This document shows, one piece after another, positions 1 to 64,000 of a DNA stretch of 64,000 nucleotides. Both the position numbers and the translations under genes were made by a program. The notes below the pieces were generated by a model. That model saw only the letters and a program-made list of their open reading frames with translations. It ran no database searches and had not been told where the DNA came from. Source of the stretch: Picosynechococcus sp. PCC 7003 (lineage in GTDB: Bacteria > Cyanobacteriota > Cyanobacteriia > Cyanobacteriales > MRBY01); assembly GCF_001693255.1 (NCBI RefSeq), contig NZ_CP016474.1, positions 886,661-950,660 on the forward strand, given 5' to 3'. Positions within the stretch are counted from its first letter, which is position 1. Each line of letters starts with the position of its first letter.

Positions 1-616
1 CCACCCACGGCGTTTCATCTTGTTCTTGGAAATAACCCAAATCTTCTAACTGTTGACGATAATCAGCACCATAGCGGGGCATCCGGGCAAAGGGCAAATT
101 CCCTTCTGTACGTTGGGGTAAGATGCGGCGCCGTTGGTAAGGCACGGTATCTAAGCCAAAATTGTCGAGATATTCCTCAGAGTTTAAGAGGGCATCCACA
201 AAGCCATTTAAACCTTGGGTCGCCAACAAAATAGACCAAGAGAGAACTTCTTTTTGACCATAAATATCGCGACCGAGTACCCGCTGAACACACATCTGCA
301 CAAAGCGATAATTATTGTTCACGTCATAGTTCCGTTGCCGGAAAGACTCGGACAATAACAACGCCCGGATAAAGTCCTGAACGGTGATAAAGCCGGATTT
401 CAGCTTAGATTCTTGAACTTTCAGGCGATTTTGTTCAAGCATCTGCTGCTCATTGAAAATTTGACGATAGGCCGCTTGAATTAAGGTATCAAAATCTGTT
501 TTTGCAAAAGCCGATGCCACGCTAAATTGCTTGGGACTTTCTTCACTGCCGATAAAAAAATCTTGTACCCGTTGATTCTGAGAGCTTGGTTCGTAGGTCA
601 ATAAAGGTATAGTCAT
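1..616 (-). CDS. cpcG: Phycobilisome rod-core linker CpcG, 3' end cut off by the window
   Basis: Partial gene, 205 codons from the ATG at 614-616 and running off the left edge. The product attaches phycocyanin rods to the allophycocyanin core of the phycobilisome on the thylakoid surface. The N-terminus MTIPLLTYEPSSQNQRV matches the CpcG family start, and the following region is the PBS linker (pfam00427-type) domain, with FITVQDFIRALLLSESFR and YRFVQMCVQRVLGRDIYG. The usual family length is about 250 residues, so roughly 45 residues are missing. The part that would separate a soluble CpcG1 from a membrane-anchored CpcG2/CpcL form (a hydrophobic C-terminal helix) is outside the window. The gene stands alone here, with no cpcBA visible. 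Confidence 0.9.
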   Translation of the reverse strand, partial: MTIPLLTYEPSSQNQRVQDFFIGSEESPKQFSVASAFAKTDFDTLIQAAYRQIFNEQQMLEQNRLKVQESKLKSGFITVQDFIRALLLSESFRQRNYDVNNNYRFVQMCVQRVLGRDIYGQKEVLSWSILLATQGLNGFVDALLNSEEYLDNFGLDTVPYQRRRILPQRTEGNLPFARMPRYGADYRQQLEDLGYFQEQDETPWV

Positions 617-1014
617 TTTTTTATAGTAAGTATTGACTTTAGAATATAAAAAGAATTAACTTTATCAAAACTATAGGCTAGACTGGGCAAGGTTTCAGGA
701 AGGTTGCTTTTTTTAAAGTAAGATTTATTTTTCTTAAGTTTTGGCCACAATCCCCCCTAAGGGTCTACGGATATAATGTATTCGTTACTTGAAAATATTC
801 AATAAAACCCGAATCAATTTGATCTTAAAAAAAAGGCGATCGCCGCTCCTGATTTAGTTCATAAAAATCAAGATGGCTATGAATTTTTGGAAATTGCTCA
901 TTACTGCTGATTTTCAATTAGCAAGTTGATTTTTGAAGCGATCACCCTCCTTATCTCTCCACATAATTGAACGGCGATCGCCTTGAACATGAACGATATT
1001 AAGAATAATTGAAA
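617..1014. other. Intergenic stretch upstream of cpcG and downstream of the kinase cassette
   Basis: No complete gene is seen in these 398 bases. Two HIP1-type palindromes (GGCGATCGCC) lie near 836-845 and 973-982. An open stretch at about 846-908 (plus) would encode the end of a protein (…APDLVHKNQDGYEFLEIAHYC-stop) without a start codon; it may be the tail of a deleted gene. The cpcG promoter should lie just above 616. Confidence 0.5.
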
Positions 1015-2094
1015 TTACTTATTAATGACAATTACAGGATGTGCTCTGGGGTAGGGGCTTCCTGGAAAAGCGGAAAAAGAGACCTTATCCCCCAATTGAG
1101 GAGACCTCCCATAAACACTATCAAAATGAAAAAAAGTTTTTTGACCATTGTCATCTCGAATAAATCCATAAGTAGGCTTAGGATGTTCAATAAATTCACC
1201 AATTTTTCGAGAAATGACAGGATAACAAAAAGTTTCGCATACTTTCACTAATTCATTAGCTGTTGGTCTATCTTTTGGATTTTTCTGTAAACAAGAAAGA
1301 ATTACATTGAATAACTCATCCCCTAAAAATTTAAACTGAATTTTATTTTCGAGATAAGTAGGCTTGCTTGGAAGTTCAGCATCTAAGATCTTTTTTACTG
1401 CCTTTAAGCCGAAACCGAACGGTTTTTCTCCGCTGACTATTTCATAAACCATTGCTCCAAGAGACCAAATGTCAGATTCTTTACCTGCAGCATGAGAATC
1501 TTCAATCATTTCCGGAGACATATATGGGAGCGCACCAATAGCTGTTTTAGAGGTGCTTAGTGAACTTTCTCCTTCTGCTGTGGCTTCAGCCATTTCTTCC
1601 TCAGCCATTTTTGCAATACCAAAATCAGTAATCTTAATTTCTGTCAAGTTAAAATCATCGGTCGACATCACATTACTTGGCTTTAAGTCCCTGTGGACTA
1701 CGCCAGCTTCATGTGCAACAGCAATGCCCTTTGCTAAATAGTGTAAAATCTTGGCTGTTAAATAAGGATCAACAAAATTAGTCCTTTGTAATAAACCATC
1801 TTTCAAATTCTTTCCTTGAATAAATTCTTCAATTAAGTATTGATGCTTGTCAGTTTCAAAATAATCCAATGTTTTAGCTACATTTGGATGATTAACCTTT
1901 GCACTCATTCTTGCACTTCTCGCAAATCTTTTCGTCGCAGATGAGTTAAAAGGAACTTTTAGTGCAACTTCACGTTTTATTACTCGATCAAAAGCAAGAT
2001 ACACTTCTTGCATACCACCTTGGTCTACATAGCTTACTATTTCATATCTATTAGCTATGAAGTCACCTTTTTGATGTAGATTATCTGATGTCAT
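1015..2094 (-). CDS. Hanks-type Ser/Thr protein kinase with C-terminal cold-shock-like domain
   Basis: The 359-residue protein has a full kinase domain: glycine loop near 25-32 (DQGGMQEV), lysine K46, catalytic loop HRDLKPSN 134-141, DFG 157-159, and an SPE in place of APE at 193-195. There is no transmembrane segment, so it is probably cytoplasmic. Residues about 298-356 are not kinase: the string YGFIRDDNGQKTFFHFDSV followed by LGDKVSF has the order of a cold-shock (OB-fold) domain, compare GFI…G.D.F.HFS…..G..V.F. This would give the kinase a nucleic-acid-binding module. It overlaps the upstream kinase by 4 bases (ATGA) and is the last gene of a PP2C-kinase-kinase cassette. Kinase identity is certain; the cold-shock call rests on motif order only. 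Its target is unknown. Confidence 0.88.
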   Translation of the reverse strand: MTSDNLHQKGDFIANRYEIVSYVDQGGMQEVYLAFDRVIKREVALKVPFNSSATKRFARSARMSAKVNHPNVAKTLDYFETDKHQYLIEEFIQGKNLKDGLLQRTNFVDPYLTAKILHYLAKGIAVAHEAGVVHRDLKPSNVMSTDDFNLTEIKITDFGIAKMAEEEMAEATAEGESSLSTSKTAIGALPYMSPEMIEDSHAAGKESDIWSLGAMVYEIVSGEKPFGFGLKAVKKILDAELPSKPTYLENKIQFKFLGDELFNVILSCLQKNPKDRPTANELVKVCETFCYPVISRKIGEFIEHPKPTYGFIRDDNGQKTFFHFDSVYGRSPQLGDKVSFSAFPGSPYPRAHPVIVINK

Positions 2095-3164
2095 AAGACC
2101 ACCTCAGGATTTGAAATATCAAAGGTTATAAAAGTTCTACTATGATCACCTTCAAAGGTAATAACACAATTATTAGGTAGCAATTGATTCACCCTAATAC
2201 TGTTACGATTTACAGTAATATTCCCAGCATAATGAGCGACAACAAAATCCAAACCATTATACTGAATAGTTAGAGACCCTACATTGTCAATATTGAGATT
2301 CACAGAAGATTTGTCTTTTGAAATAACTTCGGTACGACCATTTGAGGTGAGAAGAGCACGATGTTTCCCAAATAATAAATGCTTTTTAAGAACATCTTTT
2401 ATCGTTTGAGCAGAGGGTCTATCTTGTGGATTAAATGCTAATGTTTGGTCAAGTATATTAGTAATGTCATTCGATAACTCGAAGGTCACTTCTTTGAAAC
2501 TAGGCTTGGGAGAAGTACTAGGCGGAATTTTTGAAAATGATTCATCAAGTTCTAATCCTGCAATATACCTCGCAGTTACCCCAAAGGCATAAATATCTAT
2601 CGCTTTGGTGAAGTGAACGAAGCCAGAGGAATATAGTTCAGGTGCAGCAAATAAGGTTGTCCCCTTAAATCCCATAGTTGAGTTGTTTTGGTTCTCAGTT
2701 CTGGTGAGTCCGAAATCAAATATCTTAATTAAATTGGCTGCATCAAACTTGATATTGTTAGGCTTAATATCCCTGTGAATTAAGTCTTTCTCATGTATAT
2801 CAGATATGCCCGATATAATTTGATATAAGATTTTTATGTATTCATTTTTTGATAGCTCTTGCGTCAAAACTCTTGATACTAAATCCTCACCCTCTATATA
2901 TTCTTGTACTATTCCGGGTCGTCTATTTTCTTCGTCTAAGATAACATCAAAAATTTGGACTATGTGTTTAGATCGTATATCCTGATGGAGTTTACACATG
3001 GCTTGGATTTCGTCTGTGAGCCTAGATGTATCATTATCATCTTGAATAAACTTAATAGCGACTTTCCGATCAAGATTAAGATCTTGACAGACAATAACTT
3101 CACCCATTCCACCTTTTAAAACTTGATCTAGCTGTCTATAACGACAGGGAAGAGAATTAGTCAT
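2091..3164 (-). CDS. Hanks-type Ser/Thr protein kinase with beta-rich C-terminal domain
   Basis: The 357-residue kinase has a glycine-rich loop KGGMGEV (17-23), K38, HRDIKPNN 130-137, DFG 150-152 and APE 174-176, so all catalytic residues are present. No membrane helix is visible. The last 90 residues are beta-rich, with a repeating hydrophobic pattern (SLTIQYNGLDFVVAHY, GNITVNRNSIRVNQLLPNN) that loosely resembles the second half of an FHA domain, but the usual SRxH phosphothreonine motif is not seen. The gene overlaps the phosphatase upstream by 8 bases and the second kinase downstream by 4, so the three are very probably co-translated. Base composition is clearly more AT-rich than the putA region next door. 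Confidence 0.88.
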   Translation of the reverse strand: MTNSLPCRYRQLDQVLKGGMGEVIVCQDLNLDRKVAIKFIQDDNDTSRLTDEIQAMCKLHQDIRSKHIVQIFDVILDEENRRPGIVQEYIEGEDLVSRVLTQELSKNEYIKILYQIISGISDIHEKDLIHRDIKPNNIKFDAANLIKIFDFGLTRTENQNNSTMGFKGTTLFAAPELYSSGFVHFTKAIDIYAFGVTARYIAGLELDESFSKIPPSTSPKPSFKEVTFELSNDITNILDQTLAFNPQDRPSAQTIKDVLKKHLLFGKHRALLTSNGRTEVISKDKSSVNLNIDNVGSLTIQYNGLDFVVAHYAGNITVNRNSIRVNQLLPNNCVITFEGDHSRTFITFDISNPEVVL

Positions 3165-4218
3165 TTATTGCTACCTCCTCTGTAAATTCAATTTTTAACT
3201 GTGGCTTGTCTTGTTTCTTCTGGTTTTCCAAAGATGATTTTTGTTTTCTTTGCTTGTTTGGCTTTCTTGTATTTTTTTCTTTATTTATATCTGTACTTTG
3301 AACCTCATTTTGATGAGAAGGAAGAGAGTCTGAAACTTTAATAGTAAAAAAATCGGTTTTCCCGGGAAGGCTCCACACCTCAAGGCGACTATCTTCCTTT
3401 TTTGAATTTAGCTGATTTGAAAGTGAATTAATAGATATTGCAGAAATTGTCGCATTATCTTTCCCACCAAGCCAAACAGAAATACGTGTTAATCTGTCAA
3501 CAATTTCAGTGATACTTTTAGCATTTTGAATAATCTCTTGAAATACCTTCTGAGGAATACTATGTGCTCCATCTGATGTTAAAAGAATGAACTTAAGATT
3601 TTCCGTCCGAACAATACTTGTTGTAGGCTCTATTCCGTCTCCCATGCCGACAAATTGCAACAGTTGTCTAAACTCAGGAGGGGGAGCTTTTAATCTTAAT
3701 TCAGCTAACTGCTCTTCGAGAGTATCATCTGTGGTTAATTGTTCAATCGGTTTTTCATCATAAACAGCGTATATTCTGCTATCTCCTACATTAACGATTG
3801 CCCATTCATGATTCTGACAAGCAATACTTGATAATGTCGAACCTCCTTTTCCCTGAAAATGTTTATATACAGTTTTATTTGCGATATCTACTGCGGCACT
3901 TAGTTTTTGACTTAAAGACTTTTCGTTACTATGAATCAGGGTTGCAGTAAAACTACTTATAGCTAAGTTGGCACAATCTCCCCCTTCCTGCATCCCACCC
4001 ATTCCGTCACAAAGTACGAGGGCAAACATTGGAGGTTTCCGATTATCTTCAAATCGAACTTGGAAAAAAAGAGTTCTGTCTTGATTCTCCTGTCGATTTC
4101 CTAAAACACTTCCGAGAACAACATGACCTCGGTCAACGGTGGTTAAACCACATTTGTTCCCAGAAGATAACCATCTTGATATTGCATCTTGTACTTGAGA
4201 GTGGAGTGCATGACTCAT
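3157..4218 (-). CDS. PP2C-family Ser/Thr protein phosphatase
   Basis: The 353-residue protein is a metal-dependent PP2C phosphatase. Visible motifs are ENQDR (44-48), the metal-binding DGMGG (71-75), VNVGDSRIY, LLTSDGAH and GGKDNATISAI near the end of the catalytic domain at about residue 265. The last 80 residues are a charged, lysine-rich tail (KPNKQRKQKSSLENQKK) that may be disordered. It is the first gene of a three-gene cassette and would be expected to reverse phosphorylation made by the two kinases behind it; that pairing is inference. Its own promoter should lie in 4219-4340, an AT-rich gap with no other gene. Confidence 0.9.
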   Translation of the reverse strand: MSHALHSQVQDAISRWLSSGNKCGLTTVDRGHVVLGSVLGNRQENQDRTLFFQVRFEDNRKPPMFALVLCDGMGGMQEGGDCANLAISSFTATLIHSNEKSLSQKLSAAVDIANKTVYKHFQGKGGSTLSSIACQNHEWAIVNVGDSRIYAVYDEKPIEQLTTDDTLEEQLAELRLKAPPPEFRQLLQFVGMGDGIEPTTSIVRTENLKFILLTSDGAHSIPQKVFQEIIQNAKSITEIVDRLTRISVWLGGKDNATISAISINSLSNQLNSKKEDSRLEVWSLPGKTDFFTIKVSDSLPSHQNEVQSTDINKEKNTRKPNKQRKQKSSLENQKKQDKPQLKIEFTEEVAIND

Positions 4219-4340
4219 ATGAATTTTAGAGTTTTAGGGCTTTTGCTTTCTATATTTTATTTGATATTAGTCCTCTGTTGCATCTATCTAGCTGATCGCC
4301 CTCCCACTTATTAGTAAAAGGACGATATGACTTTTATGAA

Positions 4341-7300
4341 TTAATCACCCCCTTCGATGGGGGCAAACCCTTGCCGTTGCACATTTTCCGTCACATGGCG
4401 TGGCTCTAGGAATTGCAGTAGATAATCAGGCCCTCCCGCCTTAGAACCCACACCGGACATCTTGAAGCCGCCAAAGGGTTGACGCGCCACAATCGCCCCG
4501 GTAATGCCCCGGTTGATATAGAGATTACCCACTTCAAATTCCTCCGTTGCCCGCTCAATGTGCTGCGGTGTCCGGGAATAAAGCCCCCCGGTTAATGCGT
4601 AGTCTGTGCTATTGGCAACTATTAAGGCTTCATCAAAAGAACTCACTTTAATCACCGCTAATACCGGCCCAAAAATCTCCTCCTGGGCGATCGCATGATC
4701 CGCTTGCACATCAATGAAAATAGTCGGGGACACATAGAAACCATTATCGGGAACTGCTGTTTCAAAGGCGACGGCAGATTGTTCCTTGCCCTTCAGGATG
4801 TAGTCCTTAATTTTCGCTTGGGCCGCCCCGTCAATAACCGGCCCCATCTTGACACTGGGATTATCGGTTTCGCCGACCTGAATCGATTTCACCGCCTCGA
4901 CTAAACGTTCCACAAAAGTATCGTGGATTGATTCCAGCACAATGGCCCGGGAACAAGCCGAACATTTTTGACCGCTATAACCAAAGGCCGAATGGAGCAC
5001 TCCCGCCACCGCTTGGTCGAGATCGGCACTGTCATCAACGATAATGGCGTTTTTTCCGCCCATTTCGGCAATGACCCGTTTCAAATGCTTCTGACCCGGT
5101 TGTACGATCGCCGCATTGGCATAGATATTACAACCCACTTCCCGGGAACCCGTAAAGGCAATGAGATGTACATCGGGATGGGTCACCATCGCCGCTCCCA
5201 CCGTGGAACCGCGTCCCGGCACAAACTGAAATACTCCCTTGGGGATCCCCGCTTCAATGAGGATTTCGGCAATTTTTGCGCCGATCACGCTAGAAGTTTC
5301 AGCGGGTTTTAGTAGGGTACAGTTGCCCGTCACCAAGGCCGCAACGGTCATCCCCGTGGCGATCGCAAAGGGGAAATTCCAAGGGGAAATAACAACAGCA
5401 ATGCCCCGCGGTTGGTAATGGTAGCGGTTGGTTTCACCACAAACATCGTACTTTTTGAAGCCCTGCACTTGGGAGAGATCATCGGGTTTGACCTGGTAGC
5501 CATAGTGCAAACGCTCTATTTCATCGGCGTAGTAGCGACAGAAATCAATGGCTTCGGAGACTTCCGGATCCGCTTCCTTGAGGATTTTGCCCGTTTCTAA
5601 ACAAATCCACGCATTCAACTCGTGGCGACGGGCTTCCATAATCTCCGCTGCCTTCCGGAGAATGTTGGCCCGTTCCGAGACGGGGGTTTTCTTCCAGGCG
5701 GGAAAAGCGGCTTTGGCGGCGGCGATCGCCTCCGTTGCTTGCTCTAGGGAAATTTGACCAACTTTACCAATGAGTTCTGTGGAACGGGAGGGATTGACCG
5801 AGTCCACCAAATTTTCGGTTTGTACATATTCGCCGTTGATGTAAGGCAGATAACGTTTGCCAAGCTGCTTTTTCACCTCGGCGATCGCAAACTGGGATTT
5901 ATCCCGGAGATCTGGTTCTGCATAGTCGGTATTGGCAGCCCCCGCAAATTGCAGATGGCTACTGTCGAGATCATGAATGGTTGCGTTGAGATCCCCTGTC
6001 GGCGGCGCGATCAATTCCTCCACCGGACGCTCCTCTAGGTTCTGGCGCAGGAAAGAACTATTGGCGGTATTTTCTAGTAAACGCCGGATTAGGTAGGCCA
6101 TGCCCGGCAAAATCTTGCCATAGGGACAGTACACCCGCACCCGATAACCCTCCTTCACCAACGCCTTCGCAATTTGGTCGCCCATGCCGTACAGCACCTG
6201 ACATTCAAAGTTACGGCGGGGAATCTTGAGTTCCTTGGCGATCGCACAGGCCACCGCCTGGGAGCGCACATTATGGCTGGCGATCGCCCCGTAGAGATAC
6301 TGATGGTTTTCCAGCAGCAGACGAGTCATGCGCTCGTAATTAATATCCGTTGCGCCCTTTTCGTTAAAAACAGGCTGTTCCCAATGGTTTTGCAGCGCCG
6401 TGATCGTTTCTTGATCCCAGTAAGCGCCTTTCACAAGACGGACGGTGACAGGGGTGCCCCGTTCCTTGGCCCAGGCAACTAAACTTTCTAAGTCTGCGTA
6501 AGAATCCCGCAAGTAGCCCTGTAAAGTCACGCCAATATCACTACGGTGCCGAAACTCCTCTTCCAGCAACACGTCTTTCAAAATCTGGAGGGTGAGGGTT
6601 TTATATTCGTAATGCTCCATATCAAAGTGCACCGCAACTCCCAATTCCTGGGCATGGCGCAACAGTAGGCGCACCCGTTCCGCGACATTTTCTTTGCTGC
6701 CTGCCGGATCGAGGGGGTCAAACTGCGAATAAAACGCCGTTAATTTTACGGATACTTGCACCTTTGCAAGATCCTCACCGTCCGCCTCATCGATTTGATT
6801 GACCTTCGACCAATGTTTTGCTGCCGCCGTGAGGTCTGCCATTAAATCGAGGTAAGTTTGCTGATATTTTTGTGCTTCTGCTTCGGTGATCACCGCCTCC
6901 CCCAACAGATCAATGGTGAAGGCCATTTTGTCCCGGCGCAGACGTTCAACGGTTTTCAAGACCTGTTTGACGTTTTCCCCCGAAATATATTTAAAGGCGA
7001 GGGTTTCCACCGATTTACTAATGGTGGCAGCGGCTAACTGAGCTGGAGGGGATTGGGGTTCGGTAAAGTTCAGAATTTTTTTTAAGGCCCCAGGCAACTC
7101 CACCGACTCGTCCCCTAGGTATTGTTGGAGATGCTGGGCGATCGCCCCGTTATCTTTTAGGGCTGGCAACACATCGATAAAGCGAAACAGTTGCACCCGT
7201 AGATGGGGATTTTCCATGGCCCAGCCCAGCAATTTATCGTCCAGGCGCATCTGGTCTTGGAGTTTCGAGAAAAATGACCGTTTTTCCCGGGTAGCGGCGA

Positions 7301-7361
7301 TTAACTCCCTGGCAATTTGTTGGGTACGCGCTTCGTAACGATCCTGAGCATCGATGACCAC
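4341..7361 (-). CDS. putA: Bifunctional proline dehydrogenase / glutamate semialdehyde dehydrogenase
   Basis: The enzyme oxidises proline to pyrroline-5-carboxylate (FAD-dependent) and then to glutamate (NAD-dependent). The 1006 residues show the proline dehydrogenase barrel at about 150-460, with VHFDMEHYEYK and RLVKGAYWDQE, and the aldehyde dehydrogenase domain at about 505-985, with FTGSREVG and the catalytic cysteine in GQKCSAC (C800). The N-terminal DNA-binding ribbon-helix-helix of enterobacterial PutA is absent, so this form is purely enzymatic. It is monocistronic on the minus strand, 105 bases downstream of the ammonium transporter. Both genes deal with nitrogen supply, but a shared transcript is not shown. 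Confidence 0.95.
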   Translation of the reverse strand: MVIDAQDRYEARTQQIARELIAATREKRSFFSKLQDQMRLDDKLLGWAMENPHLRVQLFRFIDVLPALKDNGAIAQHLQQYLGDESVELPGALKKILNFTEPQSPPAQLAAATISKSVETLAFKYISGENVKQVLKTVERLRRDKMAFTIDLLGEAVITEAEAQKYQQTYLDLMADLTAAAKHWSKVNQIDEADGEDLAKVQVSVKLTAFYSQFDPLDPAGSKENVAERVRLLLRHAQELGVAVHFDMEHYEYKTLTLQILKDVLLEEEFRHRSDIGVTLQGYLRDSYADLESLVAWAKERGTPVTVRLVKGAYWDQETITALQNHWEQPVFNEKGATDINYERMTRLLLENHQYLYGAIASHNVRSQAVACAIAKELKIPRRNFECQVLYGMGDQIAKALVKEGYRVRVYCPYGKILPGMAYLIRRLLENTANSSFLRQNLEERPVEELIAPPTGDLNATIHDLDSSHLQFAGAANTDYAEPDLRDKSQFAIAEVKKQLGKRYLPYINGEYVQTENLVDSVNPSRSTELIGKVGQISLEQATEAIAAAKAAFPAWKKTPVSERANILRKAAEIMEARRHELNAWICLETGKILKEADPEVSEAIDFCRYYADEIERLHYGYQVKPDDLSQVQGFKKYDVCGETNRYHYQPRGIAVVISPWNFPFAIATGMTVAALVTGNCTLLKPAETSSVIGAKIAEILIEAGIPKGVFQFVPGRGSTVGAAMVTHPDVHLIAFTGSREVGCNIYANAAIVQPGQKHLKRVIAEMGGKNAIIVDDSADLDQAVAGVLHSAFGYSGQKCSACSRAIVLESIHDTFVERLVEAVKSIQVGETDNPSVKMGPVIDGAAQAKIKDYILKGKEQSAVAFETAVPDNGFYVSPTIFIDVQADHAIAQEEIFGPVLAVIKVSSFDEALIVANSTDYALTGGLYSRTPQHIERATEEFEVGNLYINRGITGAIVARQPFGGFKMSGVGSKAGGPDYLLQFLEPRHVTENVQRQGFAPIEGGD

Positions 7362-7466
7362 AGCTGAAAATTCTCCGAAAAGACCTATGGTTTAATTTTC
7401 CCGGAAAAAGGCAGGCCCAGAGGTAGAGGCTTTGTCAGTGTTTCAGGACTTGGTGAATTTATATTT

Positions 7467-9197
7467 TCAGTCGCTCCAATCTGCGGAAACTGGCTGATTT
7501 TCATCGGAAGGAGCGTTGGGAGCCTGTATTTGCTCTAAAAATTCCCCAAAACTGGTGGTGGCGATCGCCATTTGGGTAATCTCAGCCATGGTCAGGGTCG
7601 GAGGTAAGTCGGGTAACTGCCCTTGATAAGTGAGACTAGGCTCCCCAAACCGCTGCTGGAAAATTTCTCCGAGCACTGCCTTCAGGGTCGTTTGCTGTTG
7701 CTGCTGTAATTGTTCGAGGGCCGCTGTTTGTTGGTTAATGGTCTGGAGCAACTGTTGCAGGGAGCGGCCTAAAATGCCCAATTCATCGGGGCGATCGCCA
7801 AAACTGGCAAACAAATCTGGGTCAAAATTTTGATGTTCAATGGCAGCCACAGCCATCGCAGTGATCGTGTAGAGTTCCTCTAGGGATTCGGCATTTTCCC
7901 GGTGGTTTTGTTCCAGGGCGTCGATGACCTGGTTGTAACGGGTGGCAATGTGGCCAATCTCCGTAAAGGGTTCCACGGGCACCCGCAGGGTCAAATCTTG
8001 GGTCGCGGCCTGGTGATCCATCACCTGGAATAGTTCATAGGCATCGGTTTTGGCACCATGTTCGGAGATATTCAAGCCCAGGGCTTCGGCCTCCGGGGAA
8101 ACCCGCAAAGGGTACCATCGCTGCAATAGTTTTAAAATGAGCCAAGTCAGCCCTGTCCCCCAGGCAAGGGCGATCGCCACCCCCAAGAGTTGCACCAACA
8201 GTTGACTATGGCGGGCTTCGACATTGCCAAATAAACCAACACAGAGGGTTCCCCACAGGCCCGCACCCCCATGGACGGCGATCGCATCCACTGCATCATC
8301 AATTTTGTAGCGTTTTAAGAGACTAGATACCCACCGAGCCACCCCGGCCGCCGTAATGCCCACCACCACCGCCAAGGGACTCGATACTAGATCACAGCAG
8401 GCCGTAATCGCCACCAGCCCCGCCAGGGAACCATTGATAATTTCCTCGACCTCTGAGCGCTTGAGATACCATTGGCTGAGGAGCATCGCTGTGACCATCC
8501 CCGCAGTTCCCGCCAGCACTGTATTGGTAATGATCTGGGGGACTTGGTCATTAAACGCAAAAGTACTCCCGCCATTGAATCCCAGCCAACCCACCCACAA
8601 CAACAATGTCCCCAAAACCGCAAAGGGCAGGTTTGATCCCTGGATTTTCTGTGCCCCCGTGGTGGTAAAGCGCCCTTCCCTGGCCCCGACCAAAAGCAAG
8701 GTGCCCAGGCTCACCCAAGCCCCCATGCTGTGAACCACCGTACTACCCGCAAAATCCAAGAACCCCAGTTGCCGCAGCCACCCCGCTTCGTTCCAGGCCC
8801 AATGCCCAAAAATCGGATAAATAAACCCCGACACCAGGATCACAATGATGATGTAGGCTTCAAACTTTAACCGTTCGGCGATCGCCCCCGAAATAATCGT
8901 TGTGGCCGTACCGCAAAACATCGCTTGGAACAGGAAAAAAGCGGCCTCTTCTGGGTTGCCAGTCGTTCCCAAAAAGAAATTACTCCCACCGATGCCTCCC
9001 CACTGGGATAACCCAAACATCAGACCATAGCCAATGCCCCAAAATAACATCACCGACAGACCAAAATCGGAGAGGTTTTTAACGGCCACATTAATGTTAT
9101 TTTTTGTGCGGGTCAGGCCAGATTCGAGGCACATAAAACCGGCTTGCATTAACAGCACCAAACCAGCACAAATCAGCAACCACAGTTGATCAATCAT
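7467..9197 (-). CDS. amt: Amt-family ammonium transporter with HAMP-like signalling tail
   Basis: The N-terminal 400 residues are an Amt/Rh channel: GLTRTKNNINV after the first helix, DFAGSTVVHSMGAW and AVHGGAGLWGT carrying the twin pore histidines. The total of 576 residues is about 130 longer than a plain Amt. The cytoplasmic extension reads LTLRVPVEPFTEIGHIATRYNQVID, a HAMP-like helix-turn, then a coiled coil rich in Q and E (TINQQTAALEQLQQQQQ). No histidine-kinase, GGDEF or other catalytic domain follows. The extension could sense transport state or bind partners; this is inference. The next minus-strand gene is putA. Confidence 0.92.
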   Translation of the reverse strand: MIDQLWLLICAGLVLLMQAGFMCLESGLTRTKNNINVAVKNLSDFGLSVMLFWGIGYGLMFGLSQWGGIGGSNFFLGTTGNPEEAAFFLFQAMFCGTATTIISGAIAERLKFEAYIIIVILVSGFIYPIFGHWAWNEAGWLRQLGFLDFAGSTVVHSMGAWVSLGTLLLVGAREGRFTTTGAQKIQGSNLPFAVLGTLLLWVGWLGFNGGSTFAFNDQVPQIITNTVLAGTAGMVTAMLLSQWYLKRSEVEEIINGSLAGLVAITACCDLVSSPLAVVVGITAAGVARWVSSLLKRYKIDDAVDAIAVHGGAGLWGTLCVGLFGNVEARHSQLLVQLLGVAIALAWGTGLTWLILKLLQRWYPLRVSPEAEALGLNISEHGAKTDAYELFQVMDHQAATQDLTLRVPVEPFTEIGHIATRYNQVIDALEQNHRENAESLEELYTITAMAVAAIEHQNFDPDLFASFGDRPDELGILGRSLQQLLQTINQQTAALEQLQQQQQTTLKAVLGEIFQQRFGEPSLTYQGQLPDLPPTLTMAEITQMAIATTSFGEFLEQIQAPNAPSDENQPVSADWSD

Positions 9198-9267
9198 AAA
9201 ATAATGGGTTTCCTTAGGGGCGGATAATTCATGGGGATTAAATTGATTTTGCTAAGAAAAAAACAGT

Positions 9268-10332
9268 TTATTTGGGTTGAAACAATTGATAAAATCGGGC
9301 AAATTTGGGAATGTCTTCTTCGTGACCCAAAACCACTAAAATATCCCCAGATGTCAACATTAATGTTGGACTAGGGTGGGCAATAAATTCCCCTTGAAAC
9401 CGTCGTAAAGCCACCACAATAAAGGCCCCTTTGCCACGAATTTCTAGCTCCCGGACTGTTTTTCCCACGAGGGATGATTGGGGGGCGATCGCCAACTCGA
9501 TCATCTGCACATTAATTTGTTGCAAGAGATCATTCAGTTGCTCCTGTTGGGAAGACTGACTAAAAAAATCCGTCGCGGGCGGTGTCGTAATCAAATTAGC
9601 CATGCGCGCCCCACTGACACTGGCGGGCAAAATGACGTGGTTTGCCCCCGCTAACCGGAGCTTTTTTTCGGTACTGGGTACTTCCCCTCGCGCCAAAATC
9701 ATTAAGTCTGGGTTCAGTTCCCGGGCGGTCAAGGTAATAAACACATTGCTGGCATCGCTATCGAGCACCGTCGCTAGGGCCTTGGCCCGCCGAATGCCTA
9801 ATCCCTGCAAAATCAGTTCGTCTGCTGGGTCTCCTTCTTTCGTCAAATAACCCCGCTGTTCGGCGATCGCCAATTGTTCTGGATCAATACTGAGCACCAC
9901 AAAGCCTTGTCCCGAATCCTCAAGTTTTTGAGCGAGAATCTGGCCAATATAACCAAAGCCACAAATAATAATGTGACTTTCTAAATTAGAAATACTTTTA
10001 CGTTGTCTTTCTGCCTCAAACGCCCGATTAATCTCCCCTTCTGTCACCATTTGCACAAATCCTCCCACCCCGTAGATTGCTGCCGATGTCCCCGCTAAGA
10101 TGACAAAAATTGTAAAGAGCTTCTCTGGTGTTGTCTCGAGGGGTTTTACTTCCCCGTATCCTACCCCAAACACTGTGATCACCACCATATAAAAGGATTC
10201 CAGGGCAGTCCAGCCAAAAAGCATATAGCCGCAAATCGCAATCACAATGGTGATAAAAAAAAAGATCGACCCAGTTGCCACCCGCTGAAAAGGGGTTTGG
10301 GAAAATTGAGGTGCCGCGTGGGGACGATCCAT
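9268..10332 (-). CDS. Two-helix potassium channel with RCK (TrkA-N/TrkA-C) domain
   Basis: The 354-residue ion channel has helix 1 (SIFFFITIVIAICGYMLFGW), a pore loop with VITVFGVGYGEVKP, helix 2 (KLFTIFVILAGTSAAIYGVG), then a Rossmann-type RCK domain (HIIICGFGYIGQILAQKLE) and a TrkA-C domain with SGDILVVLG near the end. The filter is GVGYG rather than the textbook TVGYG; I take it to be a potassium filter of the bacterial RCK type. It sits 70 bases upstream of amt on the same strand. Its first 85 codons and leader are repeated about 2.5 kb away at 12609-13125. Confidence 0.9.
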   Translation of the reverse strand: MDRPHAAPQFSQTPFQRVATGSIFFFITIVIAICGYMLFGWTALESFYMVVITVFGVGYGEVKPLETTPEKLFTIFVILAGTSAAIYGVGGFVQMVTEGEINRAFEAERQRKSISNLESHIIICGFGYIGQILAQKLEDSGQGFVVLSIDPEQLAIAEQRGYLTKEGDPADELILQGLGIRRAKALATVLDSDASNVFITLTARELNPDLMILARGEVPSTEKKLRLAGANHVILPASVSGARMANLITTPPATDFFSQSSQQEQLNDLLQQINVQMIELAIAPQSSLVGKTVRELEIRGKGAFIVVALRRFQGEFIAHPSPTLMLTSGDILVVLGHEEDIPKFARFYQLFQPK

Positions 10333-10600
10333 ACCCTGAGTAACTTAAAGCGCTTCTGATGATCACCCTAGAGTATGGCAGTTTCTCTCAATCAAGCTTG
10401 TATCTAATTTAGCTTCCCTGAAAATTACAGTTTTCTGGAGTCTAAGCCTAACCTTTTACTGGAAATTTTTTCCCCTAGAAAAATTCGATCTATATGCCCA
10501 TTCTTGTGGTCATTTTCGTCATAATTTATAGTTTTTTTACGAGGCTAAATAATAGCGTTAAACAAAAAAATCCCATACCTGAGAGAAATGGAACGCAATC
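10075..10600. repeat. Duplication copy A: K+ channel 5' end plus leader
   Basis: This stretch matches 12609-13125 in the same orientation. It covers the first part of the channel gene and the whole gap in front of it. Near-identical runs include TGCCACCCGCTGAAAAGG and ACGATCCATACCCTGAGTAA; the match weakens in the outer leader but is still followed through AGGCTAAATAAT and the poly-A before the pnp terminator. Copy A has the intact channel gene and a damaged terminator hairpin; copy B has the broken channel gene and the intact terminator. Confidence 0.88.
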
Positions 10601-10671
10601 AATCCACCTAGAAGTAGTGATATCTTATCCTACATGCCGCAAAGAAGATCAGAGGATGGAATGTAGGAGAT

Positions 10672-10803
10672 TAGGATTAATTTTGATGGTAGACAAGTGA
10701 GAGTCACCGGAGAAAATTTCTGTAGTTCAGCAATGACATTAGTTATTTTTTTAAGGATATAAAAATGAGTTTGTAAGACTTAGTTAATAGCTTCTACCAC
10801 CAC
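10672..10803 (-). pseudogene. Decayed remnant of pnp (polynucleotide phosphorylase)
   Basis: Read on the minus strand, these 132 bases line up with pnp positions 13603-13735, which encode [20 protein letters not shown]…DVIAEPKEL…TIKIDPD. Shared blocks include GTCATTGCTGA and the paired CATCAAAATTAATCC against CATCAAGATTGATCC. Most differences are changes towards A or T, and the frame is lost. The KH and S1 parts of pnp (about 440 bases) are deleted between this remnant and the channel leader. Its end overlaps the last codons of the outer-membrane gene. Confidence 0.8.
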
Positions 10804-12535
10804 CTAATAACCACGTTAAATTAAAACCAACGCTCACATCATCGTCAGATTGATGAATCAAACTACCAATATTTCCTTTTCCTGCGGCATTCGTACCATA
10901 AACCCCTAAACCAAAATTGGACTTAGGAAATAGATAACGTGCACCAGCCGCCCAAACAATGGGATCATTACTTACCATAGGAGTCACTTCGCCAATCAAC
11001 TGTAGTCCTGGAGATAATTGTAGATTAACACCTAAACCTGTACCAATAAGAGTTTCATCCCCAAAAAATCCCGCCTTAGGATTAAACATAAAAGTAATTG
11101 CATCGTTAGCTGAATAAGAAAAAATTGTTTCAGCCAAAAATAAACCTATACCATCATCATCAGAGTTGCTGGCATCCTGAAATGCACCTCGAATAGCCAA
11201 TGAAAAAGGATCACCTATAGCTTGATTTAAAAAATTAAACTTAGTGGCTGCTCCTAGTTTCATTGAATTACCAATGGGCTGATTATTGTCCGCTAATTGT
11301 TGAGCAGTGAGCTCTATTTGTGCATTATCACTTAGACCATAACCGATTTGAATATTACCACCACTACCAATTGCTCCATCAAATAGAAACATTTCTTTTC
11401 TTAAGGTATTAGGGCTGCTGAGGAGTATACCATCAAACACTAACTGCTTTTCCCGATCGTTCATAGAAGGGAGAAAGCGCTCAGAAAAACTGCTACGATA
11501 GTTATTATTAGAACCAAGAGTATATTTAAGATTTGCTCCTACACCGACGCTATCACCATCAGATGGAAAGGTTAATAATTTAGTAGCGGGAGTATTACCT
11601 AAACGATTTGTCACATACATATCCAAACTAACATTAGGGCTATGTAAATAACTAAAACCAGCGTTCCAAACTAGATTTTCCTTAATCTTTTCTGTATTGG
11701 AAACGCTATTGCCGCCAGAAACTTCTATCGGATAATTGACATCAGCTAAAAGACCAAATTTTTCCCCTATTTTGAGATTAAATCCTGTACCAATGTTGAA
11801 GAAGGTGCCGTAAAAATCGTCATCATTGACAGTATCAGGGAAAACTGTAAATCCAGCTGCTAAATGCCATTGACTATTGTCAGTCAAATTGTAAGTCATA
11901 GGTATTTGAACAGTACCCGCTAATGTATTTTCGGTTGTATTATTTTGAGATTTAACCTTTATCCACTCTAGGGAACTAACTATGGCAATATTGTAAGAAG
12001 GCTCGTCAATGAATCTATACTTTAGACTAGGTGCTAAAGAGAAAACACCAAACTTTATATCTGCATTGGGATTTGTAACATTATCAATGTCATCTAAAAA
12101 AGATAGATCAAGATTAAACTGTAAATTTTCAGCTATGCCATATTGAACAGAGGCATTATAAACTTCTAATCCCAAACCATTTCCTTGAGAATTAGGACGA
12201 AATATCGTAGCTCCCAAACCAGTTTTTACGGTTCCTTGTGGCAGCATATTGGCCGACTCGATCGTCATTGGTTCTAAAAAATTGAATTCGAAAGTACTAG
12301 TTGAATATTCAATGACTTGATTTTCTACTACAACTTCTTCTTGACGATCAAATTTTTCTTGTTCAACAATATCTGAAATTAGAATCTCAGCACTATTTTC
12401 TAAATCGAAAATATCAGTATTTGTAGAGCCTCTAAACATCGAAGCTTCGTTGACTTCATCTGCTACAGCCACGGCAAAAAAATTAGTCATCACATTGATC
12501 AAGAAAAGGTATAAGCTCAATTTTTTTATATTCAT
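10784..12535 (-). CDS. Predicted outer-membrane beta-barrel protein of unknown function
   Basis: The 583-residue protein has an N-terminal signal peptide (KLSLYLFLINVMTNFFAVAVA, cleavage probably before DEV) and then a long series of alternating hydrophobic/polar strands with many aromatic residues and N/D-rich turns, typical of a transmembrane barrel (for example SVQYGIAENLQFNLDLSFL, NIGTGFNLKIGEKFGLLADV). I do not recognise a named family. The gene is far more AT-rich than its neighbours and lies between duplicated DNA, so it was probably brought in by integration. Its final residues and stop (GGGRSY-stop) fall inside the pnp-derived sequence, so the original C-terminus may have been replaced. 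Confidence 0.75.
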   Translation of the reverse strand: MNIKKLSLYLFLINVMTNFFAVAVADEVNEASMFRGSTNTDIFDLENSAEILISDIVEQEKFDRQEEVVVENQVIEYSTSTFEFNFLEPMTIESANMLPQGTVKTGLGATIFRPNSQGNGLGLEVYNASVQYGIAENLQFNLDLSFLDDIDNVTNPNADIKFGVFSLAPSLKYRFIDEPSYNIAIVSSLEWIKVKSQNNTTENTLAGTVQIPMTYNLTDNSQWHLAAGFTVFPDTVNDDDFYGTFFNIGTGFNLKIGEKFGLLADVNYPIEVSGGNSVSNTEKIKENLVWNAGFSYLHSPNVSLDMYVTNRLGNTPATKLLTFPSDGDSVGVGANLKYTLGSNNNYRSSFSERFLPSMNDREKQLVFDGILLSSPNTLRKEMFLFDGAIGSGGNIQIGYGLSDNAQIELTAQQLADNNQPIGNSMKLGAATKFNFLNQAIGDPFSLAIRGAFQDASNSDDDGIGLFLAETIFSYSANDAITFMFNPKAGFFGDETLIGTGLGVNLQLSPGLQLIGEVTPMVSNDPIVWAAGARYLFPKSNFGLGVYGTNAAGKGNIGSLIHQSDDDVSVGFNLTWLLGGGRSY

Positions 12536-12608
12536 GGCAGTAGCTAATTGATTAATTTACATAAAAATAATGCCTTAAATCATATCTAGATCTTTTTTTT
12601 AAGTCAAT

Positions 12609-12865
12609 GATGGTTGCCGATGTTTCCGCTAAGATGACAAAAATTGTAAAGAGCTTCTCTGGTGTTTCCTTTAGGGGGGTTTCTTCCCCATATCCCACCC
12701 CAAACACCGTGATCACCACCATATAAAAGGATTCCAGGGCAGTCCAGCCAAAAAGCATATAGCCGCAAATCGCAATCACAATGGTGATAAAAAAAAGATC
12801 GACCCAGTTGCCACCCGCTGAAAAGGGGTTTGGGAAAATTGAGGTGCAGCGTGGGGACGATCCAT
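12609..12865 (-). pseudogene. Truncated, frameshifted copy of the potassium channel 5' end
   Basis: The sequence from the ATG at 12863-12865 repeats the start of the channel gene at 10332. It is very similar through the pore (VVITVFGVGYGEETP) and helix 2, then stops matching at about codon 85 near 12609. An eight-A run at 12789-12796 replaces the nine-A run of the intact gene, a one-base loss that breaks the frame after residue 23. No RCK domain is present. It cannot make a working channel. Confidence 0.88.
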
Positions 12866-13125
12866 ACCCTGAGTAACTTAAAGTGCTCCCGATGGTCACC
12901 CTAGAATATGACAGTTTCTAGCCGCCCAGCTTGTATCTAATTTAGCTTCCCTGACAATCCAACTTTCCTGGGGTTTAAGCCTATCCTTGTGCCGAGGATT
13001 ATTCGCCAGAGAAAAGTTTAGTCTGTTTGTTCATTCTTCTGGCCGTTGTTGCCATAATTCATCGCTTTTTTACAAGGCTAAATAATGGCATTAAACAAAA
13101 AAATCCCCCAAGTTACTTGAGGGAA
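12866..13125. repeat. Duplication copy B: channel leader and pnp 3' flank
   Basis: Continuation of the direct duplication of copy A (10333-10600) on the other side of the outer-membrane gene. No gene is seen. It holds the leader of the broken channel copy and, at its right end, the working terminator of pnp. Confidence 0.8.
13097..13124 (-). terminator. Intrinsic terminator of pnp
   Basis: On the minus strand CCCTCAAG-TAA-CTTGGGGG forms an 8-bp stem followed by ATTTTTTTG, 46 bases past the pnp stop. The equivalent hairpin in duplication copy A (10571-10585) is broken. Confidence 0.85.
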
Positions 13126-13170
13126 ATTGAGTTAAATGAAAACACTGAAAAACAGCGATGTTTTATGGCT

Positions 13171-15315
13171 CTATTGAGCAGCAACTCGGGCCGCGGCAGC
13201 TTCATCTGGGTGAATTCCAAGGCGTGTGAGGTTAATGCGTCCTTTGTTGTCAATTTCGCGCACTTTAACCACTACTTCATCACCAACGGCAACTTCATCT
13301 TCGACTTTGCCCACGCGGCCTTCTGCCAGTTGCGAAATGTGAATCATCCCTTCTTTACCCGGCATAATTTCCACGAAGGCACCGATCTGGATAATACGGG
13401 TGACTTTACCGAAATATACATCCCCTTCATTGAGCTTACGGGTCATGTTTACGATCAGCCGTTTGGCTTTTTCGGCATTTTCCGATTCAGAGGAGGCGAT
13501 CGTTACGGTACCGTCATCGGCAATATCCACCTTGGCACGGGTTTGCTCAGTAATCCCTTTAATGGTTTTACCACCAGGGCCAATGACCATCCCAATTAAA
13601 TCGGGATCAATCTTGATGGTGAGCAGACGGGGAGCGGCTGGGGACAATTCCTTCGGCTCAGCAATGACATCGGTCATCTTTTCGAGGATATGGAGACGGG
13701 CCGGTAAGGCTTGCTTAATGGCTTCTGCCACCACTTCAACGGCCAGGCCAGTGATCTTCATATCCATCTGGAGGGCGGTAATTCCGTCAGCTGTCCCGGC
13801 AACCTTAAAGTCCATGTCGCCGAGGAAGTCTTCAATCCCCTGGATATCGGTGAGGATGCGAACTTCTTTTCCTTCTTTGATCAGCCCCATCGCGGCACCA
13901 CTCACGGGCTTGGCAATGGGTACCCCGGCATCCATTAGGGCCAGGGTAGAGCCACAAACGGAACCCATGGAGGTGGATCCGTTGGAAGATAAGACTTCAG
14001 AGACGACCCGAATGACGTAGGGAAATTCATCCTTCGGCGGCAATACGGGTAAAAGGGCGCGTTCGGCCAAGGCACCGTGGCCAATCTCCCGGCGGCCAGG
14101 CGATCGCATTGGGCGAGTTTCACCCACGGAGTAGGGGGGGAAATTGTAATGGTGCAGGTAGCGTTTTTCGTCGGAGGGATGCAAATCATCCATTTCCTGG
14201 GCATCACCGGGCGTCCCAAGGGTGGCAATGGATAAAACCTGGGTCAAGCCGCGATTAAATAGACCACTACCATGGACAGCTCTCGGTAACACAGCCGTGC
14301 GGCAAGAAATGGGGCGCACTTGGTCTAGTTTACGACCATCAACCCGGACTCCATCTTCGACGATTTGGCTCCGCATCAGCTTTTTCGTCAGCGCTTTGAA
14401 GGTGTTGTCAATGAGCTTGGGTTCTTCTGTGGTCTTCACCCGCAGTGGCGCATCCTCTGGCAGGGCTTCGATGGCCTCAATAATTTCTGTTGCTTTGATT
14501 TCATCGAGGTCGGCATCGCGACCGTTTTTGTCTAGGTCAAATTGACTCAGGACTTTTTTGATCTTGTCAGTGGCGCGATCGCCAATGAATTTTTCTAGCT
14601 CCTCATCCTTAGCGGGCGGTTCAGCACTGACCATTTCAAGGCCGAGTTCCTTCATCAGCGAACGCTGGGCCTCGATCAACTCTTGGATCGCTTCGTAGGC
14701 AAAATCAATCGCCTCGATCATGTCTGCTTCTGGCAACTGATTGGCCCCGGCTTCAACCATGATCACACCGTCGGGAGTTCCAGCAACCACAAGGTCTAAA
14801 TCCCCATTCATCATTTCCCGGTAAGTAGGATTCAGGATGAAATCATCCCCCACTAAACCAACCCGGACAGCAGCCATCGGCCCATAGAAAGGTAAACCTG
14901 CGAGCAATGTGGCCACGGAAGCCCCTGTCACAGCGAGGACATCCGGCGGTACTTCTTCATCGAGGGAGAGGGTTGTGGCAACGATTTGAATATCGTCTCG
15001 CAACCACTGGGGAAATAGCGGACGCATCGGTCGGTCAATGAGGCGCGAAATGAGCGTTGCCCGTTCTGGAGGTCTACCTTCTCTTCTTAAATAACCACCA
15101 GGAATCCGTCCTGCTGCGTATAATCGTTCTTCGTAATCTACCAGTAAAGGTAGAAAGTCAATCCCTTGTCTGCCAGGAGCTGTCGTTGCACTAACTAAAA
15201 CCGCTGTATCTCCTGATTCAATTAAAACTGACCCGCCGGCCTGAGGCGCAAACAAACCTGTTTTTAGTCGGATTTCTCGTCCATCGAAAGAAATCGACTG
15301 AATATGTTCTTGCAT
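13171..15315 (-). CDS. pnp: Polynucleotide phosphorylase (PNPase)
   Basis: Phosphorolytic 3'-5' exoribonuclease that also adds heteropolymeric tails in cyanobacteria. The 714 residues hold two RNase PH cores (about 1-230 and 310-545; [15 protein letters not shown] and [21 protein letters not shown] near the active site), a KH domain ([11 protein letters not shown] at about 570) and an S1 domain ([21 protein letters not shown] at about 625-690). The length is normal. Divergent from the ribosomal operon that starts at 15908. A decayed partial copy of this gene lies at 10672-10803. Confidence 0.97.
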
Positions 15316-15504
15316 TATTGCGTGTTGTCCTTTTGTGTATAATCACTTTTCTTCGTTCTGTGGCAATCGTAACACTTTATGCTGGCTCCGACCTTAGACA
15401 ACGTTGGCGATCGCCTTTGGTCTTTTTGCCCCTAAACGATCACCCCTAAACCACCAAGCCCCGTCCTAAGAATTAAGAACTGTCATGTTTTTCTGATATG
15501 CCCC

Positions 15505-15534
15505 TTGCCAAGGCTCACTTTCTCCGCTTATAAT
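15505..15534 (+). promoter_or_regulatory. Strong sigma-70-type promoter ahead of the ribosomal operon
   Basis: TTGCCA (15505-15510), an 18-base spacer and TATAAT (15529-15534) point towards rplC. Transcription would start near 15541, leaving a leader of about 365 bases. Confidence 0.7.
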
Positions 15535-15540
15535 GCTCGC

Positions 15541-15907
15541 TTGTGGCTAAATGTAACCAGTTATACGAAGTTTCCTGGCGAAGCATAGAACCCCTGCCCC
15601 CTTGTTCGTCGCATCGGTTCAACACAGAAACAGGCTTCTCTGAGGCTGCATTCTTCGGTCACATCTTTTGGGCGATCGCCCCAAGCGGCAGCCCCCATCC
15701 TGCAGTTACAGCAAGATACTGAAGCAAGCGCTTTAAGTCTTGGGTAAAACGTAGCACCCCTACCTGTAGGCAAAAACCTTTCAGAGCCATAAAACACTCT
15801 GAATATCCAAGAGTAGAAGACAAGAACCACAACTCTTTCGGGAGCGGTTCATATTATTTCTACTCACCTTTTAATGTTGTCTATTAGTAGATAGAGGTCT
15901 CTGTTCC
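15541..15907 (+). other. Long untranslated leader between the promoter and rplC
   Basis: No credible gene is seen; the 89-codon minus-strand open frame (15561-15830) has no recognisable domain. The leader contains a HIP1 palindrome (about 15671-15682) and a hairpin TTCAGAG…CTCTGAA at 15780-15802. It may hold a regulatory RNA structure or a small RNA on either strand. The base composition is not AT-rich, which is unusual for an empty spacer here. Confidence 0.45.
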
Positions 15908-16549
15908 GTGTCACTCGGTATCCTCGGTACTAAACTCGGTATGACCCAAATCTTTGATAACGAAACTGGAACTGCGATTCCCGTTACCGTTGTCCAAGCA
16001 GGGCCCTGTACCGTCACCCAAATCAAAACCTCCGAAACAGATGGCTACACCTCCGTGCAAATCGGCTACGGAGACGTTAAGGAAAAAAACTTAACGAAGC
16101 CTCAACTGGGGCATCTCAAAAAAGCGGATGCTGCCCCCCTCCGCCACCTCAAGGAATATCGCCTCGATGACGTTTCTGGCTATGAACTTGGCCAAGCGAT
16201 CACTGCGAATATTTTTGAGGCTGGCCAAGTTGTCGATGTTTCTGGAAATACCATTGGTCGTGGTTTCGCTGGCTATCAAAAACGCCATAACTTTAAGCGA
16301 GGCAACATGACCCACGGTTCTAAAAACCACCGTCTCCCCGGTTCTACCGGTGCAGGGACGACTCCCGGTCGCGTTTATCCCGGTAAGCGCATGGCAGGTC
16401 GTTATGGTGGAACTAAGATCACCGTCCGTAAACTCGAAGTCGTTCGCGTTGACGAAGAAAAGAATTTATTGCTGATCAAAGGTGCAATTCCTGGCAAAGC
16501 CGGCAATTTATTAAGTATTGCTCCGAGCAATATTGTGGGCCAAAAATAA
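15908..16549 (+). CDS. rplC: 50S ribosomal protein L3
   Basis: Early-assembly protein of the large subunit that reaches towards the peptidyl transferase centre. The 213-residue product starts [16 protein letters not shown], the classic L3 opening, and contains the loop [20 protein letters not shown] and [10 protein letters not shown]. Start is GTG at 15908. It is the first gene of the S10-spc-alpha cluster; rpsJ (S10) is not in front, as usual in cyanobacteria, where it lies with tufA. Confidence 0.97.
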
Positions 16550-16649
16550 TGAGTCTTGCGTGGCGATCGCCACCTGCAATCTTTTTATAGAAAACCACAA
16601 CTTTATTTATTTCATTAGCTGATAACCGATAATCCGATACTTCATCACT

Positions 16650-17282
16650 ATGGTTAACTGCGCAGTAAAAAATTGGCAAGGAGAAGAAGTTGGCCAAGCC
16701 AACCTCGACTTCAAAGTTGCCAAAGAAGAAAATGCCGCACATATTGTCCACCGCGCCCTTGTACGTCAGCTAAATAACGCGCGTCAGGGAACTTCTTCCA
16801 CGAAAACTCGTGCAGAAGTCCGTGGCGGTGGCCGCAAACCTTGGCGTCAAAAAGGAACTGGCCGGGCAAGAGCTGGTTCAATCCGTTCCCCATTATGGAA
16901 GGGCGGTGGTGTCATCTTTGGCCCCAAACCCAAGGAATACAACCTCAAAATGAACCGCAAAGAGCGTCGTTTAGCGCTTCGTACCGCTTTCCACAGCCGC
17001 AACGAAGATCTCATCGTCGTTGAAAACTTTGCTGAACAATTTGCCGCGCCCAAAACCAAGGAATTGGTAAGTGCCATGTCCCGCTGGGGTGTGGCATCTG
17101 GTGAAAAGGTACTCCTTGTCCTTGCTGAGATGACAGACAATGTATATCTCTCTGCACGCAACATTGCTTCTGTGAAAACGGTTCCTGCTGACGGTTTGAA
17201 TATTTTTGATATTCTCAACGCTGGCAAGATCGTCGTCACCGCCGAAGCTCTGGCTAAAATCCAGGAGGTTTACAATGACTAG
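16650..17282 (+). CDS. rplD: 50S ribosomal protein L4
   Basis: Large-subunit protein whose extended loop lines the exit tunnel. The 210 residues include the tunnel-loop region [21 protein letters not shown] and the globular part with [14 protein letters not shown]. Its stop (TAG 17280-17282) overlaps the L23 start by 8 bases, indicating coupled translation. In enterobacteria L4 represses the operon; nothing in this sequence shows whether that holds here. Confidence 0.97.
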
Positions 17283-17598
17283 TAGAATGCCAACTGCGAG
17301 CCGGGTTCCGACCCGCGATCTCGCTGATTTGATTCTCAAGCCCATTGTTAGTGAAAAGGCGACAATTCTGCTTGAAGACAACAAATATGTGTTTGATGTT
17401 GCCCTAAAAGCAACCAAAACAGACATCAGAGCGGCGATCGAGAGCCTTTTTGAAGTCAAAGTCGTTAAGGTCAACACCAGCCGTCCCCCCCGTAAGAAAA
17501 AACGTGTGGGTCGTTTCTTGGGCTTCAAGCCCCAATACAAGCGGGCTGTCGTCACCTTGGCAGAAGGGGATACAATCACATTGTTCCCAGAAGTATAG
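17275..17598 (+). CDS. rplW: 50S ribosomal protein L23
   Basis: Tunnel-exit protein that docks trigger factor and the signal recognition particle. I place the start at ATG 17275, because the AGGAGG-type site (17262-17267) lies just before it; the open frame extends further upstream inside rplD but without initiation signals. This gives 107 residues with [13 protein letters not shown] and [20 protein letters not shown]. Confidence 0.93.
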
Positions 17599-17620
17599 TC
17601 GTCATTCACTTGAATAAATC

Positions 17621-18448
17621 ATGGGTATTCGTTCATTTAGACCATATACTCCGGGAACTCGTCAGGCTACGGTCTCTGACTTTTCGGAGATTACCAAATC
17701 CAAACCGGAAAAATCTCTTACAAAATACAAACACCGCAAAAAAGGCCGTAACAACCGTGGAGTGATCACTTGTCGTCACCGGGGTGGTGGCCACAAGCGT
17801 CTTTATCGTCTGATCGATTTTCGCCGTGATAAGCGGGATATGGCCGCCCAGGTGATTGCGATTGAGTACGATCCAAACCGGAATGCTCGCATTGCCCTGG
17901 TGCAGTATGAAGATGGCGAAAAACGCTACATTCTTCAGCCAGCAGGCCTTGGCGTCGGTGACACGATTATCGCTGGGGAAGAAGCGCCCTACGAAATCGG
18001 CAATGCCTTACCGCTCTACAAAATCCCCCTCGGTACTGAAATCCACAACATCGAGCTTTATGCCGGTCGTGGTGGCCAGATGGTCCGTTCTGCGGGCGCT
18101 TTTGCTCAGTTGGTTGCGAAAGAAGGTGACTATGTCACCATCAAGCTGCCTTCTAAAGAAGTCCGGATGGTTCGCAAAGAGTGCTATGCCACCATCGGCA
18201 AAGTAGGCAATGCAGAAGCCCGGAACCTGAAGCTCGGGAAAGCGGGGAGAACCCGTCACCTGGGACGTCGGCCCCAAGTCCGCGGTAGTGTTATGAACCC
18301 GGTAGATCACCCCCATGGTGGTGGTGAGGGCAGAGCACCCATCGGTCGCAGTGGCCCTGTGACGCCTTGGGGTAAACCTGCCCTCGGGAAGAAGACTCGC
18401 AAGAAGAAGAAGCAAAGTAGCTCTTTGATTGTGCGCCGCCGCCGTTAA
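17621..18448 (+). CDS. rplB: 50S ribosomal protein L2
   Basis: Universal protein needed for subunit association and peptidyl transfer. The 275 residues include [20 protein letters not shown]-type N-terminal sequence and the conserved [18 protein letters not shown] loop with the functionally important histidine. Length and order (L23-L2-S19) are standard. Confidence 0.98.
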
Positions 18449-18484
18449 TTATCTATTTTTGTTCATCACACTCTATAAGAAACT

Positions 18485-18763
18485 ATGGGTCGTTCACTGA
18501 AAAAGGGTCCGTTTATCGCGGACAGCCTCCTAAAAAAAATCGAGAAGCTCAATGCTTCCGGTGATAAGCAAGTGATTAAAACTTGGTCACGGGCATCGAC
18601 AATTTTGCCTCAGATGGTGGGTCACACGATCGCCGTTCACAACGGTCGTCAACATGTGCCTGTTTTTGTGTCTGAGCAAATGGTAGGTCACAAATTGGGT
18701 GAATTTGCACCCACACGGACCTTCAAGGGCCATGCCAAGAGTGATAAGAAAGCACGTCGATAA
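18485..18763 (+). CDS. rpsS: 30S ribosomal protein S19
   Basis: Small-subunit head protein that contacts S13 and the A-site finger. The 92 residues begin [11 protein letters not shown] and contain [22 protein letters not shown] and [12 protein letters not shown], diagnostic for S19. Confidence 0.98.
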
Positions 18764-18778
18764 GGGTTAAAGAAGACA

Positions 18779-19138
18779 ATGACTATCGATACTCAAACTG
18801 AAGTCAAGGCGATCGCCCGCTATATTCGGATGTCTCCGATCAAAGTCAGACGGGTCCTCGATCAGATCCGTGGCCGTAGCTACCGCGAAGCCTTGATCAT
18901 TCTCGAATTTATGCCCTATCGCGCTTGTGAACCTGTACTGAAGGTTTTACGGTCTGCCGTTGCCAATGCCGAACATAACGAAGGGTTAGATCCCGCTGAT
19001 CTCGTTGTCAGTGCAGCCTTTGCTGATGCTGGCCCTGTGTTAAAGCGGTTCCGCCCCCGGGCTCAAGGACGTGCCTATCAAATTCGTAAGCCCACTTGTC
19101 ACATCACCGTTGGTGTGGCGCCTGGTGCTGCCGAATAG
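18779..19138 (+). CDS. rplV: 50S ribosomal protein L22
   Basis: Protein whose beta-hairpin lines the exit tunnel opposite L4. The 119 residues show the [19 protein letters not shown] opening and the hairpin region [19 protein letters not shown]. Starts 16 bases after rpsS. Confidence 0.97.
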
Positions 19139-19183
19139 TACTCCTAACCTGTCGTAGATCGTAAACATCAAAAGGAACAAACC

Positions 19184-19906
19184 GTGGGACAGAAAATTCA
19201 TCCAGTTGGTTTCCGTTTGGGGATTACAAAAGAGCACCTCTCCCGTTGGTACGCCGACCCCAAACAATACCCTGCCCTCGTGCAGGAAGACTACAAAATC
19301 CGCAAGCACATTGATGCAAACCTCAATAACGCTGGTATCTCTAAAGTTTTGATCGAGCGTAAAGCCGATCAAGTTGATCTAGAGATTCACACTGCCCGTC
19401 CCGGTGTCGTCGTCGGTCGTGGTGGTTCTGGCATCGAAGCCCTCAGAACTGGTCTCCAAGACGTCCTTGGCGATCAGCGTCAAATCCGCATTAACGTCGT
19501 CGAAGTCAACCGCGTTGACGCTGATGCTGCCCTCATCGCTGAATATATTGTTCAGCAACTTGAGCGACGGGTATCTTTCCGTCGAGTTGTCCGCCAAGCC
19601 GTTCAACGGGCCCAAAGAGCAGAAGTTCAAGGGATCAAAATCCAGGTGAGTGGTCGCTTAAACGGTGCAGAAATTGCCCGGACAGAGTGGGTACGTGAAG
19701 GACGCGTTCCCCTACACACGCTCCGCGCTGACATCGACTACTCCTACAAAACTGCCCAAACCATTTACGGAATTCTTGGGATTAAAGTTTGGATCTTCAA
19801 AGGCGAAATTATTCCGGGTCAAGAAGAAACTTCTGCCGCTAATGCTGCCCCTCTGCCCCGTCGCAAATCTCGACGTCAGCAGTTTGAAGACCGTAGCGAA
19901 CAATAA
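19184..19906 (+). CDS. rpsC: 30S ribosomal protein S3
   Basis: Forms part of the mRNA entry channel. The 240 residues start [13 protein letters not shown] (GTG start at 19184), with a KH domain holding the GxxG loop ([10 protein letters not shown]) and the C-terminal domain [17 protein letters not shown] basic C-terminal tail ([12 protein letters not shown]) extends a little past the core. Confidence 0.97.
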
Positions 19907-19964
19907 ATTGCTCCACTACTGGCAATTTAATTTTCTACCCTCACTGTTTACCCTTTAGGAAACA

Positions 19965-20384
19965 ATGCTAAGTCCAAAACGTACAAAATTCCGGAAGCAG
20001 CATCGCGGTCGCATGCGGGGAATGGCGTATCGCGGCAATAATATTCAATTTGGTGACTACGCGCTCCAAGCCGTTGAACCCAGTTGGATTACCGCCCGTC
20101 AAATTGAAGCCGCCCGTCGTGCGATGACCCGTTATATCAAGCGGGGTGGTAAGATTTGGATCCGAATTTTCCCCGATAAACCCATCACCATGCGTCCGGC
20201 GGAAACCCGTATGGGTTCTGGTAAAGGTAACCCTGAATTCTGGGTTGCTGTGGTTAAGCCTGGCCGGATCATGTTTGAGATGAATGGTGTCGCTGAGCCG
20301 ATCGCCCGTGAAGCCATGCGCCTTGCGGCCCAAAAGCTGCCGATTAAAACCAAGTTCATCACCCGCAACGAGGAGTATATCTAA
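19965..20384 (+). CDS. rplP: 50S ribosomal protein L16
   Basis: Organises the A-site region of the large subunit. The 139 residues start [17 protein letters not shown] and include [13 protein letters not shown] and [19 protein letters not shown], all typical. Confidence 0.98.
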
Positions 20385-20387
20385 ATC

Positions 20388-20594
20388 ATGCCTTTACCCA
20401 AGATTGAAGATGCTCGCAAACTCAATGACCAAGAGCTTGCTGACGAAATCGTTGCCGTCAAGAAACAATTGTTTGACCTCCGTCTCCAACAAGGTACCGG
20501 TCGCCTGGAGAAAACCCATGAGATCAAGCATGCTCGCCACCGTCTCGCCCAGTTGATGACGGTCGAGCGCCAAAGACAACTCCAAGCTCAGTAA
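20388..20594 (+). CDS. rpmC: 50S ribosomal protein L29
   Basis: Small helical protein at the tunnel exit. 68 residues with the family signature VKKQLFDLRLQQGTGRLEKTH. Separated from rplP by three bases. Confidence 0.96.
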   Translation: MPLPKIEDARKLNDQELADEIVAVKKQLFDLRLQQGTGRLEKTHEIKHARHRLAQLMTVERQRQLQAQ

Positions 20595-20615
20595 AAGTAG
20601 GAGACAGAATCTCGT

Positions 20616-20855
20616 ATGGCTACGAAAGAAAGAGTGGGAATGGTCGTCAGCGACAAAATGGATAAAACCGTGATTGTAGCTGTAGAAAACCGCTCTCCCC
20701 ACCCGAAATACAAAAAAATCGTGGTTAAAACCAAGCGTTTTAAAGCCCACGACGAGGAAAATAAGTGCAAAGTTGGCGATCGCGTTCGTATTCGCGAGAC
20801 CCCTCCTACCAGCAAGACCAAACGCTGGACCATTGCCGAAATCCTCAACCAATAG
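20616..20855 (+). CDS. rpsQ: 30S ribosomal protein S17
   Basis: OB-fold protein that binds 16S rRNA early in assembly. 79 residues with [17 protein letters not shown] and [19 protein letters not shown]. The gene continues the L29-S17-L14 order of the bacterial spc region. Confidence 0.97.
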
Positions 20856-20907
20856 TTTTTATTAACTGTTGACCCTAATCTATTTTCTTTACCCTTACCG
20901 TAAAGCC

Positions 20908-21276
20908 GTGATTCAACAACAAACCTATCTTAATGTTGCCGATAATAGCGGTGCTCGTAAACTGATGTGCTTACGGGTTCTGAGTACAGGGAATTGTCGT
21001 TATGGTGGCATCGGCGATCAAATTATCGCTGTTGTTAAAGAAGCAATTCCCAACATGGGTGTCAAAAAATCTGATGTCGTTCGGGCCGTTATCGTGCGGA
21101 CGCGTCAACCACTCCGCCGTGCTAGCGGCATGAGTATTCGTTTCGATGACAATGCCGCTGTCATTATTAATGCAGAAGGCAATCCGAAAGGCACCCGTGT
21201 TTTTGGTCCCGTTGCCCGTGAGTTACGGGATAAAAACTTCACCAAAATTGTTTCCCTTGCACCGGAGGTCATCTAA
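20908..21276 (+). CDS. rplN: 50S ribosomal protein L14
   Basis: Intersubunit-bridge protein. The open frame starts at 20869, but the family start [19 protein letters not shown] corresponds to GTG at 20908, giving the standard 122 residues; the extra codons upstream are ignored. Contains [18 protein letters not shown]. Confidence 0.95.
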
Positions 21277-21278
21277 CC

Positions 21279-21629
21279 ATGGCAGGACGCAAAAGTTCTA
21301 CCCCCACACGTCACAAAATGCATGTGAAAACGGGTGATACGGTTCAAGTCATTTCTGGTCGCGACAAAGGCAAAGTAGGCGAAGTTATCAAAACTCTGCC
21401 CAAATCCAGCAAGGTCGTGGTCAAGGATGTCAATATCCGCACCAAGCATGTCAAGCCTCAACAGGAAGGCGAGTCGGGTCAGATTCAAACCTTTGAAGCG
21501 CCGATCCATAGCTCCAATGTGATGCACTATTCCGAAAAGGAAAAAGTTGCTAGTCGCATTGGCTATCAGCTGACTGAAGATGGCCGTAAGGTGCGTGTAT
21601 TAAAGAAAACCGGTGAAGTTATCGACTAA
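21279..21629 (+). CDS. rplX: 50S ribosomal protein L24
   Basis: Assembly initiator of the large subunit. 116 residues with a KOW motif at the N-terminus ([18 protein letters not shown]) and the [14 protein letters not shown] segment. Starts two bases after the rplN stop. Confidence 0.97.
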
Positions 21630-21703
21630 TCGGCCTTTCTAGAAATTTTTATCTACATTTAGTTTTTCCCTGACCAAGCCCAGGGAGGTTAAACGTAAAA
21701 TCT

Positions 21704-22249
21704 ATGTCTCAAAGACTCAAAACCCTTTATCAAGACAATATTGTTCCTAAATTAACGGAGCAGTTTGGGTACAGCAACGTCCATGAAGTACCCAAGCTTG
21801 TCAAAATTTCAGTGAACCGGGGTCTCGGGGAAGCTTCTTCTAATGCGAAGGCGATGGAGTCTTCCATTAAAGAATTGTCAACCATTACTGGTCAGCGCCC
21901 CGTCATCACCCGGGCAAAAAAGGCGATCGCCGGCTTCAAAATTCGCGAAGGGATGCCCGTCGGTGTGATGGTGACTCTACGCTCCGAAAAAATGTATTCC
22001 TTTTTGGATCGTCTCATCAGCTTAGCCCTGCCCCGCATTCGTGACTTCCGTGGCATCAGCCCAAAAAGTTTCGATGGACGTGGCAACTACAGCTTAGGGA
22101 TTCGTGAGCAACTGATTTTCCCTGAAATTGACTACGATTCCATTGATCAAATCCGAGGAATGGACATTTCCATCATCACCACCGCGAGAACCGATGAAGA
22201 AGGTCGTGCGCTGCTGAGAGAAATGGGTATGCCCTTCCGTGAAAGCTAA
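21704..22249 (+). CDS. rplE: 50S ribosomal protein L5
   Basis: Binds 5S rRNA and contacts the P-site tRNA. 181 residues with [32 protein letters not shown] and [18 protein letters not shown]. No rpsN (S14) follows, unlike enterobacteria; in cyanobacteria it lies elsewhere. Confidence 0.98.
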
Positions 22250-22274
22250 ATCTTAGGAGAGATTAAAGGTAATA

Positions 22275-22676
22275 ATGGCGGCTAACGATACCATTTCCGA
22301 TATGCTCACCCGCATCCGTAATGCGTGCATGGTGCAGCATGACAACACAAAAGTCCCGATGACTCGCATGACCCGTAACATTGCCGAGGTGCTGAAGGAC
22401 GAAGGTTTCATTGAAAACTACACCGAAGCAGGTGAAGGGATTGAAAAACACCTTGTTATTTCCCTGAAATACAAAGGTCGTAATCGTCAACCGATTATCC
22501 AAAAACTTCAACGGGTAAGTAAACCGGGGCTTCGCGTATACAGTAACCACAAAGACTTGCCTCGCGTGCTCGGTGGGATTGGAATTGCGATTATTTCAAC
22601 TTCCAAAGGCGTGATGACAGATCGCCAAGCCCGTAAAGAAGGTATTGGTGGTGAAATTCTTTGCTACGTCTGGTAA
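22275..22676 (+). CDS. rpsH: 30S ribosomal protein S8
   Basis: Central assembly protein of the small subunit, and in E. coli the repressor of the spc operon. 133 residues with [14 protein letters not shown] and the C-terminal [20 protein letters not shown], followed by CYVW at the end. Confidence 0.97.
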
Positions 22677-22709
22677 TCGTGGCTGAAGTTGATATCAGGA
22701 GAAAAACGA

Positions 22710-23252
22710 ATGTCTCGTATTGGTAAAAAACCAATTCCCATCCCCGACAAAGTGACCGTTACCCTCAATGGTGCCAATGTTGCTGTTAAGGGCCCGAAAG
22801 GTTCCCTTGAGCGGACATTACCCGAGAAAGTAACTGTCACCCAAGAAGACAACACCGTTGTTGTCTCCCCCGTTGATAACTCTCGGACGGCCCGCGAACG
22901 TCATGGCTTGTGCCGCACCCTCGTGGCCAACATGATCGAGGGCGTTTCCCAGGGTTACTCTAAACAACTCGAGATTATCGGTGTTGGTTATCGGGCCCAG
23001 GTGCAGGGAAATAAGCTCACCCTTAATGTGGGCTACAGTAAGCCCGTAGAAATGCAAATGCCTGAAGGCGTGACTGCGGCTATGGGTGAAAAAAATACTC
23101 AAGTGATCATCTCTGGTATTGATAAAGAGGTTGTGGGTAACACGGCTGCTAAGGTTCGTGCTGTCAGACCTCCTGAGCCCTACAAAGGTAAAGGGATCCG
23201 TTACCAAGGTGAATACATCAGACGTAAAGCTGGTAAGGCAGGTAAGAAGTAG
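22710..23252 (+). CDS. rplF: 50S ribosomal protein L6
   Basis: Binds near the sarcin-ricin loop. I chose ATG 22710 ([15 protein letters not shown]) over the in-frame 22689; a GGAGA site lies at 22698-22702. This gives 180 residues with two repeated domains and the end region [20 protein letters not shown]. Confidence 0.95.
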
Positions 23253-23254
23253 AG

Positions 23255-23617
23255 ATGAAAGCAACTCGCAAACAACTCACGCAGCGTCGTCATTTCCGTA
23301 TTCGCCGTCGTGTCGAAGGGACTGGCGATCGCCCCCGTTTAGCAGTATTCCGCTCCCACAAGCATATTTATGCCCAGGTGATTGACGATGAGAAGCAACA
23401 TACCTTGGTAGCGGCTTCTACCCTCGACAAAGATCTCAAGGGGGAACTCGCATCCGGTGGTAACATCTCAGCTTCCACTGCAGTCGGTAATCTCATTGCC
23501 AAGCGCGCCCTCGAAAAAGGCATTACCAAAGTCGTCTTTGATCGCGGTGGTAACCTTTATCATGGTCGTGTCAAAGCCTTAGCAGATGCTGCCAGAGAAG
23601 CCGGTCTGGACTTTTAA
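23255..23617 (+). CDS. rplR: 50S ribosomal protein L18
   Basis: 5S rRNA-binding protein. 120 residues with [21 protein letters not shown] and [21 protein letters not shown]. Two bases separate it from rplF. Confidence 0.97.
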
Positions 23618-23647
23618 GCTGTTGATGAAATCATTAGGAAAATAATT

Positions 23648-24169
23648 ATGGCAAAGCGTCGTAAATCATCAAAGAACAAAGAAAAAGAAACAAACTGGCA
23701 AGAGCGTGTGATTCAAATCCGTCGCGTCAGCAAAGTTGTCAAGGGTGGTAAGAAACTCAGTTTTCGCGCCATTGTTGTCATTGGCAATGAGACCGGAAAG
23801 GTCGGCGTTGGCGTCGGTAAAGCAGGAGATGTCATCGGTGCCGTCCGTAAAGGTGTCTCCGATGCGAAAAAACACGTTGTCGATGTTCCTTTGACAAAAA
23901 CAAACACCATCACCCACCGGATCAATGGCGTTGCGGGTGGCGCAAAAGTAATGATGCGTCCCGCTGCCCCCGGTACCGGTGTAATTGCTGGTGGTGCCGT
24001 GCGGACGGTACTCGAACTTGCTGGTGTGAAAAATATTCTTGCCAAACAGCTGGGTTCCAGTAGCCCTCTGAACAATGCTCGGGCGACCGTTGATGCATTG
24101 GGTAACCTCCGGAGTTTCTCCTCCGTTGCCCAAGAGCGTGGCGTTTCTATCGAACGGATCTATGCCTAA
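23648..24169 (+). CDS. rpsE: 30S ribosomal protein S5
   Basis: Helps decoding accuracy and mRNA unwinding. 173 residues: basic N-terminus, S5 double-stranded RNA-binding domain ([21 protein letters not shown]) and C-terminal domain with [19 protein letters not shown]. No rpmD (L30) follows, as expected in cyanobacteria. Confidence 0.97.
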
Positions 24170-24220
24170 CCCTAATTTGGCGGGCTGAGGACATTAGTAA
24201 AACGTTTACTCAAAAAAACC

Positions 24221-24661
24221 ATGAAGTTATCCAATCTATCCCCTAAAGCGGGATCAAAGAAGCGCCGTCGTCGTGTTGGCCGTGGCATTGCTGCTGGCCA
24301 AGGCGCAAGCTGTGGCTTCGGCATGCGGGGTCAAAAATCCCGTTCTGGTACCGGTACAAAAGCTGGGTTTGAAGGGGGACAAATGCCCCTTTACCGTCGT
24401 GTACCGAAGCTAAAGCACTTCACCATTGTGAATCCTAAAAATTTCACCATTGTGAATGTTGGCCAATTAGCTGACTTGCCAGCCAACACAGAAGTTACCC
24501 TTGAAAGCTTAATGGCAGCAGGCATTGTCACCACCAACGATGGCCCACTCAAGGTTCTTGGCGATGGTGAATTGTCCGTGGCCCTTAAAGTGACCGCAGC
24601 GGCATTTTCTACCGGGGCCAAAGCAAAAATCGAGGCGGCTGGCGGCAGTTGTGACGCCTAG
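24221..24661 (+). CDS. rplO: 50S ribosomal protein L15
   Basis: Late-assembly large-subunit protein. 146 residues, opening [20 protein letters not shown], then the glycine-rich [22 protein letters not shown] and [15 protein letters not shown]. Lies upstream of secY as in most bacteria. Confidence 0.97.
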
Positions 24662-24758
24662 AAAAATTCGGGAACAAAGCACTAAGTTAGAATTTATCAA
24701 GGTTGCTTAATACTTCTTAGAACTGTTCATTACGTAAACTCCCGAAGAGAACATCACT

Positions 24759-26078
24759 ATGGTTGTCAGTCGCGAAAAAACACCAACCGCCCAGGAAACC
24801 TTTATGCAGATGGCACAAGCCGCTGGCCTTCGGGGTCGATTGCTTGTCACCCTCGGTCTTTTGGTTCTGGTTCGGTTTGGCGTTTTTATTCCAATTCCCG
24901 GCATTGACCGGGTTGCCCTGAGCGAGGGGATTCAAAACTCTCCTCTCTTAGGCTTTTTAGATGTATTTGCCGGTGGTGGTCTTTCCGCCGTCGGCATTTT
25001 TGCCCTAGGGATTCTCCCTTACATCAATGCTTCAATCATCATGCAGCTCATGACGGCAGCCATTCCTGCCCTTGAGGACATGCAAAAAAATGATGGCGAG
25101 GCAGGGCGCCGTAAAATTTCCCAGATCATTCGTTATGTGACGGTAGGCTGGGCGGCGTTACAAAGTTTTGGGATTACGCTGCAAATTCTGCGCCCCTATG
25201 CTTTGGATCCTGGTTTTACTTTTGTTTTGGAAACTACATTAGCACTGACAGCAGGTTCTGTCTTTGTAATGTGGATTTCTGAGCTGATTACCGAAAAAGG
25301 TTTAGGAAACGGAGCCTCTTTGTTGATTTTTGTCAACATTGTGGCTGTGTTACCGAGAACCTTGGGGAATACCATCGAATTTGCCCAGACGGGTGGCCGA
25401 GCAGTGATTGCTAAAGTCATTTTACTGCTGGTTGTTTTTCTGATCATGATTGTCGGTATTGTGTTTGTGCAGGAAGGAACACGCCGGATCCCGATTGTTT
25501 CTGCCCGTCGTCAAGTGGGCCGTAAGCTTTATCGGGAACGCACAAGCTACCTGCCGCTACGACTTAATCAGGGTGGGGTGATGCCGATTATTTTCGCCTC
25601 TGCGGTTCTGGTGCTGCCTTCTTCTTTGGCGGGCTTGGCTGGCTCAGGGGAAGGGTTCTTTGGTCAAGCGATCGCCACAATTTCGACGCTATTACAACCG
25701 GGAAGAATTCCCTATGTCTTGGTCTATCTCGTTTTGATTCTCTTTTTCAGCTATTTCTATGCGTCTTTGATCGTGAATCCGGTGGATATGGCCCAAAACT
25801 TGAAAAAGATGGGGTCTAGTATTCCTGGTATTCGTCCCGGTCGGGCCACAAGTGAATATCTAGAAAAAGTGATCAATCGTTTGACCTTGCTAGGGGCAAT
25901 TTTCCTTGGTTTAGTAGCAACAGTGCCTACTTTTGTGGAAGGGGCAACGGGCGTCACAACTCTACGGGGTTTTGGGGCTACATCCCTACTCATTCTGGTG
26001 GGGGTTGCGATTGATACAGCCAAGCAAATCCAAACCTATGTTATTTCCCAGCGCTATGAAGGCATGGTTAAACAATAG
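24759..26078 (+). CDS. secY: Preprotein translocase channel subunit SecY
   Basis: Forms the protein-conducting channel in the plasma and thylakoid membranes with SecE and SecG. 439 residues with ten predicted membrane helices; recognisable parts are the plug region after helix 1 (FIPIPGIDR), ASIIMQLMTAAIPALE, and the cytosolic loop RRIPIVSARRQVGRKLY. The partner secE is at 36098. Cotranscribed with the ribosomal genes by position. Confidence 0.97.
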   Translation: MVVSREKTPTAQETFMQMAQAAGLRGRLLVTLGLLVLVRFGVFIPIPGIDRVALSEGIQNSPLLGFLDVFAGGGLSAVGIFALGILPYINASIIMQLMTAAIPALEDMQKNDGEAGRRKISQIIRYVTVGWAALQSFGITLQILRPYALDPGFTFVLETTLALTAGSVFVMWISELITEKGLGNGASLLIFVNIVAVLPRTLGNTIEFAQTGGRAVIAKVILLLVVFLIMIVGIVFVQEGTRRIPIVSARRQVGRKLYRERTSYLPLRLNQGGVMPIIFASAVLVLPSSLAGLAGSGEGFFGQAIATISTLLQPGRIPYVLVYLVLILFFSYFYASLIVNPVDMAQNLKKMGSSIPGIRPGRATSEYLEKVINRLTLLGAIFLGLVATVPTFVEGATGVTTLRGFGATSLLILVGVAIDTAKQIQTYVISQRYEGMVKQ

Positions 26079-26163
26079 TGTTTTTATCAGGGTTTAGGTA
26101 TTAGCTGGAATATCTAAACTTTTTGTTGATTTAGTAAGCAATTTGGATGGTAATAGAGGCGTT

Positions 26164-26727
26164 ATGGCTCAAGGAGTAAGGTTGATTTTTTTGGGTCCCC
26201 CAGGGGCCGGAAAGGGCACTCAGGCTCAGGTTTTGGCAGAATCTTGTGGAATCCCCCACATTTCTACTGGAGAAATTCTCCGGGCGGCGATCGCCAATCA
26301 AACAGAACTCGGCCAACAGGCCCAGGGGTTTGTGGATCGTGGTGAATTGGTTCCCGATAGTCTGATTTTGAATTTAATTCGTGAAAGACTTCAGGAGCAA
26401 GATGCCCAGCAGGGTTGGATTTTGGATGGTTTCCCCCGCAATGTGAGCCAAGCCGAGTTCCTTAACACCTTACTCAGCGAGCTGAAGCAACAATGTGACG
26501 TTGCCCTTAACTTGGAAGTCCCCGACGCCACATTGGTAGAACGCTTACTAAGTCGTGGCAGAAAGGATGACAACCAGGAGACTATTCGGCGTCGTTTAGA
26601 AGTTTATCGGGAGCAAACAGCCCCAGTGATCGACTTTTACCAAAAACAGGGTTCTTTGAAATCCGTTGATGGCGATCGCTCCCTTGAAGAAGTTACCGCC
26701 GCCCTAGAGCAGGCGATCGCTTCATAA
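26164..26727 (+). CDS. adk: Adenylate kinase, short-lid form
   Basis: Converts AMP and ATP to two ADP. The ATG at 26164 ([11 protein letters not shown]) gives 187 residues; an in-frame codon 21 bases upstream is less likely. P-loop [10 protein letters not shown] (9-18), [10 protein letters not shown], and a short loop [15 protein letters not shown] where long forms have the zinc/lid domain. The secY-adk-infA order is typical. Confidence 0.95.
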
Positions 26728-26782
26728 CTCCTGGTTGGAACTCTATGCCGATTGATGAAATTTATTAGGAGATCTATTTGTT

Positions 26783-27007
26783 TTGTCTAAACAAGATCTA
26801 ATCGAAATGGAAGGTACCGTCACCGAGTCCCTTCCCAATGCTATGTTCCGGGTTGACTTGGACAATGGCTTTAATGTTCTGGCCCACATCTCTGGCAAAA
26901 TTCGCCGGAATTACATCAAAATTTTACCGGGCGATCGCGTCAAAGTAGAATTGACCCCCTATGACTTAAGCAAAGGGCGGATCACCTACCGACTCCGGAA
27001 AAAATAA
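26783..27007 (+). CDS. infA: Translation initiation factor IF-1
   Basis: OB-fold factor that binds the A site during initiation. 74 residues: [21 protein letters not shown]…[19 protein letters not shown]. The start codon appears to be TTG (26783-26785), preceded by AGGAGA at 26767-26772; no ATG or GTG fits the family start, so the rare initiator is supported. Confidence 0.94.
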
Positions 27008-27145
27008 GCCTATCCCATCCGTTTCTTATATTCAATAGCAAAAAAACTTGCTATGATGATAAGCTTGCGGAGTTTTGTGCTAATCGCCAATCGGTTCATA
27101 GCAGAATCAATATATAGAAAATTGCTAAATCTAACCTGAAAACCT

Positions 27146-27259
27146 ATGAAAGTTCGAGCATCCGTCAAAAAAATGTGTGATAAATGTCGCGTGATACGCC
27201 GTCGCGGTCGTGTCATGGTGATCTGCGCTAATCCCAAGCACAAGCAACGTCAAGGATAA
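27146..27259 (+). CDS. rpmJ: 50S ribosomal protein L36
   Basis: A 37-residue protein beginning [14 protein letters not shown]. It keeps the zinc-binding set C11, C14, C27 and H32 (the zinc-containing form). It sits between infA and rpsM, its normal place. Confidence 0.97.
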
Positions 27260-27333
27260 ATCGTAGAAGTCGCTGAGACATTTATTCCGTAACTTATAAA
27301 TTATTGAAATTGTTCATTTAGGGAGAAAAAATC

Positions 27334-27711
27334 GTGGCACGAATTGCAGGTGTTGATCTTCCCCGTGATAAACGCATTGAAATTGCCCTGACCTATGTGT
27401 ATGGCATTGGTTTATCAAGAGCCCAGGAGATCATCGCAAACACCGGGGTAAACCCCGACACCAGAGTAAGGGATCTATCTGATGAAGATGCCCTCAAGCT
27501 CCGGTCTTACGTTACCGACAACTACCAAGTTGAAGGGGATCTCAGACGTTTAGAGTCCATGAATATCAAACGTCTGGTAGACATCGGCACCTACCGTGGC
27601 CGTCGTCATCGCCAAGGTTTGCCCGTACGTGGTCAAAGAACCCGGACCAATGCCCGCACCCGCCGTGGTCGTCGCGTCACTGTTGCCGGTAAGAAGAAAG
27701 CACCGCGTTAA
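27334..27711 (+). CDS. rpsM: 30S ribosomal protein S13
   Basis: Head protein contacting the P-site tRNA and the large subunit. 125 residues; GTG start at 27334, [21 protein letters not shown], then the basic tail [18 protein letters not shown]. First gene of the alpha-operon part. Confidence 0.97.
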
Positions 27712-27770
27712 TCCCTTGAGTTTTACCTCACAAAGCTACGCATTTATCCTATCTTCTACAGATTAAAATT

Positions 27771-28160
27771 ATGGCACGACAAAAAAAAGGCAGCCCTAAG
27801 AAGGTTAAAAAGAATATCCCCAACGGTGTTGCTCACATTCAATCCACCTTTAACAACACAATCGTCACCATCTCCGATACCAAAGGCGATGCGGTTTCCT
27901 GGTCTTCTGCCGGGGCAAGTGGTTTTAAAGGGGCCAAAAAAGGGACTCCCTTTGCTGCCCAAACCGCCGCTGACAATGCAGCCCGCCGCGCAATGGAACA
28001 AGGCATGCGCCAAATCGAAGTGATGGTGAGTGGCCCTGGTGCGGGTCGTGAAACAGCAATTCGTGCTCTGCAAGCCGCTGGTTTGGAGATTACGTTAATT
28101 CGCGATGTCACCCCCATTCCCCACAATGGTTGTCGTCCGCCCAAGCGTAGACGGGTATAA
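27771..28160 (+). CDS. rpsK: 30S ribosomal protein S11
   Basis: Platform protein near the E-site. 129 residues including [18 protein letters not shown] and the C-terminal end [18 protein letters not shown]. No rpsD (S4) follows; in cyanobacteria it is separate. Confidence 0.97.
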
Positions 28161-28273
28161 ATCCTCTTTGACTGAATCCTTGACAACAAGAGAATTAGTT
28201 CAAGTCAATATCCATCTTGTCTGAAGGCTTGGTGCCTGGCTCAGATCGCGAAAAACGGGAGATCAGAAAAAGC

Positions 28274-29215
28274 GTGACACAGTTTCAAATCGAGTGTGTA
28301 GAAAGCAAAACACACAAAAATCAAAGTCAATATAGCAAGTTTGTCTTTGAACCCCTAGAACGGGGTCAAGGAACAACCCTCGGCAATTCCCTCAGACGGA
28401 TTTTACTGTCTAACTTAGAAGGAACCGCCGTGACAGCGCTGCGGATTGGTGGCGTGAACCATGAGTTTGCGACGATCCCCGGTGTGCGGGAAGATGCCCT
28501 TGAGATTATTCTGAATATGAAGGAAATCGTTCTCAAGAGCTACACCCATCAGCCTCAGATTGGTCGCTTAACAGCCACTGGCCCTGGCCAAGTGACGGCG
28601 GCTCAGTTTGATCTGCCTTCTGAGGTGGAAGTGGTCGATCCAAGCCAGTATATTGCAACCCTCGCTGATGGTGCGAAGCTGGAAATGGAGTTTCGGATCG
28701 AGAAAGGGAAAAGCTATCGCGCCGTTCAACGGAATCGGGACGAGGCCACTGCTTTAGATTTTCTACAGATTGATGCGGTGTTCATGCCAGTCACTAAGGT
28801 GAACTATAGCGTCGATAGTATCCATAGTGAAGGAGATGCGGTTCGCGATCGCCTAACCCTTGAGATCTGGACAAATGGCAGTATTAAGCCAGAGGAAGCA
28901 TTATCCCAAGCAGCGGCGATCGCCGTTGAACTGTTTAATCCCCTCAAGGATCTCACCCTCGAAGCCATTCAAGACGAGTTCCAAGAGGACGAAGACCCCA
29001 CCAGCCAAATTCCCATCGAAGAATTACAGCTATCGGTACGGGCTTACAACTGTCTCAAGCGGGCACAAATCAACTCTGTCGCTGATCTTTTAGACTATAG
29101 CCAAGAAGATTTGCTAGAAATCAAAAACTTTGGCCAAAAATCAGCCGAAGAAGTGATCGATGCCCTAAAAACCCGTTTAGGCATTACTTTACCGGAAGAA
29201 AAAACGGCGAAGTAA
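28274..29215 (+). CDS. rpoA: RNA polymerase alpha subunit
   Basis: Assembles the core enzyme through its N-terminal domain and binds UP-elements and regulators through its C-terminal domain. I place the start at GTG 28274 (MTQFQIECVESKT), which matches cyanobacterial RpoA and gives 313 residues; the in-frame TTG at 28217 would add 19 residues not typical of the family. NTD with LEPLERGQG-like FEPLERGQGTTLGNSLRR; CTD with LELSVRAYNCLKRA-like sequence (ELQLSVRAYNCLKRAQI) and FGQKSAEEVIDAL. Confidence 0.95.
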   Translation: MTQFQIECVESKTHKNQSQYSKFVFEPLERGQGTTLGNSLRRILLSNLEGTAVTALRIGGVNHEFATIPGVREDALEIILNMKEIVLKSYTHQPQIGRLTATGPGQVTAAQFDLPSEVEVVDPSQYIATLADGAKLEMEFRIEKGKSYRAVQRNRDEATALDFLQIDAVFMPVTKVNYSVDSIHSEGDAVRDRLTLEIWTNGSIKPEEALSQAAAIAVELFNPLKDLTLEAIQDEFQEDEDPTSQIPIEELQLSVRAYNCLKRAQINSVADLLDYSQEDLLEIKNFGQKSAEEVIDALKTRLGITLPEEKTAK

Positions 29216-29275
29216 CTTTAGATTTATTTGATTTTTCACTGACTGTACTGTTTACATCCTAGGGAGGAAGAAAAA

Positions 29276-29626
29276 ATGCGTCACGGTTGTCGTGTTCCCG
29301 AATTGGGGAGACCGGCGGATCAACGGAAGGCCCTCTTACGTGCCCTCACCACTCAACTGATTCGCCATGGCCAAGTTAAAACCACTAAAGCGCGGGCCAA
29401 AGCGGTTCGTTCTGAAGTGGATCGCATGATCACCTTGGCAAAAGATGGTTCTTTAGCTGCCCGTCGTCGGGCTTTGGGCTATATGTATGACAAAGATCTT
29501 GTCCATGCCCTATTTGCCCAAGCAAAAGATCGCTATGGCGATCGCCAAGGGGGTTATAGTCGCGTTGTCCGTACCGTTCGTCGTCGCGGCGATAACGCAG
29601 AAATGGCAATTATCGAATTAGTCTAA
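29276..29626 (+). CDS. rplQ: 50S ribosomal protein L17
   Basis: Tunnel-exit region protein. 116 residues: [42 protein letters not shown] strong AGGGAGG site lies at 29260-29266. The rpoA-rplQ pair is conserved in bacteria. Confidence 0.97.
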
Positions 29627-29656
29627 CCCAGACTAATCTGCCACCTGTCTAAGCCC

Positions 29657-30475
29657 ATGTCCCAAGCCAACCCAAGAAAACGCATTGCATTGGTCATCCA
29701 ATATATCGGCACTCACTTTTGTGGTTGGCAACGGCAAACAGCAGAACGAACCGTGCAAGCCGTCATTGAAGAGACTATCTCCTCGGTTGTCGGCCAAAAA
29801 ATCACAATTCACGGTGCCGGGCGTACCGATAGCGGTGTCCATGCCGCCGGACAATTCGCCCACTTTGAATGTGAAAGTTTAATCCCTGGTTATAAATGGG
29901 CCAAAATCCTTAACGATCGCCTACCACCCGATATCAATATCCGTGGTGCTTGCGAAGTTCCCCAGGATTGGCATGCCCAGTTTTCTGCCCAATGGCGACG
30001 GTATCGGTATACCATCTATACCCACCCAACCCCAAATCTGTTCCTTCAGCCCTATGCTTGGCATTATTACCAGGCCCCCCTCGATGAAACCCTCATCCAA
30101 GCAGCCCTGACGCCCCTATTGGGTGAACATCACCTCGCTGCTTTTCAACGGACTGGTTCCAAGCGATCCCATGCATGGGTCAATGTGCAGGCAGCAGAAT
30201 GTTCCCGTCGAGGCTCCTTTATTCATATAGAAATTCAAGCCAATGGGTTTTTGTATGGGATGGTTCGCCTACTGGTCGGGATGCTAGTGGACATTGGACA
30301 AGGTAAACTTTCTTTAGCGCAATTCCAAGATATTTGGAAAAATGAGAAGCGACACCTTGTAAAATATTCAGCCCCAGCAAAAGGCTTATGTTTACTTAGG
30401 GTTGGTTATCCTGAGCCTTTGTTTCCACCCCATATTTGGTTTGATACCCAGCCAACTTTTCTACTAACTCATTAG
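29657..30475 (+). CDS. truA: tRNA pseudouridine(38-40) synthase
   Basis: Isomerises uridines 38-40 in the anticodon arm of tRNAs. 272 residues with the catalytic aspartate in HGAGRTDSGVHA, plus GWQRQTAERTVQ and QANGFLYGMVRLLVG. The location between rplQ and rplM is conserved in cyanobacteria. Confidence 0.95.
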   Translation: MSQANPRKRIALVIQYIGTHFCGWQRQTAERTVQAVIEETISSVVGQKITIHGAGRTDSGVHAAGQFAHFECESLIPGYKWAKILNDRLPPDINIRGACEVPQDWHAQFSAQWRRYRYTIYTHPTPNLFLQPYAWHYYQAPLDETLIQAALTPLLGEHHLAAFQRTGSKRSHAWVNVQAAECSRRGSFIHIEIQANGFLYGMVRLLVGMLVDIGQGKLSLAQFQDIWKNEKRHLVKYSAPAKGLCLLRVGYPEPLFPPHIWFDTQPTFLLTH

Positions 30476-30511
30476 TTGAATTCCTTATGCGTCATCTAGC
30501 GCAAAAATTTT

Positions 30512-30967
30512 ATGATTAAGACACCTTTACCGAAACAAGAAACCCTTGACCAGAAATGGTATGTGGTCGATGCTTCTGACCAACGCTTGGGTCGTTTAGC
30601 GACCGAAGTTGCCAAAGTACTCCGGGGCAAAAATAAAGCAGAATATACCCCCCACATGGATACTGGGGATTTTGTGATTGTCGTGAACGCTGAAAAAGTA
30701 GTTGTGACGGGTCGCAAGCCTGAGCAAAAACTTTACCGTCGCCACTCTGGTCGTCCTGGTGGAATGAAAGTTGAAACCTTCAATCAGCTGCAAGACCGGA
30801 TTCCTGAGCGCATTATCGAAAAAGCAGTTAAAGGAATGTTGCCGAAAAATGCCTTGGGTCGTCGCTTGTTCACCAAGCTAAAGGTCTATGCTGGTAATGA
30901 GCATCCCCATGCCGCACAGCAACCCGAAGTTCTGACCATCAATACTATTCCCGGAGGAGATAAATAA
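30512..30967 (+). CDS. rplM: 50S ribosomal protein L13
   Basis: Early assembly protein of the large subunit. 151 residues with [20 protein letters not shown] and [21 protein letters not shown]. Its stop overlaps the rpsI start by one base (TAATG), so L13 and S9 are translationally coupled. Confidence 0.97.
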
Positions 30968-31380
30968 TGAACGCAACCGCTACTCAAGATCGCCCGATTT
31001 ACTGGGGAACAGGTCGTCGTAAGTCATCTATTGCCCGTGTACGCCTTGTGCCTGGTTCTGGCAAGGTTGTTGTCAACAACCGCTCTGGGGAAGATTATTT
31101 CAACCGGATTCCTGGTTACCTTGCGGTGCTCAAGTCTCCCCTGGAAACCCTGGGTTTAGAAAGTGAGTATGACATTCTTGTGAATGCCCATGGTGGTGGC
31201 TTGACTGGTCAAGCAGATGCCGTCAAGCTTGGTGTGGCTCGTGCTCTCTGTGAATTGGATCCGGACAACCGCCAGCCCTTAAAAATTGAAGGCTATTTAA
31301 CCCGTGACCCCCGTTGTAAGGAACGGAAAAAGTACGGTTTACACAAGGCCCGCAAAGCGCCTCAGTTCTCCAAGCGTTAA
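30967..31380 (+). CDS. rpsI: 30S ribosomal protein S9
   Basis: Its C-terminal tail touches the P-site tRNA anticodon. 137 residues: [36 protein letters not shown], ending KAPQFSKR with the invariant terminal KR. Confidence 0.97.
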
Positions 31381-31465
31381 TTATTTGGTATGGCGTTCGT
31401 TATGGCTACTGTGGCGATCGCCTTTATGCATTCTATTAAACTAAATTAATTAGAGAATAATTCCC

Positions 31466-31696
31466 ATGCCCAAAGCTGATATTCATCCCGAATGGTACCC
31501 AGACGCCAAAGTCATCTGTAACGGTGAAGTTGTGATGACGATTGGTTCTACCCAACCTGAAATCAACGTTGAAATTTGGTCTGGTAACCACCCCTTCTAC
31601 ACCGGAACTCAAAAGATTATCGATACCGAAGGTCGTGTAGACCGTTTCCTCCGGAAGTACGGTATGCTCAGCAACAATTCCGACGACCAGAAATAG
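31466..31696 (+). CDS. rpmE: 50S ribosomal protein L31
   Basis: Bridges the subunits near the central protuberance. 76 residues starting MPKADIHPEWYPDAKVICNG and containing WSGNHPFYTGTQK. Only one cysteine is present, so this is the zinc-free (C-minus) version seen in cyanobacteria and plastids. Last gene before a strong terminator. Confidence 0.95.
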   Translation: MPKADIHPEWYPDAKVICNGEVVMTIGSTQPEINVEIWSGNHPFYTGTQKIIDTEGRVDRFLRKYGMLSNNSDDQK

Positions 31697-31716
31697 GTAT
31701 TCCCTTGAGTTTTCCC

Positions 31717-31752
31717 AACCCGGCAGCCCCCTGCTGGGTTCCTTTGTTTTTT
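31717..31752 (+). terminator. Intrinsic terminator closing the ribosomal super-cluster
   Basis: AACCCGGCAG-CCCC-CTGCTGGGTT is a 10-bp stem (one G-T pair) followed by CCTTTGTTTTTT, 20 bases after the rpmE stop. This is the first clear terminator after the run begun at rplC. Confidence 0.9.
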
Positions 31753-31792
31753 AGGGATTTTCTTCCCCTAACGTAAAAACGTTCTGTGCATT

Positions 31793-32884
31793 ATGGCTGA
31801 AGCATACTTACTCGATAAACTAAAGTCCGTCGAACAAACCTTCCAGGAAATGACCCGACGCCTGGCCGATCCCGACATCGCGACGAACCCCGATGAGCTA
31901 CAACGGGTGGCAAAAATTCGTTCCTCCCTCGAAGAAACAGTAAATACCTTCAATCAGTGGAAAGAAGCACAAGAAGAACTCCGGGGAGCAAAGGAAATCC
32001 TCAAAGAATCCGCCGGAGATCCCGAAATGAAGGAAATGGCGGCCTTAGAAGTCGAAGAACTCGAAAATACCATTGACACCCTCGAAAATCGTCTGAAGAT
32101 TCTGCTGTTGCCTAAGGATCCCAACGACGAAAAGAACATCATGTTAGAAATTCGCGCCGGCACCGGGGGAGATGAAGCAAGCATTTGGGCCGGCGATCTG
32201 CTCCGGATGTATTCTCGTTACGCCGAAGGCCAAAACTGGCGGGTAAAACTCCTAAGCGAATCGGCAGCCGACATGGGAGGCTTTAAGGCGGTCATCCTAG
32301 AAATTCAAGGGGAACAGGTTTACAGCAAATTGAAGTATGAAGCTGGTGTACACCGAGTTCAGCGGGTGCCTGTCACCGAAGCTGGGGGACGGGTTCACAC
32401 CTCTACAGCGACCATTGCCGTGATGCCAGAAGTTGATGATGTCGAAGTCGAAATTGATCCCAAAGATATTGAAATGACCACCGCCCGTTCCGGTGGCGCG
32501 GGGGGCCAGAACGTCAACAAAGTAGAAACAGCGGTTGACCTATTCCACAAACCGACGGGCATTCGCGTCTTTTGTACAGAAGAGCGATCGCAGTTACAGA
32601 ACCGAGAGCGGGCCATGCAAATTCTCCGGGCAAAGCTCTACGAAATGGAACTCCAGAGGCAACAAGAAGAAGTCAGTTCCATGCGCAAATCCCAGGTGGG
32701 TACAGGCGCTCGTTCTGAAAAAATTCGCACCTACAATTACAAAGATAATCGCGTTACGGATCACCGCCTAGGACAAAACTTTTCCTTGGCCCCGGCCTTA
32801 GAAGGAGATATTGAGGATATGCTCCAGGCTTGTATCTCCCAGGATCAACAGGCTCAACTCGAACAGCTCGCCGCCGAAGGCTAA
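31793..32884 (+). CDS. prfA: Peptide chain release factor 1 (RF1)
   Basis: Recognises UAA and UAG and triggers peptide release. 363 residues; the codon-recognition tripeptide is PVT in [12 protein letters not shown], and the catalytic GGQ lies in [17 protein letters not shown]. The PxT motif separates RF1 from RF2 (SPF). Standard length. Confidence 0.96.
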
Positions 32885-32894
32885 TAAATCCTTC

Positions 32895-32969
32895 CCTGGG
32901 GAAGGTGGCCGCAGGCCGGAAGGGGTTCTTTCCTGGGGAAGGTGGCCATGGGGCGAAAGAAGTTCTTTT
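32895..32969. repeat. Two imperfect 37-bp tandem units after prfA
   Basis: CCTGGGGAAGGTGGCC occurs at 32895 and again at 32932, each followed by a related 21-base part ending GTTCTTT. The first unit begins inside the palindrome CCTTCC-CTGG-GGAAGG and is followed by GGCC-GCA-GGCC. It could act as a transcription end for prfA or be a dispersed intergenic repeat family; only these copies are in the window. Confidence 0.7.
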
Positions 32970-33308
32970 CTAAGGTTGAACTTCACTGCAAACCTGATAA
33001 AAATCTGTCTCTGGCGGTTCCGCGAAGAGAGGATTCATTTCCGCCATGATTTTTTGGCTGAGTTCCGTCTGATTTTTATCCATATCCTCGATATTGTCCC
33101 AAAGGATCATCGCGATGCCTTGATCACTATTCGGCCCCATTTTTTGTAACAAAAAAGCTCCTTGAAACCCTTCCGAATAGCTAGACACAATTTTTTCGTA
33201 GAGGGCTTGGGCCTGGGCAAATCGTCCAGGCTTAAATTCACCGATCGCCACATACGCGACTTTATGGCGGAGACAGTCGTTAAGTCCTTGCATAGTTGAA
33301 TTTTCCAT
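32970..33308 (-). CDS. Small hypothetical protein, possibly dimeric alpha-beta barrel (ABM-like)
   Basis: 112 residues: MENSTMQGLNDCLRHKVAYV…GRFAQAQALYEKIVSSYSEGFQGAFLL. The pattern of a beta strand, a helix with QALYEKIV, then GFQGAFLLQ and a second strand/helix pair (GIAMILWDN) resembles antibiotic-biosynthesis-monooxygenase-like ferredoxin folds. No catalytic residues can be assigned. The start may instead be the internal methionine MQGLN (33293). Convergent with prfA. Confidence 0.6.
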   Translation of the reverse strand: MENSTMQGLNDCLRHKVAYVAIGEFKPGRFAQAQALYEKIVSSYSEGFQGAFLLQKMGPNSDQGIAMILWDNIEDMDKNQTELSQKIMAEMNPLFAEPPETDFYQVCSEVQP

Positions 33309-33720
33309 CGTCTAAAACTACATGGCTTAAGGCGATCGCATGTCGCCTCTGCCGATAATTTCACTGTAGCGAGAGAATTCCCCTAGAAAGCCTCTTTACG
33401 CATTTTCTTAACCGCTTTTAGACTTATGTCAACTTTTTTGTCGTGTTTTTGAAACGTCACCATTGGCTCTCTTTAAATCTTTAACCTGTCATTAATCCAA
33501 CATCAAAGCGATATTAATCCTCCTTTGGTTCACTAGAAGTGCATCAAACCATAAACTAGCCCGTATCCAACTTTACAGATGTTGAAAGTTGTGAATTTCT
33601 GGTGCTATACTGCTAAGCGGCGTTTTGAAAATGATTTGCAGTAATAAAATATGCTTATCAACAACATAAATGCCCAAGCTCAAAGTCAAAAAATATCTCA
33701 GGTGTGAGGTTCAACCGAAT
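33309..33720. other. Porin leader region
   Basis: A 412-base gap between divergent genes. It holds a HIP1-type GGCGATCGC near 33330 and the porin promoter at 33582-33611. No further gene is convincing; 17 in-frame codons before the chosen porin start (from 33670) have no ribosome-binding site. Confidence 0.5.
33582..33611 (+). promoter_or_regulatory. Predicted promoter of the porin gene
   Basis: TTGAAA (33582-33587), an 18-base spacer and TATACT (33606-33611). Start of transcription would be near 33618, about 100 bases before the ATG. Confidence 0.6.
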
Positions 33721-35319
33721 ATGTCTAAAACAGTGAGAACTTTTCTCAGTGGTGCTTCCTTTGCCTTAGGCGCAACTGTTGCTTTTTCTGGCACTGCCCA
33801 AGCAAACACTGAACTCCTCGATCAAATCAATAGCTATAGCCAAGACGATATCGCTCAGGTTAATAGCGTTTTTCAACTCAGTGATGTTTCCCCTTCTGAC
33901 TGGGCCTTTGACGCGCTTCGTAACCTAGTCGAAAACTACAACTGTATTGTTGGTTATCCCGATGGCACTTTCCGTGGCAGCCGTCCCCTCAGCCGTTATG
34001 AATTTGCCGCTGGTCTGAACGCTTGTTTACAGCAAATTGAGCGCATGATCCAAAGCGGTGGCTCTGAAGTAACCCCCGAAGATCTAGCAGCTCTTCGCCG
34101 TCTCGTGAACGAATTCGAAGCAGAACTCGCCACCCTCGGTGCTCGCGTTGATGACCTCGAAGGTCGCGTTGAATTCCTCGAAGACCATCAGTTTTCTACC
34201 ACTACTAAGCTCGGTGGGGAAGTTATCTTCAATCTTGGCGCTGCTTTTGGTGAAGACAATATTGACGATCAAGTTACTTTCAGCGATCGCGTTCGTCTGA
34301 ATCTTGACACTAGCTTTACTGGCAAAGACCGTCTTCGTACTCGCCTTGAAGCCGGTAACATCACTGCTTTTGATGATGCAACAGGTGTAGACACTGCTCG
34401 CCTCGGCTTTGACACCGACAATGACAACGATGTTGAGATTGGTAAGTTATACTACCGTTTCCCCCTCAGTGACAATATTCGTGCCTATGTCGGTGCTGTT
34501 GGCATGGGCCTCGATGATATTGCAGACTCTACCAGTCCCTATTTTGAGAGCAGTGGCTCCGGTGCCCTCTCCCGCTTTGGTCGCTTTAATCCCATCTACC
34601 GTGGCCCTGACGGTGCTGGTGCTGGTTTCAACCTAGGCCTAGGCGAAAAGTTCACTTTCACCGCGGCTTACTTGGCCGATGACGGTGATGTGAATAATCC
34701 TGAAGAAAAGAATGGTCTTTTTAACGGCAATTACACCGCAGCAGCCCAGCTTGACTTCGAACCTTCCGACAACATTATGTTATCCGCAGTCTACGCTCGC
34801 CGATACCAAAAATCCGGAGATGTCAACTTAACCGGTAGCACAGGCAGTGATGTTGCTAAAGACCCGTGGGATGATGGCGGGTTTGGCGAATATGCTGCAT
34901 CTTCGGATAACTTTGGCTTACAAGCTAGTTGGCTGATTGGCGAAAAATTCAACCTCGGCGGCTGGGTTGGCTATACTAATGCTGACATTGAGGATCCAAC
35001 TGTGACTGGTAATGCTGAGGTCTGGAATTGGGCAGTTAATGCAGCACTACTTGATGTTGGTGGCGAAGGTAATGTTCTGGGTTTGATTTTCGGTCAACCT
35101 CCTAAGCTAACTAATGCTGACATCGACTTTGGTGGTGGCCAGGGATCCAGCTTCGATGATGAGGGTGAGACAACTTACCTTGCAGAGCTTCAGTACCGTT
35201 ACAAGCTCAACAAGAACATCACCATCACTCCCGGTGCTTATGTGATTTTCAACCCCAACCAAAATGACGATAACGACACCGTTGTTGTGGGTTCTGTACG
35301 CACCACCTTCAGCTTCTAA
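33721..35319 (+). CDS. SLH-domain outer-membrane porin (SomA/OprB type)
   Basis: Major cyanobacterial porin type. From ATG 33721 the product is 532 residues: signal peptide ending TAQA before NTELLDQINSY, an SLH domain that binds the cell wall (LSDVSPSDWAFDALRNLVE … GYPDGTFRGSRPLSRYEFA), a short coiled coil (LRRLVNEFEAELATLGARVDDLE), then an OprB-like 16-strand barrel rich in D, N and G. The last residue is phenylalanine (TTFSF), a usual signal for barrel insertion. Substrate is unknown; related proteins pass inorganic ions. Strong codon bias suggests high expression. Confidence 0.93.
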   Translation: MSKTVRTFLSGASFALGATVAFSGTAQANTELLDQINSYSQDDIAQVNSVFQLSDVSPSDWAFDALRNLVENYNCIVGYPDGTFRGSRPLSRYEFAAGLNACLQQIERMIQSGGSEVTPEDLAALRRLVNEFEAELATLGARVDDLEGRVEFLEDHQFSTTTKLGGEVIFNLGAAFGEDNIDDQVTFSDRVRLNLDTSFTGKDRLRTRLEAGNITAFDDATGVDTARLGFDTDNDNDVEIGKLYYRFPLSDNIRAYVGAVGMGLDDIADSTSPYFESSGSGALSRFGRFNPIYRGPDGAGAGFNLGLGEKFTFTAAYLADDGDVNNPEEKNGLFNGNYTAAAQLDFEPSDNIMLSAVYARRYQKSGDVNLTGSTGSDVAKDPWDDGGFGEYAASSDNFGLQASWLIGEKFNLGGWVGYTNADIEDPTVTGNAEVWNWAVNAALLDVGGEGNVLGLIFGQPPKLTNADIDFGGGQGSSFDDEGETTYLAELQYRYKLNKNITITPGAYVIFNPNQNDDNDTVVVGSVRTTFSF

Positions 35320-35386
35320 GGCAAAGGAGAACCAAGTCTAATTCCTCACACATGTTGCTTCTAAAAGCAAAAAAATTAGTCCTGGA

Positions 35387-35412
35387 AGTGAGTCAATTTT
35401 GGCTCACTTTTT
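35387..35412 (+). terminator. Intrinsic terminator of the porin gene
   Basis: AGTGAGTCA-ATTT-TGGCTCACT followed by six Ts, 68 bases after the porin stop. Confidence 0.85.
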
Positions 35413-35506
35413 TCTTTGAAGCTATCAAGTTTTAGAAATCAGGTTTTATTTTGACTTTAAGTTGTATTGTACATATACTGATAAATTGTGAGTTTTTTGA
35501 AAAACC

Positions 35507-35869
35507 ATGAACGCTGAAGCAATCATTCGCTCCATCGAAGCGGAACAGCTCAAGGATGATCTTCCGACCATCCACGTGGGCGACACCGTTCGAGTCGGAG
35601 TCAAAATCAAAGAAGGTACCAAAGAACGGGTTCAGCCCTACGAAGGTACCGTTATTGCCATGCGCAATGGTGGGATTAACGAAACCATCACTGTGCGTAA
35701 AATTTTCCAAGGGATTGGTGTTGAGCGGGTCTTCCTGCTGCACTCTCCCCTCGTCGATAACATCAAAGTTATCCGTCGTGGTAAAGTCCGCCGGGCTAAA
35801 CTGTATTACTTGCGCGATCGCGTTGGTAAAGCAACTCGGATCAAGCAACGTTTTGATCGCCCGATCTAG
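35507..35869 (+). CDS. rplS: 50S ribosomal protein L19
   Basis: Intersubunit-bridge protein. 120 residues with [22 protein letters not shown] and the [20 protein letters not shown] core. It is placed before tRNA-Trp and the secE-nusG group, as often in cyanobacteria. Confidence 0.97.
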
Positions 35870-35903
35870 GCTTTTGTAATCCCTTTGATTCGCTCAAAAT
35901 GTT

Positions 35904-35933
35904 TTGCACAAAGCCTGCCACCTGTGCTAAGAT
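35904..35933 (+). promoter_or_regulatory. Predicted promoter of tRNA-Trp and secE-nusG
   Basis: TTGCAC (35904-35909), an 18-base spacer and TAAGAT (35928-35933), about 30 bases ahead of the tRNA 5' end. Confidence 0.55.
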
Positions 35934-35963
35934 TGCTAAGGCTTGTTAAGAGCAAGTGTACAA

Positions 35964-36036
35964 GCGTCCTTAGTTCAGTTGGTAGAACGCAGGTCTCCAA
36001 AACCTGATGTCGGGGGTTCGAGTCCTCCAGGGCGCG
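35964..36036 (+). tRNA. trnW: tRNA-Trp (CCA anticodon)
   Basis: A 73-base cloverleaf: acceptor GCGTCCT pairs with AGGGCGC and is followed by discriminator G; anticodon loop CTCCAAA with CCA; T-loop GGTTCGAGTCC. The 3' CCA is not encoded. Adjacent to secE, a linkage widespread in cyanobacteria. Confidence 0.97.
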
Positions 36037-36097
36037 TTTCAATTTACATTAAACTTTAGTTGAAGTATTGCAGTGGCTCTGGGAGGAGTTTCTGATT

Positions 36098-36325
36098 GTG
36101 GCCAAAACAAAGAAGACCGTCGAGACTGAAGCCAACAAGCCCGAAGGTTTCGACGTTACAAAATACGCCAACGAAACAAAAGAAGAGCTCGCTAAGGTTG
36201 TTTGGCCCTCTCGCCAACAGCTCATTAGTGAGTCTGCCGCTGTTATTTTGATGGTGATCCTTGTTGCGACTGTTATCTACGTCGTAGACAATCTCTTCAT
36301 TTTTGTTTCAGGTGCTGTATTTTAA
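36098..36325 (+). CDS. secE: Preprotein translocase subunit SecE
   Basis: Clamp subunit of the Sec channel. GTG at 36098 with GGGAGGAG at 36081-36088 gives 75 residues; the open frame extends 10 codons further without signal. N-terminal amphipathic helix (TKEELAKVVWPSRQQL) and one membrane helix (AAVILMVILVATVIYVV). Confidence 0.94.
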   Translation: MAKTKKTVETEANKPEGFDVTKYANETKEELAKVVWPSRQQLISESAAVILMVILVATVIYVVDNLFIFVSGAVF

Positions 36326-36343
36326 AAGACTCTTTAACTTTCT

Positions 36344-36946
36344 ATGGAACATTCAGAAGAATACACAGGAACGCAAGCTGGACCCAAACCGCGTTGGTAT
36401 GCCGTCCAAGTTGCATCTGGGTGCGAACAAAGAGTCAAAGCAAACCTTGAACAACGCATTCATACTCTCGATGTGGCGGATCGGATCTTTCAAGTTCAGA
36501 TTCCCCAAACCCCAACTGTCAAAATCCGTAAGGACGGCAGTCGGCAGCATGGAGAAGAAAAGGTTTTTCCTGGTTATGTCTTGATTCAGATGACCCTAGA
36601 TGATGAAGCTTGGCAGGTCATCAAAAATACGCCCCATGTGATTAATTTTGTTGGGGCTGAACAGAAGCGTAGCTACGGTCGGGGACGGGGCCATGTTAAA
36701 CCCGTGCCTCTCAGTAAGTCTGAAGTAGAGCGCATCTTTAAACAAGCTCAGGTTGTTGAACCGACTGTTAAGGTCGATATGGCCATTGGCGACAAAATCC
36801 TCGTACTTTCTGGTCCTTTTAAGGATTTTGAAGGCGAGATCATTGAAGTCAGCCCTGAGCGCAGCAAACTGAAAGCTCTATTGTCGATCTTTGGTCGAGA
36901 TACGCCAGTAGAACTTGAATTTACTCAAGTGGAAAAACAGAGCTAG
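36344..36946 (+). CDS. nusG: Transcription termination/antitermination factor NusG
   Basis: Links RNA polymerase to Rho or the ribosome. 200 residues: NGN domain ([20 protein letters not shown]) and C-terminal KOW domain ([21 protein letters not shown]). Followed two bases later by rplK. Confidence 0.97.
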
Positions 36947-36948
36947 CG

Positions 36949-37374
36949 ATGGCAAAAAAAGTTGTTACGGTAATCAAATTAGCTTTACCTGCGGGTAAGG
37001 CCAACCCTGCACCTCCTGTTGGGCCAGCCCTGGGTCAGCACGGGGTGAACATCATGGCTTTCTGTAAGGAGTACAACGCAAAGACTTCTGACCAGGCAGG
37101 CATGATTATCCCTGTAGAAATTTCGGTATATGAAGACCGGAGTTTCACCTTTATCCTGAAAACACCCCCTGCTTCTGTCTTAATCCGTAAAGCAGCCGGG
37201 GTCGAGAAGGGTTCTGCCCAGCCTAACAAGCAAAAAGCAGGTTCTATCTCTCGGGCGCAATTGCAGGAAATCGCCCAAACTAAAATGCCTGATTTGAATG
37301 CGAATGATATCGAAGCGGCAATGAATATTGTTGCTGGTACAGCGCGAAATATGGGTATTACAGTTACGGATTAG
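36949..37374 (+). CDS. rplK: 50S ribosomal protein L11
   Basis: Component of the GTPase-associated stalk base. 141 residues with [21 protein letters not shown] and the C-terminal rRNA-binding domain ending [11 protein letters not shown]. Start 2 bases after nusG. Confidence 0.98.
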
Positions 37375-37465
37375 TAACTGCCTGGAAACTGGATACAACA
37401 GTTAAGTTTTTAATCTTTATGTTTGGGGAGAGGCGTGTGTCTCGTTATGTACCCAAGGAGTAAGT

Positions 37466-38182
37466 ATGGCAAAAAAATTATCTCGTCGGCTTCGTGAGGC
37501 GCTTGAGAAGGTTGAAGATAGAGCTTATGAGCCTCTAGAAGCTTTGACACTTTTGAAAGAAACTGCTACGGCTAAGTTTGATGAAACGGCTGAGGCTCAC
37601 ATTCGCCTAGGGATTGATCCGAAATACACGGATCAGCAGTTGAGAACGACTGTTGCGTTCCCGAAAGGCACGGGGCAGTCTGTACGGGTTGCTGTTATCA
37701 CCAGCGGTGAACAGGTAAAAGTTGCTGAAGAGTCTGGAGCGGATCTTGTTGGTTCCGAAGAGCTCATTGAAGATATTCAAAAGGGCATGATGGACTTTGA
37801 AGTCTTGATTGCAACGCCGGATATGATGCCGAAGGTGGCTCGTTTGGGTCGTCAGCTTGGCCCCCGTGGTTTGATGCCTTCACCGAAAGGTGGCACTGTG
37901 ACGACGGATGTCGCCACGGCGATCGCCGCCTTCAAGGCCGGTAAACAAGAGTTCCGGGCTGACCGGGCAGGGATTGTCCACGTCCTTTTTGGTAAATCCT
38001 CTTTCGCTGCGGAAGATCTTCTGGTAAACTTAAAAGCTCTTCAGGAAACCATCGACCGGAACCGTCCCTCTGGGGCCAAAGGTCGCTACTGGCGGAGCAT
38101 TTATGTGTCTGCTTCCATGGGGCCTTCGATCCAGGTGGATATCAACGCCCTCCGGGATCTTTCCATTGAAGAAAAAGCCTAG
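37466..38182 (+). CDS. rplA: 50S ribosomal protein L1
   Basis: Moves the deacylated tRNA out of the E-site. 238 residues with [21 protein letters not shown], the L1 signature, and [11 protein letters not shown] near the C-terminus. Confidence 0.98.
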
Positions 38183-38259
38183 GCCTTCTTAGGTAAAACA
38201 ATTAAATAGATTTGTATTCATGCCAGAGACAGCAGGGGCGATCGCTTAATATCCTGCCG

Positions 38260-38351
38260 AGGTAAAACGCTACAAGACTAGACAAGTTTTTTCCAAGTTT
38301 GCTTGGAAGAAGAGCGTGACCCTGGCATTGTTGTTAGGGTCTATTTTTTTT
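38260..38351 (+). promoter_or_regulatory. rplJ leader with hairpin and intrinsic attenuator (L10-leader-like)
   Basis: Between rplA and rplJ lie two hairpins. TTCCAAG-TTTG-CTTGGAA at 38291-38308 is followed by GACCCT…AGGGTC at 38318-38341 and an eight-T run (38344-38351), i.e. a terminator 45 bases before the rplJ start. The place and layout match the known ribosomal L10 leader, in which L10-L12 bind the upstream structure and shut off rplJL. I did not fold it; the family match is by position and layout. Confidence 0.72.
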
Positions 38352-38396
38352 GTCCCTACTTTAATAACCTTTCCCCAAAAAGGAGGTGAGAACAGA

Positions 38397-38924
38397 ATGG
38401 GAAAATCGCTAGCAGATAAGCAAGAATTGGTTGCTGAGATCAAAGATTTGCTCAAGGATGCACAACTTACTTTTGTGATTGATTACAAGGGTTTAACCGT
38501 TGCGGAAATCACTGATTTACGTAATCGTCTTCGTCCTGCCGGGGCATATTGCAAAATTGCGAAAAACACGCTGATGCATATTGCCGTTGATGGTGATGAA
38601 ACGTGGCAACCCGTGCAATCTCTCTTGAAAGATTCCTCCGCATTTTTAATTGCCGGAGAAGATGTTGCTTCCGCCGTTAAAGCTTACAAAGAATTCCGCA
38701 AAGCAACGAAGAAAACCGAACTTCGTGGCGGCGTTATGGAAGGTCAAGCTTTAACCAGCGACCAAATCGAAGCCCTCGGTGATCTGCCCACCAAAGAACA
38801 ACTCTACGGTCAGATTGCAGGTGCGATCAATGCAGTTACTGCAAAAATTGCCATCGGCATCAACGAAGTACCGGGTTCTTTGGCCAGAGCCATCAAAGCT
38901 GTTTCCGAGAAAGAAGCAGCCTAA
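38397..38924 (+). CDS. rplJ: 50S ribosomal protein L10
   Basis: Base of the L12 stalk. ATG 38397 with AGGAGGTGAG at 38381-38390 gives 175 residues; the longer open frame from 38316 runs through the leader terminator and is not used. Typical segments are VIDYKGLTVAEITDLRNRLR and AKNTLMHIAV. Confidence 0.95.
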   Translation: MGKSLADKQELVAEIKDLLKDAQLTFVIDYKGLTVAEITDLRNRLRPAGAYCKIAKNTLMHIAVDGDETWQPVQSLLKDSSAFLIAGEDVASAVKAYKEFRKATKKTELRGGVMEGQALTSDQIEALGDLPTKEQLYGQIAGAINAVTAKIAIGINEVPGSLARAIKAVSEKEAA

Positions 38925-39011
38925 CTTTCAATGCCGCTTGATTTATTTCGTTGCGGCCTAACTTTCTCGTTGTTCTAAACGTAATTTTTATTCACTAAGG
39001 AGATAGATTAA

Positions 39012-39398
39012 ATGTCTGCTACTACCGATGAAATTTTGGAGAAGTTGCAATCTCTAACTCTGCTTGAAGCAGCTGAATTAGTTAAGCAAATCGAAGAAAC
39101 CTTTGGCGTTAGCGCTGCTGCTCCCGTTGGTGGCATGGTAATGGCTGCCCCCGGTGCTGCTGCTGCTGAGGAAGTTGAAGAGAAGACCGAATTTGACGTT
39201 ATTCTCGATGAAGTTCCTGCTGACAAGAAAATCGCCGTTCTTAAGGTTGTTCGTGGCATCACTGGCCTCGGTCTTAAGGAAGCCAAAGAAATGGTTGAAT
39301 CTGCGCCTAAGCCCATCAAAGAAGGCACTGGCAAGGAAGATGCTGAAGCCATCAAGAAGCAGCTTGAAGATGCTGGTGCAAAAGCAAGCGTCAAGTAA
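39012..39398 (+). CDS. rplL: 50S ribosomal protein L7/L12
   Basis: Stalk protein that recruits translation GTPases. 128 residues: N-terminal dimer domain ([22 protein letters not shown]), an alanine-rich hinge ([14 protein letters not shown]) and the C-terminal domain ([20 protein letters not shown]). Ends the operon. Confidence 0.98.
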
Positions 39399-39456
39399 TT
39401 TATATCAACTTACCTATTGATAAGTAGGTATAGCTTCAATTGATATTTAGGTGATG

Positions 39457-39486
39457 AGCGGACAGGTTATCTGTTCGCTTTTTTTT
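39457..39486 (+). terminator. Intrinsic terminator after rplL
   Basis: AGCGGACAG-GTTAT-CTGTTCGCT (one G-T pair) followed by a run of eight Ts, about 60 bases past the rplL stop. Confidence 0.88.
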
Positions 39487-39536
39487 GATCTTGAGATCTT
39501 GATGATTAAAGCTCTGCTAGGGCATTTATGGCATGA

Positions 39537-39566
39537 AAAAATCCCCCTGCAGTGATTGAGGGGGAC
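39537..39566 (-). terminator. Intrinsic terminator of gatA
   Basis: On the minus strand TCCCCCTCA…TGCAGGGGGA is followed by TTTTTTC, about 45 bases past the gatA stop. It backs onto the rplL terminator, so the two convergent units are well separated. Confidence 0.85.
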
Positions 39567-39608
39567 TGATAAGTTGAATTTGTTAAATTTGTTTTGTGTA
39601 AAGGCTTT

Positions 39609-41066
39609 TTAGAGTTGGGGTTCTTTCTGGTGCCAAGCCGTTGCCTGTTCATAGACATGGGCCACCTGAAGTAAGAGATCCTCTCGAAGAACATTACCGA
39701 TGAGTTGCATCCCGATGGGGAGTCCTTGGGCATCAAAACCACAGGGCAGACTCAGGGCCGGTAGTCCCGCTAAATTGACGGGAATGGTCATCAAGTCAGA
39801 GAGATACATACTGAGGGGATCATCGGTTTTTTCGCCAGCTTTGAAAGCGGTACTGGGGGAAGTGGGACAAATGAGTAGGTCCACCTTGGCAAAGGCTTGA
39901 TCAAAGTCTTCTTTAATTAAAGTTCTGACCTTCTGGGCTTTGAGGTAATAGGCATCATAATAGCCAGCCGACAAGGTGTAAGTTCCTAACATAATCCGGC
40001 GCTTTACCTCAGGGCCAAAACCAGCGGCACGGGTTTGGGTGTACATATCAACCAGGTTATCGGCCGCAGCATTGCGTGTGCCATATTTGACGGCATCGTA
40101 ACGGGCCAAATTTGCTGAGGCTTCGGACGGGGCAATGATGTAGTAGGCAGGTAAGCCATAACGGAAGCGAGGACAGGAGATAGTTTCAACCTCAGCACCA
40201 AGTTCCTGGAGTTGGGCGATCGCCTTTTGAACCGCTTCAGCAACCTCTGGATCCAGTCCTTCCCCAAAAGTCTCCTGGATGATGCCAATTTTGAGGGGCT
40301 TATCTTTGGGGAGTGCCGCCTGGAGCAACTGGCTATATTGGGGAATATCCACATCTAAACTGGTGGAATCCTTGGGATCATGGCCGGCGATCGCCTCTAA
40401 CAGAATTGCCGTATCTTCTACTGTCCGGGCAAAGGGGCCAATTTGATCCAGAGAAGACGCATAGGCCACCAAGCCAAAACGAGACACCAGGCCATAGGTC
40501 GGTTTAAGGCCCACCACACCACAGAGGGAAGCCGGTTGGCGAATCGAGCCGCCAGTATCTGAACCCAGGGCGATCGGCGCTTCCCCTGCTGCCACTGCCG
40601 CCGCTGACCCCCCAGAAGACCCACCCGGAACCCGTGTGACATCCCAGGGATTGCCCGTTACTTGATAGCCAGAATTTTCCGTCGAACTACCCATGGCAAA
40701 CTCATCAAGGTTTGTTTTGCCTACCATAATCGCCCCAGCTTCCCGTAACTTCTGGGTGACTGTCGATTCGTAGGTCGGCACAAAGCCTTCCAGGATGCGC
40801 GAAGCACAGGTGGTCTGAATGCCTTTCGTACAGAGATTATCCTTAATTGCAATGGGGATGCCTTCTAGGAGGCCAATGGTTTCCCCCGCGGCAATTTTTG
40901 CATCCACTTGCGCCGCCTGGGCCAAGGCCTGTTCCTTAGTCAGGGTTAAAAACGCTTTAACCTTAGGTTCCACCGCTTCGATATGGGCAAACGTTTCCGT
41001 CAAAATTTCGACAGCAGAACGTTCCTTTGAAATGAGTTGTTGGTGTAGCGTGCGGATGGCTGACAT
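39609..41066 (-). CDS. gatA: Asp/Glu-tRNA amidotransferase subunit A
   Basis: Amidase that makes ammonia from glutamine to convert Glu-tRNA(Gln) or Asp-tRNA(Asn). 485 residues with the catalytic lysine region [14 protein letters not shown], the amidase signature [14 protein letters not shown] and [11 protein letters not shown] carrying the two serines of the Ser-Ser-Lys triad. gatB and gatC are not in the window, as expected for scattered cyanobacterial gat genes. Confidence 0.96.
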
Positions 41067-41313
41067 GCTTTATCTATTCTCTGAAATACCCCAATCAGTT
41101 TATCCACTTGCCTTCCTCCCTGACAATCATCTCTAAAAATTATTTTTGCGGCGATCGCCCCGGAAGGGAACCAGCATCCGATACAATAAACTCCAGCTTA
41201 TGTTAATTTGATAAGTCTATTTTTAGTCAGCACAACAAAATGCTAAATTTATGAGCGCTCATATTCTTTAACAAAGTATGAGAACCGCTCAGGTAGATTT
41301 TTAGGAATCATCA

Positions 41314-41559
41314 ATGAACCAGGAAATTTTTGACAAAATTAAAAATATTATCGTTGATCAGCTGGATGTCGATGCTGACTCCGTAAGCCCCGAATCAAAC
41401 TTCATCAGTGACCTTGATGCAGACTCCCTCGACACAGTCGAGCTGGTCATGGCCTTTGAAGAAGAATTTGATATCGATATTCCCGATGATGTCGCTGAAA
41501 AAATCACTACGGTGGGAGAAGCAGTTAACATCATCGCTGAAAAAACTGGCGCCAACTAA
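41314..41559 (+). CDS. acpP: Acyl carrier protein
   Basis: Carries fatty-acyl intermediates on 4'-phosphopantetheine. 81 residues with the attachment motif [18 protein letters not shown] (serine in DSL). Followed by fabF in the common acpP-fabF arrangement. The 247-base gap before it is AT-rich and should hold the promoter. Confidence 0.97.
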
Positions 41560-41708
41560 ACCATTTAGTCCAGTCAGTTTAACCCCAACTTCCAGAGCTG
41601 CGAACTTCCCAAAGTTATCGCGGCTTTCTCGCTAGTTTTTATGATTGATTGTCGCTTCCTTCGGATGCACAAGCCTTTTTTCCCACTGCAAAAACACTCA
41701 AATCAGCC

Positions 41709-42965
41709 ATGGCACACTCATCTCCGTATCGCGTTGTAATCACCGGTTTAGGTGCGATCACCCCGATTGGTAATACCCTAGAGGAGTATTGGGAAGGACT
41801 CATGACCGGTCGCAATGGCATTGACCTCGTGACCGCATTTGATGCTTCCCAACATGCCTGTCGCATTGCAGGTGAAGTAAAAGGCTTTGATCCCCTCGCA
41901 TTCATCCCTAAAAAAGAAGCGAAGCGCATGGATCGATTTTCCCAATTCGCCGTGGCTGCCAGTAAGCAAGCCCTTGCCGATGCGGGTCTAGAGATCAATG
42001 CTGACAATGCTCCCGATATCGGTGTGATGATCGGCACCGGGGTCGGTGGCATCAAGGTGATGGAAGACCAGCAGGAAATTTACCTAGAGAAAGGCCCCAG
42101 CCGCTGTAGCCCCTTCATGATCCCAATGATGATTGCCAATATGGCGGCAGGGTTAACGGCAATTCATACCGGTGCCCAAGGGCCCAATAGTTGTACGGTG
42201 ACTGCTTGCGCGGCTGGCTCTAACGCAGTGGGTGAGGCATTCCGTTTGGTGCAGCAAGGCTACGCTAAAGCGATGATTTCTGGAGGCACCGAAGCCGCAA
42301 TCACCCCTTTAAGTGTTGCCGGATTTGCCTCGGCCCGGGCTTTATCGACCCGCAATGATGATCCCAAGCATGCTTGTCGTCCTTTTGATCAAGATCGTGA
42401 TGGCTTTGTAATGGGCGAAGGTGCGGGCATTTTAATCCTCGAAGAGCTAGAGCATGCCTTGGCCCGGGGGGCAAAAATCTACGGGGAAATCGTTGGTTAC
42501 GGCATGACCTGTGATGCTTACCACATGACGGCACCGACTCCCGATGGAGCTGGGGCAACCCGGGCCATTGAATTAGCGCTCAAGGATGGCGACTTGGCTC
42601 CGAACCAAGTGAACTACGTGAATGCCCATGGGACGAGTACCCCCGCCAATGACATCACAGAAACGAAAGCGATTAAAAAAGCCCTCGGCGACCAGGCTTA
42701 TAAAATTTTAGTAAGTTCGACTAAATCCATGACCGGTCACCTCTTGGGTGGTTCTGGGGGGATTGAGGCGGTGGCCACAGTGATGGCGATCGCCAATGAT
42801 CGCGTCCCCCCAACGATCAACCTCGAAAATCCCCAAGAAGGCTGCGATTTAGATTACGTTCCCAATGAAAGCCGCGAACACCCAGTTGAAGTAGCCCTTT
42901 CTAACTCCTTCGGCTTTGGCGGCCACAACGTCACCCTCGCGTTTAAAAAGTATCGCCCGGAATAA
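41709..42965 (+). CDS. fabF: 3-oxoacyl-ACP synthase II (KAS II)
   Basis: Elongates fatty-acyl chains by condensation with malonyl-ACP. I use ATG 41709 (MAHSSPYRVVITGLG); the open frame reaches 41649 but the extra 20 residues are unlike the family. 418 residues with the Cys-His-His set: VTACAAGSNAVGEAF, NAHGTSTPAND and KSMTGHLLGGSGG. Confidence 0.95.
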   Translation: MAHSSPYRVVITGLGAITPIGNTLEEYWEGLMTGRNGIDLVTAFDASQHACRIAGEVKGFDPLAFIPKKEAKRMDRFSQFAVAASKQALADAGLEINADNAPDIGVMIGTGVGGIKVMEDQQEIYLEKGPSRCSPFMIPMMIANMAAGLTAIHTGAQGPNSCTVTACAAGSNAVGEAFRLVQQGYAKAMISGGTEAAITPLSVAGFASARALSTRNDDPKHACRPFDQDRDGFVMGEGAGILILEELEHALARGAKIYGEIVGYGMTCDAYHMTAPTPDGAGATRAIELALKDGDLAPNQVNYVNAHGTSTPANDITETKAIKKALGDQAYKILVSSTKSMTGHLLGGSGGIEAVATVMAIANDRVPPTINLENPQEGCDLDYVPNESREHPVEVALSNSFGFGGHNVTLAFKKYRPE

Positions 42966-43131
42966 ATTAGTTGGCGTAAATGTTAGCGATTTGACAGAAT
43001 CATTCTTGCCCAGTGATCCTAACAGTGGGATGATGGGGGGGATTTTGAGGAGGGCAATTTGCGCTTCTCGATGGTCTAATAACTCCCTATAGTTTTTCTT
43101 TATTTGTCGTTTACTGTCAGAAATTTTCACT

Positions 43132-45138
43132 ATGACCGTTGCAACCCAATCCATAGATCAGCTTTGTATTAATGCAATTCGCTTTTTGGCAATTGATGGC
43201 GTCGAGAAGGCAAAATCTGGTCACCCCGGTTTACCGATGGGCGCTGCTCCCATGGCCTACACCCTCTGGGACAAATTCATGCGGTTCAACCCCAAAAATC
43301 CGAAATGGGTCAACCGCGATCGCTTTGTCCTGTCGGCAGGTCACGGTTCAATGCTGCAGTATGCCTTGATGTACTTAGCGGGCTATGACAGTGTTTCCCT
43401 CGAAGACATTAAGCAATTTCGTCAGTGGAAATCGAAGACTCCCGGTCACCCTGAGAACTTCGAGACCCCTGGTGTAGAAGTCACTACTGGCCCCCTCGGC
43501 CAAGGGATCGCTAATGCTGTCGGCCTCGCCCTGGCGGAAGCACACCTAGCTGCTCGCTTTAACAAATCTGATGCTACTCTCTTCGACCACTATACCTATG
43601 TGATCATGGGTGATGGTTGCAACATGGAAGGGATCTCTGGGGAAGCGGCTTCCATCGCGGGTCACTGGGGTCTCGGCAAATTAATCGCCCTCTATGACGA
43701 CAACCACATTTCCATCGACGGCTCCACGGACATTGCCTTCACCGAAGATGTCTGTAAGCGTTATGAGTCCTATGGTTGGCATGTTCTCCATGTAGAGGAT
43801 GGCAACAATGATATTGAGGCGATCGCCAAAGCCATTGAAGCGGCCAAGGCAGTAACCGACAAGCCCTCTCTGATTAAAATTACAACGACGATTGGTTACG
43901 GTTCCCCCAACAAAGCCGATACCGCTGGTGTACATGGTGCCGCATTAGGTGGCGATGAAATTGAACTAACCCGCAAAGCCCTTGATTGGCCCTACGCCCC
44001 CTTCGAGGTTCCCGAAGATGCCCTCAACCATTTCCGTAAAGCCGTTGAACGGGGTGCCAGCGCCGAAGCAGAGTGGAACCAAGTGTGGGCCACCTACAAA
44101 ACTAAATATGCTGAAGAAGCCGCAGAATTAGAGCGGATTCTTTCTGGTAAGCCCCCCGCAAACTGGGCTGATGCTCTACCTACCGCCACACCTGCTGATA
44201 AAGGCCTTGCGACCCGTAAGCACTCCGAAATCACCCTCAATGCGATCGCCCCAGGATTGCCCGAATTGATTGGGGGTTCTGCGGACTTGACCCACTCTAA
44301 CTTGACAGAAATCCACGTTTCCGGCGATTTCCAGAAAGGCGCCTACGAAAACCGTAACGTCCACTTCGGCGTTCGGGAACATGCCATGGGCGCAATCTGT
44401 AACGGCATTGCCCTCCACGGCACTGGCTTACTGCCCTATGGCGCGACTTTCCTTGTGTTCTCCGACTACATGCGGAACTCGATCCGTTTATCTGCCCTGT
44501 CCGAAGCACGGGTAATTTGGGTGATGACCCACGATTCCATTGCTCTCGGTGAAGATGGCCCCACCCACCAACCCATCGAGCACGTTGCTTCTCTGCGGGC
44601 GATGCCGAACCTCTATGTTTACCGTCCGGCAGATACCAACGAAACCTCCGGTGCCTATAAAGTGGCCGTTGAAAGTGCAACAACGCCGACCCTATTGGCC
44701 CTCACTCGCCAAGGTTTACCTAACCTCGAAGGCAGCTCCATTGAAAATGCCGCAAAAGGTGGCTATGTCCTCTCCGATAGCGAAGGCACCCCTGATCTGA
44801 TTTTGATTGGTACAGGTAGTGAAGTTCACCTCTGTGTCGAAGCAGCGAAAGCACTCCGAGCCAGCGGTAAGAATGTCCGTGTTGTTTCCATGCCCTGTGT
44901 GGAACGCTTCGAAGAGCAAGATGCCGCCTACCAAGAGTCCGTGCTGCCGAAAGCTGTGACCAAACGGGTTGCTGTAGAGGCTGGTGCCACCATGAGCTGG
45001 TACAAGTACGTTGGTTTCGAAGGCGCTGTGATCGGCATTGATACCTATGGTGCTTCCGCCCCTGGTGGTGTCGTCATGGAGAAATTTGGTTTTACCGTTG
45101 ATAACGTTGTAAAAACAGCCGAGACAGTACTGGGTTAA
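43132..45138 (+). CDS. tkt: Transketolase
   Basis: Thiamine-diphosphate enzyme of the Calvin cycle and pentose phosphate path. 668 residues with the cofactor motif [32 protein letters not shown], and the pyrimidine domain [17 protein letters not shown]. Standard length. It lies downstream of fabF after 166 bases with its own terminator behind. Confidence 0.97.
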
Positions 45139-45185
45139 AACCTTTAGTCCGGTCATAGACTGACCATTTTCAGTAAAACGCTTTG

Positions 45186-45217
45186 GAGGTAGGTTTTTAT
45201 TCCCTGCCTCTTTTTTT
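45186..45217 (+). terminator. Intrinsic terminator of tkt
   Basis: GAGGTAGG and CCTGCCTC (one T-G pair) form an 8-bp stem with a 9-base loop, followed by seven Ts. Confidence 0.85.
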
Positions 45218-45256
45218 GTGACAATATTGACGCGAAATAAGCATGGTCTGAGAGAA

Positions 45257-46393
45257 CTAGCCTGTCCGCCAAAGGATCGTCCCTGCGGCCACTAACCCCA
45301 AGAGATTAGGAAACCAAGTCCCCATAAACGGTGTAATGGTTCCCCAGACTCCCATGGAACTGGAAATCACAGAAATCAGATAGTAAGCAAAGACAATGGC
45401 TACTGATAGGCCTACACTGGTGGCTCGGCTGGAATTTTGCGGGCGCAGGCCGATGGCCGATCCGACCATTGCAAAGACAATGCAAACGAAGGGGACAGAA
45501 AATTTTTCTTGCTTTCTCACCTGGAGCGTCCGGATCCGCCTTTCGTTGCGACTTAACTTGAGACTTTCTAAACAAACATCAATCACTTGGAGGGTCATTT
45601 CATTGGGGCGTTGACAGCGGGTCGCGAGGATCAAAGGAGCATCAGATAGGCTCAAAAAACTGCTTTCAAACTGCTCAATATCACTAAAGGAACCATTAGC
45701 CCCAATTTGATAAATGCTGCCATCCCGCACCAGCCAACCCTGTTCATTAGCGTTCCACTGGGCGGCGGCGGCGGTGATAATTCTTTGGGTATCGACGGCG
45801 GCGCGATCGAGGATGGTGAGATTGTTCATTTGGGTGCCATCGAAGGTCTCGGCATAAAAGAGGGTTTTGAGGATTTCGCGGTTACCAGTGGCCGTTTGCA
45901 CCCGTTGATATTCGGGGTAGATAATATTTTTTTCTTGGTAGTCAATGGTTTCTTCTCCCTTGGCAATGTTGGCAATGGTACTGGCCTGTTTGGTGGTCTG
46001 GGGGACAATCCAGTCGTTGAAGCCAAAGGTGATACCCGTAATGAGTAACCCCAGGAGAAGACCGGGGATCATTAACCGCAAGGGGGGCAAACCGACGCTG
46101 CGTAAGGCGATAATTTCACTAAAAGAAGACAAACTACTGTAGGCGGTGAGGGTTCCTAACAGAGTGGCCATGGGAAGACCGAGGACGAGAAATTCTGGGA
46201 GACGGAGGGCGAGGATTTGGAAGGCGATCGCCCAGGTGATTTCATTGGCGACCACATTGCGCATTACCTCGAAGAGAACACCGATGGTGAGGCCCAAACT
46301 CGTGAAAATTCCTAACCCAAACAGGAAAGGCCCCACAAGTTGCGCCATAATGTAGCGATCTAATAGTGAAAATACCCTTAAAATTCTCAACAT
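45257..46393 (-). CDS. LptF/LptG-family permease (YjgP/YjgQ)
   Basis: Membrane part of the ABC exporter that lifts lipopolysaccharide from the inner membrane. 378 residues: three N-terminal helices (FLFGLGIFTSLGLTIGVLFEV; ILALRLPEFLVLGLPMATLLG), a periplasmic beta region at about 130-270, and three C-terminal helices. Motif SSFSEIIALRSVGLPPLRLM is typical of the family. Cyanobacteria often have one fused-function protein, so F versus G cannot be told. No lptB here. Confidence 0.88.
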   Translation of the reverse strand: MLRILRVFSLLDRYIMAQLVGPFLFGLGIFTSLGLTIGVLFEVMRNVVANEITWAIAFQILALRLPEFLVLGLPMATLLGTLTAYSSLSSFSEIIALRSVGLPPLRLMIPGLLLGLLITGITFGFNDWIVPQTTKQASTIANIAKGEETIDYQEKNIIYPEYQRVQTATGNREILKTLFYAETFDGTQMNNLTILDRAAVDTQRIITAAAAQWNANEQGWLVRDGSIYQIGANGSFSDIEQFESSFLSLSDAPLILATRCQRPNEMTLQVIDVCLESLKLSRNERRIRTLQVRKQEKFSVPFVCIVFAMVGSAIGLRPQNSSRATSVGLSVAIVFAYYLISVISSSMGVWGTITPFMGTWFPNLLGLVAAGTILWRTG

Positions 46394-46604
46394 TGTGGTC
46401 TAGTCTGATTGGAGCAGCAAATTTTAGCAACGATTTAGCAATTAAAATCCCTAGCCCATCATGCCAAACAAGTTGCGGTTTTGGCTGAACTTGCGCCCCT
46501 TTGCCGCTGATTTATCGCTGCGCGTCGGGAACTTCGGGCCCCGATAATGATTCAGTGCCATTGCACTTTGGTTTATTCTAAATTTACTTTTTTTGATAGA
46601 GTCC

Positions 46605-48080
46605 ATGTTTGACCTGTTTGCTTCTTTGCTCATTGCCCAGGAATCTGCCCCTTTATTGGTGGCCCAAGAGAACAGGTCGAAGGAAGAGTTGCTCCCGCAC
46701 CAAGCGCCCACACCAGGGGAAGAGCAAGGGTCTTCTGTGGGGCGATCGCCAGCGGCCATCGTCACGGAACCCCAAGAGGTGCGTCCTTTGCCGGGGAGCT
46801 TGAATGAAATTCCGGTCTTTAACAGCAACAGCCCTGAGGTCATTGCCCAGGAAGGCATTTTATTATCCACTTTCCCGAAGGCGGGAAAAACCCAGGCGAT
46901 CGCCCACCTCGAAACCCCCCTCGAAGGACGCTTTGATATTTTTACCCACCACATTTCCCGTCCCGCCACGGAGCAACGCACCCTATACCAAGGCCTGTTG
47001 GTGAATAACCCCACTGGCAGCCCCCGCACCCTCAAAATTCTCCAAGGCATTAGTTACCTCAATAGTGAAGATGCCCCCTTCCGCGAGTTATTACCCTTTG
47101 TTGAAGATCCCCAAGGTTTTGTCTATTCCGGCCCCGGATCCCGACTCGTGAGCGATACCCTCCGGGGCAAAAGCCAAGCGCAATTTCCAGAGATTGTCCG
47201 TATTCCCCCCTATAGCACCGTGATTTTGGCGAATCTCCCCATTCCGGTCAGCGGTGCCCGCTCTACCTATTTACAAGTGGAAACGGATGGCAGCGTTTAT
47301 TTGGCCAATTTAGCGAAATATGAAGTCCGCGAAGAAATAGCCACCAGCCGCATTGACAATAATGGCAGTATCGTTGAGGGTAAAGCCTTTCGCTCCCGTC
47401 CCCCCAGCCTCGATGAATGGCGATCGCTCCTCACCCAAGGCCAACTCGTCGAACCCCGGGATCTCCCCCCGGTGCCCAGTAAAGATCCGGGCCGCATTAT
47501 TTATGGACGGGTTGCAGGCATTTCTGTGGGTAGCCAGTGGGAGGCAACCGTCACCGATCCAGGGGCAGAGAGTTTAGCAATCCCCGCTGCCGGCGAAGCG
47601 ATTTCTTTCCCCATTAGCACCACCAGCACCGGCACTTTTGGCACTAACCAAGTGCAAAGCGCCCCCATGCTCACCCGTTATCCCGATACCGCACTCCAGG
47701 GCCATGGTAATTATTTAGTCCATTACAAACTGACTTTTCCCCTCGAAAATACGAGCGATGAATATCAATGGACATCGCTAACGTTTCAAACGCCCATCAA
47801 AGATGATCTCCATAGCGATCGCCTCTCCTTTTTTGCATCGCCCCCCAACCGTGTTTTTTATCGAGGCACCGTCCGTATCAACTATCCCAACGAATACCGG
47901 CGGCAGATCACCCGCTACATCCACCTAGTGCAACATCGAGGCCAACGCTCAGAACCCCTTGCCACCCTGGAAATTCCCCCCGGCGCAAGTCGTACCGCAG
48001 AAATTGACTTTTTCTATCCCCCCGATGCAACACCTCCCCAGGTGATTACCGTGAGAACCCTTGCCCCAGAGGATCGTTAA
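46605..48080 (+). CDS. DUF3370 family protein
   Basis: Cyanobacteria-specific family of unknown role. From ATG 46605 it has 491 residues; a TTG 12 bases upstream is also in frame. The diagnostic region is RPLPGSLNEIPVFNSNSPE … EGILLSTFP. The short hydrophobic N-terminus (FDLFASLLIAQES) may act as a signal. The rest is beta-rich (YLQVETDGSVYLANLAKYE), consistent with an exported protein. Divergent from the LptF/G gene. Confidence 0.82.
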   Translation: MFDLFASLLIAQESAPLLVAQENRSKEELLPHQAPTPGEEQGSSVGRSPAAIVTEPQEVRPLPGSLNEIPVFNSNSPEVIAQEGILLSTFPKAGKTQAIAHLETPLEGRFDIFTHHISRPATEQRTLYQGLLVNNPTGSPRTLKILQGISYLNSEDAPFRELLPFVEDPQGFVYSGPGSRLVSDTLRGKSQAQFPEIVRIPPYSTVILANLPIPVSGARSTYLQVETDGSVYLANLAKYEVREEIATSRIDNNGSIVEGKAFRSRPPSLDEWRSLLTQGQLVEPRDLPPVPSKDPGRIIYGRVAGISVGSQWEATVTDPGAESLAIPAAGEAISFPISTTSTGTFGTNQVQSAPMLTRYPDTALQGHGNYLVHYKLTFPLENTSDEYQWTSLTFQTPIKDDLHSDRLSFFASPPNRVFYRGTVRINYPNEYRRQITRYIHLVQHRGQRSEPLATLEIPPGASRTAEIDFFYPPDATPPQVITVRTLAPEDR

Positions 48081-48120
48081 AGATTCTCAAAATTAAACTC
48101 AAAATAATGGAGCGATCGCC

Positions 48121-48705
48121 CTAGGAACGTCTTGGGGGGAACAGTTGCCCCAAAGGTAGGCCCCAACAGGCAAAATCTCGCCGGATACTGACAGTTGGGT
48201 GGGGATCAATAGCCTGGGCAGTTGTTTCAGAAATTAAGAGTGCTGGCAAGAGGGTCAGGGGAATTTGTAGCAAAATATTGCCGAAGAAGAACAGCAGGAT
48301 CGCGGCGAATAAGCCCAAAATATGCCACTGGGGGAGTCCTGCTGTCAGTCCCACCGCGAGGGGCGCATAATGGGCTACTTGCCACAACAAAATCACCATG
48401 GCGATCGCCCCCAGGACATTTAAAATCGGCTGCCGGGTTCCCTGCACTAGTCGTAAAATTTGCCGTTGCCGTTCATCGAGGCGTTCTGGCGGAATTTGAA
48501 ACACAAAGAGGCTAAAGGGTTGCCAGGGCCGGAGGATTTGCAGCAGCCACACCGGCACTCCGCCCAGGAGCACAATTAAGCCCAATTCAACATTGGCCAC
48601 GGGAAATGGGATGCCAATCGCCAAGGCGATCGCCAACAAAGACCAAATCAGAGGCAGTAAGGCCAAGCCCGCAACATGTAACCAAAAATAAGGCTCAAAC
48701 AACAT
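48121..48705 (-). CDS. Cyanobacterial multi-helix membrane protein, unknown function
   Basis: From ATG 48705 (MLFEPYFWLHVAGLALLPL) the product is 194 residues with four or five hydrophobic segments: AGLALLPLIWSLLAIALAIG, VELGLIVLLGGVPVWLLQI, VLGAIAMVILLWQVAHY, LGLFAAILLFFFGNILL. It resembles the conserved cyanobacterial family that NCBI calls low-complexity tail membrane protein, though the tail here is short (LFPPRRS). The open frame goes on to 48747 with cysteine-rich codons that I do not believe are translated. Confidence 0.7.
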   Translation of the reverse strand: MLFEPYFWLHVAGLALLPLIWSLLAIALAIGIPFPVANVELGLIVLLGGVPVWLLQILRPWQPFSLFVFQIPPERLDERQRQILRLVQGTRQPILNVLGAIAMVILLWQVAHYAPLAVGLTAGLPQWHILGLFAAILLFFFGNILLQIPLTLLPALLISETTAQAIDPHPTVSIRRDFACWGLPLGQLFPPRRS

Positions 48706-48805
48706 TTTTCCGCCGCCCCAAAAAAACTTGAACGAACAACAGCACAATGCCCTGAATATCCCATGGTGACCCCTGAAAGTAAAGTGGCCCTAGGCACCAG
48801 AAGTA

Positions 48806-49705
48806 TAGTAAATTCGAATAAAGAATGGAGGAAAAAGATGTATAGCTTAGACCTCAGAACAAGAGTGGTGAACTTTGTCCGCTCTGGCGGCAGCAAAGCA
48901 GAGGCTGCAAGACGCTATGAAGTTTCAGAAGCGACAGTCTATAGTTGGCTCAAGCGTCCCGACCTGAAACCAACAGTAGTGAATCGTCGTCGTCGTAAGC
49001 TCGACTGGCAAGCAGTCGCCGAGCATGTCAGGCAGTATCCAGAAGCAAGACTGCTCGATAGAGCCAAGCACTTTGGGGTGACCACAAGTTCAATGCATTA
49101 TGCCCTCAAACAGATGAAGATAACGAGAAAAAAAACAGCAAAAATATCGAGAGCGTAACCATCGAGAACGGCAACAATATCTCAGAGAACTACGAGAGTT
49201 ACTCCAAAGGGTAGGAGCAGAGAAATTAGCCTTTATCGATGAATCAGGTTTCGATAACCGCGTGCATCGAAGACATGGATGGGCACCCAGAGGTCAGAAA
49301 TTATTTGGAGAGAGGACAGGAAAACGCGAAAAGCGAGAGAATCTGTTGGCCGCTCGACAAGAGGGCAAGATGATTGCCCCGATGTTGGTCACAGGAAGCG
49401 TGAATGCCATCTGTTTTGAGACATGGTTATCCCATTGGTTGATGCCGCAGCTGAAGGAGAACTCAATATTAGTCATGGATAATGCTCCAATTCACCGCAA
49501 AAGCAGGATAAGGGAACTCGCCGACCAGAAGGGTCACATCGTCAAGTTTCTGCCAAAGTACTCCCCAGATTTCAACAAAATAGAACATGATTTTGCTGCT
49601 CTCAAGAAGAGAAGGGAATATTTGCCGGAGGGAACCAGTCTTGACCAGCTTATTAGAGATTATTGCGATGACCCTTAATCCTCTAGAACTTATTCGAATT
49701 AACTA
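48806..49705 (+). mobile_element. Complete 900-bp IS630-type insertion sequence
   Basis: Left end TAGTAAATTCGAATAA (48806-48821) and right end TTATTCGAATTAACTA (49690-49705) are inverted repeats with one mismatch. A TA dinucleotide on each side (48804-48805 and 49706-49707) is the target duplication typical of IS630/Tc1-mariner elements. The element lies between the membrane-protein gene and chlH. All parts look intact, so it may be active or recent. Confidence 0.92.
48838..49678 (+). CDS. IS630-family transposase in two frames with an A8 slip site
   Basis: The first frame (48838-49158) encodes a helix-turn-helix part: MYSLDLRTRVVNFVRSGGSK, EAARRYEVSEATVYSWLK. The second frame, +1 relative to it, runs from the slip region to 49678 and holds the DDE catalytic domain: FIDESGFD, VMDNAPIHRK and YSPDFNKIEHDFAALKK. 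The frames meet at eight As (49128-49135), where ribosomal or polymerase slippage could join them, as in other IS630 members. All three acidic residues are present. A plain mutation that killed the gene is the alternative. Confidence 0.85.
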
Positions 49706-49967
49706 TATAACCAATTGGCTTTTCTCCAACAGGCATCACAAATGTCAAGGAATATAACAAAAAATTAAGTTTGGTTTATCAAATTGTGTCAGAATAGCCA
49801 ACCTTTCCTAGGCCAACCAGTATTTTTTGCTAAAACTCTTTAAGTGCCTTCAGCTAGCTCGCTATCAGACAGCAGCGTCTGCTCCATATAATGTGATGAT
49901 GAGCAGAAGAATAGTTATAAATTTTTAATATCCATCTACTTGTCCAAGTAAAGGAGACTCACCATTT
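49706..49967 (+). other. chlH leader region
   Basis: The 262 bases between the IS right end and chlH have no gene. TATAAT at 49887-49892 could be a -10 box, with only a weak -35 partner. AAAGGAG at 49950-49956 is the ribosome-binding site for chlH. The IS lies far enough upstream that the promoter is probably intact. Confidence 0.45.
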
Positions 49968-52900
49968 ATGTTCACTAACGTCAAGTCCGCCATTCGCCAC
50001 ATCAAACCAGATGACATCAATAATCGCACGTTAGTGAAGGTGGTCTATGTCGTGTTGGAGTCCCAGTACCAGAGTGCCCTCTCTGCTGCGGTAAAAGCGA
50101 TTAACGCGAACCACCCCAAGATTGCGGTTGAAATTAGTGGTTATCTGATTGAAGAGCTGCGTGACCCCGATAACTACGAAGAATTCAAGCGGGAAGTCGC
50201 CCAAGCCAACTTATTCATTGCCTCTTTGATCTTCATTGAAGACCTGGCCCAAAAGGTCGTCGAAGCCGTGACGCCCCACCGGGATAACCTAGATGCGGCA
50301 ATTGTTTTCCCCTCCATGCCAGAAGTGATGCGCCTCAATAAAATGGGTAGCTTCTCCATGGCCCAGTTGGGACAATCCAAGAGTGCCATTGGCGAATTTA
50401 TGAAAAAACGGAAGGAAAAATCCGGCGCTTCCTTCCAAGATGCCATGCTCAAGCTACTCCGCACCTTGCCGAAGGTTTTAAAATATCTGCCCGTCGAAAA
50501 AGCCCAGGATGCCCGCAACTTCATGCTGTCTTTCCAGTATTGGCTGGGTGGCTCCCCCGATAACTTGGAAAACTTCCTGTTGATGATGACAGACAAGTAC
50601 ATTCTCAAAGGCAGCGAAAAGCTCGATAAGGCCGATTATGCGGAACCAGTGGTCTATCCGGACATGGGCATTTGGCATCCCCTGGCCCCAAAAATGTTCG
50701 AAGATACCAAGGAATATCTCCAGTGGTACAACAGCCGCGATGATATTAGTGACGAACTGAAAGATCCTCTCGCTCCCTGTATTGGTCTCGTGCTGCAGCG
50801 GACGCACCTTGTGACGGGGGATGATGCCCACTATGTCGCCATGCTCCAGGAGTTGGAATATCGCGGCGCGAAGGTGATTCCCATTTTCGCTGGGGGTCTC
50901 GATTTCTCGAAGCCGGTGGATGAGTTTTTCTGGGATAACACGGTCGCTGGGGTCGAAAAACTACCTTTGGTAGATACGGTGGTTTCCTTAACTGGTTTTG
51001 CCCTTGTCGGTGGCCCGGCGCGGCAGGATCACCCCAAAGCAATTGATTCCCTGAAGCGGTTGAACCGTCCCTACATGGTGGCGCTACCATTGGTCTTCCA
51101 AACCACAGAAGAGTGGGAAGAGAGTGATCTCGGTCTGCACCCAATTCAGGTGGCGCTCCAAATTGCGATTCCGGAACTGGATGGGGCGATTGAGCCGATT
51201 ATTCTGTCTGGTCGTGACGGGGCAACGGGTCGAGCCATTACTCTTCAAGATCGCGTCGAGGCGATCGCCACCCGTGCGTTGAAATGGACGAACCTCCGCA
51301 AAAAGCCCAAGTTAGAGAAAAAGCTTGCCATTACAATCTTTAGTTTCCCCCCCGATAAGGGCAACATCGGCACGGCTGCTTACCTCGATGTCTTTGGCTC
51401 GATCCATGAGGTGATGAAAGGTCTACGGGACAACGGCTACGACGTTCAAGATATTCCCGAAACCCCCAAAGAGCTGTTAGAGCTGATCATCCATGATGCT
51501 CAGGCACAATACGCTTCCCCTGAGCTGAATATTGCCTACCGCATGGGTGTACCGGAGTATGAAGAACTGACCCCCTATTCAAAACGCCTTGAAGAAAATT
51601 GGGGTACTCCTCCTGGTGAACTGAACAGTGACGGTCAGAACCTGCTGATCTACGGGAAACATTTTGGTAATTTATTCATCGGCGTACAGCCCACCTTTGG
51701 CTACGAAGGCGACCCGATGCGCCTGTTGTTCTCCCGTTCCGCTAGTCCTCACCATGGCTTTGCTGCCTACTACACTTACCTTGAGCGGGTTTGGGGCGCA
51801 GATGCGGTGCTGCACTTCGGTACCCATGGCTCCCTGGAATTTATGCCTGGTAAGCAAATGGGGATGTCTGGCGACTGTTACCCCGATAATCTGATCGGCA
51901 ATATTCCCAACATCTATTACTACGCCGCCAATAACCCCTCGGAAGCCACGATCGCCAAACGGCGGAGTTATGCCAATACCATTTCCTATCTGACTCCCCC
52001 GGCAGAGAATGCAGGTCTGTACAAGGGTTTAAAAGAACTCAGCGAATTGATCGGCTCCTACCAAACCCTCAAGGATGGGGCGCGGGGTGTGCAGATTGTG
52101 AATACGATCATGGATCAGTCCCGCATCTGCAACCTCGATAAGGATATTGAGATTCCTGAAAAAGATGCGGCTCAAATGTCCCAAGAGGAACGGGATAACA
52201 TGGTGGGCATTGTCTACCGCAAGTTGATGGAGATTGAATCCCGTCTGTTGCCCTGTGGTCTCCATGTCATCGGTAAACCCCCCACCGCTGAAGAGGCGAT
52301 CGCCACCTTGGTGAATATTGCTAGCCTCGACCGCGAAGAAGAAGGCATTTGGAGCTTGCCGACAATCATCGCCAAGAGCATTGGGCGCAACATGGAGGAT
52401 GTTTATCGCAACAGTGACAAAGGCATCCTCGAAGATGTTGAACTCCTGCAAGCAATCACCGAAGCCTGCCGTGCCGCCGTTCGCGCCCTTGTGATGGAAC
52501 AGGTCAACGCCGAAGGTCGCGTATCCCTTGTCTCCAAGCTGAACTTCTTTAACATGGGCAAAAAAGCCCCATGGGTCGAAGCATTGCACGAGGCAGGTTA
52601 TGCCAACGTCGATCAAGATCTGCTCAAACCCCTCTTCGACTATTTAGAATTTTGCCTCGAACAGGTTTGTGCCGACAAAGAACTCGGTGGTTTACTGAAG
52701 GCCCTCGAAGGGGAATACGTTCTCCCTGGCCCCGGTGGGGATCCCATCCGTAACCCCAACGTATTGCCCACCGGCAAAAATATCCATGCCCTCGATCCCC
52801 AATCAATCCCGACCCTTGCCGCAGTCCAATCCGCAAAAATTGTCGTCGATCGCCTGATTGAACGCCAAAAACTCGACAACGGCGGCAACTACCCCGAAAC

Positions 52901-53963
52901 CATCGCCTGTGTCCTCTGGGGAACCGACAACATTAAGACCTACGGCGAATCCCTCGCCCAAATCATGTGGATGGTCGGTGCAAGACCCGTTCCCGATGCC
53001 CTCGGTCGCGTTAACAAACTCGAACTGATTCCCCTCGAAGAACTCGGTCGCCCCCGCATTGACGTCGTAGTCAACTGTTCCGGTGTCTTCCGCGATCTGT
53101 TCATCAACCAAATGAACCTTTTGGATCAAGCCGTCAAAATGGCCGCCGAAGCCGATGAACCCCTCGAAATGAACTATGTGCGCAAACACGCCCTAGAACA
53201 AGCCGAGGAAATGGGCATCAATATCCGTCAAGCCGCGACTCGCATTTTCTCCAATGCGTCCGGTTCCTACTCCTCCAACGTCAACTTGGCAGTGGAAAAT
53301 AGTTCTTGGGAAGAAGAAAAAGAACTCCAGGACATGTACCTGAACCGCAAATCCTTTGCCTTCAACTCCGATAACCCCGGCGTGATGGACGAAAACCGCA
53401 AGGTGTTTGAATCTTCCCTTAAGAAAGCTGATGTGTCCTTCCAGAACCTTGATTCCTCGGAAATCAGCTTAACGGATGTATCCCACTACTTCGACTCTGA
53501 CCCCACTAAGGTAATCGCCTCCCTCCGTGACGACGGGAAAAAACCCGCTGCCTACATTGCTGATACCACTACCGCCAACGCTCAGGTGCGTACCCTTTCT
53601 GAAACTGTACGTCTCGATGCGCGGACAAAACTGCTCAATCCCAAGTGGTACGAGGGCATGCTCTCCCACGGTTATGAGGGTGTGCGCGAACTGTCCAAGC
53701 GTCTGGTGAATACCATGGGCTGGTCTGCAACGGCTGACGCGGTAGACAACTGGGTTTACGAAGATACCAACGAAACCTTCATCAAGGATGAGGAAATGTG
53801 TAAGCGTCTGATGGATTTGAATCCCAATTCTTTCCGTCGGATGGTGAGCACGTTACTCGAAGTGAATGGTCGTGGTTATTGGGAAACCAGTGATGAAAAC
53901 CTTGAGCGTTTACAACAGTTGTATCAAGAAGTTGAAGATCGTATTGAAGGTATTGACGGTTAA
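49968..53963 (+). CDS. chlH: Magnesium chelatase subunit H
   Basis: Binds protoporphyrin IX and Mg2+; with ChlI and ChlD it carries out the first committed step of chlorophyll synthesis. 1331 residues, the usual length. Recognisable stretches are [40 protein letters not shown] and [10 protein letters not shown]. The large middle part matches the CobN/Mg-chelatase family. It is monocistronic and ends at a terminator; chlI and chlD are elsewhere. Confidence 0.98.
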
Positions 53964-53991
53964 GATATCAGCCAAAATTTAATCAAGAGAG

Positions 53992-54014
53992 GGTGGGTTC
54001 GTCCCACCTTTTTT
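53992..54014 (+). terminator. Intrinsic terminator of chlH
   Basis: GGTGGG-TTCGT-CCCACC followed by six Ts, 28 bases after the chlH stop. Confidence 0.88.
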
Positions 54015-54060
54015 ATTGGCTTATAATCGAGTTTAGGAAGTAATAATCCAACAGGAGCCT

Positions 54061-54288
54061 ATGTATACGGTTCAACTAAATGAGAAAAATGATCGCCTTG
54101 CGCAATTGATTGAAAAGGTTATTCAGGGTGAAGAGGTCGTTATTCTTTGTGATGATGGCTCTTCTTTCGAGTTAATGCCGACGAATCTCAAGAAGCCACA
54201 GCCAAAATTCGGCAGCGCAAAGGGTTTAATCTGGATGTCGGATGATTTTGATGATCCGATTGAAGGTTTTGAGGATTATGAACCGTGA
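54061..54288 (+). CDS. Antitoxin of a Phd-like / PIN toxin-antitoxin pair
   Basis: 75 residues: MYTVQLNEKNDRLAQLIEKV, then IQGEEVVILCDDGSSFELMP. The strand-helix-strand start (QLNEK…LAQLIEKVIQGEEVVI) is like Phd/YefM or DUF2281 antitoxins; the acidic C-terminus (DDFDDPIEGFEDYEP) would bind the toxin. AGGAG lies 5 bases before the ATG. The stop overlaps the toxin start by 4 bases (GTGA), the hallmark of coupled expression. Confidence 0.82.
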   Translation: MYTVQLNEKNDRLAQLIEKVIQGEEVVILCDDGSSFELMPTNLKKPQPKFGSAKGLIWMSDDFDDPIEGFEDYEP

Positions 54289-54671
54289 AGTTGATTTTAG
54301 ATACCCATGCTTTCCTCTGGTTTATCAATGGTAGCGATCGCCTTAGCCCAACAGCGAGAGAGCTAATTGAGGATCCAAATAATCAACGTTATCTGAGTAT
54401 TGCTAGCCTTTGGGAATTGTCGATTAAGGTCAGTATCAATAAACTAAAATTAGGCATGAGCTTAATCGATTTGGTGGAGCGAGAAGTAAAAGGTAATGAT
54501 ATGGAAGTTTTTCAAATTAATCCACATCATTTAGAGAAACTTAGTCAACTGTCTTTTTATCATAAAGATCCTTTTGACAGATTAATTATTGCCCAAAGTT
54601 TAGTTGAAGATATAGCAATTATTACCCAAGATTTTCAGTTTATTCAATACTCTGTACGAATATTGTGGTAA
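54285..54671 (+). CDS. PIN-domain toxin (VapC-type ribonuclease)
   Basis: 128 residues starting GTG: MKLILDTHAFLWFINGSDRL, with the PIN acidic residues at D6, E43 (ASLWELSIK), D97 (YHKDPFDRLIIAQ) and D115-type (TQDFQF). PIN toxins cut RNA and are held by the neighbouring antitoxin. All metal-binding positions are present, so the toxin is probably active. Related to the DTHAFLW subgroup paired with Phd antitoxins. Confidence 0.88.
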   Translation: MKLILDTHAFLWFINGSDRLSPTARELIEDPNNQRYLSIASLWELSIKVSINKLKLGMSLIDLVEREVKGNDMEVFQINPHHLEKLSQLSFYHKDPFDRLIIAQSLVEDIAIITQDFQFIQYSVRILW

Positions 54672-54722
54672 TCGAATTTAATAAAAGTACAAATCCCCTT
54701 TACTGAGAAGTAACCTATCAAA

Positions 54723-54965
54723 ATGAAGTTTGAAGATCTGAAAAAACGGCTTGACAAAGATCGTCCGATGACAACGATTACACTGCGGATGCCAGAAGAG
54801 GCGATCGCCTTGTTTTATGAGCAGATTGCCAAGCATCATGGTTTGCCGTTCCAGATTGATGATTATAGTGAGGAGACGCTAGCGACTTTTGCGGCAACAG
54901 ATCGGGGTGAAGATTTAGTTGTTTGTGAAGATGCCGAGGATATGTTTAGTAAACTAAAGCTTTAG
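54723..54965 (+). CDS. Small protein with ribbon-helix-helix-like start, possible antitoxin
   Basis: 80 residues. The segment MTTITLRMPEEAIALFYEQIAKHH (given here from residue 16) is a beta strand plus helix like a ribbon-helix-helix DNA binder; the C-terminus is acidic (EDLVVCEDAEDMFSKL). I do not recognise the family. It follows the PIN toxin by 51 bases and precedes another small gene; together they could be a second toxin-antitoxin pair. Confidence 0.6.
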   Translation: MKFEDLKKRLDKDRPMTTITLRMPEEAIALFYEQIAKHHGLPFQIDDYSEETLATFAATDRGEDLVVCEDAEDMFSKLKL

Positions 54966-54999
54966 ACCCTACTATGAAATTTTAAGGAAAATAAAAAAT

Positions 55000-55149
55000 A
55001 TGAGTAAGTCGTTTACATTTGTTGATCATGGTTATCAGGGTGAAGAATTTACTCGTCAATTTATCAAACAAGAATTTACAAGTCATAGCTTGTCGAAAAT
55101 TGCCAAAGCTAAAGCTCCGACCAAAGAAGAACAGGGGCTACGCATCTAA
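55000..55149 (+). CDS. 49-residue orphan protein
   Basis: Begins MSKSFTFVDHGYQGEEF and ends KEEQGLRI; 49 residues. A weak AAGGAAAA lies about 10 bases before the ATG (55000). It is rich in K and Q with no known motif. It may be a small toxin partner of the preceding gene or the remaining start of a truncated protein. Confidence 0.45.
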   Translation: MSKSFTFVDHGYQGEEFTRQFIKQEFTSHSLSKIAKAKAPTKEEQGLRI

Positions 55150-55201
55150 TTTGCGAAAAGCAGGCTATACAAGCTTTTCAGAGATGATCGTAATTTTCAC
55201 T

Positions 55202-55240
55202 AAATTCTCAAACCTTTATCTGGTAAAGGTTTGAGAATTT
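55202..55240 (+). promoter_or_regulatory. Perfect 17-bp inverted repeat directly before a start codon
   Basis: The arms AAATTCTCAAACCTTTA (55202-55218) and TAAAGGTTTGAGAATTT (55224-55240) are exact complements around TCTGG. The right arm ends two bases before the ATG at 55243 and contains the only plausible ribosome-binding bases (AAGG, GAG). It could be an operator for an autoregulator, an RNA hairpin that hides the start site, or the terminator of the small gene upstream (it lacks a long T run). Confidence 0.85.
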
Positions 55241-55242
55241 AG

Positions 55243-56214
55243 ATGCGTTTACCCTGCAAAGAAGAATTGGTCAATTTAGTTCATAGAAAAATTAAGTCAG
55301 GTGAAATAAGTGAAAACGAGGTTTGGAAAGAGTATATTACGAGAGATTGTAATTGGATAAGTTTTAAGATTGGAAGTTGTCAAAAATTAGATATAAACTT
55401 ACAAGATCCAAAGATTTTACTTTATGAATTTGGACAGGATGGATGGTACGGTCCAATAATAAAAGACGATAAAAAATATCTATTAAGAACTTATCGAATT
55501 AGTGCTACAGAAAATGTAAACTATCGTTGGAGTGTGATATGTGAAATTGCTCCTGATTATGTTGCTTTAATGTGGAGAGGCTTTACGGTTCAAGGTCTTG
55601 CCGATCAAAAACAAAGAGGATACCAGTTTGAGTTTTGGGATTATATTCCTGATATTTATGAGTTTTTACAAAAAAAATTCATGGGAAATTGGCAAGATAT
55701 CAACCTCTATAATTTTGTGTTAAAAAATTTATGGTCAAAATATAATCAGCCAAATGATTCTAAATATAAATGGTTTCATGAAGGTGTAAGAGCAACATCT
55801 TCAGGTGTAACTTTAAATGCACGAACAGGAAAAGCACTGGATATAGAAGGTAAAGGATTAACGGCTCTATCCAAAGCACTAGCGGAATCCTGTTTGTTAG
55901 CTCAAAATCCTCAACTTGATTTATTACTTCAACCTAAAATCGAAGATGCTATTACAAAAACTTTAATGCGTGAATGGGGAACAAGATCTTATGAATTTTC
56001 TCTAGAAAAAGTAATGGCAAATTCTCAATCATTGGACAAAAATCAAAAATTAATCAGAGCACATTTTTACTTTGGGAATGGCAATACAACTCAAGGACAA
56101 GATAGTCTACAACATATTAAATGTTATGCAGAGTGGGGAGGGGCAAGAAAAGTACTCGAATTTATACTAAATGAATTAAGGGATAATAATGGAAAAATCC
56201 AGAGCATTAGTTAA
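55243..56214 (+). CDS. Unknown 323-residue protein, first gene of a nuclease cassette
   Basis: Not recognised. MRLPCKEELVNLVHRKIKSG opens a soluble protein with an aromatic-rich beta region (YRWSVICEIAPDYVALMWRGF; about 60-150) and a helical second half containing GVTLNARTGKALDIEGKG and TALSKALAESCLLAQ. No membrane helix or classical enzyme motif is visible. It is strongly AT-rich relative to chlH and the FHA gene. The stop overlaps the next gene by 26 bases, so they are made together. In such cassettes a first large protein could be a sensor or adaptor; that is only inference. Confidence 0.78.
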   Translation: MRLPCKEELVNLVHRKIKSGEISENEVWKEYITRDCNWISFKIGSCQKLDINLQDPKILLYEFGQDGWYGPIIKDDKKYLLRTYRISATENVNYRWSVICEIAPDYVALMWRGFTVQGLADQKQRGYQFEFWDYIPDIYEFLQKKFMGNWQDINLYNFVLKNLWSKYNQPNDSKYKWFHEGVRATSSGVTLNARTGKALDIEGKGLTALSKALAESCLLAQNPQLDLLLQPKIEDAITKTLMREWGTRSYEFSLEKVMANSQSLDKNQKLIRAHFYFGNGNTTQGQDSLQHIKCYAEWGGARKVLEFILNELRDNNGKIQSIS

Positions 56215-56572
56215 AGCTCTAAACTTCCTATCCATGTATGAAAGAAATGAGCTAGAAAAGATGATTCTATCTCGTGATAGTTTAATGCCCCATGAAATCA
56301 CCAATAAGCTGTCTATAACCTATGAAAAAGCTTTAGCCTTTTTGCTAGCTTGTGAGCTATATAACTTTGCAAAAGTATATCTACTTGTTTATCATTTATG
56401 TGAACCAGATAAATATATAAAAGCAATTCCATTTCATTTAGGAATACCTAAATTGCCTTTTGTATGTGAAAACTGTGATGAAGAAATCGAAGATATCTCC
56501 GAGCTCTCGTTTGACGTAATTGCACAGTTTAAATTTAAACAGAGCTTGATTGAAGAATTGAGAAAAAATTAG
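56189..56572 (+). CDS. Small helix-turn-helix-like protein with CxxC motif
   Basis: 127 residues. The N-terminal 60 are helical and look like a winged helix (ERNELEKMILSRDSLMPHEI, KLSITYEKALAFLLACE). The C-terminal half has FVCENCDEEIEDISELSFDV, a single CxxC knuckle followed by a conserved-looking acidic stretch, reminiscent of half a zinc ribbon. A transcription regulator or an adaptor for the nuclease behind it are both possible. It overlaps the first gene by 26 bases and abuts the nuclease with no gap. Confidence 0.72.
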   Translation: MEKSRALVKALNFLSMYERNELEKMILSRDSLMPHEITNKLSITYEKALAFLLACELYNFAKVYLLVYHLCEPDKYIKAIPFHLGIPKLPFVCENCDEEIEDISELSFDVIAQFKFKQSLIEELRKN

Positions 56573-57367
56573 ATGAATATTCATTTAAATTCTCAGCAAC
56601 TAATACAGAATGCAATAGATGCTTATCAATTATTAGATCAAAGCTTAAAAGCTTGTAGTGAGCAAGGCATAGACCGACTAGAAGTATTTGATAGGCATTT
56701 CTATGAACCCCATGAAATTCTTACAGAACTATTATTAGAATTTAAAAATTTTCTCGAAAGTCAGTATTCTTCTCCAGAGGAAAAACAAAATGCAGGATAT
56801 CTTTTAGAGAAAATCGCCATTTTAAGTTTTGGAAGCTTAAAGGGATACAATAACCTGAAAGCATACCAATCAATGAGTGCTCAATATGATCTATTGATTT
56901 CGGGGAATTCTCCAGAATGGGAAAGTCTTTTTTCTATTTTGAGAATAGATGATCTGCCAAAGGGAATACTTTTAGAGGCAAAAGCAACTAATGGCAAAAT
57001 AAATGATTCACAATTTTCCCGATTATGTAGTTTAATCGATCATAATTTTTCAAAATCCGTAGGTCTGGGTATTTTTTTTAGTATTAATTCACTTTCTGGA
57101 TTGCCAGAAGAAAGAGAACAACGTCTGAGAAAAGCAAGCGATGGATATCTTAAACAAATCATTTTTTATTGTAAAACTAAAATACCTATTATTGTCTTAG
57201 ATAAAGAGGACATTCTTCAATTAGATAAGCCGGGAAGCCTGATAAAAATTTTAGATAGAAAAATTCGTGAATTAGAAGAAATGACTGGTACAAAAATTGA
57301 GCCTATACAATCAAAAGTTATTGATATTCCTCCAAAATTCAATGATGTTTTAAAGTGGCTTGAATGA
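56573..57367 (+). CDS. Probable PD-(D/E)xK-type restriction-like nuclease
   Basis: 264 residues. The core reads E79 in YLLEKIAILSF, D106 in QYDLLISG, and E135-A-K137 in GILLEAKATNG, the spacing and order (E…D…ExK) of a restriction-endonuclease fold active site. After it come a helix (SQFSRLCSLI) and strands (SVGLGIFFSINS, IPIIVLDKED). An N-terminal helical region of 60 residues may hold the partner site. It is the last gene of the three-gene unit; its TGA overlaps an ATG (ATGA at 57364). The fold is inferred from motifs only. Confidence 0.75.
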   Translation: MNIHLNSQQLIQNAIDAYQLLDQSLKACSEQGIDRLEVFDRHFYEPHEILTELLLEFKNFLESQYSSPEEKQNAGYLLEKIAILSFGSLKGYNNLKAYQSMSAQYDLLISGNSPEWESLFSILRIDDLPKGILLEAKATNGKINDSQFSRLCSLIDHNFSKSVGLGIFFSINSLSGLPEEREQRLRKASDGYLKQIIFYCKTKIPIIVLDKEDILQLDKPGSLIKILDRKIRELEEMTGTKIEPIQSKVIDIPPKFNDVLKWLE

Positions 57368-57664
57368 CATTGAAATTTCTTCATCAAAAGTCAATCACCA
57401 AATTTAATTCTTATGTCTTTAGCTCTAACGTTCACTATCCAGAACATTTCCCTGATGCTGTTGGCAAAACTCAACGTGAATTTGAGGAAGAAGCAAAATA
57501 GACAATGGCAGTTAAACTATTTGAACAGAAGCGAATTTCTTCAGATGGCGGCAATTCTGATTAGTGTAGATCGAGTCACGTTTTTGACGCGATTACAAGA
57601 ATATAATGTACCGATGATCGACTTGACAGAAGATGAAATTTCATCGGATTTAGCCAATGCATAA
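57364..57664 (+). pseudogene. Broken UPF0175-family antitoxin gene
   Basis: Three pieces in two frames add up to one UPF0175-like protein: VHYPEHFPDAVGKTQREFEE-EEAK, a TAG stop at 57499-57501, then MAVKLFEQKRISS, a frame change near 57545, then MAAILISVDRVTFLTRLQEY and NVPMIDLTEDEISSDLANA to 57664. Such proteins are antitoxins of PIN toxins. No partner toxin follows. The first piece has an ATG in an ATGA overlap with the nuclease stop, but its first 20 residues are not UPF0175-like. Confidence 0.8.
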
Positions 57665-57808
57665 AAAATAAATCGCCGAAAAATTATTACTGGAATAAGA
57701 GATGGGCGATCACCTTAATAATCTTTTATTCACGACTGTAAACCGTCGCCAAATAGGGTGCTACGATGGGCAACAAAACCCTCTGCCATCCTGGAGAAGC
57801 TGAGCGTC

Positions 57809-59104
57809 ATGGCCAAATCCATTGTCACCCTTGTTGATAATCTGCCGGAAAACAACATCACCACAAAAGTTTTGACGGCTCTCGATACCCTATTTCCAGG
57901 GGAATGGATAAATTTTCAGGGATTTGACGACGCGATCCGTCAAATTACCCAAGAGACCAATCCAGAGGTATTGCAACAAATTCGGGACAAGGCGATCGCC
58001 CTCTACGATGACCCAAAAAATGGTTACCAAAGTGCAGTTTTTCTGTACCAAACCGTTGATCGAGCCGATGCTGCCCTCGGTACCGCCGCCCTTGCTGACA
58101 AAATTGGTGAAAAAATCGGTCTTTTGGGCTTTCTCAGTAAATTGACCCCCAAGGCCGACACCAGCCAAACCATCGATCTCGTGCTGAAAATTTCCGTTGA
58201 GGCGATCGCCTACTGCAAACTAAATGGCCTGCCCCAGGCAAATCCCCAAGTTCTCGCCCAAGCCCTCCAAGAAAACTATCGAGGTGCCGCCCTAGTGCGT
58301 ATGGGAACCCTCGTTTGCGTTGATGGCCTGTTACCCCTGGGGCCAGATTTCCTCGAAAAAGTCCACAACATCATTGGCCAGGTGGATCAAACTGAAGTCC
58401 AAAGCAATACTGGCTATACTGTCCTCGGCTCGAGTTTACCAGGGGAAGATACCGCCTCTAAGCTGGGTTTCTTAAGCGAAAATTTCGAGGCCGTGCGGGG
58501 CTGGATGCAAAGCTGGATTGCGAAAACTGGTGTGTCCCGTGGCGCTGTATTTAGTCAGTTGGGACGATTTATTGAATTTGCCGACGATAATCTCGACCTA
58601 GTGGCGGCCTTCTTAGACCAAACCACCAATTACTTTACCCATACGGGCATTCAAACGGTGGCGACCCACCTGATTAAACGGGCCTATCAGGACGTACAAA
58701 CAGAGATGGGGTTACTCCCTGGGACAGCCGCCCCAGAACCAGCGCCCGCCGATGCCGGGGCGACGACTCTACAGTTACCCCAACCGCAATTTCGCCATGT
58801 GCAGACGGATATGGTGCTGGCGATCCCCAAAGTTTCCATTGTTCACATCGGGAAGCCGAATCCCCAATATCCGCCGGAAGTCGATTTATCGCCGTTGCCC
58901 AATAGTGATGTTGTTTCCCGGCTCCACGCGAATTTGTGGAGTGATAATGGTTTTGAATATTACATCCTGGATGTTGGGAGTTCCAACGGCACTTACCTCA
59001 ATGGCGTTTTGTTGGAACCCAAGGAAAAACATCTGCTGCAAAACGGCGATCGCCTCGATTTTGGTCGGGGCGAAAAGGTCAGTCTCATCTTTGAAATGGG
59101 CTAA
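57809..59104 (+). CDS. FHA-domain protein
   Basis: From ATG 57809 (MAKSIVTLVDNLPENNITTK) the product has 431 residues. The first 300 are helical and cyanobacteria-specific, with no named domain that I can see; then a proline-rich linker (TAAPEPAPADAG) and a C-terminal FHA domain at about 335-430 with VSRLHANL and DVGSSNGTYLNGVLLEP, the phosphothreonine-binding residues. It may read signals from Ser/Thr kinases. GC content returns to the genome norm here. Confidence 0.85.
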   Translation: MAKSIVTLVDNLPENNITTKVLTALDTLFPGEWINFQGFDDAIRQITQETNPEVLQQIRDKAIALYDDPKNGYQSAVFLYQTVDRADAALGTAALADKIGEKIGLLGFLSKLTPKADTSQTIDLVLKISVEAIAYCKLNGLPQANPQVLAQALQENYRGAALVRMGTLVCVDGLLPLGPDFLEKVHNIIGQVDQTEVQSNTGYTVLGSSLPGEDTASKLGFLSENFEAVRGWMQSWIAKTGVSRGAVFSQLGRFIEFADDNLDLVAAFLDQTTNYFTHTGIQTVATHLIKRAYQDVQTEMGLLPGTAAPEPAPADAGATTLQLPQPQFRHVQTDMVLAIPKVSIVHIGKPNPQYPPEVDLSPLPNSDVVSRLHANLWSDNGFEYYILDVGSSNGTYLNGVLLEPKEKHLLQNGDRLDFGRGEKVSLIFEMG

Positions 59105-59113
59105 CTGGGCTAA

Positions 59114-59752
59114 CTAAAGATCAAAGTCCGTTGTGAAAATGTCGCGGGTCATGGGCTGGGCAATCTCTAGCCCCTCACCCCCTAGCACTTCCAGGGGTTC
59201 CCCTTCGATCTGGAACCATACTGCGGCGGTGGGATCAAGGCTGGTGGCCGTATAGAGCACCTGGGCAACGCGACCAATCATCGAGGCACTGCCGCCGCCA
59301 AACTGAAACTCTTCGGATAAATTCACCACAATGCCATCCCCCTGGATGATCAGACTCAACAGTTCTGTACCGGGGGGAATCGTGCTACTGAGGCTATCCC
59401 CTGGGGTTTCTGTGAGCAATTGGGTAAAGAGGCTTTCCAGTTGGCCTGTGGGCGTTTCTGCGGTGGGGGTCACTTCCACGGGGGCTAAGGCTAGGCGATC
59501 GCCTTCGTCTTTGAGCCAGTAAACCGTCGGTTGAGGCGTCGTTTCCCCAGGATTTGAATCTGGATTATTGTCAGTGGGGTCTTCACCATCTGGAGGCGGA
59601 TTATTGTTATCCACTGGGGGCTGTTCATTCACCACTGGGGGGGGATTGTTGCCATTGGGCATTTCGGTACAAGCGGTCGTGAAGGCGATCGCCAATGCCA
59701 CTGTACCCAACCCTTGCCAAACGCGTCGTGTCCAGATCATTTGTTTTACCAT
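59114..59752 (-). CDS. GerMN-domain lipoprotein
   Basis: From ATG 59752 it has 212 residues. Signal peptide with lipobox FTTAC, so probably lipid-anchored. A long P/N/D linker (NNPPPVVNEQPPVDNNNPPP) follows, then a GerMN domain at about 75-200 with TELLSLIIQGDGIVVNLSEEF and GRVAQVLYTAT. The role in cyanobacteria is unknown; relatives are envelope proteins. Lies 22 bases after the RND gene on the same strand and may be co-transcribed. Confidence 0.82.
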   Translation of the reverse strand: MVKQMIWTRRVWQGLGTVALAIAFTTACTEMPNGNNPPPVVNEQPPVDNNNPPPDGEDPTDNNPDSNPGETTPQPTVYWLKDEGDRLALAPVEVTPTAETPTGQLESLFTQLLTETPGDSLSSTIPPGTELLSLIIQGDGIVVNLSEEFQFGGGSASMIGRVAQVLYTATSLDPTAAVWFQIEGEPLEVLGGEGLEIAQPMTRDIFTTDFDL

Positions 59753-59774
59753 TGCAAACTTACAGAGCAAAATC

Positions 59775-62700
59775 CTATACCTCATCCTTTGACAGTCGGT
59801 GACCCAATAAAGATTCACTCAAGTAAGTCACCAAAATATACAAAATCGGCACCACAAACAAACTCAATAAAGTCGCCACCAGCATCCCCCCAAAGACCGT
59901 CGTCCCCAAAGACTGACGACTGGCGGCCCCGGCCCCCGTTGCCAATGTTAAGGGAAAGATCCCCGATAAAGTCGAAATTGCGGTCATTAAAATTGGTCGG
60001 AGTCGTTCCCGGGCTGCCTCAATGGCCGCCTTGGTAATCGATAGTCCTTCGCCGCGCAAATGGTTCGCAAATTCCACAATTAAGATGGCATTTTTACTGG
60101 CCAAACCAATCAACATCACCAGACCCACCTGGCAGTACACATCGTTAGGGAAACCCCTAAGTACCAATGCCGTCAGAGCGCCACAAATAGCCAAGGGTAC
60201 CGAGAGCAGAATAATTGCCGGATCCAAGAAATTTTCGTATTGCGCAGCCAAAACCAAGAAGACGAAGACCAACCCCAAACCAAAAATAATCGGTGCTTGC
60301 CCCCCTGACTCAATTTCCTCTAAGGCTGTGCCCGCCCACTCATAACCAAAACTGCGGGGTAACGTTTGCTGGGCGATGCGCTCCATGGTTTGTAGTGCTT
60401 CACCAGAACTGACCCCCGGGGCCGCAGAACCATTAATTTCAATGGAACGCAACAGATTGTAGTGGTTAATTGTTTGGGCACCAGATCCCGGCGTGAGGGT
60501 GAATAACTGTCCGAGAGAAATCATTTCACCGGTGTCGGAGCGGGTATAAACCTGACCAATATCCGCTGGATTATCTCGAAATAGACCATCCATCTGGACA
60601 TAAACCCGGTAATTGTCCTGACCCAAATCAAAGTCATTGACATAGGTAGACCCGAAGGCCGTTTGTAATGTGCCATAGACCTGGGCAATGTTAATATTTT
60701 TCGCCTTCGCAAAATCCCGTTTAAGTTCAAGGTCATATTTCGGATTATTGGCGGCGTAGGTACTAAATACCCCTTGGAGGGCTGGGTCTTGGTTTGCCGC
60801 GCCTAGCAGTTGCCCCATGACCCCCACCAAATCCTGGATGGCAGCGCGTCCACTGCGGTCTTGGAGTTGGAACTGGAAACCACCAAAGTTACTGAGACCT
60901 TGGATCGGTGGTGGGTTCACCGGAAAGACGCGGGCTTCAGTAATTTGGGCAAAAGTTGGAAATAGGCGACCAATGATTCCTTGGGCTGTTTGTTCAGGTC
61001 GAGTCCGCTCTGACCAGGGCTTTAGGGGACAAAAAATGACGCCCGAATTGGCCTGACTCCCACCGCCAAAACTAAAGCCGCTGATGGCAAAGGTGCCGTC
61101 AATTTCGGGGATCTTGAGGAGTTCTGCTTCCACCTGCGCCATCACAGCATCGGTGAACTGCATTGAAACCCCTTGGGGCGCTTGGACAATGGTGATGATG
61201 TAGCCTTGGTCCTCTTCGGGCACAAAGGCACCGGGGACAATTTGATAAAGCCAGACAGTAATGGCAAGCAGGGCAACGAAAAGACCCACGACCACATATT
61301 TCATCCGCGTCAACTGGATTAATAGCTTCTGGTAGCGGCGACGGAGCCAGGTTTGAAACCGATTGAATTGGTTAAAGACTTTTCCCAAGGCGCTGGTGGG
61401 TTCGGGGCGATCGCGCAACAAAACCCCAGCGAGGGAAGGGGTTAGGCTGAGGGCGATAAAGGTTGAAATCGCAATAGAAAACGCAATAGTAAGGGCAAAT
61501 TGCTGATACAAAGCCCCTGTCGTCCCTGGGAAAAAAGCCACCGGAATAAACACAGCCATCAGGACTAGGGAGGTGGCAATCACGGCTCCGGTCAACTCTT
61601 GCATCGCGGCGATCGCCGCCTGTTTCGGGGCCATGCCTTTCTCGTGGATCAGTCGGGCAATGTCTTCGACGACCACAATCGCATCATCCACTACTAAACC
61701 CGTTGCGAGGGTGAGACCAAAAAGGGTCAGACTGTTAATCGAAAAATTGAAAAGCTTGATGAAAATGAACGTCCCAATCAGGGCGATGGGGATCGTTAAG
61801 GTCGGTACAAGGGTGGTGCGCCAATCTTGGAGAAAAAGGAAAATCACAAAAATCACTAAGGCGATCGCCGTCAATAAAGTGATCACCACTTCTCGCATCG
61901 ATGCCGCCACATAATCGGTCGTATTAAACGCAATGCGATAGTCCAACCCAGGCGGAAACTGCTCCGAGAGAACTTTCATTTCTTCAATGACGCGATTCGC
62001 CACATCCAGGGCATTACTGCCTGGCCGCTGGAAGATCCCAATCCCAACCGCCTGGTTTCCCCGGTAACGAACGGTGGTGTTGTAGTTCTCTGCCCCTAGT
62101 TCAACGCGGCCCACATCCCGCAGTTTAATAATCTGACCCTGATCATCAACCTTGAGTACCAGCTCTTCAAACTCTGGCACTGTCCCCAGGCGTCCCCCTT
62201 GAATTTCTAGGTCAAACTGATACTGTTGTCCCGCTGGAGAGGGGGATTGGCCCAACTGTCCAGCTCCCACCAGGCGATTTTGTTCTTGGATCGCTGCAAC
62301 CACGTCCTGGGGAATGAGACGGCGGGCCGCCAGACGATTGGGATCGAGCCAGACCCGCATCGCATAGCGACGTTCCCCAAAAATCTGGACATTACCGACC
62401 CCCTCTAGTTTGCGGAGAGCATCGAGCAGGTAATTATCGGCATAATTACTCAGAAAAACATCATCATATTCGCCCGCCTCGGAGTACAAACCGACCCCAA
62501 GGACAATGTTATTGCTGCTTTTTGCGACCCTAACCCCGTTCCGCTGGACTTCTGCTGGCAGTTGTGAGGTGACAGCGGCGAGTCGGTTTTGGATATCAAC
62601 GGCGGCGAGATCTTCATTACGACTGGCATCAAAGGTGGCCACAATGGTACTGAGGCCGTCGTTACTGCTGGTGGAGGAAAGATATCTGAGACCTTCAATA

Positions 62701-62915
62701 CCGTTGAGTTCTGCTTCGAGGATATTGGTAACGGTTTGTTCGACTACTTCAGCACTAGCCCCGGTGTAGCTGGCCGTGATGCTGATTTGGGTGGGACTAA
62801 TTTGGGGAAACTGGGCGACCGGGAGGCTGGGAATCGTAATCAGACCGACCAGTAAAATAATGACCCCACAAACCAGGGCAAAGATGGGCTTCTTAATAAA
62901 GAGCTTAGAAAACAT
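59775..62915 (-). CDS. RND efflux transporter, HAE1/AcrB family
   Basis: Inner-membrane proton-driven pump. 1046 residues, standard size, with twelve membrane helices and two large periplasmic loops. Start MFSKLFIKKPIFALVCGVIILL; the proton relay pair is DD in ATGLVVDDAIVVVEDIARL; helix 1 ends IPSLPVAQFPQISPTQI. The membrane-fusion protein and TolC-type channel are not next to it, so partners must be elsewhere. Substrate cannot be predicted from sequence. Confidence 0.95.
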   Translation of the reverse strand: MFSKLFIKKPIFALVCGVIILLVGLITIPSLPVAQFPQISPTQISITASYTGASAEVVEQTVTNILEAELNGIEGLRYLSSTSSNDGLSTIVATFDASRNEDLAAVDIQNRLAAVTSQLPAEVQRNGVRVAKSSNNIVLGVGLYSEAGEYDDVFLSNYADNYLLDALRKLEGVGNVQIFGERRYAMRVWLDPNRLAARRLIPQDVVAAIQEQNRLVGAGQLGQSPSPAGQQYQFDLEIQGGRLGTVPEFEELVLKVDDQGQIIKLRDVGRVELGAENYNTTVRYRGNQAVGIGIFQRPGSNALDVANRVIEEMKVLSEQFPPGLDYRIAFNTTDYVAASMREVVITLLTAIALVIFVIFLFLQDWRTTLVPTLTIPIALIGTFIFIKLFNFSINSLTLFGLTLATGLVVDDAIVVVEDIARLIHEKGMAPKQAAIAAMQELTGAVIATSLVLMAVFIPVAFFPGTTGALYQQFALTIAFSIAISTFIALSLTPSLAGVLLRDRPEPTSALGKVFNQFNRFQTWLRRRYQKLLIQLTRMKYVVVGLFVALLAITVWLYQIVPGAFVPEEDQGYIITIVQAPQGVSMQFTDAVMAQVEAELLKIPEIDGTFAISGFSFGGGSQANSGVIFCPLKPWSERTRPEQTAQGIIGRLFPTFAQITEARVFPVNPPPIQGLSNFGGFQFQLQDRSGRAAIQDLVGVMGQLLGAANQDPALQGVFSTYAANNPKYDLELKRDFAKAKNINIAQVYGTLQTAFGSTYVNDFDLGQDNYRVYVQMDGLFRDNPADIGQVYTRSDTGEMISLGQLFTLTPGSGAQTINHYNLLRSIEINGSAAPGVSSGEALQTMERIAQQTLPRSFGYEWAGTALEEIESGGQAPIIFGLGLVFVFLVLAAQYENFLDPAIILLSVPLAICGALTALVLRGFPNDVYCQVGLVMLIGLASKNAILIVEFANHLRGEGLSITKAAIEAARERLRPILMTAISTLSGIFPLTLATGAGAASRQSLGTTVFGGMLVATLLSLFVVPILYILVTYLSESLLGHRLSKDEV

Positions 62916-63096
62916 GAAGAGAATCTGAGGAAAGCATCTCCCTATCGTAAGAGTTTTTTCCTAGAAAGACAGGCAACTTTCTGGATCCTGCGTCAAATTC
63001 TTTGTTTTTGCGTCCCGAATCAGAAAAGCTTTAATGGGGCAAGGCTTGACGTTAAAATTGGAATTCACCCTTGTTCACCTTCGTCCCCCCACAGTA

Positions 63097-63501
63097 ATGA
63101 CTTCTGCTTCTCCGTCACCTCAGTTAAGCGATCAACTGCCGCCAACGGTGGAATTACGGCCTAGTTACAACATTCCCCTGGTGCTGATCATTGCCGGGAT
63201 TCCCCTGGCGCTCTGGCAAATTTGGGTGGGGGCGATCGCCTCATTGTTTGGCCTATTTTTACTGTTTCAAGCGGTGACCCTACGGCTAGAATTCACCGCA
63301 ACGGATTTAGATGTGTATCGCAGTGGCGATCGCATTCGGCGTTTTCCCTATCGCGAGTGGCAAAATTGGCGCATCTTTTGGACAAGGGTTCCTATCCTGT
63401 TCTACTTTAAAGAAATCAATAGCATTCATTTTTTACCGATTATTTTTGACCCCCGCACCCTCCAGCAGATGCTTGAAGCGCGCTGCCCTCGCCAAGATTA
63501 A
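63097..63501 (+). CDS. DUF3119 family membrane protein
   Basis: From ATG 63097 (MTSASPSPQLSDQLPP) it has 134 residues. Two close hydrophobic segments (NIPLVLIIAGIPLALWQI; AIASLFGLFLLFQAVTL) are followed by a PH-like beta region (YRSGDRIRRFPYREWQNWRI, FKEINSIHFLPIIFDP). Known only from cyanobacteria and plastid lineages, usually next to a DUF3086 gene as here. Function unknown. Confidence 0.85.
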   Translation: MTSASPSPQLSDQLPPTVELRPSYNIPLVLIIAGIPLALWQIWVGAIASLFGLFLLFQAVTLRLEFTATDLDVYRSGDRIRRFPYREWQNWRIFWTRVPILFYFKEINSIHFLPIIFDPRTLQQMLEARCPRQD

Positions 63502-63565
63502 CACCCTTCACTAAATATCGTTTTTTTCCTGCTTTGCCACCTGTTGCCCCTAAGGACAAACTTTT

Positions 63566-64000
63566 ATGAGTTCAGACCCCCAACAAGACCGACCCAAATT
63601 AGACCTGCAACCTACCCCAAAAGAACCATTAAATTTGCCCTCTGAAACGAGTGGTACTGAGACTGATGCCAGTGCTTCAACTCCCGCGCCTGACCAGATC
63701 CCAGAGGCTACGGTAGACGGCACTGAATTGGAAAAATTATGGGCAGAAAAAGAGACTCTTTTGGCAGAAATTGCCGAACTTAAGGCAGAAAAAGAGACCC
63801 TCTTACAGGCAGAAACAGGGGATCTCCAAGCTCAACTAGAACGGTTGATGGCCACAGGACTCCAAACCCTCGAAGACAGGCAGGCAAGCCTGCAAAAGTC
63901 CATTGCCCAGTTGGAGCGACGCCGGGACAAAATCCGTGAGGAAATGCGTACCACCTTTGCGGGCACTTCCCAGGAAATTGCGGTGCGGGTACAAGGGTTT
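63566..64000 (+). CDS. DUF3086 family protein, start only
   Basis: 145 codons visible, running off the right edge. MSSDPQQDRPKLDLQPTPKE, an acidic low-complexity part, then a coiled coil (LEKLWAEKETLLAEIAELKA, repeated as KAEKETLLQAE) and ERRRDKIREEMRTTFAG entering the conserved domain. The DUF3119-DUF3086 pair is a common cyanobacterial arrangement. Confidence 0.82.
   Translation, partial: MSSDPQQDRPKLDLQPTPKEPLNLPSETSGTETDASASTPAPDQIPEATVDGTELEKLWAEKETLLAEIAELKAEKETLLQAETGDLQAQLERLMATGLQTLEDRQASLQKSIAQLERRRDKIREEMRTTFAGTSQEIAVRVQGF

Follow-up and report, generated by a model that had tools for sequence, protein, structure and literature searches.

A probable kinase-kinase-phosphatase operon at a cargo hotspot behind putA in the chromosome of Picosynechococcus sp. 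PCC 7003

INTRODUCTION

What is a Ser/Thr kinase that ends in a cold-shock-like domain doing in a cyanobacterial chromosome, and could such a tail sense nucleic acid? The question was raised by a stretch of 64,000 nucleotides from Picosynechococcus sp. PCC 7003 (contig NZ_CP016474.1, forward-strand positions 886,661 to 950,660), hereafter the window. A first-pass annotation, made from the letters alone, found the fusion there and placed it in no standard family. On this last point it was wrong: a kinase with such a tail is PfkA of the kinase-kinase-phosphatase (KKP) module, which was described in 2024 and numbers >1200 clusters, mostly in prophages (about 90%), with Cyanobacteria named among the carriers (PMC11341870).

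The module PfkA-PfkB-PfpC comes from Pf6 of Pseudomonas aeruginosa MPAO1 and is both a tripartite type VII toxin-antitoxin and an anti-phage system (Guo et al. 2024, PMC11341870). Its defining pair of tails is a cold-shock domain (CSD) on PfkA, bearing the motif GFI/A, and an FHA domain on PfkB. In the published KKPs either kinase is non-toxic singly, the two are jointly toxic, PfpC neutralises them, and both tails are required.

The kinase-CSD fusion had been named, studied genetically and given a model before, which corrects the claim to novelty. The present locus contributes a probable KKP that sits at a putA cargo hotspot of a cyanobacterial chromosome, and a residue-level case that some of the usual nucleic-acid contact surface is gone from the CSD of this family.

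RESULTS

Gene order and catalytic domains

Three genes on the minus strand are transcribed leftwards in the order PP2C phosphatase, FHA-tail kinase, CSD-tail kinase, with overlaps of 8 and 4 bp. The first, pfpC-like gene (3157..4218; 353 aa, 1062 bp) encodes the presumed antitoxin, and its PP2C domain lies at about 3538-4101 on the same strand (Pfam PP2C_2, 7.5e-7). The pfkB-like gene follows (2091..3164, minus strand; 357 aa, 1074 bp; Pfam Pkinase, 9e-39), then the pfkA-like gene (1015..2094, minus strand; 359 aa, 1080 bp). The published KKP screen used a gene length range of 900-1300 bp (PMC11341870); all three genes lie inside it, on one strand and in the order PP2C, kinase, kinase.

The first-pass annotation had called the reading frame at 1015-2094 a Ser/Thr kinase, and this is borne out by a complete kinase domain at residues 18-284 (Pfam Pkinase, 2.3e-47). 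Its motifs GGM (G26-M28), HRD (H134-D136) and DFG (D157-G159) have counterparts in the PfkB-like kinase at G18-M20, H130-D132 and D150-G152. The pfpC-like protein contains the PP2C motifs ENQDR, CDGMGG, GDSR, TSDG and GGKDN, among which ENQDR, DGMGG, GDSR, SDG and DN align with relatives; the NCBIfam model for Stp1/IreP-type PP2C matches it at 1.7e-31, under the cut-off of that model. Since all catalytic motifs of the kinases and the phosphatase are present, nothing points to decay of the operon. The PADLOC models for PD-T4-6 match both kinases, through the kinase domain.

The two tails

The C-terminal domain of the PfkA-like kinase covers about residues 296-358 (1021..1209, minus strand). Residues 309-342 contain, in frame, the segments YGFIRDD, TFFHFDSV and LGDKVSF, and the GFI motif itself (residues 310-312; 1159..1167, minus strand) is kept in 12 of 13 aligned PfkA sequences. 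The Pfam CSD model gives E=6.3e-4 against the whole protein and E=4.2e-5 against the tail alone, both scores being a few bits under Pfam's own cut-off. With phmmer the tail matches CspB and Unr in the PDB at 1e-4 to 1e-3; a profile of the tail and 12 relatives improves this to 1.1e-6 for Unr and 1.5e-6 for CspB, and the remaining matches are nearly all cold-shock proteins. The NCBIfam model for Se72, the retron cold-shock effector, matches at 3.5e-4, far under its cut-off.

The first-pass annotation had read the tail as a cold-shock OB-fold and offered a predicted structure as the check, a fold other than an OB-fold counting against it. AlphaFold2 returns a five-strand OB barrel (pLDDT 88.6). 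Searching the PDB with this model, Foldseek finds cold-shock domains (best E 1.6e-5) and VIA-align finds CspA/CspB (Z 10.2, rmsd 1.8 over 63 residues), in agreement with the Pfam and profile results. The one point in favour of a chance resemblance, with no cold-shock fold in the tail, is the Pfam score slightly under the curated cut-off; against it, cold-shock domains come first in profile, fold prediction and structural search alike, and we give that reading virtually no weight. The resemblance exceeds chance by four routes, and, taking the predicted fold with the profiles, we regard the Ser/Thr kinase-CSD fusion as genuine.

The tail of the PfkB-like kinase (about residues 267-354; 2103..2366, minus strand) is assigned to FHA by predicted fold only, as a sequence-profile search of the tail gave no FHA match. 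Its AlphaFold2 model has pLDDT 91; VIA-align matches it to the FHA structure 3po8 (Z 9.7, rmsd 2.3 over 81 residues), with nearly all listed matches being FHA; taken by itself, the Foldseek result is weak, its best FHA match having E 0.05. By eye, no clear GR...SxxH...NG signature is seen in 2103-2366. Judging from sequence, phosphothreonine binding by this tail may be lost or altered in this family.

Relatives of the triad

Relatives of the PfkA-like protein match over the full length, tail included, at 41-57% identity. Plasmid carriers of the full-length kinase-CSD are found in Rhizobium, Agrobacterium, Xanthobacter and Pantoea; others are a P2-like element and P2 prophages of E. coli and Klebsiella phage Kp4865-2. 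Scanning viral contigs with the single PfkA-like protein gave 0 matches, and the alignment profile gave 14 contigs carrying a kinase-CSD up to 57% identical. A scan of genome contigs with the PfkA-like protein found two kinases of 34-35% identity in the kinase domain, with no match to the tail.

The order upstream is the same, with relatives of PP2C and PfkB, on the phage, on each of the 14 viral contigs, in the elements of E. coli and at the remaining plasmid loci that were examined. The exception is a Paraburkholderia locus (L019), which shows the kinase in part only, and in one triad (L028) the PP2C frame is partial. Within these triads identity is 32-47% for the proteins at the PfkB position and 26-41% for the PP2C proteins. 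In P2 prophages of E. coli the triad is flanked by the replication and portal genes; next to triads elsewhere stand, among others, genes of Shedu, ABC-three-component and toxin-antitoxin systems.

Several individual copies deserve record. In a plasmid-form P2-like element of E. coli (NZ_CP083887.1; L014:613-1778) PfpC is annotated in two pieces; unless this is a sequencing error, it would be a notable copy with a broken antitoxin beside intact kinases. On an E. coli chromosome (L036:8014-9180) PfpC is intact at 388 aa. The KKP of a Xanthobacter plasmid has an IS5-type transposase gene between the phosphatase and FHA-kinase genes (L017:7523-8641). On plasmids of Agrobacterium vitis and Rhizobium sp. 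B21/90 (L016:11352-14905 and L020:11349-14902) one and the same ABC-three-component set, which includes a DUF3732 protein, comes after the KKP, possibly as a travelling defence block.

Acquisition at the putA site

The whole operon lies within a strain-specific, low-GC segment at 785..4331. Its GC content is 35.8%, versus 47.3% for the window, and GC3 is 0.24-0.28 in the three triad genes versus 0.57 in putA. Homology to the closest relative (G002) breaks at 784 and 4332 by blastn, the right breakpoint falling nine bases past the putA stop (putA 3' end at window 4341). The flanks of the segment are common to that relative, but lie there at different chromosomal places, so the locus marks a rearrangement too. 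Core genes stand on either side, and no phage, integrase or transposase genes were found next to the operon. The HIP1 repeats, 2 in the 3.5-kb segment and 69 in the window, are too near expectation to be used as an argument for foreign origin.

The PfkA-like tail is absent from five further genomes in the genus, and it is likewise missing from the remainder of a sample of 386 cyanobacterial genomes. Weak CSD matches in three genomes (G001, G035 and G082) were rejected as KKPs; their frames, 73-193 aa long, could not nearly accommodate a kinase-CSD.

The site behind putA is a cargo hotspot across the genus, and in relatives it holds different toxin- or defence-like cargo in each (L061:3762-8833, L063:3679-10240, L066:6421-8438, L065:11759-13739): an HNH nuclease with a large P-loop protein that has an HSDR-like N-terminus in one, an FtsK/HerA-like protein with a MafB19-type deaminase-Imm1 pair in another, and BrnT with a UvrD-type helicase in another. 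In three of these loci (L061, L063 and L066) the cargo blocks are separated or followed by extra copies of the putA 3' end, 55-946 bp long, as though a cassette brought a piece of putA along when it arrived. Fusion of a putA 3' fragment to the end of the reading frame behind the BrnT toxin gene (L066:6693-7047) gives that frame the C-terminal peptide of putA, QRQGFAPIEGVD, as its last residues. The PCC 7003 genome also has a MazE/MazF-like pair, flanked by ilvD and mutL, some 9.5 kb to the left of where the window begins (L037:9653-10383).

Low GC, strain specificity and the cargo-hotspot position are signs of horizontal acquisition of the operon. They also bear on whether the three genes are simply a housekeeping or stress-signalling kinase-phosphatase set, for instance for the cold response, with no link to phages. 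Cyanobacteria are rich in Ser/Thr kinases, and the host genome has 13 matches; however, the other genomes in the genus lack the triad, its composition is foreign, it occupies a hotspot, and its relatives sit on phages and plasmids. We consider the housekeeping reading highly improbable.

Does the tail sense nucleic acid?

The first-pass annotation had suggested that the kinase tail might bind single-stranded nucleic acid. In its full form the idea is that the kinase is switched on when single-stranded RNA or DNA from a phage, or RNA altered by cold, binds to the CSD of PfkA. The fold is that of a true CSD by AlphaFold2, Foldseek and VIA-align, and mutation of GFI abolishes toxicity and defence in two published KKPs. 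Yet GFI is required for kinase toxicity even under plain overexpression of both kinases without phage, so the motif serves basic kinase activity. The known triggers, moreover, act on the phosphatase: Gp59 of T4 binds PfpC and inhibits it, and RepG4 of Pf4 makes PfpC be degraded.

The usual ligand-contact set of CspB is W8, F15/Y15, F17, F27, H29, F30 and F38. Nearly all relatives retain the equivalents of F17, F27 and H29, which in the PfkA-like tail are F311, F321 and H323; Y15 is mostly kept. Against this, W8 of the KWFN motif is lost, its position being E, A, R, T, S or D in the family; F30, the second aromatic of RNP2, is variable; and the F38 loop is shortened. Y328 and R350, which are invariant in the family, do not belong to the usual nucleic-acid contacts. 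The tail thus lacks the full CspB set, which lowers the odds of binding without excluding it, and on residue grounds the family CSD may bind single strands weakly. In the published KKP studies we found no demonstration of nucleic-acid binding by the PfkA tail.

On balance we think it unlikely that the tail is the nucleic-acid switch of the kinase. A docking or allosteric role of the CSD between the two kinases would fit the published genetics better than sensing does. A related proposal, that the CSD is a second, direct sensor of single-stranded phage DNA or RNA gating the kinase pair, we hold to be distinctly unlikely; were it true, KKP would read both the loss of its phosphatase and the presence of foreign nucleic acid as signals of infection.

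DISCUSSION

Gene order, domain folds, catalytic motifs, family membership and signs of acquisition at this locus all come together in one reading. With high confidence we take the operon at 1015-4218 to be a cyanobacterial KKP: a tripartite toxin-antitoxin that works by phosphorylation, was acquired horizontally and most likely aborts infection by phages; the assignment compares it by description with MPAO1 Pf6 and four other tested KKPs, and by alignment with other KKP-type triads. The locus may already be among the clusters tabulated in the supplement of PMC11341870.

By analogy with the published KKPs, the cyanobacterial operon would be toxic, under phosphatase control, triggered by phage and defensive. 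In the uninfected cell the PP2C phosphatase (PfpC) would hold the kinase pair dephosphorylated and silent. A phage protein that inhibits or depletes PfpC would let PfkA and PfkB autophosphorylate together; the active pair would then phosphorylate many host proteins, growth and division would stop, and the phage could not multiply. The operon would in this way be an abortive-infection switch with the phosphatase as sensor and the kinase pair as toxin. The CSD and FHA tails would be needed for joint kinase activity, most likely holding the complex together or guiding it to substrates; that they are the primary phage detector is less likely than either of these roles.

We know of no tested cyanobacterial KKP; the regulation of the present copy could have changed, or its function could lie outside phage defence. 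A KKP outside any recognisable prophage is a chance to test phage defence apart from prophage control.

Comparison with known systems

Single-kinase defence systems were considered and set aside. Stk2 of Staphylococcus and PD-T4-6 have in common with the present kinases that a Ser/Thr kinase is proposed to act against phages, but they are single genes without a dedicated PP2C, CSD or FHA partner. The TerY-P triad consists of vWA, PP2C and kinase, and in it too PP2C adjoins a kinase in a conflict context. A kinase-PP2C-vWA set resembling TerY-P also appears in PMC7159879. The PP2C and kinase adjacency is common to TerY-P and our locus, whereas the latter has no vWA gene, two kinases and a CSD tail; TerY-P and VMAP-type conflict systems were set aside, their partner genes being absent at the locus. 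The free-standing cold-shock proteins CspA/CspB and the retron Se72-type effector have the same OB-fold; here it is the C-terminal domain of a kinase, and the KWFN motif is lost.

The published KKP and the present operon are the same in gene order (PP2C, kinase, kinase), gene lengths, CSD and FHA tails, the GFI motif and the kinase motifs GGM, HRD and DFG. They differ in that the operon described here is chromosomal behind putA, with no recognisable prophage, in a cyanobacterial host, and in that its CSD falls slightly and its FHA far below sequence cut-offs.

Follow-up and report, generated by a model that had tools for sequence, protein, structure and literature searches.

A putatively foreign, predicted tandem-barrel gene in Picosynechococcus that takes its last residues and stop codon from an out-of-frame copy of pnp

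Organization of the locus

The window analyzed here is a 64,000-nucleotide stretch of the Picosynechococcus sp. PCC 7003 genome (G000; contig NZ_CP016474.1, positions 886,661 to 950,660), and coordinates refer to this window unless another locus is named. Read along the minus strand, the locus comprises, in sequence, pnp, a truncated channel copy, the barrel gene, a decayed pnp fragment, a repeated pnp-channel intergenic stretch, the intact channel gene, amt and putA. The features considered below are the following.

13171-15315, minus strand: intact pnp (polyribonucleotide nucleotidyltransferase), 714 amino acids
12609-12905, minus strand: truncated second copy of the K-channel 5' end with its upstream region, ending after channel codon ~87
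10804-12608, minus strand: inserted segment, made up of the barrel gene and a leader of ~73 bp (35.3% GC against 47.3% for the window)
10784-12535, minus strand: barrel gene, 583 amino acids, with two predicted tandem 12-strand barrel repeats (about residues 88-345 and 362-578)
10811-10834, minus strand: codons 568-575, which encode the beta-signal octet SVGFNLTW ahead of the junction
10784-10804, minus strand: end of the barrel gene, codons 578-583 (GGGRSY) plus the TAA, with likeness to pnp from base 10803 toward lower coordinates (18 of the 20 bases of 10784-10803 identical to pnp 13715-13734)
10674-10803, minus strand: decayed pnp-prime remnant, counterpart of pnp 13604-13734 (Pnp residues about 528-570)
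10333-10592, minus strand: duplicated pnp-channel intergenic region, matching about 12870-13130 by alignment and followed immediately by the intact channel gene
9268-10332, minus strand: intact K-channel gene with a TrkA/RCK-like part, 354 amino acids

Alignment places the barrel gene between direct repeats of a pnp-3'/channel-5' segment (12609-13734 and 10075-10803). The target copy spans ~1.1 kb, and its partner, which lacks the pnp part matching about 13131-13603, is shortened to 729 bp. A promoter-like TTGACT-17-TATGAT element (12579-12607, minus strand) begins at the insert edge and is conserved in G002, a second species of the genus, and a promoter scan of the region returned 10 promoter-like sites against 9.6 expected from shuffles, that is, no excess. 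The truncated channel copy (12552-12899, minus strand) keeps the pore region with a filter-like TVFGVGYG and is devoid of the RCK part. Its G002 counterpart (locus L024, 3677-4051) is an open frame of 124 amino acids whose own end is borrowed from the barrel leader, a mirror image of the barrel/pnp end described below; in the window, the frame is shifted by a single-base difference within a run of T, and 115 amino acids are left.

The barrel protein and its distribution

The two halves of the barrel protein (residues 88-345 and 362-578) are homologous to each other (hhalign probability 98.8, E 4.3e-17, 201 columns), and the predicted model comprises 24 antiparallel strands, 12 per half, with each half aligned to solved 12-strand barrels. 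The N half superposes on KdgM with a Z of 19.6 (rmsd 1.6 over 171 residues) and the C half with a Z of 15.0 (rmsd 2.7 over 166 residues). From these models we read the protein as a single chain that folds into two consecutive 12-strand barrels, probably the product of an internal duplication. A single 24-strand barrel would be a possible arrangement, although it is disfavored by how closely the N half closes up on KdgM. In the models each half resembles the KdgM-type 12-strand porins (PDB 4pr7, 4fqe), and these porins transport acidic oligosaccharides; the present protein differs in having two barrels per chain and in its identity to KdgM of 7-12%, and other 12-strand barrels (EstA, NanC, FapF and more) score nearly as well as KdgM or better. 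A fold match for the whole chain, sought with Foldseek, was rejected, as the TM-scores of 0.15-0.24 and rmsd values of 15.5-24 among the matches listed point to shared strand packing only. At the family level, Pfam OMP_b-brl (PF13505) reaches 27.1 bits, below its curated cut-off of 28.7, and DUF5777 (PF19089), a membrane-bound beta-barrel domain, reaches 25 bits against a cut-off of 23.1 over residues 170-276 only. NCBIfam gave no family for the protein, and a sequence comparison with solved structures yielded no match up to an E of 1.

The barrel occurs in two of the six genomes of the genus (G000 and G002); across the order, 26 of 388 genomes have it (E up to 1e-15), and its nearest relatives lie in another family (49-61% identity) and in a cyanobacterial MAG (60%). 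This distribution, together with the GC content of the insert (35.3%, compared with 52.0% for pnp), suggests that the barrel gene is of foreign origin; its absence from the other four species could also reflect loss. The barrel loci of two relatives have comparable values (34.0% and 35.9% GC). Since the decayed pnp-prime/intergenic stretch is equally low (35.5%), we treat base composition as supportive of a foreign origin and nothing further. A plasmid source was considered and set aside, the one match being a distant one from Loktanella (25.7% identity).

The end of the barrel gene and its likeness to pnp

The barrel frame closes with codons 576-584, TTA-TTA-GGT-GGT-GGT-AGA-AGC-TAT-TAA, and the protein ends ...WLLGGGRSY. 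Likeness to pnp sets in at 10803, within codon 578 (10802-10804), one base off the pnp frame. An earlier, sequence-only reading of this DNA had claimed that the last codons and the stop of the barrel gene come from the pnp remnant, and that this end aligns with pnp codons in another frame; both claims are borne out, the second in that the AEAI(K/N) part is read one base off. The 18 matches in 20 bases exceed anything obtained from dinucleotide shuffles of those bases placed anywhere in pnp (300 shuffles per threshold), where at least 14 matches were reached 18 times, at least 15 four times and at least 16 never. The similarity also extends past the twenty bases, with 10698-10803 aligning to 13629-13734 and 94 of 129 aligned bases identical between 10674-10803 and 13604-13734. 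When the 120 bases from the junction are compared with pnp, the score is 60, and the maximum among 1000 shuffles is 29. Translated searches recover Pnp residues 528-569 in the window remnant (E 1.7e-6) and residues 528-551 in the orthologous G002 remnant (E 3.8e-5). Twenty bases on their own are short, which is what a chance resemblance would have in its favor, but with the 120-base score beyond all 1000 shuffles and with translated matches in two genomes, chance can be practically dismissed. The alignments confirm that the barrel gene takes its last four to five residues and its stop from the pnp copy, out of the pnp frame. The clear pnp-derived part is residues 580-583 (GRSY) and the TAA, as Gly578 and Gly579 could be native given that the closest duplication-free homologue also has LLGG.

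The origin of the stop is illuminated by reading intact pnp in the barrel frame, which gives RSx in all six genomes of the genus and a stop immediately after it in five: SGGRSH-stop (G000), GGRRSD-stop (G002), CGCRSN-stop (G001), CHCRSD-stop (G003) and CNCRSY-stop (G005), with CDCRSHQQ and no direct stop in G004. In the junction frame the codons for AEAI(K/N) read R-S-(H/D/N/Y) and then TAA. Thus the stop came ready-made from these codons with no new mutation needed, and the conserved Pnp residues AEAI(K/N) tend to give the RS-x-stop end. The GG ahead of RS agrees with the present-day pnp of G000, not with that of G002. That a stop follows so rapidly is unremarkable, because off-frame entry into this pnp meets one within 6 codons at 36% of positions (median 10 codons); an in-frame reading of pnp would have continued for 187 codons.

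C-termini of homologues and the fate of the last strand

The comparison of C-termini drew on 27 loci, from which the window (L001), G002 (L002) and L085 were removed to leave 24 rows. L085 was left out as the front-half frame of a split gene had been taken: the barrel homologue in G371 (L084 and L085; C70:205631-207138) is divided into two frames. The weak partial matches L007-L020 and L023 lie outside the 27 loci, as do L021, L022 and L084 (the front half of the gene split in G371), and L007, L021 and L022 do not end in GGRS either. Since L064 and L065 share one C-terminus and are probably one organism, the 24 rows probably represent at most 23 organisms.

In G002 the junction is the same and the barrel ends ...WLLGGGRSD, with five of the six tail residues identical to those of G000. 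The sequence-only reading had further suggested that the junction makes a new protein end, which any duplication-free homologue ending in GGGRSY would have contradicted. No such case was found, as GGRS is absent from the last 10 residues of all 24 homologue rows without the duplication. A new end accords with the duplication-free homologues, which stop at the same place with other residues; the nearest of them end WLLGGQSVDE (L064/L065, 60%), WLLGNN (G045 and G067, about 51%) and WLLGK (G145, 49%). The neighbors of the barrel gene are also different in two of these homologues: in G045 they are frames that, read from their translations, are presumably alpha/beta-hydrolase-like and uvrA-like, and in L064 they are, presumably and on the same footing, msrA/msrB-like.

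The suggestion in the same reading that the native C-terminal strand signal had been replaced is not supported. The beta-signal consensus quoted in PMC10945584 is polar-x-G-x-x-[aromatic/hydrophobic]-x-[aromatic/hydrophobic], and SVGFNLTW (residues 568-575) fits it and lies upstream of the junction in codon 578. Of the 24 rows, 22 have this octet at the equivalent position (the exceptions are L006 and L083), and Gly570 is shared by all 19 aligned sequences. The structure alignments drew on 19 of the loci. In both AlphaFold2 models, which are of moderate confidence (mean pLDDT 70.9 and 74.9), the last strand spans residues 568-578 and residues 580-583 have a pLDDT under 50; in the C-half model these are numbered 209-219 and 221-224, to which 359 is added for the full-length protein. 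It appears from sequence and models that only the short post-strand tail was exchanged and that the native strand signal was kept.

We also considered whether the borrowed tail changed or replaced the C-terminal signal recognized by BAM and so gave the protein a new property. The end is indeed unlike those of the homologues, with an aromatic last residue (Tyr) in the window, and the tail is nearly identical in two species. However, a complete beta-signal octet precedes the junction, the last strand stops at residue 578 ahead of the low-confidence residues, the last residue in G002 is Asp and hence not aromatic, and the eight residues that follow the octet in the window protein fall within the 2-14 found in homologues. 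A new property is thus quite improbable. Given a complete last strand of the kind recognized by BAM upstream of the join, and homologue tails of 2-14 varied residues, the borrowed tail would seem to have little or no effect, and it resembles a scar left by evolution more than a novel function, with the five shared tail residues leaving weak constraint possible.

A proposed order of events

The order in G002 is pnp, truncated channel copy, barrel, pnp remnant, channel and amt, the same as in the window, and both junctions fall at the same bases in the two genomes (channel codon ~87 and pnp codon 528). With two identical junctions in a second species, a single event before the G000/G002 split is the simplest account. 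Very probably, then, a low-GC tandem-barrel gene was inserted between duplicated pnp-3'/K-channel-5' segments before that split and was ended by the stop of the pnp copy. A low-GC foreign gene would have arrived with its leader and nearly its whole reading frame, without its own stop, and would have integrated with duplication of a target of ~1.1 kb. One possible route is a single crossover with a circle that bore both the gene and the target segment; another is a tandem duplication into whose seam the gene was inserted. The barrel frame would then have overrun the insert edge into the truncated pnp copy and been closed after about five borrowed residues, and the pnp copy would afterwards have lost about 470 bp and decayed. 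No empty site (pnp followed by the channel, no insert) is present among the six genomes of the genus, so the duplication on insertion is not seen directly and we infer the route. Four of the six have pnp without a nearby channel; two of these, G003 and G004, carry a close channel copy at another site, beside amt. In G004 the channel gene is adjoined by frames that we take to be IS630-like transposases (L089 6277-8963), which may account for the altered gene order of that genome.

A two-step course has a lesser but real chance of being correct: the barrel gene would have come in complete with stop and 3' flank, and a subsequent deletion, still ahead of the species split, would have joined its end to the pnp copy. 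Deletions did occur here, as the pnp copy had a large internal one (13131-13603 missing), and the junction lies within a few codons of the position at which homologues stop; on the other hand, no intermediate is found and the fused end is identical in both genomes, and for that reason the data do not separate the order of events. Very improbable is an independent duplication in G000 and in G002, each with its own barrel allele. It would fit the greater likeness of the channel copies within a genome than between genomes and the strongly different barrel middle (dS 1.2-2.0), but both junctions are at the same bases, the barrel ends and leader align across them, and the likeness of the channel copies within a genome is explained by gene conversion between direct repeats, the different barrel middle by allele exchange.

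Synonymous divergence between G000 and G002 is 0.39 for pnp, 0.46 for the channel and 0.48 for amt, and along the barrel gene it is 0.82 for residues 1-95, 1.2-2.0 for residues 96-500 and 0.62 for residues 501-577, the saturated values being rough. Over residues 101-200, the window protein shares 65-68% identity with L064, from a distant MAG, and 38-40% with G002. The high divergence of the middle and the closer kinship of residues 101-200 with L064 make it likely that the barrel middle (about residues 96-500; 11037-12250) was exchanged by recombination while both ends, including the chimeric one, were retained. Among the 5' copies of the channel (10075-10332 and 12609-12875, with the G002 copies in L024), 26 informative sites are shared within a genome and 4 between orthologues, which suggests that these copies evolve in concert through gene conversion between direct repeats. 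A speculative and rather doubtful extension is that the tandem double-barrel gene spreads among cyanobacteria as a cassette consisting of this gene and nothing else, through insertion with long target duplication, and that it keeps its chimeric, out-of-frame end from pnp while its middle is allele-swapped, as expected of a surface protein under phage or grazer pressure.

Comparison with known systems

A literature search by topic, rather than by locus name, found no description of this locus; among the matches listed, judged by title or the start of the abstract, none dealt with tandem barrels, no paper was found on C-terminal insertion signals or on partial duplication with a new stop, and those listed on fusion and duplication did not appear to bear on this case. 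The locus would offer a clean two-species example of a transferred gene that loses its own stop on arrival and is closed by a conserved host gene read out of frame. No harm from the borrowed end is visible, as the barrel assembly signal lies just upstream of the join. The locus also carries a warning for annotation: residues at the very end of such proteins should not be taken for features of the family.

In its arrangement the barrel/pnp locus resembles insertion with long target duplication, reportedly described by Nobusato et al. in 2000 (Gene 259:99). The likeness consists of a gene between long direct copies of its target, beyond the scale of a transposon. As far as the cited portions of two papers extend, the known cases are mostly restriction-modification genes in Helicobacter, and the link to restriction-modification is a frequent association rather than a requirement (PMC3031569, PMC1643837). 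Here, in contrast, the gene encodes an outer-membrane barrel and the host is a cyanobacterium; the only gene in the insert is the beta-barrel, with no restriction-modification gene there. The event is also an old one, with one pnp copy decayed and the empty site not found in the six genomes of the genus. The second parallel is the loss of a stop codon, which gives new C-termini from adjacent non-coding DNA (Andreatta et al. 2015, PMC4494051), with stop-codon shifts also treated by Vakhrusheva et al. 2011, as cited in PMC4161906. Judged by the excerpts of these sources, what is shared is a short new C-terminus from sequence that is not the gene's own coding sequence; what sets the barrel gene apart is that its new end would be due to a recombination junction into an out-of-frame gene piece with a ready-made stop.

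Follow-up and report, generated by a model that had tools for sequence, protein, structure and literature searches.

What role is played by three AT-rich genes that lie between chlH and an FHA gene in the cyanobacterium Picosynechococcus sp. PCC 7003? The question was raised by a sequence-only reading of 64,000 nucleotides of this genome (contig NZ_CP016474.1, positions 886,661 to 950,660, called here the window), in which the genes, named A, B and C below, were taken for a compact nuclease cassette and a candidate defence system. It is argued here that they form one accessory and mobile DNA-cutting system, most likely directed against phages or plasmids, and a probability of about one half is given to this reading. 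The features of the locus are collected in Table 1. The coordinates of the three open reading frames were reproduced, together with the 26-base overlap of A and B and the zero-base gap between B and C, and the trio is indeed AT-rich (31.7% GC vs 49.9% in the flanks). Of the neighbours named earlier, a VapB-like/PIN pair beside the trio (54061-54671), the FHA gene and a UPF0175 gene were seen again. The UPF0175 gene (57365-57664) is broken: it carries an in-frame TAG as well as a frameshift, and its N- and C-terminal parts lie in different frames. Directly upstream of gene A there is a RelB-like antitoxin gene (54723-54965) with no evident toxin partner. Scans for promoters and terminators gave counts at chance level.

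Table 1. Coordinates of the trio and of the insertion in gene A (positions of the window)
Feature	Position	Strand	Basis or remark
Gene A, separated N-terminal fragment (49 aa)	55000..55149	+	Native start codon; stop lies inside the MITE
Gene A, main piece (323-aa ORF)	55243..56214	+	ATG from the MITE end; homologues in 21 loci
Gene B (127 aa, predicted winged helix and CxxC zinc protein)	56189..56572	+	Conserved residues; weak profile matches
Gene C (264 aa, putative PD-(D/E)xK nuclease)	56573..57367	+	Invariant E79, Q104xD106, E135xK137; predicted topology
Left target-site duplication, 10 bp, caaagaagaa	55122..55131	.	Sequence; repeated at 55257-55266
MITE within gene A, 125 bp	55132..55256	.	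Inverted-repeat ends CAGGG...ACGCATCTAA; 2 further 99%-identical copies in the genome
Right target-site duplication, 10 bp, caaagaagaa	55257..55266	.	Sequence

Homologues were drawn from 386 cyanobacterial genomes, a Nostoc plasmid, 84,980 species genomes and 301 genomes of the phylum to which locus L023 belongs, and they make up 21 distinct loci (the window, L008, L011, L012, L015-L029, L057 and L058). The order A-B-C, with all three genes at least partly present, was found in 18 of these loci, and in 10 of them all three genes are intact; the other three (L022, L028 and L058) hold pieces of A without B and C. Six of the 386 cyanobacterial genomes carry B, and these are also the six with C; A is found in all of them and, as a remnant with stops, in one more. 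The genes were thus not found mostly apart, an outcome that would have spoken against the cassette, and the trio stands as one conserved three-gene unit. The pairwise distances of the A, B and C proteins are correlated at about 0.96, a value that common descent alone can raise, and the three genes are co-inherited and co-evolving. Close pairs of intact copies show dN/dS of 0.10-0.37, and judged by these ratios the intact copies are under purifying selection. The range can safely be given as Cyanobacteria and Chloroflexota, because L024, labelled Bacteroidetes, comes from a MAG contig of 4 kb with neighbouring genes that look Anaerolineae-like by eye, so that the label may be a binning error.

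In a genome of the same genus (G058), with flanks 89-92% identical to those of the window, the gap between chlH and the FHA gene is filled by DarT1 and its NADAR antitoxin (L082, 3203-4480) and holds no trio. A sister species thus has the DarT1-NADAR pair where the window has the trio, which marks the space between chlH and FHA as a place where toxin-antitoxin or defence genes are exchanged, and copies of the trio come and go at sites of this kind. Of the RelB-like gene, 77 bp are common to the window and G058, and in a further genome (G209) no chlH flank was seen beside the FHA gene within the stretch read. The NADAR-DarT1 proteins share with the trio this very site, but they are unrelated to A, B and C, and their chemistry is ADP-ribosylation as against that of a nuclease.

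Known or suspected defence genes lie near a number of other copies. At L058 (genome G165, 1-7535) the remnant of A adjoins a gene resembling Avs2, and DISARM DrmB-DrmC follow immediately beyond; PDC-M38 A and B stand directly downstream at L012 and, by resemblance, at L028. A helicase lies upstream of the trio at L011, HEPN and nucleotidyltransferase genes lie beside it at L023, and the vicinity of L057 holds a NERD-helicase match, weak ThsA-like and SAVED-CHAT-like matches and a resolvase-like gene. On the mobilizable Nostoc plasmid pTCL26-01_F the trio is placed between relaxase and partition genes, with a Mokosh-like helicase downstream. A defence-like mobility and neighbourhood are supported by the DarT1-NADAR swap, the plasmid copy and the Avs2/DISARM, PDC-M38 and helicase neighbours; it is this context that favours a defence role, and the association of the trio with defence genes is a qualitative one. 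The plasmid copy and the resolvase-like gene near L057 would also suit a trio that is cargo of mobile elements, serving plasmid stabilisation, homing or competition between elements with no benefit against phages. This is held to be quite unlikely, since most copies are chromosomal with no adjoining recombinase or plasmid genes, and no homologue of the trio was found among the phage genomes and viral contigs searched.

The copy in the window is not the intact cassette that the sequence-only reading supposed, because a MITE interrupts its gene A. Homologues of A that are intact run to 375-390 aa, and the 323-aa frame of the earlier reading is not the native gene; about the first 50 residues are lacking from it. 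These were recovered upstream, where an ATG at 55000, behind the ribosome-binding-like stretch taaggaaa, encodes MSKSFTFVDHGYQGEEFTRQFIKQEFTSHSLSKIAKAKAPTKEE... When the two pieces of A were aligned separately to the homologues, the peptide of 55000-55149 scored 16.3 bits against the A profile at positions 3-42, whereas none of 5000 shuffles exceeded 10.3, and the downstream frame takes up at profile position 42. The insert between them has the ends CAGGGGCTACGCATCTAA and, inverted, CAGGGTAAACGCATCTAA, and lies within a 10-bp duplication of its target; it brings to gene A a stop codon and, near its right end, a new in-frame ATG (55243). The start of the cassette as first drawn (55202) falls within the MITE, and the hairpin ahead of the ATG is the right part of the same element.

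Two other copies of the MITE, 99% identical, are present in the genome with 10-bp duplications of their own (accaccccgc and gtctctgcat), and identical ends were found on three insertion sequences of about 1,230 bp elsewhere in it; the other positions of the family are G000:C1:381723, 1734598, 1862532, 2489409 and 2930246. One of these insertion sequences was read and encodes a DDE_Tnp_1 transposase with DDE_Tnp_1_assoc, also within a 10-bp duplication; the family is presumably ISAs1-like. Terminal inverted repeats, target duplication, three copies and a likely autonomous partner, the marks of a MITE derived from an insertion sequence of DDE type, were all found. As the copies are 99% identical, the family has moved recently, and with the ends common to the three insertion sequences this makes the insert a young MITE that likely has its autonomous partner in the same genome. 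Since the element lies within A, the trio in this genome is probably inactive, and some residual activity may come from a restart at the ATG carried in by the MITE.

Breakage of the trio is not confined to the window. Gene A is interrupted by a DDE-transposase insertion sequence at L011 and by deletions at L012 and L029; frameshifts were seen at L020, B and C are lost at L022 and L028, and C is split at L017. The trio or its remnants stand directly 3' of a gene reading as alaS at L012, L016, L019, L020, L022 and L028, often decaying in place. In at least four loci (the window, L011, L012 and L029) C has remained full-length with A broken, and B is intact in all four; more generally B is intact wherever C is, except for a frameshift in the MAG copy L024. 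These loci bear on the reading of the trio as a toxin-antitoxin or abortive infection system, in which C would harm host DNA and be restrained by B, or by A with B, until infection, so that the cell dies and the invading DNA is not selectively destroyed. The compact overlapping genes, the predicted small DNA-binding partner, the adjoining VapBC and RelB-like genes and the replacement of the trio by DarT1-NADAR in the sister species agree with such a system, which is nevertheless judged unlikely. A type II pair with A as antitoxin does not fit the four loci: C is tolerated there without A, therefore A is not an essential antitoxin, and a role of A as activator or target finder is favoured. B, intact in all four loci, could still restrain C.

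The candidate effector of the proposed DNA-cutting system is C. The residues E79, D106 and E135xK137, pointed out earlier as a restriction-like core, proved invariant in all aligned homologues (sets of 13 and 8, some about 30% identical), and so did Q104, F148, R150 and L151, the most distant copy included. In the AlphaFold2 model (pLDDT 83.5) E79 lies in a helix, D106 in a strand and the ExK in the next strand, and the predicted topology, alpha-beta-beta-alpha-beta, fits that of PD-(D/E)xK nucleases; the core motif of that superfamily, D...(D/E)xK with an acidic residue in the preceding helix, is present in C. Foldseek ranked EndoMS, SfsA, Cap4, Can2, NucS and PspGI highly, interspersed with folds that are unrelated; the best PDB match, EndoMS, reached E 0.025, none falling below 0.001. 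C thus shares with EndoMS/NucS, SfsA, Cap4, Can2 and PspGI the order of acidic helix, D strand and ExK strand and a downstream helix with a conserved R, and these families are among its top fold matches; it differs from them in having no sequence match and no significant fold match, and it carries no fused CARF, SAVED or helicase domain. C stays a candidate nuclease of the PD-(D/E)xK type on the strength of motifs and predicted topology, and a substrate such as RNA, or another than DNA, is possible. It is not part of a Type II restriction-modification unit of the usual kind, as no methyltransferase belongs to the trio; methyltransferases come close to it only at L026, about 2 kb off and past unrelated genes. 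At that locus an N6/N4 DNA methylase (15118-16818) ends in a fused tail, Mrr-like or resembling an inactive REase, and a second methylase adjoins.

B was described earlier as a helix-turn-helix/CxxC protein, and the alignments agree with this. The N-terminus is winged-helix-like and bears MPH(Q/E)(L/I), while P34, Y68-H69 and C93xxC96 are conserved. Sequence searches gave only marginal zinc-finger-like matches, beside weak ones to the DprA winged helix and to rubredoxin.

The fold of A was approached through the intact homologue of L016, for which AlphaFold2 gave a helical N-terminus followed by two alpha/beta lobes (pLDDT 80.9, pTM 0.81); one member of the family has a weak SAP match in the N-terminus (E 0.03). 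Foldseek against the PDB returned CENP-N (E 5.4e-3, probability 0.96) and also CENP-L and Chl4, and against viral models it returned RdgC three times (E 0.06-0.34), TM being about 0.3 in both libraries. These were the most probable fold matches of the model, and both libraries point to one scaffold: according to the RexA structure paper, RexA, RdgC, Iml3 and Chl4 have a common DNA-binding architecture (PMC11077077; also PMC4080450, PMC5095916), and RexA is a phage-exclusion protein (PMC11077077). However, the A4 profile showed no similarity to eight RdgC sequences in hhalign (probability 0.1), which leaves RdgC without support as a sequence relative, and A has no match to the RdgC Pfam family PF04381. 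Because TM is about 0.3 and there is no profile match to RdgC, a fold of the RdgC/RexA/CENP-N-L kind is suspected as a lead and not claimed as membership. A also differs from these proteins by its extra helical N-terminus, and where RexA works with RexB, the predicted partners of A are a nuclease and an adaptor. Two other candidates were set aside: EspG3, the top PDB fold match by E-value, was judged to be noise (probability 0.38, TM 0.13), and RalF, a weak sequence match (E 0.03), was not supported by the fold search.

With EndoMS as the best fold match of C and an RdgC-like scaffold suspected for A, the trio might be an accessory complex of DNA repair or recombination, an EndoMS/NucS-like nuclease with an RdgC-like partner, and not a defence system at all. 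RdgC modulates RecA (PMC11077077), and several copies of the trio adjoin housekeeping genes (alaS, nadA and gyrA, recognised by eye), not defence islands, a point that also counts against a defence role. Such a complex is distinctly improbable, however, for the trio is carried by only 6 of the 386 cyanobacterial genomes, its copies are often broken, it is exchanged with DarT1-NADAR and it is found on a mobilizable plasmid, which together is not the pattern of housekeeping genes.

Comparison with known families leaves the proposed DNA-cutting system without a named relative. A, B and C have no convincing match in Pfam, NCBIfam, PADLOC, PHROGs or PDB sequences, and in PADLOC v2.0.0 (2023) no match at E <= 0.001 was obtained for them, or for the more distant B and C proteins. 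The trio is not described in the literature searched, supplements and subscription journals lying outside that search. The cassette, which the earlier reading could place with none that it knew, thus matches no named family, housekeeping family or defence system in the libraries searched, the defence systems being those of PADLOC 2023. Like the systems of PADLOC v2.0.0 (DISARM, Mokosh, Gabija, PARIS and others), to which some copies lie close, the trio is compact and exchangeable and has a putative nuclease effector, but it contains no ATPase, helicase or methylase of its own.

How the three proteins would work together can be outlined. We infer that A and B bind DNA and that C cleaves it, in a defence role. 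A, in this outline, would bind DNA, probably as a dimer; it would be a two-lobed protein of the RdgC/RexA/CENP-N-L kind, preceded by a short helical segment at its N-terminus, and would recognise a condition of DNA that is characteristic of invaders, be it ends, intermediates of replication or recombination, or modified bases. B, by its predicted winged helix and zinc site, would link A to C, and C would then cut the DNA. As methylase, ATPase and signal synthase are all absent from the trio, the sparing of the cell's own DNA would most likely depend on DNA structure or on conditional assembly. A bolder form of the same idea can be put forward as a tentative and rather doubtful one: an NTP-independent immune system in which a RexA/RdgC-like clamp on invader DNA licenses a dedicated PD-(D/E)xK nuclease through a zinc winged-helix adaptor, the clamp, a bacterial protein, being structurally related to the kinetochore proteins CENP-N/CENP-L. 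At about 2.3 kb the intact copies are small, and one of them is on the Nostoc plasmid, so the idea is open to direct test.

It can be said that three protein families unannotated in the libraries searched are nonetheless co-inherited as a trio across two phyla, and that the nuclease core is invariant. Should the trio be immune in function, it would add a defence system that works with no ATPase, methylase or second messenger, and it would carry the RexA/RdgC/CENP-N-L scaffold beyond phage exclusion, into a system armed with a nuclease.
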